Shown one piece after another: positions 1 through 11,461 of a DNA stretch of 11,461 bases. Source of the DNA: Candidatus Portnoybacteria bacterium CG10_big_fil_rev_8_21_14_0_10_36_7 (GTDB taxonomy: Bacteria > Patescibacteriota > Minisyncoccia > Portnoybacterales > PFDW01); the NCBI GenBank assembly GCA_002793835.1, contig PFDW01000073.1:1-11461 (forward strand). The letters run 5' to 3'. The position numbers were made by a program, and so were the translations under genes. The notes under the pieces are model-generated. The model saw only the letters and a list, made by a program, of their open reading frames with translations, was not told the DNA's origin and ran no database searches. Every line of letters begins with the position of its first letter. Position 1 is the stretch's first letter.

Positions 1-1328
1 TTTATCCCTTCGCTCTTAATTGAAAATCCTCCAGCTTTAGCGTGACCGCCATACTCATTGAATACATTAATAACTTTTGCGCATTCTGTCATGGCACTTA
101 CCACATTAAATTCCTCAACTCCTCGCGCCGACCCCTTAGATGTACCATTTTCAATATTAAAAATAAAAGCTGGTCTATAATATTTTTCAGACAATTTAGA
201 AGCGATTAGACCCAGCAAACCCTTTGGCCAAGATTCATCACCAGCAAAAATAATTTCCTTAGGGTTCGCGGAATATCGAGCATCAGCTTCCTGCATAATC
301 TCTTCGACTCTTTTTTGTCTATTACGATTAAGGCCATCGATTTTTTTTGCTAAAACACGCGCCTGCTCCATATCCTCGATTTTTAAAAGATCATAACTTG
401 TATTAGCATGGTCCATCCGTGAAGCTGCATTAATTCGTGGAACCAAAGTAAATGCAATGGTTCTTGTATCTAAATTTGTTGCCAGATTTACCCTATCCAT
501 TTCAGGCTCTACCCGAGATACCTTCATGAGCGCCTTAATCCCAGGACGGCGCGCCTGTGCCAAAACAAACAAACCATATTTAACTAGAGTACGGTTTTCA
601 TCTACCATAGGCATATAATCAGCAATGGTTGATAGTGCTACTAAATCTAAAAGCCACTTATCGAAACCTATTTGGAAATTACCAATTTTTTTAATTAAAG
701 CCTGTGCTACCTTAAACGCTACGCCTGCACCCGACAAACTCTTAAAAGGATATTTGTCTCCTTTCTGCCAAGGGTCAACAATAATTTTTGTTGGAGGTAA
801 ATCACCCAACGGTAAATGATGATCAGTAATCACGACTTCCATTCCTAAGTCTTGCGCCATTTTTGTTTCCTTGCAGTCTGTGATTCCACAATCAACTGTA
901 ATTATTAATTGATTTCCTCCTTTCGAAATTTCTTCCACCGCTTTTTCGTTTAGTCCGTATCCCTCCCGAGACCTATCAGGTATATAAACCGATAAATTCT
1001 TACATCCCGCTTCTCGGAGAACAATCTCCAATATCATAGCGCCACTCACTCCATCAGCGTCATAATCACCATAAACAACAACTTTTTCCTCATCATTGAT
1101 TGCTTTTTGTAATCGCTTTACCATTTTATCCATATTCTTTAATAAATACGGATCATATAAATCTAACGAATACTCTGGATTAAAAAATTTATCCACCGCT
1201 TCTTGCGTTAAAATATTGCGATGACGTAATAAGGTCATCACCAACGGCGAATACTCTGGCCATTCAGCCAAAAAATCTTCCGGTGCAGAAGATTTCAATT
1301 TCCACTTTTTCCCGATCCCATTTATCAT
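1..1328 (-). CDS. recJ: Single-stranded-DNA-specific exonuclease RecJ (3' end beyond window)
   Basis: Reading from the ATG at 1328 to the window edge gives 442 residues without a stop. RecJ is a 5'-3' single-strand DNA exonuclease acting in recombination and mismatch/base-excision repair. DHH-family motifs appear in order: GDYDADG (residues 87-93), VDCG (145-148), TDHH (168-171), STIADYMP (233-240) and PRINAASRMD (297-306). The DHHA1 region follows with GLLGLIASKLSEKY (370-383) and GGHAKAGGFS (427-436). These are the metal-ligand and substrate motifs of active RecJ. Family members are usually about 560-580 residues, so roughly the last quarter (OB fold) is missing because the window ends, not because the gene is broken. 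The start is chosen because the next residues (KKWKLKS) resemble usual RecJ N-termini and a promoter lies just upstream. There is no Shine-Dalgarno sequence. The gene is separated from its upstream neighbour by a terminator, so it is probably its own transcription unit. Identity is very secure. Confidence 0.96.
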   Translation of the reverse strand, partial: MINGIGKKWKLKSSAPEDFLAEWPEYSPLVMTLLRHRNILTQEAVDKFFNPEYSLDLYDPYLLKNMDKMVKRLQKAINDEEKVVVYGDYDADGVSGAMILEIVLREAGCKNLSVYIPDRSREGYGLNEKAVEEISKGGNQLIITVDCGITDCKETKMAQDLGMEVVITDHHLPLGDLPPTKIIVDPWQKGDKYPFKSLSGAGVAFKVAQALIKKIGNFQIGFDKWLLDLVALSTIADYMPMVDENRTLVKYGLFVLAQARRPGIKALMKVSRVEPEMDRVNLATNLDTRTIAFTLVPRINAASRMDHANTSYDLLKIEDMEQARVLAKKIDGLNRNRQKRVEEIMQEADARYSANPKEIIFAGDESWPKGLLGLIASKLSEKYYRPAFIFNIENGTSKGSARGVEEFNVVSAMTECAKVINVFNEYGGHAKAGGFSIKSEGI

Positions 1329-1337
1329 TATAAAATT

Positions 1338-1366
1338 ATCTTAACAGATAAAATCGTCTCTGCCAA
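1338..1366 (-). promoter_or_regulatory. Sigma-70-type promoter of recJ, near-leaderless
   Basis: On the minus strand there is TTGGCA (1366-1361, 5 of 6 to consensus), a 17-base spacer, then TAAGAT (1343-1338) preceded by TG one base upstream, an extended -10. The usual start point 6-8 bases further on would fall at about 1330-1332, leaving only 2-4 bases before the recJ ATG at 1328. The -35 box begins immediately after the terminator hairpin. Start point and activity are inferred. Confidence 0.65.
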
Positions 1367-1400
1367 CCAAAAGCCCCCGCTACTTAGCGGGGGTTTTTGG
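1367..1400 (-). terminator. Intrinsic terminator after the repeat surface protein gene
   Basis: A 14-base-pair inverted repeat (arms 1367-1380 and 1387-1400, one G-U pair) has a GC-rich core, CCCCCGC against GCGGGGG, and a 6-base loop. The A/T flanks within the arms give a T run on either strand (4 on minus, 5 on plus). It begins one base after the surface protein stop codon at 1401-1403 and ends where the recJ -35 box begins. It could act in both directions, although no plus-strand gene is seen. Confidence 0.85.
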
Positions 1401-4259
1401 TTATCTAATTTGTTGATTAATCCCTACTGACGCTTCAGACATTTCCTGCCTCCAGCGCAATATATAGTAAATCAAGAGAGCCAAGATTACAATAAGCAGT
1501 AACATTAGAATCATTGTGATGCCGTATCGATTATCATAAATTCTTTCACCTATAGACTTAGATGAGGGTCGCAACGCCCCAATAGCAGATGCAGCTGAAT
1601 TTAAGGTTTGGCTAGCTCCTAAAGTGATAGTTGTTCTTTCTGAGCAACCATTGCTATTACAAGCTCTGATTGACCAAGTACGCGACTTATCGGCCTTGGC
1701 AACACTAGCTGAAAAGATACCTTCAGGCAACACATTGTACAAACTCCAATCGCCAATTTGACCATCGAAATATGCTAATTCATATGTTGATTCGTCTTTT
1801 GCATTATCATTCCAGATCAAAGTAACGTTTTCTGGAGAACAGTCCGCATATTGACAACTCAGCCCACTTGGAGCAGTTGGCACACCCTTAACTGCTGGGA
1901 CAGTGCTTACAGCGGTTGAGGCAAAATATGCCCAGACTTTTCTGTTCGAAGAATCAACCGACACGATACATTTATTATTGCTGATGCTATCACAGTTAGA
2001 CCAATATGAGAATTTACTTCCAGCTAAAGGTGACGCAGTTAAAATTACATTAGTTCCATAAGCATAAACCTGGGAACAATCTGATCCACAGCTAATGCCT
2101 GAAATATTACTAGAAATTTGCCCACTGCCAGATTTAATAACAGATAATTTATATGTAGATACATTGGTATTACCAGTTGAACCATCACCATCACTAAATA
2201 CAGCACTGACTTTTTTATCAGTATTTAACGTTGTGTAACAACTTAAACCACTAACAGAATCACAACCTGTCCAATACGTAAAATATGAATTGCTAGTTGG
2301 TATGGCAGTTAAAACAACGTGTGTGTTAATTCTATATTGCTCGAAACAATCCGAACCACAATCAACACCAATTGGACTTGAGATAACGCGCCCCGAACCA
2401 GATCGATTAATGGATAGATTGGCTCGAGATGAACTGTTAACTGTATTAACAAAGTTAGCAGCAATAGATTTATTTTTATTTATTGTAAGATAGCATGACG
2501 ATTCAGAGCCAATACAATCACCGCTCCAATATGAGAAATAATTTCCATAAGAAGGTGACACCTTAATTGTTACATAAGTATTATTGGCAAATGAACCAGT
2601 ACAGGTTGCTTTCCCAGAATCACAAGTAAGTCCAGATGGTATAGAATAGACTGTGCCATTGCCAGAAGTATAAACTGTCACGTTATATGTATTACTAGAA
2701 TTACCAGAAAAATAAGCATATGCAGTCTTATTACTATTCATATAAAAAGTACAGGTATTACCCGAAACACTGTCACAGCCACTCCAATATGAAAAATAAT
2801 TTCCATATTGAGAACTGGCGGTTAAAGTTACATAACTTCCAGAGCTAAACGATGCAGAACAATTTGAACTACAACTTGAAATTCCAGATGGGCTTGAATA
2901 AACATACCCAGAGCCAAAAACATTGGTATTCAATGTATAGTTATTTGAACTTTGATAATCATTGCTGAAATAAGCGCTCACTGATTGATTGCTATTCATA
3001 GAAACATAACAAGTGTTGCCAGAAACACTGTCACAGCCACTCCAATATGAAAAATAACTGTTAGAATAAGGGCTGGCTACTAAAGCAACATATGAACCAT
3101 TTGAATATGTTTCATAACAATCTGAACCACAATTAATTCCACCAGGATTCGAATATACATAACCGTTTCCACTTCTATAGACACTCAATTGATAGTTATT
3201 ATAATTTTGATTATTACTATAGTTAAAAGTAGCACTTACTGATTTATTGTTTCCCAAATAAATTGTGCATGAATTACCACTAATTGAATCACAACCAGCC
3301 CAGCCCGCAAAGTAATAGTTACTGTCTGGGCTAGCATTTAATATAATTGTTGTGCCTTCACTAAAAATTCCTGAACAACTCCCAGAATTTGTACCGCAAG
3401 AAATCCCCGAAGGATTTGAATAAATAGAACCATTTCCAGACTTAGAAACATTTAAAGAATAATTGTTAGATGATTGGTTTTGATACGTGAAACTAGCCCC
3501 TACGGATTTATTAGAGCTCATTGATATCGAACAATTATTCGTCCCACTGCAAGCACCAGACCAACCAGAAAATGTATAACCACTACTAGGTAAAGCCGTT
3601 AAAACCACACTAGTATTTGCTACAAATGATTCCGAACAATCTGCGCCACACGAAATACCCGCTGGGCTTGAGTTAACAACGCCACCGGTATTTACAGAAA
3701 CAGTTAAATTATAATTAGAAACTTGGGTAGTTGCATTCGCAATATTAAAAGAATAGTTTTCTCTTTCAACCCAATCAGCGTTTGGCCAATCTTTATCTGT
3801 ACAATTTGAATCATCAAAATATTTCTGTCTACGCTTAACTTTTACCGTATGATCGCCAGAACCTAAATTTAAGTTTGGGATCCAACCTCGGATATTAGAA
3901 TCTGTATCCAATTTTTTGTGACACGAGCTGGTAAAAGGTCCGTACCAAGTTCCATCAATATTTATTCTAATCTGGTGCTCAAAAGAATCTACATTATCCG
4001 TGCTGGATAAGTTTCCACCACGAGACATAGTCGAATTAAAATATAATGATCGTACTTTTGAAACTCCAGATGGCAATTGATACTGATTTTTACTAACTTT
4101 CGTTAAATAACTTCCACCGCCATCTGTACTAGCTGATAAATCGTAATTCCACGACCAAGCCTTTGCTTGCCCAGTATACACGAATAAAGCTAAAAACACG
4201 AAAGAGGCTATTAGCCCCCCTTGTATGATATTGCTTGATTTTAAGCTTATTTTGGCCAT
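1401..4259 (-). CDS. Large exported, membrane-anchored Cys-rich repeat protein (InlB B-repeat-like, FN3-like domain)
   Basis: The product has 952 residues from the ATG at 4259. The N-terminus has a signal peptide: K3/K7, a hydrophobic stretch at about 14-28, then AKA (32-34), a fitting signal peptidase I site. Residues 35-180 form a Trp/Tyr-rich region I do not recognise. Seven tandem repeats of 84-89 residues follow (183-779), resembling divergent InlB B-repeats: a GxGxVxSxPxGIxC start, a VxLxAxP strand, a YWSGC turn and a final SVxAxF. Each repeat has four Cys, pointing to two disulfides. A fibronectin type III-like domain (about 794-880; WNDNAKDESTYEL, SIRACNSNGC) comes next. It is followed by a transmembrane helix (912-934) and a short tail beginning RWRQ, so the bulk should lie outside the cell. 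No LPXTG motif is present. A longer reading frame from TTG at 4316 is rejected because it runs through the promoter. An adhesin or surface-layer-like role is plausible but unproven; binding partner unknown. Confidence 0.88.
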   Translation of the reverse strand: MAKISLKSSNIIQGGLIASFVFLALFVYTGQAKAWSWNYDLSASTDGGGSYLTKVSKNQYQLPSGVSKVRSLYFNSTMSRGGNLSSTDNVDSFEHQIRINIDGTWYGPFTSSCHKKLDTDSNIRGWIPNLNLGSGDHTVKVKRRQKYFDDSNCTDKDWPNADWVERENYSFNIANATTQVSNYNLTVSVNTGGVVNSSPAGISCGADCSESFVANTSVVLTALPSSGYTFSGWSGACSGTNNCSISMSSNKSVGASFTYQNQSSNNYSLNVSKSGNGSIYSNPSGISCGTNSGSCSGIFSEGTTIILNASPDSNYYFAGWAGCDSISGNSCTIYLGNNKSVSATFNYSNNQNYNNYQLSVYRSGNGYVYSNPGGINCGSDCYETYSNGSYVALVASPYSNSYFSYWSGCDSVSGNTCYVSMNSNQSVSAYFSNDYQSSNNYTLNTNVFGSGYVYSSPSGISSCSSNCSASFSSGSYVTLTASSQYGNYFSYWSGCDSVSGNTCTFYMNSNKTAYAYFSGNSSNTYNVTVYTSGNGTVYSIPSGLTCDSGKATCTGSFANNTYVTIKVSPSYGNYFSYWSGDCIGSESSCYLTINKNKSIAANFVNTVNSSSRANLSINRSGSGRVISSPIGVDCGSDCFEQYRINTHVVLTAIPTSNSYFTYWTGCDSVSGLSCYTTLNTDKKVSAVFSDGDGSTGNTNVSTYKLSVIKSGSGQISSNISGISCGSDCSQVYAYGTNVILTASPLAGSKFSYWSNCDSISNNKCIVSVDSSNRKVWAYFASTAVSTVPAVKGVPTAPSGLSCQYADCSPENVTLIWNDNAKDESTYELAYFDGQIGDWSLYNVLPEGIFSASVAKADKSRTWSIRACNSNGCSERTTITLGASQTLNSAASAIGALRPSSKSIGERIYDNRYGITMILMLLLIVILALLIYYILRWRQEMSEASVGINQQIR
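1923..3713 (-). repeat. Seven tandem ~86-codon protein repeats
   Basis: The repeats begin at residues 183, 267, 356, 441, 525, 614 and 703 of the 952-residue product, spaced 84, 89, 85, 84, 89 and 89 residues, and the last ends near 779. Each has two Cys near its start (CGxDC or a slightly longer spacing in repeats 2 and 5) and two around the YWSGC turn, 28 in all. Linkers are rich in Ser and Asn. Repeats 3 and 4 are closest at the DNA level. Repeats 1, 5 and 6 are more diverged, so the array is mostly old with some later exchange. Confidence 0.9.
2764..3057 (-). repeat. Identical 36-base direct repeats within the surface protein gene
   Basis: Bases 2764-2799 and 3022-3057 are identical, 258 bases (86 codons) apart and in frame. 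They encode the YFSYWSGCDSVSG turn of repeats 4 and 3. A shorter, imperfect relative of the block lies near 2523-2550 in repeat 5. Perfect identity including third codon positions suggests recent duplication or gene conversion between neighbouring repeats, and offers a substrate for repeat-number change. Confidence 0.85.
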
Positions 4260-4265
4260 GTTTTT

Positions 4266-4287
4266 ATGGTTAATTTTTAATAACCAT
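4266..4287 (-). promoter_or_regulatory. Palindrome at the transcription start of the surface protein gene (candidate operator)
   Basis: ATGGTTA (4287-4281) and TAACCAT (4272-4266) form a perfect 7-base inverted repeat with an 8-base AT-only centre. It begins directly after the -10 box and covers the expected start point near 4281. Because the start point would fall inside the left arm, the site looks more like a DNA-binding operator than an RNA hairpin. No regulator is encoded nearby, so this is inference from position and symmetry. Confidence 0.45.
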
Positions 4288-4316
4288 ATTATATGCTTAT
4301 GGCCTAATTTTGTCAA
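4288..4316 (-). promoter_or_regulatory. Perfect consensus sigma-70 promoter for the surface protein gene
   Basis: TTGACA (4316-4311), a spacer of exactly 17 bases and TATAAT (4293-4288) match the housekeeping consensus at all twelve positions. The -35 box shares bases with the pgk stop codon TGA (4315-4313). The leader to the ATG at 4259 would be about 22 bases, with no Shine-Dalgarno sequence (AAAAAC directly before the ATG). This gives strong expression independent of the glycolytic genes upstream. Confidence 0.88.
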
Positions 4317-5479
4317 ATATTTAGTGCTTCCACCCCTGGGAGCGTCATTCCAGATAATAGCTCAAGCATAGCCCCCCCGCCAGATGAAACATGCGTAAAT
4401 TTATCAAGTAAATTATTTTTTTCCAAATAAGCGATTGATTCTCCTCCTCCAATATAAGAATTAACTCCACTGCTTAAAATGGTTTCAGCGATAGCTTTTG
4501 TACCATGTGCGAATGCATCTACTTCAATATAACCAAGTGGTCCATTCCAAATAATTGTTTTGGAATTAATTAATATTTCCGAAAATAATCTTTCCGTGTC
4601 TTCACCAATATCTAATATCAAATCATTTTCCTTAGTTTTGCCAATGACATCATTATGAATATCTGCTGTCTTGCCTGTTTTGTCTGCTGATACAATCGCA
4701 TCAACAGGTAGATGTAATTTTATATCAGTCAACGTTAATTTATTCACTTCTTCTGTCATATTTTTTTCTATATATGACTTACCGATTGCGATGCCTTTAG
4801 CGTGTAGTACCGTGTTGGCCAAAGCCCCACCAAGTAAAACATGGTCAGCTTTATCTAAAAAAGATTGTATAAATCCTATTTTTGTTGAAATTTTTGCTCC
4901 ACCAATAACTACGGACAAGGGCCGTTCATAATTATTCAAAAGTTCGCTTAATGTATTAACTTCCTTTTCTAATAATAGTCCAGCTACCGATGGCAGAAAC
5001 TTTGTCACGCCCACAGTAGAAGCGTGCGCCCGATGAGAAACACCAAATGCATCATTAATAAATACATCAGCTATGGAAGATAACTCCTTGGCAAACACTT
5101 CATCGTCCGTTTCTTCACCTAAATAAAATCGCAGGTTTTCTAACATTAAAATGTCCCCATCGACCAATGCATTAACTTTTTCTTTCACCCGTCTGCCGAT
5201 ACAATCGTCAATAAATGCCACTGGTAGCTCTAAAAATTTCTCAAGTTGCTTGGCTATTTTTTCTAAACTATAGGCTGGATCAATTTTTCCACCGGGCCTG
5301 CCGAAATGTGTGATAATTATTACTTTAGCTTTTTTTTCAATTAAATATTTAATGGTTGGCAAGGATACTTTTACTCTAAAATTATCGCCCAATGATCCAC
5401 CGGGGTTTATAGACAAGTTTAAATCGCACCTCAACAAAACCTTTTTCCCGACGACGTCAATATCTCGAACCGTTTTCAT
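4313..5479 (-). CDS. pgk: Phosphoglycerate kinase
   Basis: This cytosolic glycolytic enzyme transfers phosphate from 1,3-bisphosphoglycerate to ADP, making ATP and 3-phosphoglycerate. The 388 residues are close to the usual bacterial length and collinear with the family. Visible motifs are RCDLN (17-21) and ITHFGRP (56-62) for substrate binding, ENLRF (114-118), NDAFGVSHRAHAS (142-154), IGGAKISTK (192-200) on the nucleotide side, WNGPLG (311-316) and SSGGGA (365-370). One odd point: the GGGD(T/S) motif of typical enzymes reads GGGES here, so E347 replaces the conserved Asp near the nucleotide phosphates and Mg. The ATG lies 1 base after the tpiA stop with no Shine-Dalgarno, so translation is probably coupled to tpiA. 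The gene ends in TGA inside the next gene's -35 box. Confidence 0.97.
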   Translation of the reverse strand: MKTVRDIDVVGKKVLLRCDLNLSINPGGSLGDNFRVKVSLPTIKYLIEKKAKVIIITHFGRPGGKIDPAYSLEKIAKQLEKFLELPVAFIDDCIGRRVKEKVNALVDGDILMLENLRFYLGEETDDEVFAKELSSIADVFINDAFGVSHRAHASTVGVTKFLPSVAGLLLEKEVNTLSELLNNYERPLSVVIGGAKISTKIGFIQSFLDKADHVLLGGALANTVLHAKGIAIGKSYIEKNMTEEVNKLTLTDIKLHLPVDAIVSADKTGKTADIHNDVIGKTKENDLILDIGEDTERLFSEILINSKTIIWNGPLGYIEVDAFAHGTKAIAETILSSGVNSYIGGGESIAYLEKNNLLDKFTHVSSGGGAMLELLSGMTLPGVEALNI

Positions 5480-5480
5480 T

Positions 5481-6233
5481 TTATGAAATACTTTTTATTA
5501 AATTCACAAATTCTCCTACATTCAAACTCGCTGCGCCAACTAAAACTCCATCCATTTTTGATTCAACCACGAATTCATGGACATTGTGGCTAGTAACGCT
5601 CCCACCATATAAAAGTTTAACCCTGTGAGCTATGGGTCTACCATAAAGTTTAGTTAATATTTTTCTCAATAGAACCGACATTTTTAAAATATCTTCTGGC
5701 GTTGCGGCATGTCCTTCACTTGATGTAGAAATCGTCCAAGTCGGCTCATACACAATTATTACATCTGCTACACGTGTTGAACTTACTCCCTCTAAAGCAA
5801 CGACTATTTGTTGCTCAATCTCTTGTTCGTATATATCTCTCTCATCACGATTTTTTTCTCCGACGCAAAGAATTGGCCTGATTCGGCATCTTAAAGCCTC
5901 TTTCAATTTTTTATTAATTAATTGATCACTTTCTCCAAAATAGCTTCTTCGTTCTGAATGCCCCAAAATAACGTAACTCACACCTAACGACTTAAGCATG
6001 ATAGCCGAGACCTCCCCAGTATATGCGCCTCTTTCTTCATAAAACATATTTTGAGCACCCAAAGATATCCCTTCGGTCGGATATTGAAACCCCTGCAAGT
6101 ATATGTAAGGCGGACAAATCACTACATCTGCAAATAATTTTTTTGCCTCTTTTTTTACCGTACTAAAAAGATTATCCGCCTCGCTACTAGATAAAGGATT
6201 CATTTTCCAATTTGCGATGACTAGTGGTTTCAT
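5481..6233 (-). CDS. tpiA: Triosephosphate isomerase
   Basis: This enzyme interconverts dihydroxyacetone phosphate and glyceraldehyde 3-phosphate in the cytosol. The 250 residues match the usual TIM length. Catalytic residues are all present: N8 and K10 in ANWKMN, H92 in ILGHSERR (89-96), C123 in ILCVGE, E163 in VYEPTW, and the phosphate-binding YGGSV (209-213) and LVGAASL (231-237). Loop 6, the lid that closes on substrate, is unusual. From P164 it reads PTWTISTSSEGHAATP, with STS in place of the common GTG and about three more residues than the typical PVWAIGTGKxATP form. The gene lies 57 bases after galT and 1 base before pgk, so tpiA-pgk is an operon. A TATAAT box just upstream may give it its own promoter. 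The ATG is preceded by an A-rich stretch without Shine-Dalgarno. Confidence 0.97.
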   Translation of the reverse strand: MKPLVIANWKMNPLSSSEADNLFSTVKKEAKKLFADVVICPPYIYLQGFQYPTEGISLGAQNMFYEERGAYTGEVSAIMLKSLGVSYVILGHSERRSYFGESDQLINKKLKEALRCRIRPILCVGEKNRDERDIYEQEIEQQIVVALEGVSSTRVADVIIVYEPTWTISTSSEGHAATPEDILKMSVLLRKILTKLYGRPIAHRVKLLYGGSVTSHNVHEFVVESKMDGVLVGAASLNVGEFVNLIKSIS

Positions 6234-6245
6234 ACTTTTTAATTT

Positions 6246-6251
6246 ATTATA
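6246..6251 (-). promoter_or_regulatory. Possible -10 box for tpiA-pgk
   Basis: A perfect TATAAT sits 12 bases before the tpiA ATG, within the 57-base galT-tpiA gap. No convincing -35 lies 16-18 bases upstream and there is no TGn extension, so support is partial. If used, the leader would be about 5-6 bases. In such AT-rich sequence the hexamer could be chance. Confidence 0.35.
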
Positions 6252-6290
6252 TAAAAGCTAGTGAATTAACTAATTGTTGCTAAAACAACT

Positions 6291-7304
6291 TCAAACATTT
6301 TTTTCTAATCTTAAAAACTCAGCTGCCTTATCTGGCTCCAGTGTCGATATTTCTATACCGGTTCCTAATTCGAAACCTGCCCAAGTACCTGTTTTAGGCA
6401 TAATTTCCAAATGCCAATGATAGTGATCGTGCACTCCTCCGTCGCAAGGAGCTGTATGTAAAAAAAAATTATATGCGGGATCACCCAAAACCTCAAAAAT
6501 TCTCTGAATCGCTTCACGTAGCGCTTCTGCTAAACTTTGCTTATTTTGATCGTCAATTTTTTCGAAATATGCGCTGTGAACCTTTGGATATATCCTAACT
6601 TCGAATGAACTTCTTGAAGCGAAAGGACACAAAACAACAAATTCCTTATTTTCAAAAACTATTCTTTTTTTATCTGTGATGTCCCATTCAATCATTGCGC
6701 AATGCACACATTGGCCATGTTTATCCATATATTTTTTTGAGCCCTCCAAGCTACGATTTAAATCTGGATCAATAATCGGTATGGCCATTAACTGAGAATG
6801 AGGGTGCACAATTGAAGCCCCCGCCTCTTTCCCATAGTTGTTAAAAATAGAAATATAGTTTACAAATTTCTTGTCTTTTAATGATAAATACCTCGACTGA
6901 TAAGCATCAATAATTAGTTTCACTTCACTAGTACTCATTTCAGCGATAGTTTTTTTATGATCTCGGATAATTATTACTTCGTGATGACCAATTGCGTTCA
7001 TTGTCTCGTACGGACCCTGTTGCTCTTTTCTCAACTCATTACCCACTGAAAACGCTGGATATTTATTTGGGATTACTACCAATTGCCATTCATCTTTTTC
7101 ATTTTTATATTCTAAGACAGGGGCTGACTGAGTGGCTATGTTACAAAACACACAATCGGCTTCTGAAACGTCTATCTTTTCTCTTTTATTTTTTGAAAAA
7201 TCCTCTGGTCGCATCGCCCTACCTACCGCAATAACTACCCAGTCATTGCTAACCGGATCAAGTCTCAATTGTGAGTAATGTTTTTCGACTTGCCCTTTAT
7301 CCAT
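6291..7304 (-). CDS. galT: Galactose-1-phosphate uridylyltransferase family protein
   Basis: The family exchanges UMP between UDP-glucose and galactose-1-phosphate through a uridylylated His (Leloir pathway). This HIT-superfamily protein of 337 residues has CVFC (51-54), RDHKKT with H116, and VHPHSQ (166-171). The second His of HPH (H169) is the expected nucleophile, and C51, C54, H116 and H167 fit the zinc site. A second CxxC (C199, C202) and the C-terminal cluster around VHDHYHWHLE (291-300) match the second domain. No galK or galE is present here. The exact substrate is therefore open: related enzymes act on other hexose or nucleoside phosphates. The start lies 5 bases after the glycosyltransferase gene, so the two probably share a transcript and may jointly supply and use activated sugars. 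It ends in TGA. There is no Shine-Dalgarno sequence. Confidence 0.88.
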   Translation of the reverse strand: MDKGQVEKHYSQLRLDPVSNDWVVIAVGRAMRPEDFSKNKREKIDVSEADCVFCNIATQSAPVLEYKNEKDEWQLVVIPNKYPAFSVGNELRKEQQGPYETMNAIGHHEVIIIRDHKKTIAEMSTSEVKLIIDAYQSRYLSLKDKKFVNYISIFNNYGKEAGASIVHPHSQLMAIPIIDPDLNRSLEGSKKYMDKHGQCVHCAMIEWDITDKKRIVFENKEFVVLCPFASRSSFEVRIYPKVHSAYFEKIDDQNKQSLAEALREAIQRIFEVLGDPAYNFFLHTAPCDGGVHDHYHWHLEIMPKTGTWAGFELGTGIEISTLEPDKAAEFLRLEKNV

Positions 7305-7309
7305 AATTA

Positions 7310-8038
7310 TTATTTATTATATTTACCAATTATTAAATTCCATCTTATTTTAATTGTTTCCCAAATGACTTCAAAATAAGCAAATAATTTTACGTGAGAC
7401 TCTTCATCGTTTATCCAAGTAACTGGAATTTGCTTAATCTTATAACCTAATTTTTTGGAAATTGCCAGCGCTTCTATATCGAAACCCCAACGATCAATTC
7501 TCATTCTAGAAAATACATCTTCAGCGGCTTTTGCTGAAAAACATTTGAAACCACACTGAGTATCCCAAATCCCAAAAAGTCCTGCAACAACCTGTATAAA
7601 AATATTACCAGCATCTCCTAGAAACTCCTTATAACGTGCTTGGTGTTTTTTAATATCTGCCCCTTTTATATCACGGGAGCCTATTACTATATCAAAACCT
7701 TCCTTAAAAAATGGATCCATTTTAGAAAAATGATCAATGCTAGTTGAATTATCAGCATCCATAAAAACTCTATATTCACCTTTTGCTTCTAGCATACCCT
7801 GGCGAACAACAAAACCTTTACCATGATTTCCCTTGTTATCAATAACCCTCAAATTGCTGATCTGCTCTTGCAACCCCTTAACAACTTGTGTTGTATTATC
7901 TTTTGCGCCATCGCTAACCACGATAATCTCATAACTATAGGTTTGACTACTTAACCAGTCGCTTAAAGCAATTAAAGTCTTAGCGATCCTCTTCTCTTCA
8001 TTGTATGCAGGTATTATAACTGACAAATAGTAATCCAT
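7310..8038 (-). CDS. GT2 glycosyltransferase, polyprenyl (dolichyl)-phosphate glucosyltransferase type
   Basis: The 242-residue GT-A-fold enzyme resembles dolichyl-phosphate beta-glucosyltransferase (Alg5-like) proteins, which transfer a hexose from UDP-sugar to a lipid phosphate at the inner face of the membrane. Visible features are SVIIPAYNEEKRI (6-18), EIIVVSDGAKDNT (37-49), the metal-binding DAD (94-96), GSR (120-122), DTQCGFKCF (159-167) and RWGFDIEA (183-190). The last two are characteristic of this subgroup. The usual SDGSxD motif reads SDGAKD here. No transmembrane segment is seen, so it should be soluble or peripheral. Together with galT five bases downstream it suggests lipid-linked sugar supply for cell-surface glycans. 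Donor and acceptor cannot be read from the sequence. The ATG at 8038 has no Shine-Dalgarno; its likely promoter overlaps the map stop codon. Confidence 0.88.
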   Translation of the reverse strand: MDYYLSVIIPAYNEEKRIAKTLIALSDWLSSQTYSYEIIVVSDGAKDNTTQVVKGLQEQISNLRVIDNKGNHGKGFVVRQGMLEAKGEYRVFMDADNSTSIDHFSKMDPFFKEGFDIVIGSRDIKGADIKKHQARYKEFLGDAGNIFIQVVAGLFGIWDTQCGFKCFSAKAAEDVFSRMRIDRWGFDIEALAISKKLGYKIKQIPVTWINDEESHVKLFAYFEVIWETIKIRWNLIIGKYNK

Positions 8039-8076
8039 TTTAAATAATTATTTATATTACTAAGCACCTACCAGAG

Positions 8077-8085
8077 ATTATATCA
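8077..8085 (-). promoter_or_regulatory. Extended -10 promoter for the glycosyltransferase-galT unit
   Basis: TGATATAAT (8085-8077) is a perfect TGnTATAAT extended -10. Its TGA is the map stop codon. No good -35 lies 17 bases upstream, which is acceptable for an extended -10. The start point would be near 8070, giving a leader of about 30 bases before the ATG at 8038. That leader contains GGTAGGTG, too far upstream to serve as a ribosome site. Confidence 0.5.
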
Positions 8086-8832
8086 TAATTGCGTAATAAT
8101 TTCCGCACTATTTTTACCAATTAAAACTGTATGTTCAAAATGAGCCGCCAATGTACCATCCTTCGTTTCAAATCCATAGCCATCATTACTTTTTTTTATC
8201 TCATATCCACCTAAACTCACCATTGGCTCAATGGCCAAAACCATACCCTCAACAATTTTATCTCCCGATCCTTTCTTGCCAAAATTAGGAACTTGCGGAG
8301 CTTCATGAACTTTTTTGCCAGTTCCATGCCCGACTAAATCTCTAATAACTGAAAAATTATTTTTCTCAACATATTCCTGAATAGCAAAGCCAATGTCCCC
8401 AATTCTACCTCCAACATTTGCTTGTGCGATACCAATAGACAAGGCTTCCTTTGTTATATCAATTAATCGTTGTGCATCTTTATCAACAATCCCCACCGGC
8501 ACAGTTATTGCAGAATCAGTAAAAAATCCGTCATATTCGATTCCTAGATCAATACTAAGTAAATCACCATTTTTTAAAATTTTTTCCTGCGTTGGTATTA
8601 CGTGAACAATTTCTTCATTAATAGATGTACATAAAATAGCTGGATAACCACCGTAATTTAAAAAAGACGGCCGAGCATTAGCCTCACTGATCATTCTTTC
8701 AGCCATATTTTCTAGCGCCAGCGTAGAAACACTCTCCTTTGCTTCTTGCGATAACTCACCCAAAATCTTTGCCAAAATTTTGCCTCCTTGTCTTATCGCT
8801 TCTTGTTCAAAACTATTTTTTAATATTGCCAT
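8083..8832 (-). CDS. map: Methionine aminopeptidase type I
   Basis: The enzyme removes the N-terminal Met from nascent proteins in the cytosol. From the ATG at 8832 it has 249 residues, the normal size for the short type Ia form without zinc-finger extension. The five dimetal ligands are visible: D95 (SIDLG), D106 (FFTDSA), H169 (VGHGTG), E202 (IEPMV) and E233 (HFEHTV). Substrate-site H77 (IVHVIP) and H176 (KKVHEAP) are present too. A TTG six bases further upstream (8838) is in frame but is less likely than the ATG. The N-terminus (SFEQEAIRQGGKI) aligns with the family from the ATG. The gene overlaps the end of adk by 20 bases, so translation is probably coupled. adk-map after secY is the usual order at the end of bacterial spc operons. 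Confidence 0.96.
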   Translation of the reverse strand: MAILKNSFEQEAIRQGGKILAKILGELSQEAKESVSTLALENMAERMISEANARPSFLNYGGYPAILCTSINEEIVHVIPTQEKILKNGDLLSIDLGIEYDGFFTDSAITVPVGIVDKDAQRLIDITKEALSIGIAQANVGGRIGDIGFAIQEYVEKNNFSVIRDLVGHGTGKKVHEAPQVPNFGKKGSGDKIVEGMVLAIEPMVSLGGYEIKKSNDGYGFETKDGTLAAHFEHTVLIGKNSAEIITQL

Positions 8833-9502
8833 GGCCAAAATGTTTTAAAATACTTTCTCTTGCATCATTAAAAACTTTTTCTACGGATTGTTGTCCATTC
8901 ACCTCGTCCAAAAGCTCAACCTTTTTTAAATACTCAACCACTGGCGCCGTCTCCTCAATATATTCTCGGATTCTCTCTTTAATAATTTCTGCTTTGTCTA
9001 AGTCGCGCGTTACTAATTTTCCTCCGCAATGCGGACAATTAATCAATTTAACATTTTCTTCACTATAAATTACTGGTTTTCTGCATTTTTCACAAATCCT
9101 TCTATGTGTGTTGCGCCACATTGTATCCTCTTCGCTGATTTTAATATTAAGTGCTAAAATATTTTCTCGTCCAAATCTATCTATTAAAAAAGGTAGTAAA
9201 TTTTCAACTTCAAAAAGCGTTCTAGGGGAGCCATCAAAAACTATACCACCCATCAGCTCCATTGCATCAATTGCTTCCTTCAACCACTCAAATAACAATT
9301 CCGCTGAAATTAGATCACCCTTATCGTAAGCAATTTTAGCTTCCGCCACTTCTGGGTCATTCAATGATTTATTGAACTTTTCTCTAATCATATTACTAGT
9401 TTCAAAGTGATATAGACCAAAATGCAGAGACAACAAATTAGCCTGCGTGCCCTTACCAGCCCCAGGCAAACCTATTAAAAATATTATTTTTGAGCTTGTC
9501 AT
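8813..9502 (-). CDS. adk: Adenylate kinase with zinc-binding (Cys4) lid
   Basis: The enzyme balances ATP, ADP and AMP in the cytosol. The 229-residue product has the P-loop GLPGAGKGTQ (11-20), the AMP-site R40 and FDGSPRT (89-95), and ERIREYIEETAPVVEY (176-191) near the C-terminus. The LID (about 130-168) carries CEKC (137-140) and CPHC (156-159), the four-Cys zinc lid of Gram-positive and many other bacterial enzymes. Small departures from the usual motifs are FDGSPRT for LDGFPRT and FETSNMIR for the typical STGDMLR; they suggest a diverged but complete enzyme. It follows secY after a terminator and has its own probable promoter. The 3' end overlaps map by 20 bases. A related nucleoside monophosphate kinase cannot be fully excluded, but gene order and lid favour Adk. 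Confidence 0.92.
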   Translation of the reverse strand: MTSSKIIFLIGLPGAGKGTQANLLSLHFGLYHFETSNMIREKFNKSLNDPEVAEAKIAYDKGDLISAELLFEWLKEAIDAMELMGGIVFDGSPRTLFEVENLLPFLIDRFGRENILALNIKISEEDTMWRNTHRRICEKCRKPVIYSEENVKLINCPHCGGKLVTRDLDKAEIIKERIREYIEETAPVVEYLKKVELLDEVNGQQSVEKVFNDARESILKHFGHGNIKK

Positions 9503-9508
9503 ATGTTC

Positions 9509-9517
9509 ATCATAACA
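9509..9517 (-). promoter_or_regulatory. Extended -10 promoter of adk-map, likely leaderless
   Basis: TGTTATGAT (9517-9509) matches TGnTATAAT with one mismatch and lies just after the secY terminator. Six bases (GAACAT) separate it from the adk ATG at 9502, so a start seven bases downstream is the A of the ATG itself. The -35 (TTTTTA at 17 bases) is weak. There is no Shine-Dalgarno, which agrees with a leaderless message. Confidence 0.5.
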
Positions 9518-9532
9518 ATGATTATTAAAAAT

Positions 9533-9555
9533 AAAAAGCCCCCTTGGGGGCTTTT
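9533..9555 (-). terminator. Intrinsic terminator after secY
   Basis: AAAAGCCCC and GGGGCTTTT arms flank a CTTG loop, a compact GC-rich hairpin. On the minus strand it ends in five T, then ATTTTTA. It lies 17 bases after the secY stop codon and 30 bases before adk, so it closes the ribosomal operon. An A run on the other side would give a T run on plus as well. Confidence 0.88.
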
Positions 9556-9572
9556 ACAGTATAATTATAATA

Positions 9573-10847
9573 TTACAGTCCTTCATAATCTCTCATGACA
9601 AGCTGAGCATCAATTTGTCTAATAGTTTCTAAAACAACAGCCACAACGATTAAAATTGCCGTTCCACCAATAGTTAAAGTGCTCACTCCACTGAACTGTT
9701 GAATAATAGTAGGTAAAACTGCAATTAACCCTAAAAACACTGCCCCAACTAAAAGGACTCGATTTAAAATTAGTTTTAAAAAATCTGCGGTTGGTCTACC
9801 AGGCCTAATGCCTGGGACAAACCCTCCCATTTTCTGTAAATTTTCTGAAACATTTTTTGGGTCAAAAGTAACTGCGGTATAAAAATATGTAAATAACAAA
9901 ACTAATATAAAATATATTGTAGCGTAAATAAAGCCTTGATTATTAAATACTTGTGTTATTTTTGAAGACAAGCTAGCTAACCAGCCTACTGATGACGAAA
10001 TAAAAAAGCTAGCGACCATTCCAGGAAATAGCATAATAGAAAGCGCAAAGATAATAGGAATTACACCTGCTGGATTTACATTAAGTGGTAAATAGGTTGA
10101 AACACCTCCATACATTTTAGACCCACGGATTCTCTTAGCATATGAAACAGGAATATTTCTTCGTCCTTCGGTAATTAATACAACTGCCGCCACCACAAGC
10201 ACCGCCAAAAGCGCGAAACCTATATATGATGGCACTTTAGCTGGATTCCAAGTAGCTATAGTTTGGTTAAAGGTTGCTGGCAGTCGAGATACAATCCCAG
10301 CAAAAATTAAAAGAGACACTCCATTACCAATTCCCTTTTCAGAAATTAATTCCCCTAACCACATGATGAATATTGTTCCTCCACAGATCGCTGATATCGC
10401 AACTAATAATTGAAATACTGTTAAATATCCAATAACCTGACTACTTTGCAAAAGCTTGATCATTCCAAATGACTGCAAAATTGCCAATGGGACAGTTAAT
10501 AAACGTGAGTATTGATTAAATTTTTGTCGGCCTGCTTCTCCCTCTTCTTTGTATAAAGCTTCTAACTTTGGGAATATCATTGTCAACAATTGCATGATAA
10601 TTGTAGCTGTAATATATGGGCTAAGACCAATCATGGCCAAAGAAAAATTATCGAATGCTCCTCCAGTAAACACACTAATTAAACCAAATAATTGGTTACT
10701 TTCAAAAAAACTTTTTAGTTTTGTAACATCCACGCCTGGCACTGGAATTGCCGCAATCGCCCTAAATATCATTAACATCAACAAAACAAAAAGTATTTTG
10801 TTTCTAAGTTCTTTGACTCTAACTATTAAGCCTAGTTTCTTTAACAT
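9573..10847 (-). CDS. secY: Protein translocase subunit SecY
   Basis: SecY is the channel-forming subunit of the SecYEG translocon in the plasma membrane. The 424 residues fit the usual length and ten-helix layout. Visible landmarks are the first helix (about 17-36, ending IPVPGVD), the plug region after VFTGGAFDNFSL (59-70), GLSPYITATIIMQLL (74-88), the cytosolic EGEAGRQKFNQYSR (102-115), GEGRRNIPVSYAKR-like loop at 227-239, VNPAGVIPIIFA (257-268), the C5-loop GIRPGRPTADFL (346-357) and the C-terminal MRDYEGL (418-424). The ATG lies 5 bases after rplO, the standard spc-operon order, and a terminator follows. It would export the large surface protein encoded later in the window. No Shine-Dalgarno precedes the start. 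Identity is certain. Confidence 0.98.
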   Translation of the reverse strand: MLKKLGLIVRVKELRNKILFVLLMLMIFRAIAAIPVPGVDVTKLKSFFESNQLFGLISVFTGGAFDNFSLAMIGLSPYITATIIMQLLTMIFPKLEALYKEEGEAGRQKFNQYSRLLTVPLAILQSFGMIKLLQSSQVIGYLTVFQLLVAISAICGGTIFIMWLGELISEKGIGNGVSLLIFAGIVSRLPATFNQTIATWNPAKVPSYIGFALLAVLVVAAVVLITEGRRNIPVSYAKRIRGSKMYGGVSTYLPLNVNPAGVIPIIFALSIMLFPGMVASFFISSSVGWLASLSSKITQVFNNQGFIYATIYFILVLLFTYFYTAVTFDPKNVSENLQKMGGFVPGIRPGRPTADFLKLILNRVLLVGAVFLGLIAVLPTIIQQFSGVSTLTIGGTAILIVVAVVLETIRQIDAQLVMRDYEGL

Positions 10848-10852
10848 TATAA

Positions 10853-11299
10853 TTAAGATTTAATTTTTCCACCGGCCTTGGCCACCTTTCCCTTTGCGCT
10901 AGCCGAAAATTTACAATCATCAAAATTAAAAACTTTTTTTATTTCTCCACTACCTAAGATTTTTACCGCTGGCAACGCCCCAGCCTGCTTTCTTATTAGC
11001 CCTTTTTCAAATAAAGTTTTTGGATTTACTTGCTCATTTGTTTTAAAATACTTTTCAATAACACTCAAATTCAAAACAGCTGGTTTAACATGTATTGAAG
11101 AAATACCTTGACCGCGTTTTTTTGGAAACTTTTTAAATAATGGAGTGTCTCCACCAATAAAACCAGGGCGAACATGCGAACTTGAATGTGCATAATAACC
11201 CTTCACTCCTCTACCGGAATAAGTACCGCGCTTACCACCCCGACCAATACGCTGGCTTCTTCTATTGCTACTATTTGGTTTTACATCGTGAATCTGCAT
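10853..11299 (-). CDS. rplO: 50S ribosomal protein uL15
   Basis: uL15 is a structural protein of the large ribosomal subunit that binds 23S rRNA. The 148 residues include the basic glycine-rich extension (RIGRGGKRGTYSGRGVKG, 17-34), VRPGFIGGDTPLFKKFPKKRG (43-63) and the C-terminal globular part with ALPAVKILGSGEI (108-120). It starts three bases after rpsE and ends five bases before secY. The usual rpmD between rpsE and rplO is absent. It is the only gene here with a plausible Shine-Dalgarno sequence. Confidence 0.97.
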   Translation of the reverse strand: MQIHDVKPNSSNRRSQRIGRGGKRGTYSGRGVKGYYAHSSSHVRPGFIGGDTPLFKKFPKKRGQGISSIHVKPAVLNLSVIEKYFKTNEQVNPKTLFEKGLIRKQAGALPAVKILGSGEIKKVFNFDDCKFSASAKGKVAKAGGKIKS

Positions 11300-11302
11300 A
11301 TT

Positions 11303-11461
11303 TTATTTTACCTCTGTTCTTAATGTTGTAAAAGCCTTAAGCACTGCCTTGGCATTATTTACCTTATTAGTTGAACGACTAATGATTTTAGCATTAATAT
11401 CACGTATCCCAGCTAATTCACACATAGGCCTTACAACACCTCCGGCAATGATACCTCTCCC
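11303..11461 (-). CDS. rpsE: 30S ribosomal protein uS5, C-terminal part (5' end beyond window)
   Basis: Reading in frame from the window edge gives 52 residues and a TAA stop at 11305-11303. The peptide begins GRGIIAGGVVRPMCELAGI, the conserved G-x-GIIAGG-x-VR helix region of uS5, and continues DINAKIISRSTNKVNNAKAV. uS5 lies at the mRNA entry and decoding region of the small subunit. Only the C-terminal third is visible. The gene leads directly into rplO. Confidence 0.94.
   Translation of the reverse strand, partial: GRGIIAGGVVRPMCELAGIRDINAKIISRSTNKVNNAKAVLKAFTTLRTEVK
11310..11315 (-). promoter_or_regulatory. Shine-Dalgarno-like site for rplO
   Basis: AGAGGT lies 10 bases before the rplO ATG, inside the last codons of rpsE. 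It is the only recognisable Shine-Dalgarno match among the ten start codons in the window, which makes it informative about initiation in this organism. Confidence 0.5.

Follow-up and report, generated by a model that had tools for sequence, protein, structure and literature searches.

A predicted membrane-anchored protein with seven four-cysteine PF18998 repeats and an apparently lineage-restricted head

On the surface of bacteria, small beta domains arrayed in tandem serve as stalks. Gram-positive adhesin and pilin stalks (the Mobiluncus adhesin 5u5o, UafA, PitA and SdrD) are built in this way, and the protein considered here resembles them in its tandem small beta domains. No sequence kinship with those stalks was found among PDB chains, however, and the anchor here is a membrane helix. 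By its title, 5u5o combines intramolecular disulfide, isopeptide and ester cross-links, whereas the only cross-link here would be a disulfide, if present.

The InlB B repeat of Listeria, with family PF09479 (Flg_new), is distant kin of our repeats: 8 of the 15 repeat-pair alignment rows reach PF09479 at E values of 0.1 or less (best 1.1e-6). The InlB B repeat is described as a beta-grasp-like domain in part of PMC8900821, whereas adhesin and pilin domains rank highest among the matches of our predicted model; InlB is absent from the best 50 and may lie lower down. Passages of PMC9723798 propose that Flg_new proteins are adhesin-like in gut archaea. In one library of open-access literature, we found no paper on Flg_new_2 and none joining the InlB B-repeat with Patescibacteria or the candidate phyla radiation with InlB.

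Architecture of the predicted protein

The window, by which we mean the whole stretch of 11,461 nucleotides that was analysed, is contig C66 of a bin of 713,067 bases in 81 contigs (87.1% complete, 6.62% contaminated). At 713 kb, the bin agrees with the small genome supposed in an earlier reading made from the letters of the window (hereafter, the sequence-only reading). The features of the protein are as follows.

1401..4259, minus strand: whole gene, a predicted membrane-anchored surface protein of 952 residues (open frame)
4158..4259, minus strand: predicted N-terminal signal, residues 1-34, ending in QAKA (hydropathy scan and by eye)
3714..4157, minus strand: head, residues 35-182 (about 148), cysteines 113 and 153; no family match; predicted all-beta with low to medium confidence
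3489..3713, minus strand: repeat 1, PF18998, cysteines 204/208/237/243 (this and the six below by Pfam, hydropathy and cysteine count, and alignment)
3225..3461, minus strand: repeat 2, PF18998, cysteines 288/295/323/331
2967..3194, minus strand: repeat 3, PF18998, cysteines 377/381/409/417
2709..2939, minus strand: repeat 4, PF18998, cysteines 463/467/495/503
2451..2687, minus strand: repeat 5, PF18998, cysteines 546/553/582/589
2196..2423, minus strand: repeat 6, PF18998, cysteines 634/638/666/674
1923..2153, minus strand: repeat 7, PF18998, cysteines 724/728/756/764
1620..1904, minus strand: FN3-like region, residues 786-880, cysteines 802/807/867/872 (matched by two class relatives)
1455..1535, minus strand: predicted membrane helix, about residues 909-935, followed by RWR and a short tail (hydropathy; model helix 908-951)

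Starting from an ATG at 4259, the frame is uninterrupted over 952 codons, and its stop ends at 1401; the sequence-only reading had correctly placed a gene for 952 residues here, leaving the strand unstated. Its composition (GC 0.366, GC3 0.256) is like that of the neighbouring genes. Hydropathy gives two membrane-type stretches, residues 8-32 and 907-938, in keeping with the signal peptide and C-terminal transmembrane helix that had been claimed. The hydrophobic N-terminus terminates in QAKA and was called a signal from hydropathy and by eye alone, the predicted model has a helix at 908-951, and no LPXTG was seen by eye. From hydropathy we infer export and an outward topology.

Seven stretches match PF18998 (Flg_new_2, Divergent InlB B-repeat domain), and the whole protein scores 179.6 bits (E value 1.1e-53) against a Pfam cut-off of 23.6. 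The seven InlB B-like repeats with their 28 cysteines are as the sequence-only reading had them. The repeats are 75-79 residues long and are joined by linkers of 7-14 residues. Each has exactly four cysteines, at fixed columns and in register on alignment in all seven. The whole protein has 34 cysteines, 28 of them within the repeats, with an even number in each domain; cysteine makes up 3.57% of its residues, compared to 0.24-1.78% in the window's nine other proteins.

The region that follows the repeats had been called an FN3-like domain. Two class relatives match it, with E values of 1.3e-5 and 5.7e-5, and ACNxxGC is common to all three sequences; the relatives themselves score 24.2 bits, slightly short of the Pfam fn3 cut-off of 25, and 14.5. 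For our protein, neither the last 169 residues nor the 92-residue region gave any row for fn3 (PF00041) at E up to 10. The FN3-like label, which comes from those two relatives, is a weak one. The predicted model does not resolve the region.

Spread of the repeat and pairing of its cysteines

The sequence-only reading regarded the protein as unusual. PF18998 matches turned up in 58 of the 383 genomes of the class, a count that includes the window's own, and in 1 of the 14 controls. Repeats could be typed in 52 of the 58, leaving out three genomes with no sequence fetched (G056, G215 and G296) and three with no repeat past the filters (G144, G266 and G314). At least one cysteine pair was seen in 38 genomes and none in 14, a typing that covered only some places per genome, so that a genome counted as lacking cysteines may hide a copy with them elsewhere. 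A repeat with all four cysteines occurs in 33 of the 38 (the window's genome counted), and hence in 33 of the 52 typed. Twelve viral contigs were fetched; 9 have a four-cysteine repeat (L100 and L101, both among the 9, carry the same one), 2 have repeats with fewer cysteines only, and 1 has none. The pattern GIxCGxxC ... GWxG.C ... C is common to this protein, class relatives, viral contigs and at least one plasmid (Gemmatirosa, L185). Because the four-cysteine repeat is this widespread, the earlier surprise is not upheld: the presumed rod belongs to a common type, and both the repeat family and its four-cysteine form are already known. What sets this protein apart from other four-cysteine members is its seven four-cysteine copies and private head; otherwise, it is a normal member. 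The interest that is left lies in the orphan head, in the sequence case for two disulfides and in the placing of a self-contained expression unit within a junction that is usually closed.

Searched as a whole, the protein matches 8 of 93 relatives, the window's genome among the 8, and has no relative in the genome_contigs set or in phages. Four plasmid records (Gemmatirosa, Methylobacter, Halorussus and Granulicella) match it through the PF18998-type repeat part. No other genome of the order was among the PF18998 matches, with 20 of 22 shown as searched without a match.

Two other loci may be mentioned here. Viral contig L093 (IMG/VR) has at 1934-3682 seven consecutive repeats by profile, six with four cysteines and one with two. 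The bin itself holds a second PF18998 gene (L015, contig C13 of G000, 1646-4294), which has a four-cysteine repeat and is partly masked.

How are the cysteines paired? After 42 duplicate or short ones were dropped, the 146 repeat hits outside this gene left 104 unique repeats from 44 loci, each 60 residues or longer; a cysteine was scored as present if it lay within a few columns of the conserved position. For C1 to C4 in order, 59 repeats have all four (1111), 30 have none (0000), 6 are 1100, 3 are 0011 and 6 have a single loss, and not one of the 104 has lost one cysteine from each pair. Disagreement between C1 and C2 occurs in 4 repeats and between C3 and C4 in 2, compared to 11 to 13 for the cross pairs. 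These counts ignore kinship, and a single protein, L097, supplies three or more of the six 1100 rows. Of the six single-loss repeats, at least three (in L086, L093 and L098) still total four cysteines, and these losses may be shifts.

This paired loss fits the C1-C2 and C3-C4 pairing put forward in the sequence-only reading, as do matches in the bin to VKOR (split into two pieces, each on its own contig) and Thioredoxin_4 (four places). Judged from sequence, each repeat of this protein probably has two disulfides, C1-C2 and C3-C4. VKOR was found in 141 of 383 class genomes and in 3 of 14 controls. It is present in 18 of the 38 genomes with cysteine-type repeats versus 2 of the 14 without cysteines (Fisher p 0.052), and a comparison of the cysteine-type genomes with all other class genomes gives p 0.16; the association is a hint and is not significant. 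That result and the single losses in 6 of 104 repeats would also suit cysteines that bind metal or reflect a sequence habit and form no disulfides. We regard this as quite improbable, given that most losses are paired, the N-terminus is of an export type and the cysteine count is even in every domain. Counting paired losses is also an inexpensive way to test, from sequence, how the disulfides of a repeat form pair up; for the present form, PDB sequence searches gave no convincing solved relative.

The head and its possible binding role

The head had been described as unrecognised and aromatic-rich. The first description agrees with our searches: no Pfam family matched, PDB sequences gave one match at E 0.14, and the viral contigs searched held no relative. 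Within the order (23 genomes, its own included), the head matched its own genome alone, the others giving nothing at E 0.001, and the search for it across 383 class and 379 phylum genomes returned itself and chance-level hits. From these searches, the head appears to be lineage-restricted. The second description does not hold, since Y, W and F together make up 12.2% of the head versus 13.1% of the repeats and 12.8% of the window's glycosyltransferase-like protein.

Fifteen other class genomes gave head hits at E up to 1 (best 0.0055), and with tblastn of the head on those 15 loci 11 align at E up to 10 (best 0.001); all were judged to be chance, the tblastn hits because they are short, broken by stops or in proteins unrelated by eye. 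One phylum hit, in G579 (8.7e-4), has five stops within the matched stretch and was likewise judged to be chance.

We think it reasonably likely that the protein is a secreted, single-pass stalk of seven disulfide-stapled PF18998 domains that presents a lineage-restricted head for binding outside the cell. The protein would be exported and anchored by its C-terminal membrane helix with the ectodomain facing outward; the seven all-beta domains would form the stalk, each probably stapled by C1-C2 and C3-C4, and this stalk would hold the beta head away from the cell. The head would then most likely bind something outside, whether cells (the host's or others) or a polymer. The background on stalks, the adhesin proposal for Flg_new and a private head on a common stalk together point to the presentation of a binding domain; the rod shape, the binding by the head and the binding target we infer. 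Binding to a host would be the most interesting option.

One can also envision an envelope or S-layer-like structural protein, with a stalk that spans or strengthens the outer layer and a head that binds the cell's own envelope, and with no attachment at all. This seems unlikely: at E 0.001, neither the whole protein nor the head matched anything in the order's 22 other genomes, which argues against a conserved part of the envelope. A little less likely still is a protein that captures nutrients by binding polymers or carbohydrates. The repeats do match a Granulicella record annotated as a glycoside hydrolase domain protein, and according to part of PMC10076258, divergent InlB B-repeat domains occur alongside pectin esterase domains in Prevotella proteins; however, none of the carbohydrate-binding Pfam families matched our protein, and no enzyme domain was found in it.

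The pgk-recJ junction and its expression signals

The window's large frames all lie on the minus strand. Downstream of the gene is recJ, cut by the window edge, and upstream are pgk, tpi, galT, a glycosyltransferase-like gene, map, adk, secY and rplO. The products of rplO, recJ and map pass NCBIfam cut-offs, the glycosyltransferase-like protein matches below cut-off only, and the identity of pgk is backed by its relatives; the names tpi, galT, adk and secY are presumptive ones, given by eye.

A pgk tree of 43 rows has a 100/98 split, with the window, class relatives, one Nealsonbacteria and one Buchananbacteria on one side and one Saccharibacteria and ten records of other phyla on the other, and this split indicates a CPR (Patescibacteria) genome. 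Within its half of the tree, the forks nearest to the window have weak support (89/93 and 87/70), and there the order does not form one clade. The bin has a second pgk (G000 contig C25, 1270-2301), 44% and 52% identical in two pieces; given this copy, the bin may mix two organisms.

The downstream end of pgk was checked in 18 of the 22 other genomes of the order, of which 16 were readable, one ended at a contig edge and one had no located pgk. A recJ-like start, recognised by eye from N-terminal sequence, follows pgk on the same strand in 16 of 16, directly in 15 and in G003 after a 149-residue frame. The gene studied here thus occupies a junction that is usually closed. Three elements flank it.

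4288..4316, minus strand: promoter-like TTGACA-17-TATAAT, 12 of 12 consensus positions, overlapping the pgk stop codon (consensus scan)
4265..4288, no strand: palindrome TATGGTTA-N8-TAACCATA, lying at the expected start site and beginning where the -10 box ends, possibly operator-like
1365..1402, no strand: G+C-rich hairpin between the gene and recJ, terminator-like on both strands

The strong promoter of the sequence-only reading has a good candidate in the upstream consensus site, with 12 of 12 positions and a 17-base spacer. Such a site, with a spacer of 16-18, arose in 6 of 200 shuffles of the window; the bin has 9 perfect promoter-like sites, this one included, versus 0 in the reversed control, and a looser consensus scan gave no excess over shuffles. 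The palindrome has perfect 8-base arms and an 8-base spacer. A search with 7-base arms and one mismatch allowed found one place in the bin and also one in the reversed control, so its rarity proves nothing by itself. Considered as RNA, it folds with z -2.94, and 1 of 200 shuffles was as good; a DNA operator is the likelier reading because the left arm is probably at or before the start site. It could be the operator of some regulator.

According to PMC12206443, little is known about how hosts are recognised and held by CPR bacteria; that work tests type IV pili and proposes additional close-range adhesins. The organism here has a small genome and is probably host-dependent, and a private head on a stalk of known type offers a testable candidate for CPR host recognition. 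It is a long shot, in our judgement, that the orphan head is a lineage-specific receptor-binding module for CPR host recognition on a disulfide-stapled stalk, with its own strong promoter and operator-like palindrome in the conserved pgk-recJ junction; if that were true, production could be switched when the cell meets its host or parts from it.

The 149-residue frame in G003 (L036) is another insertion between pgk and recJ, and the junction may take up genes repeatedly.
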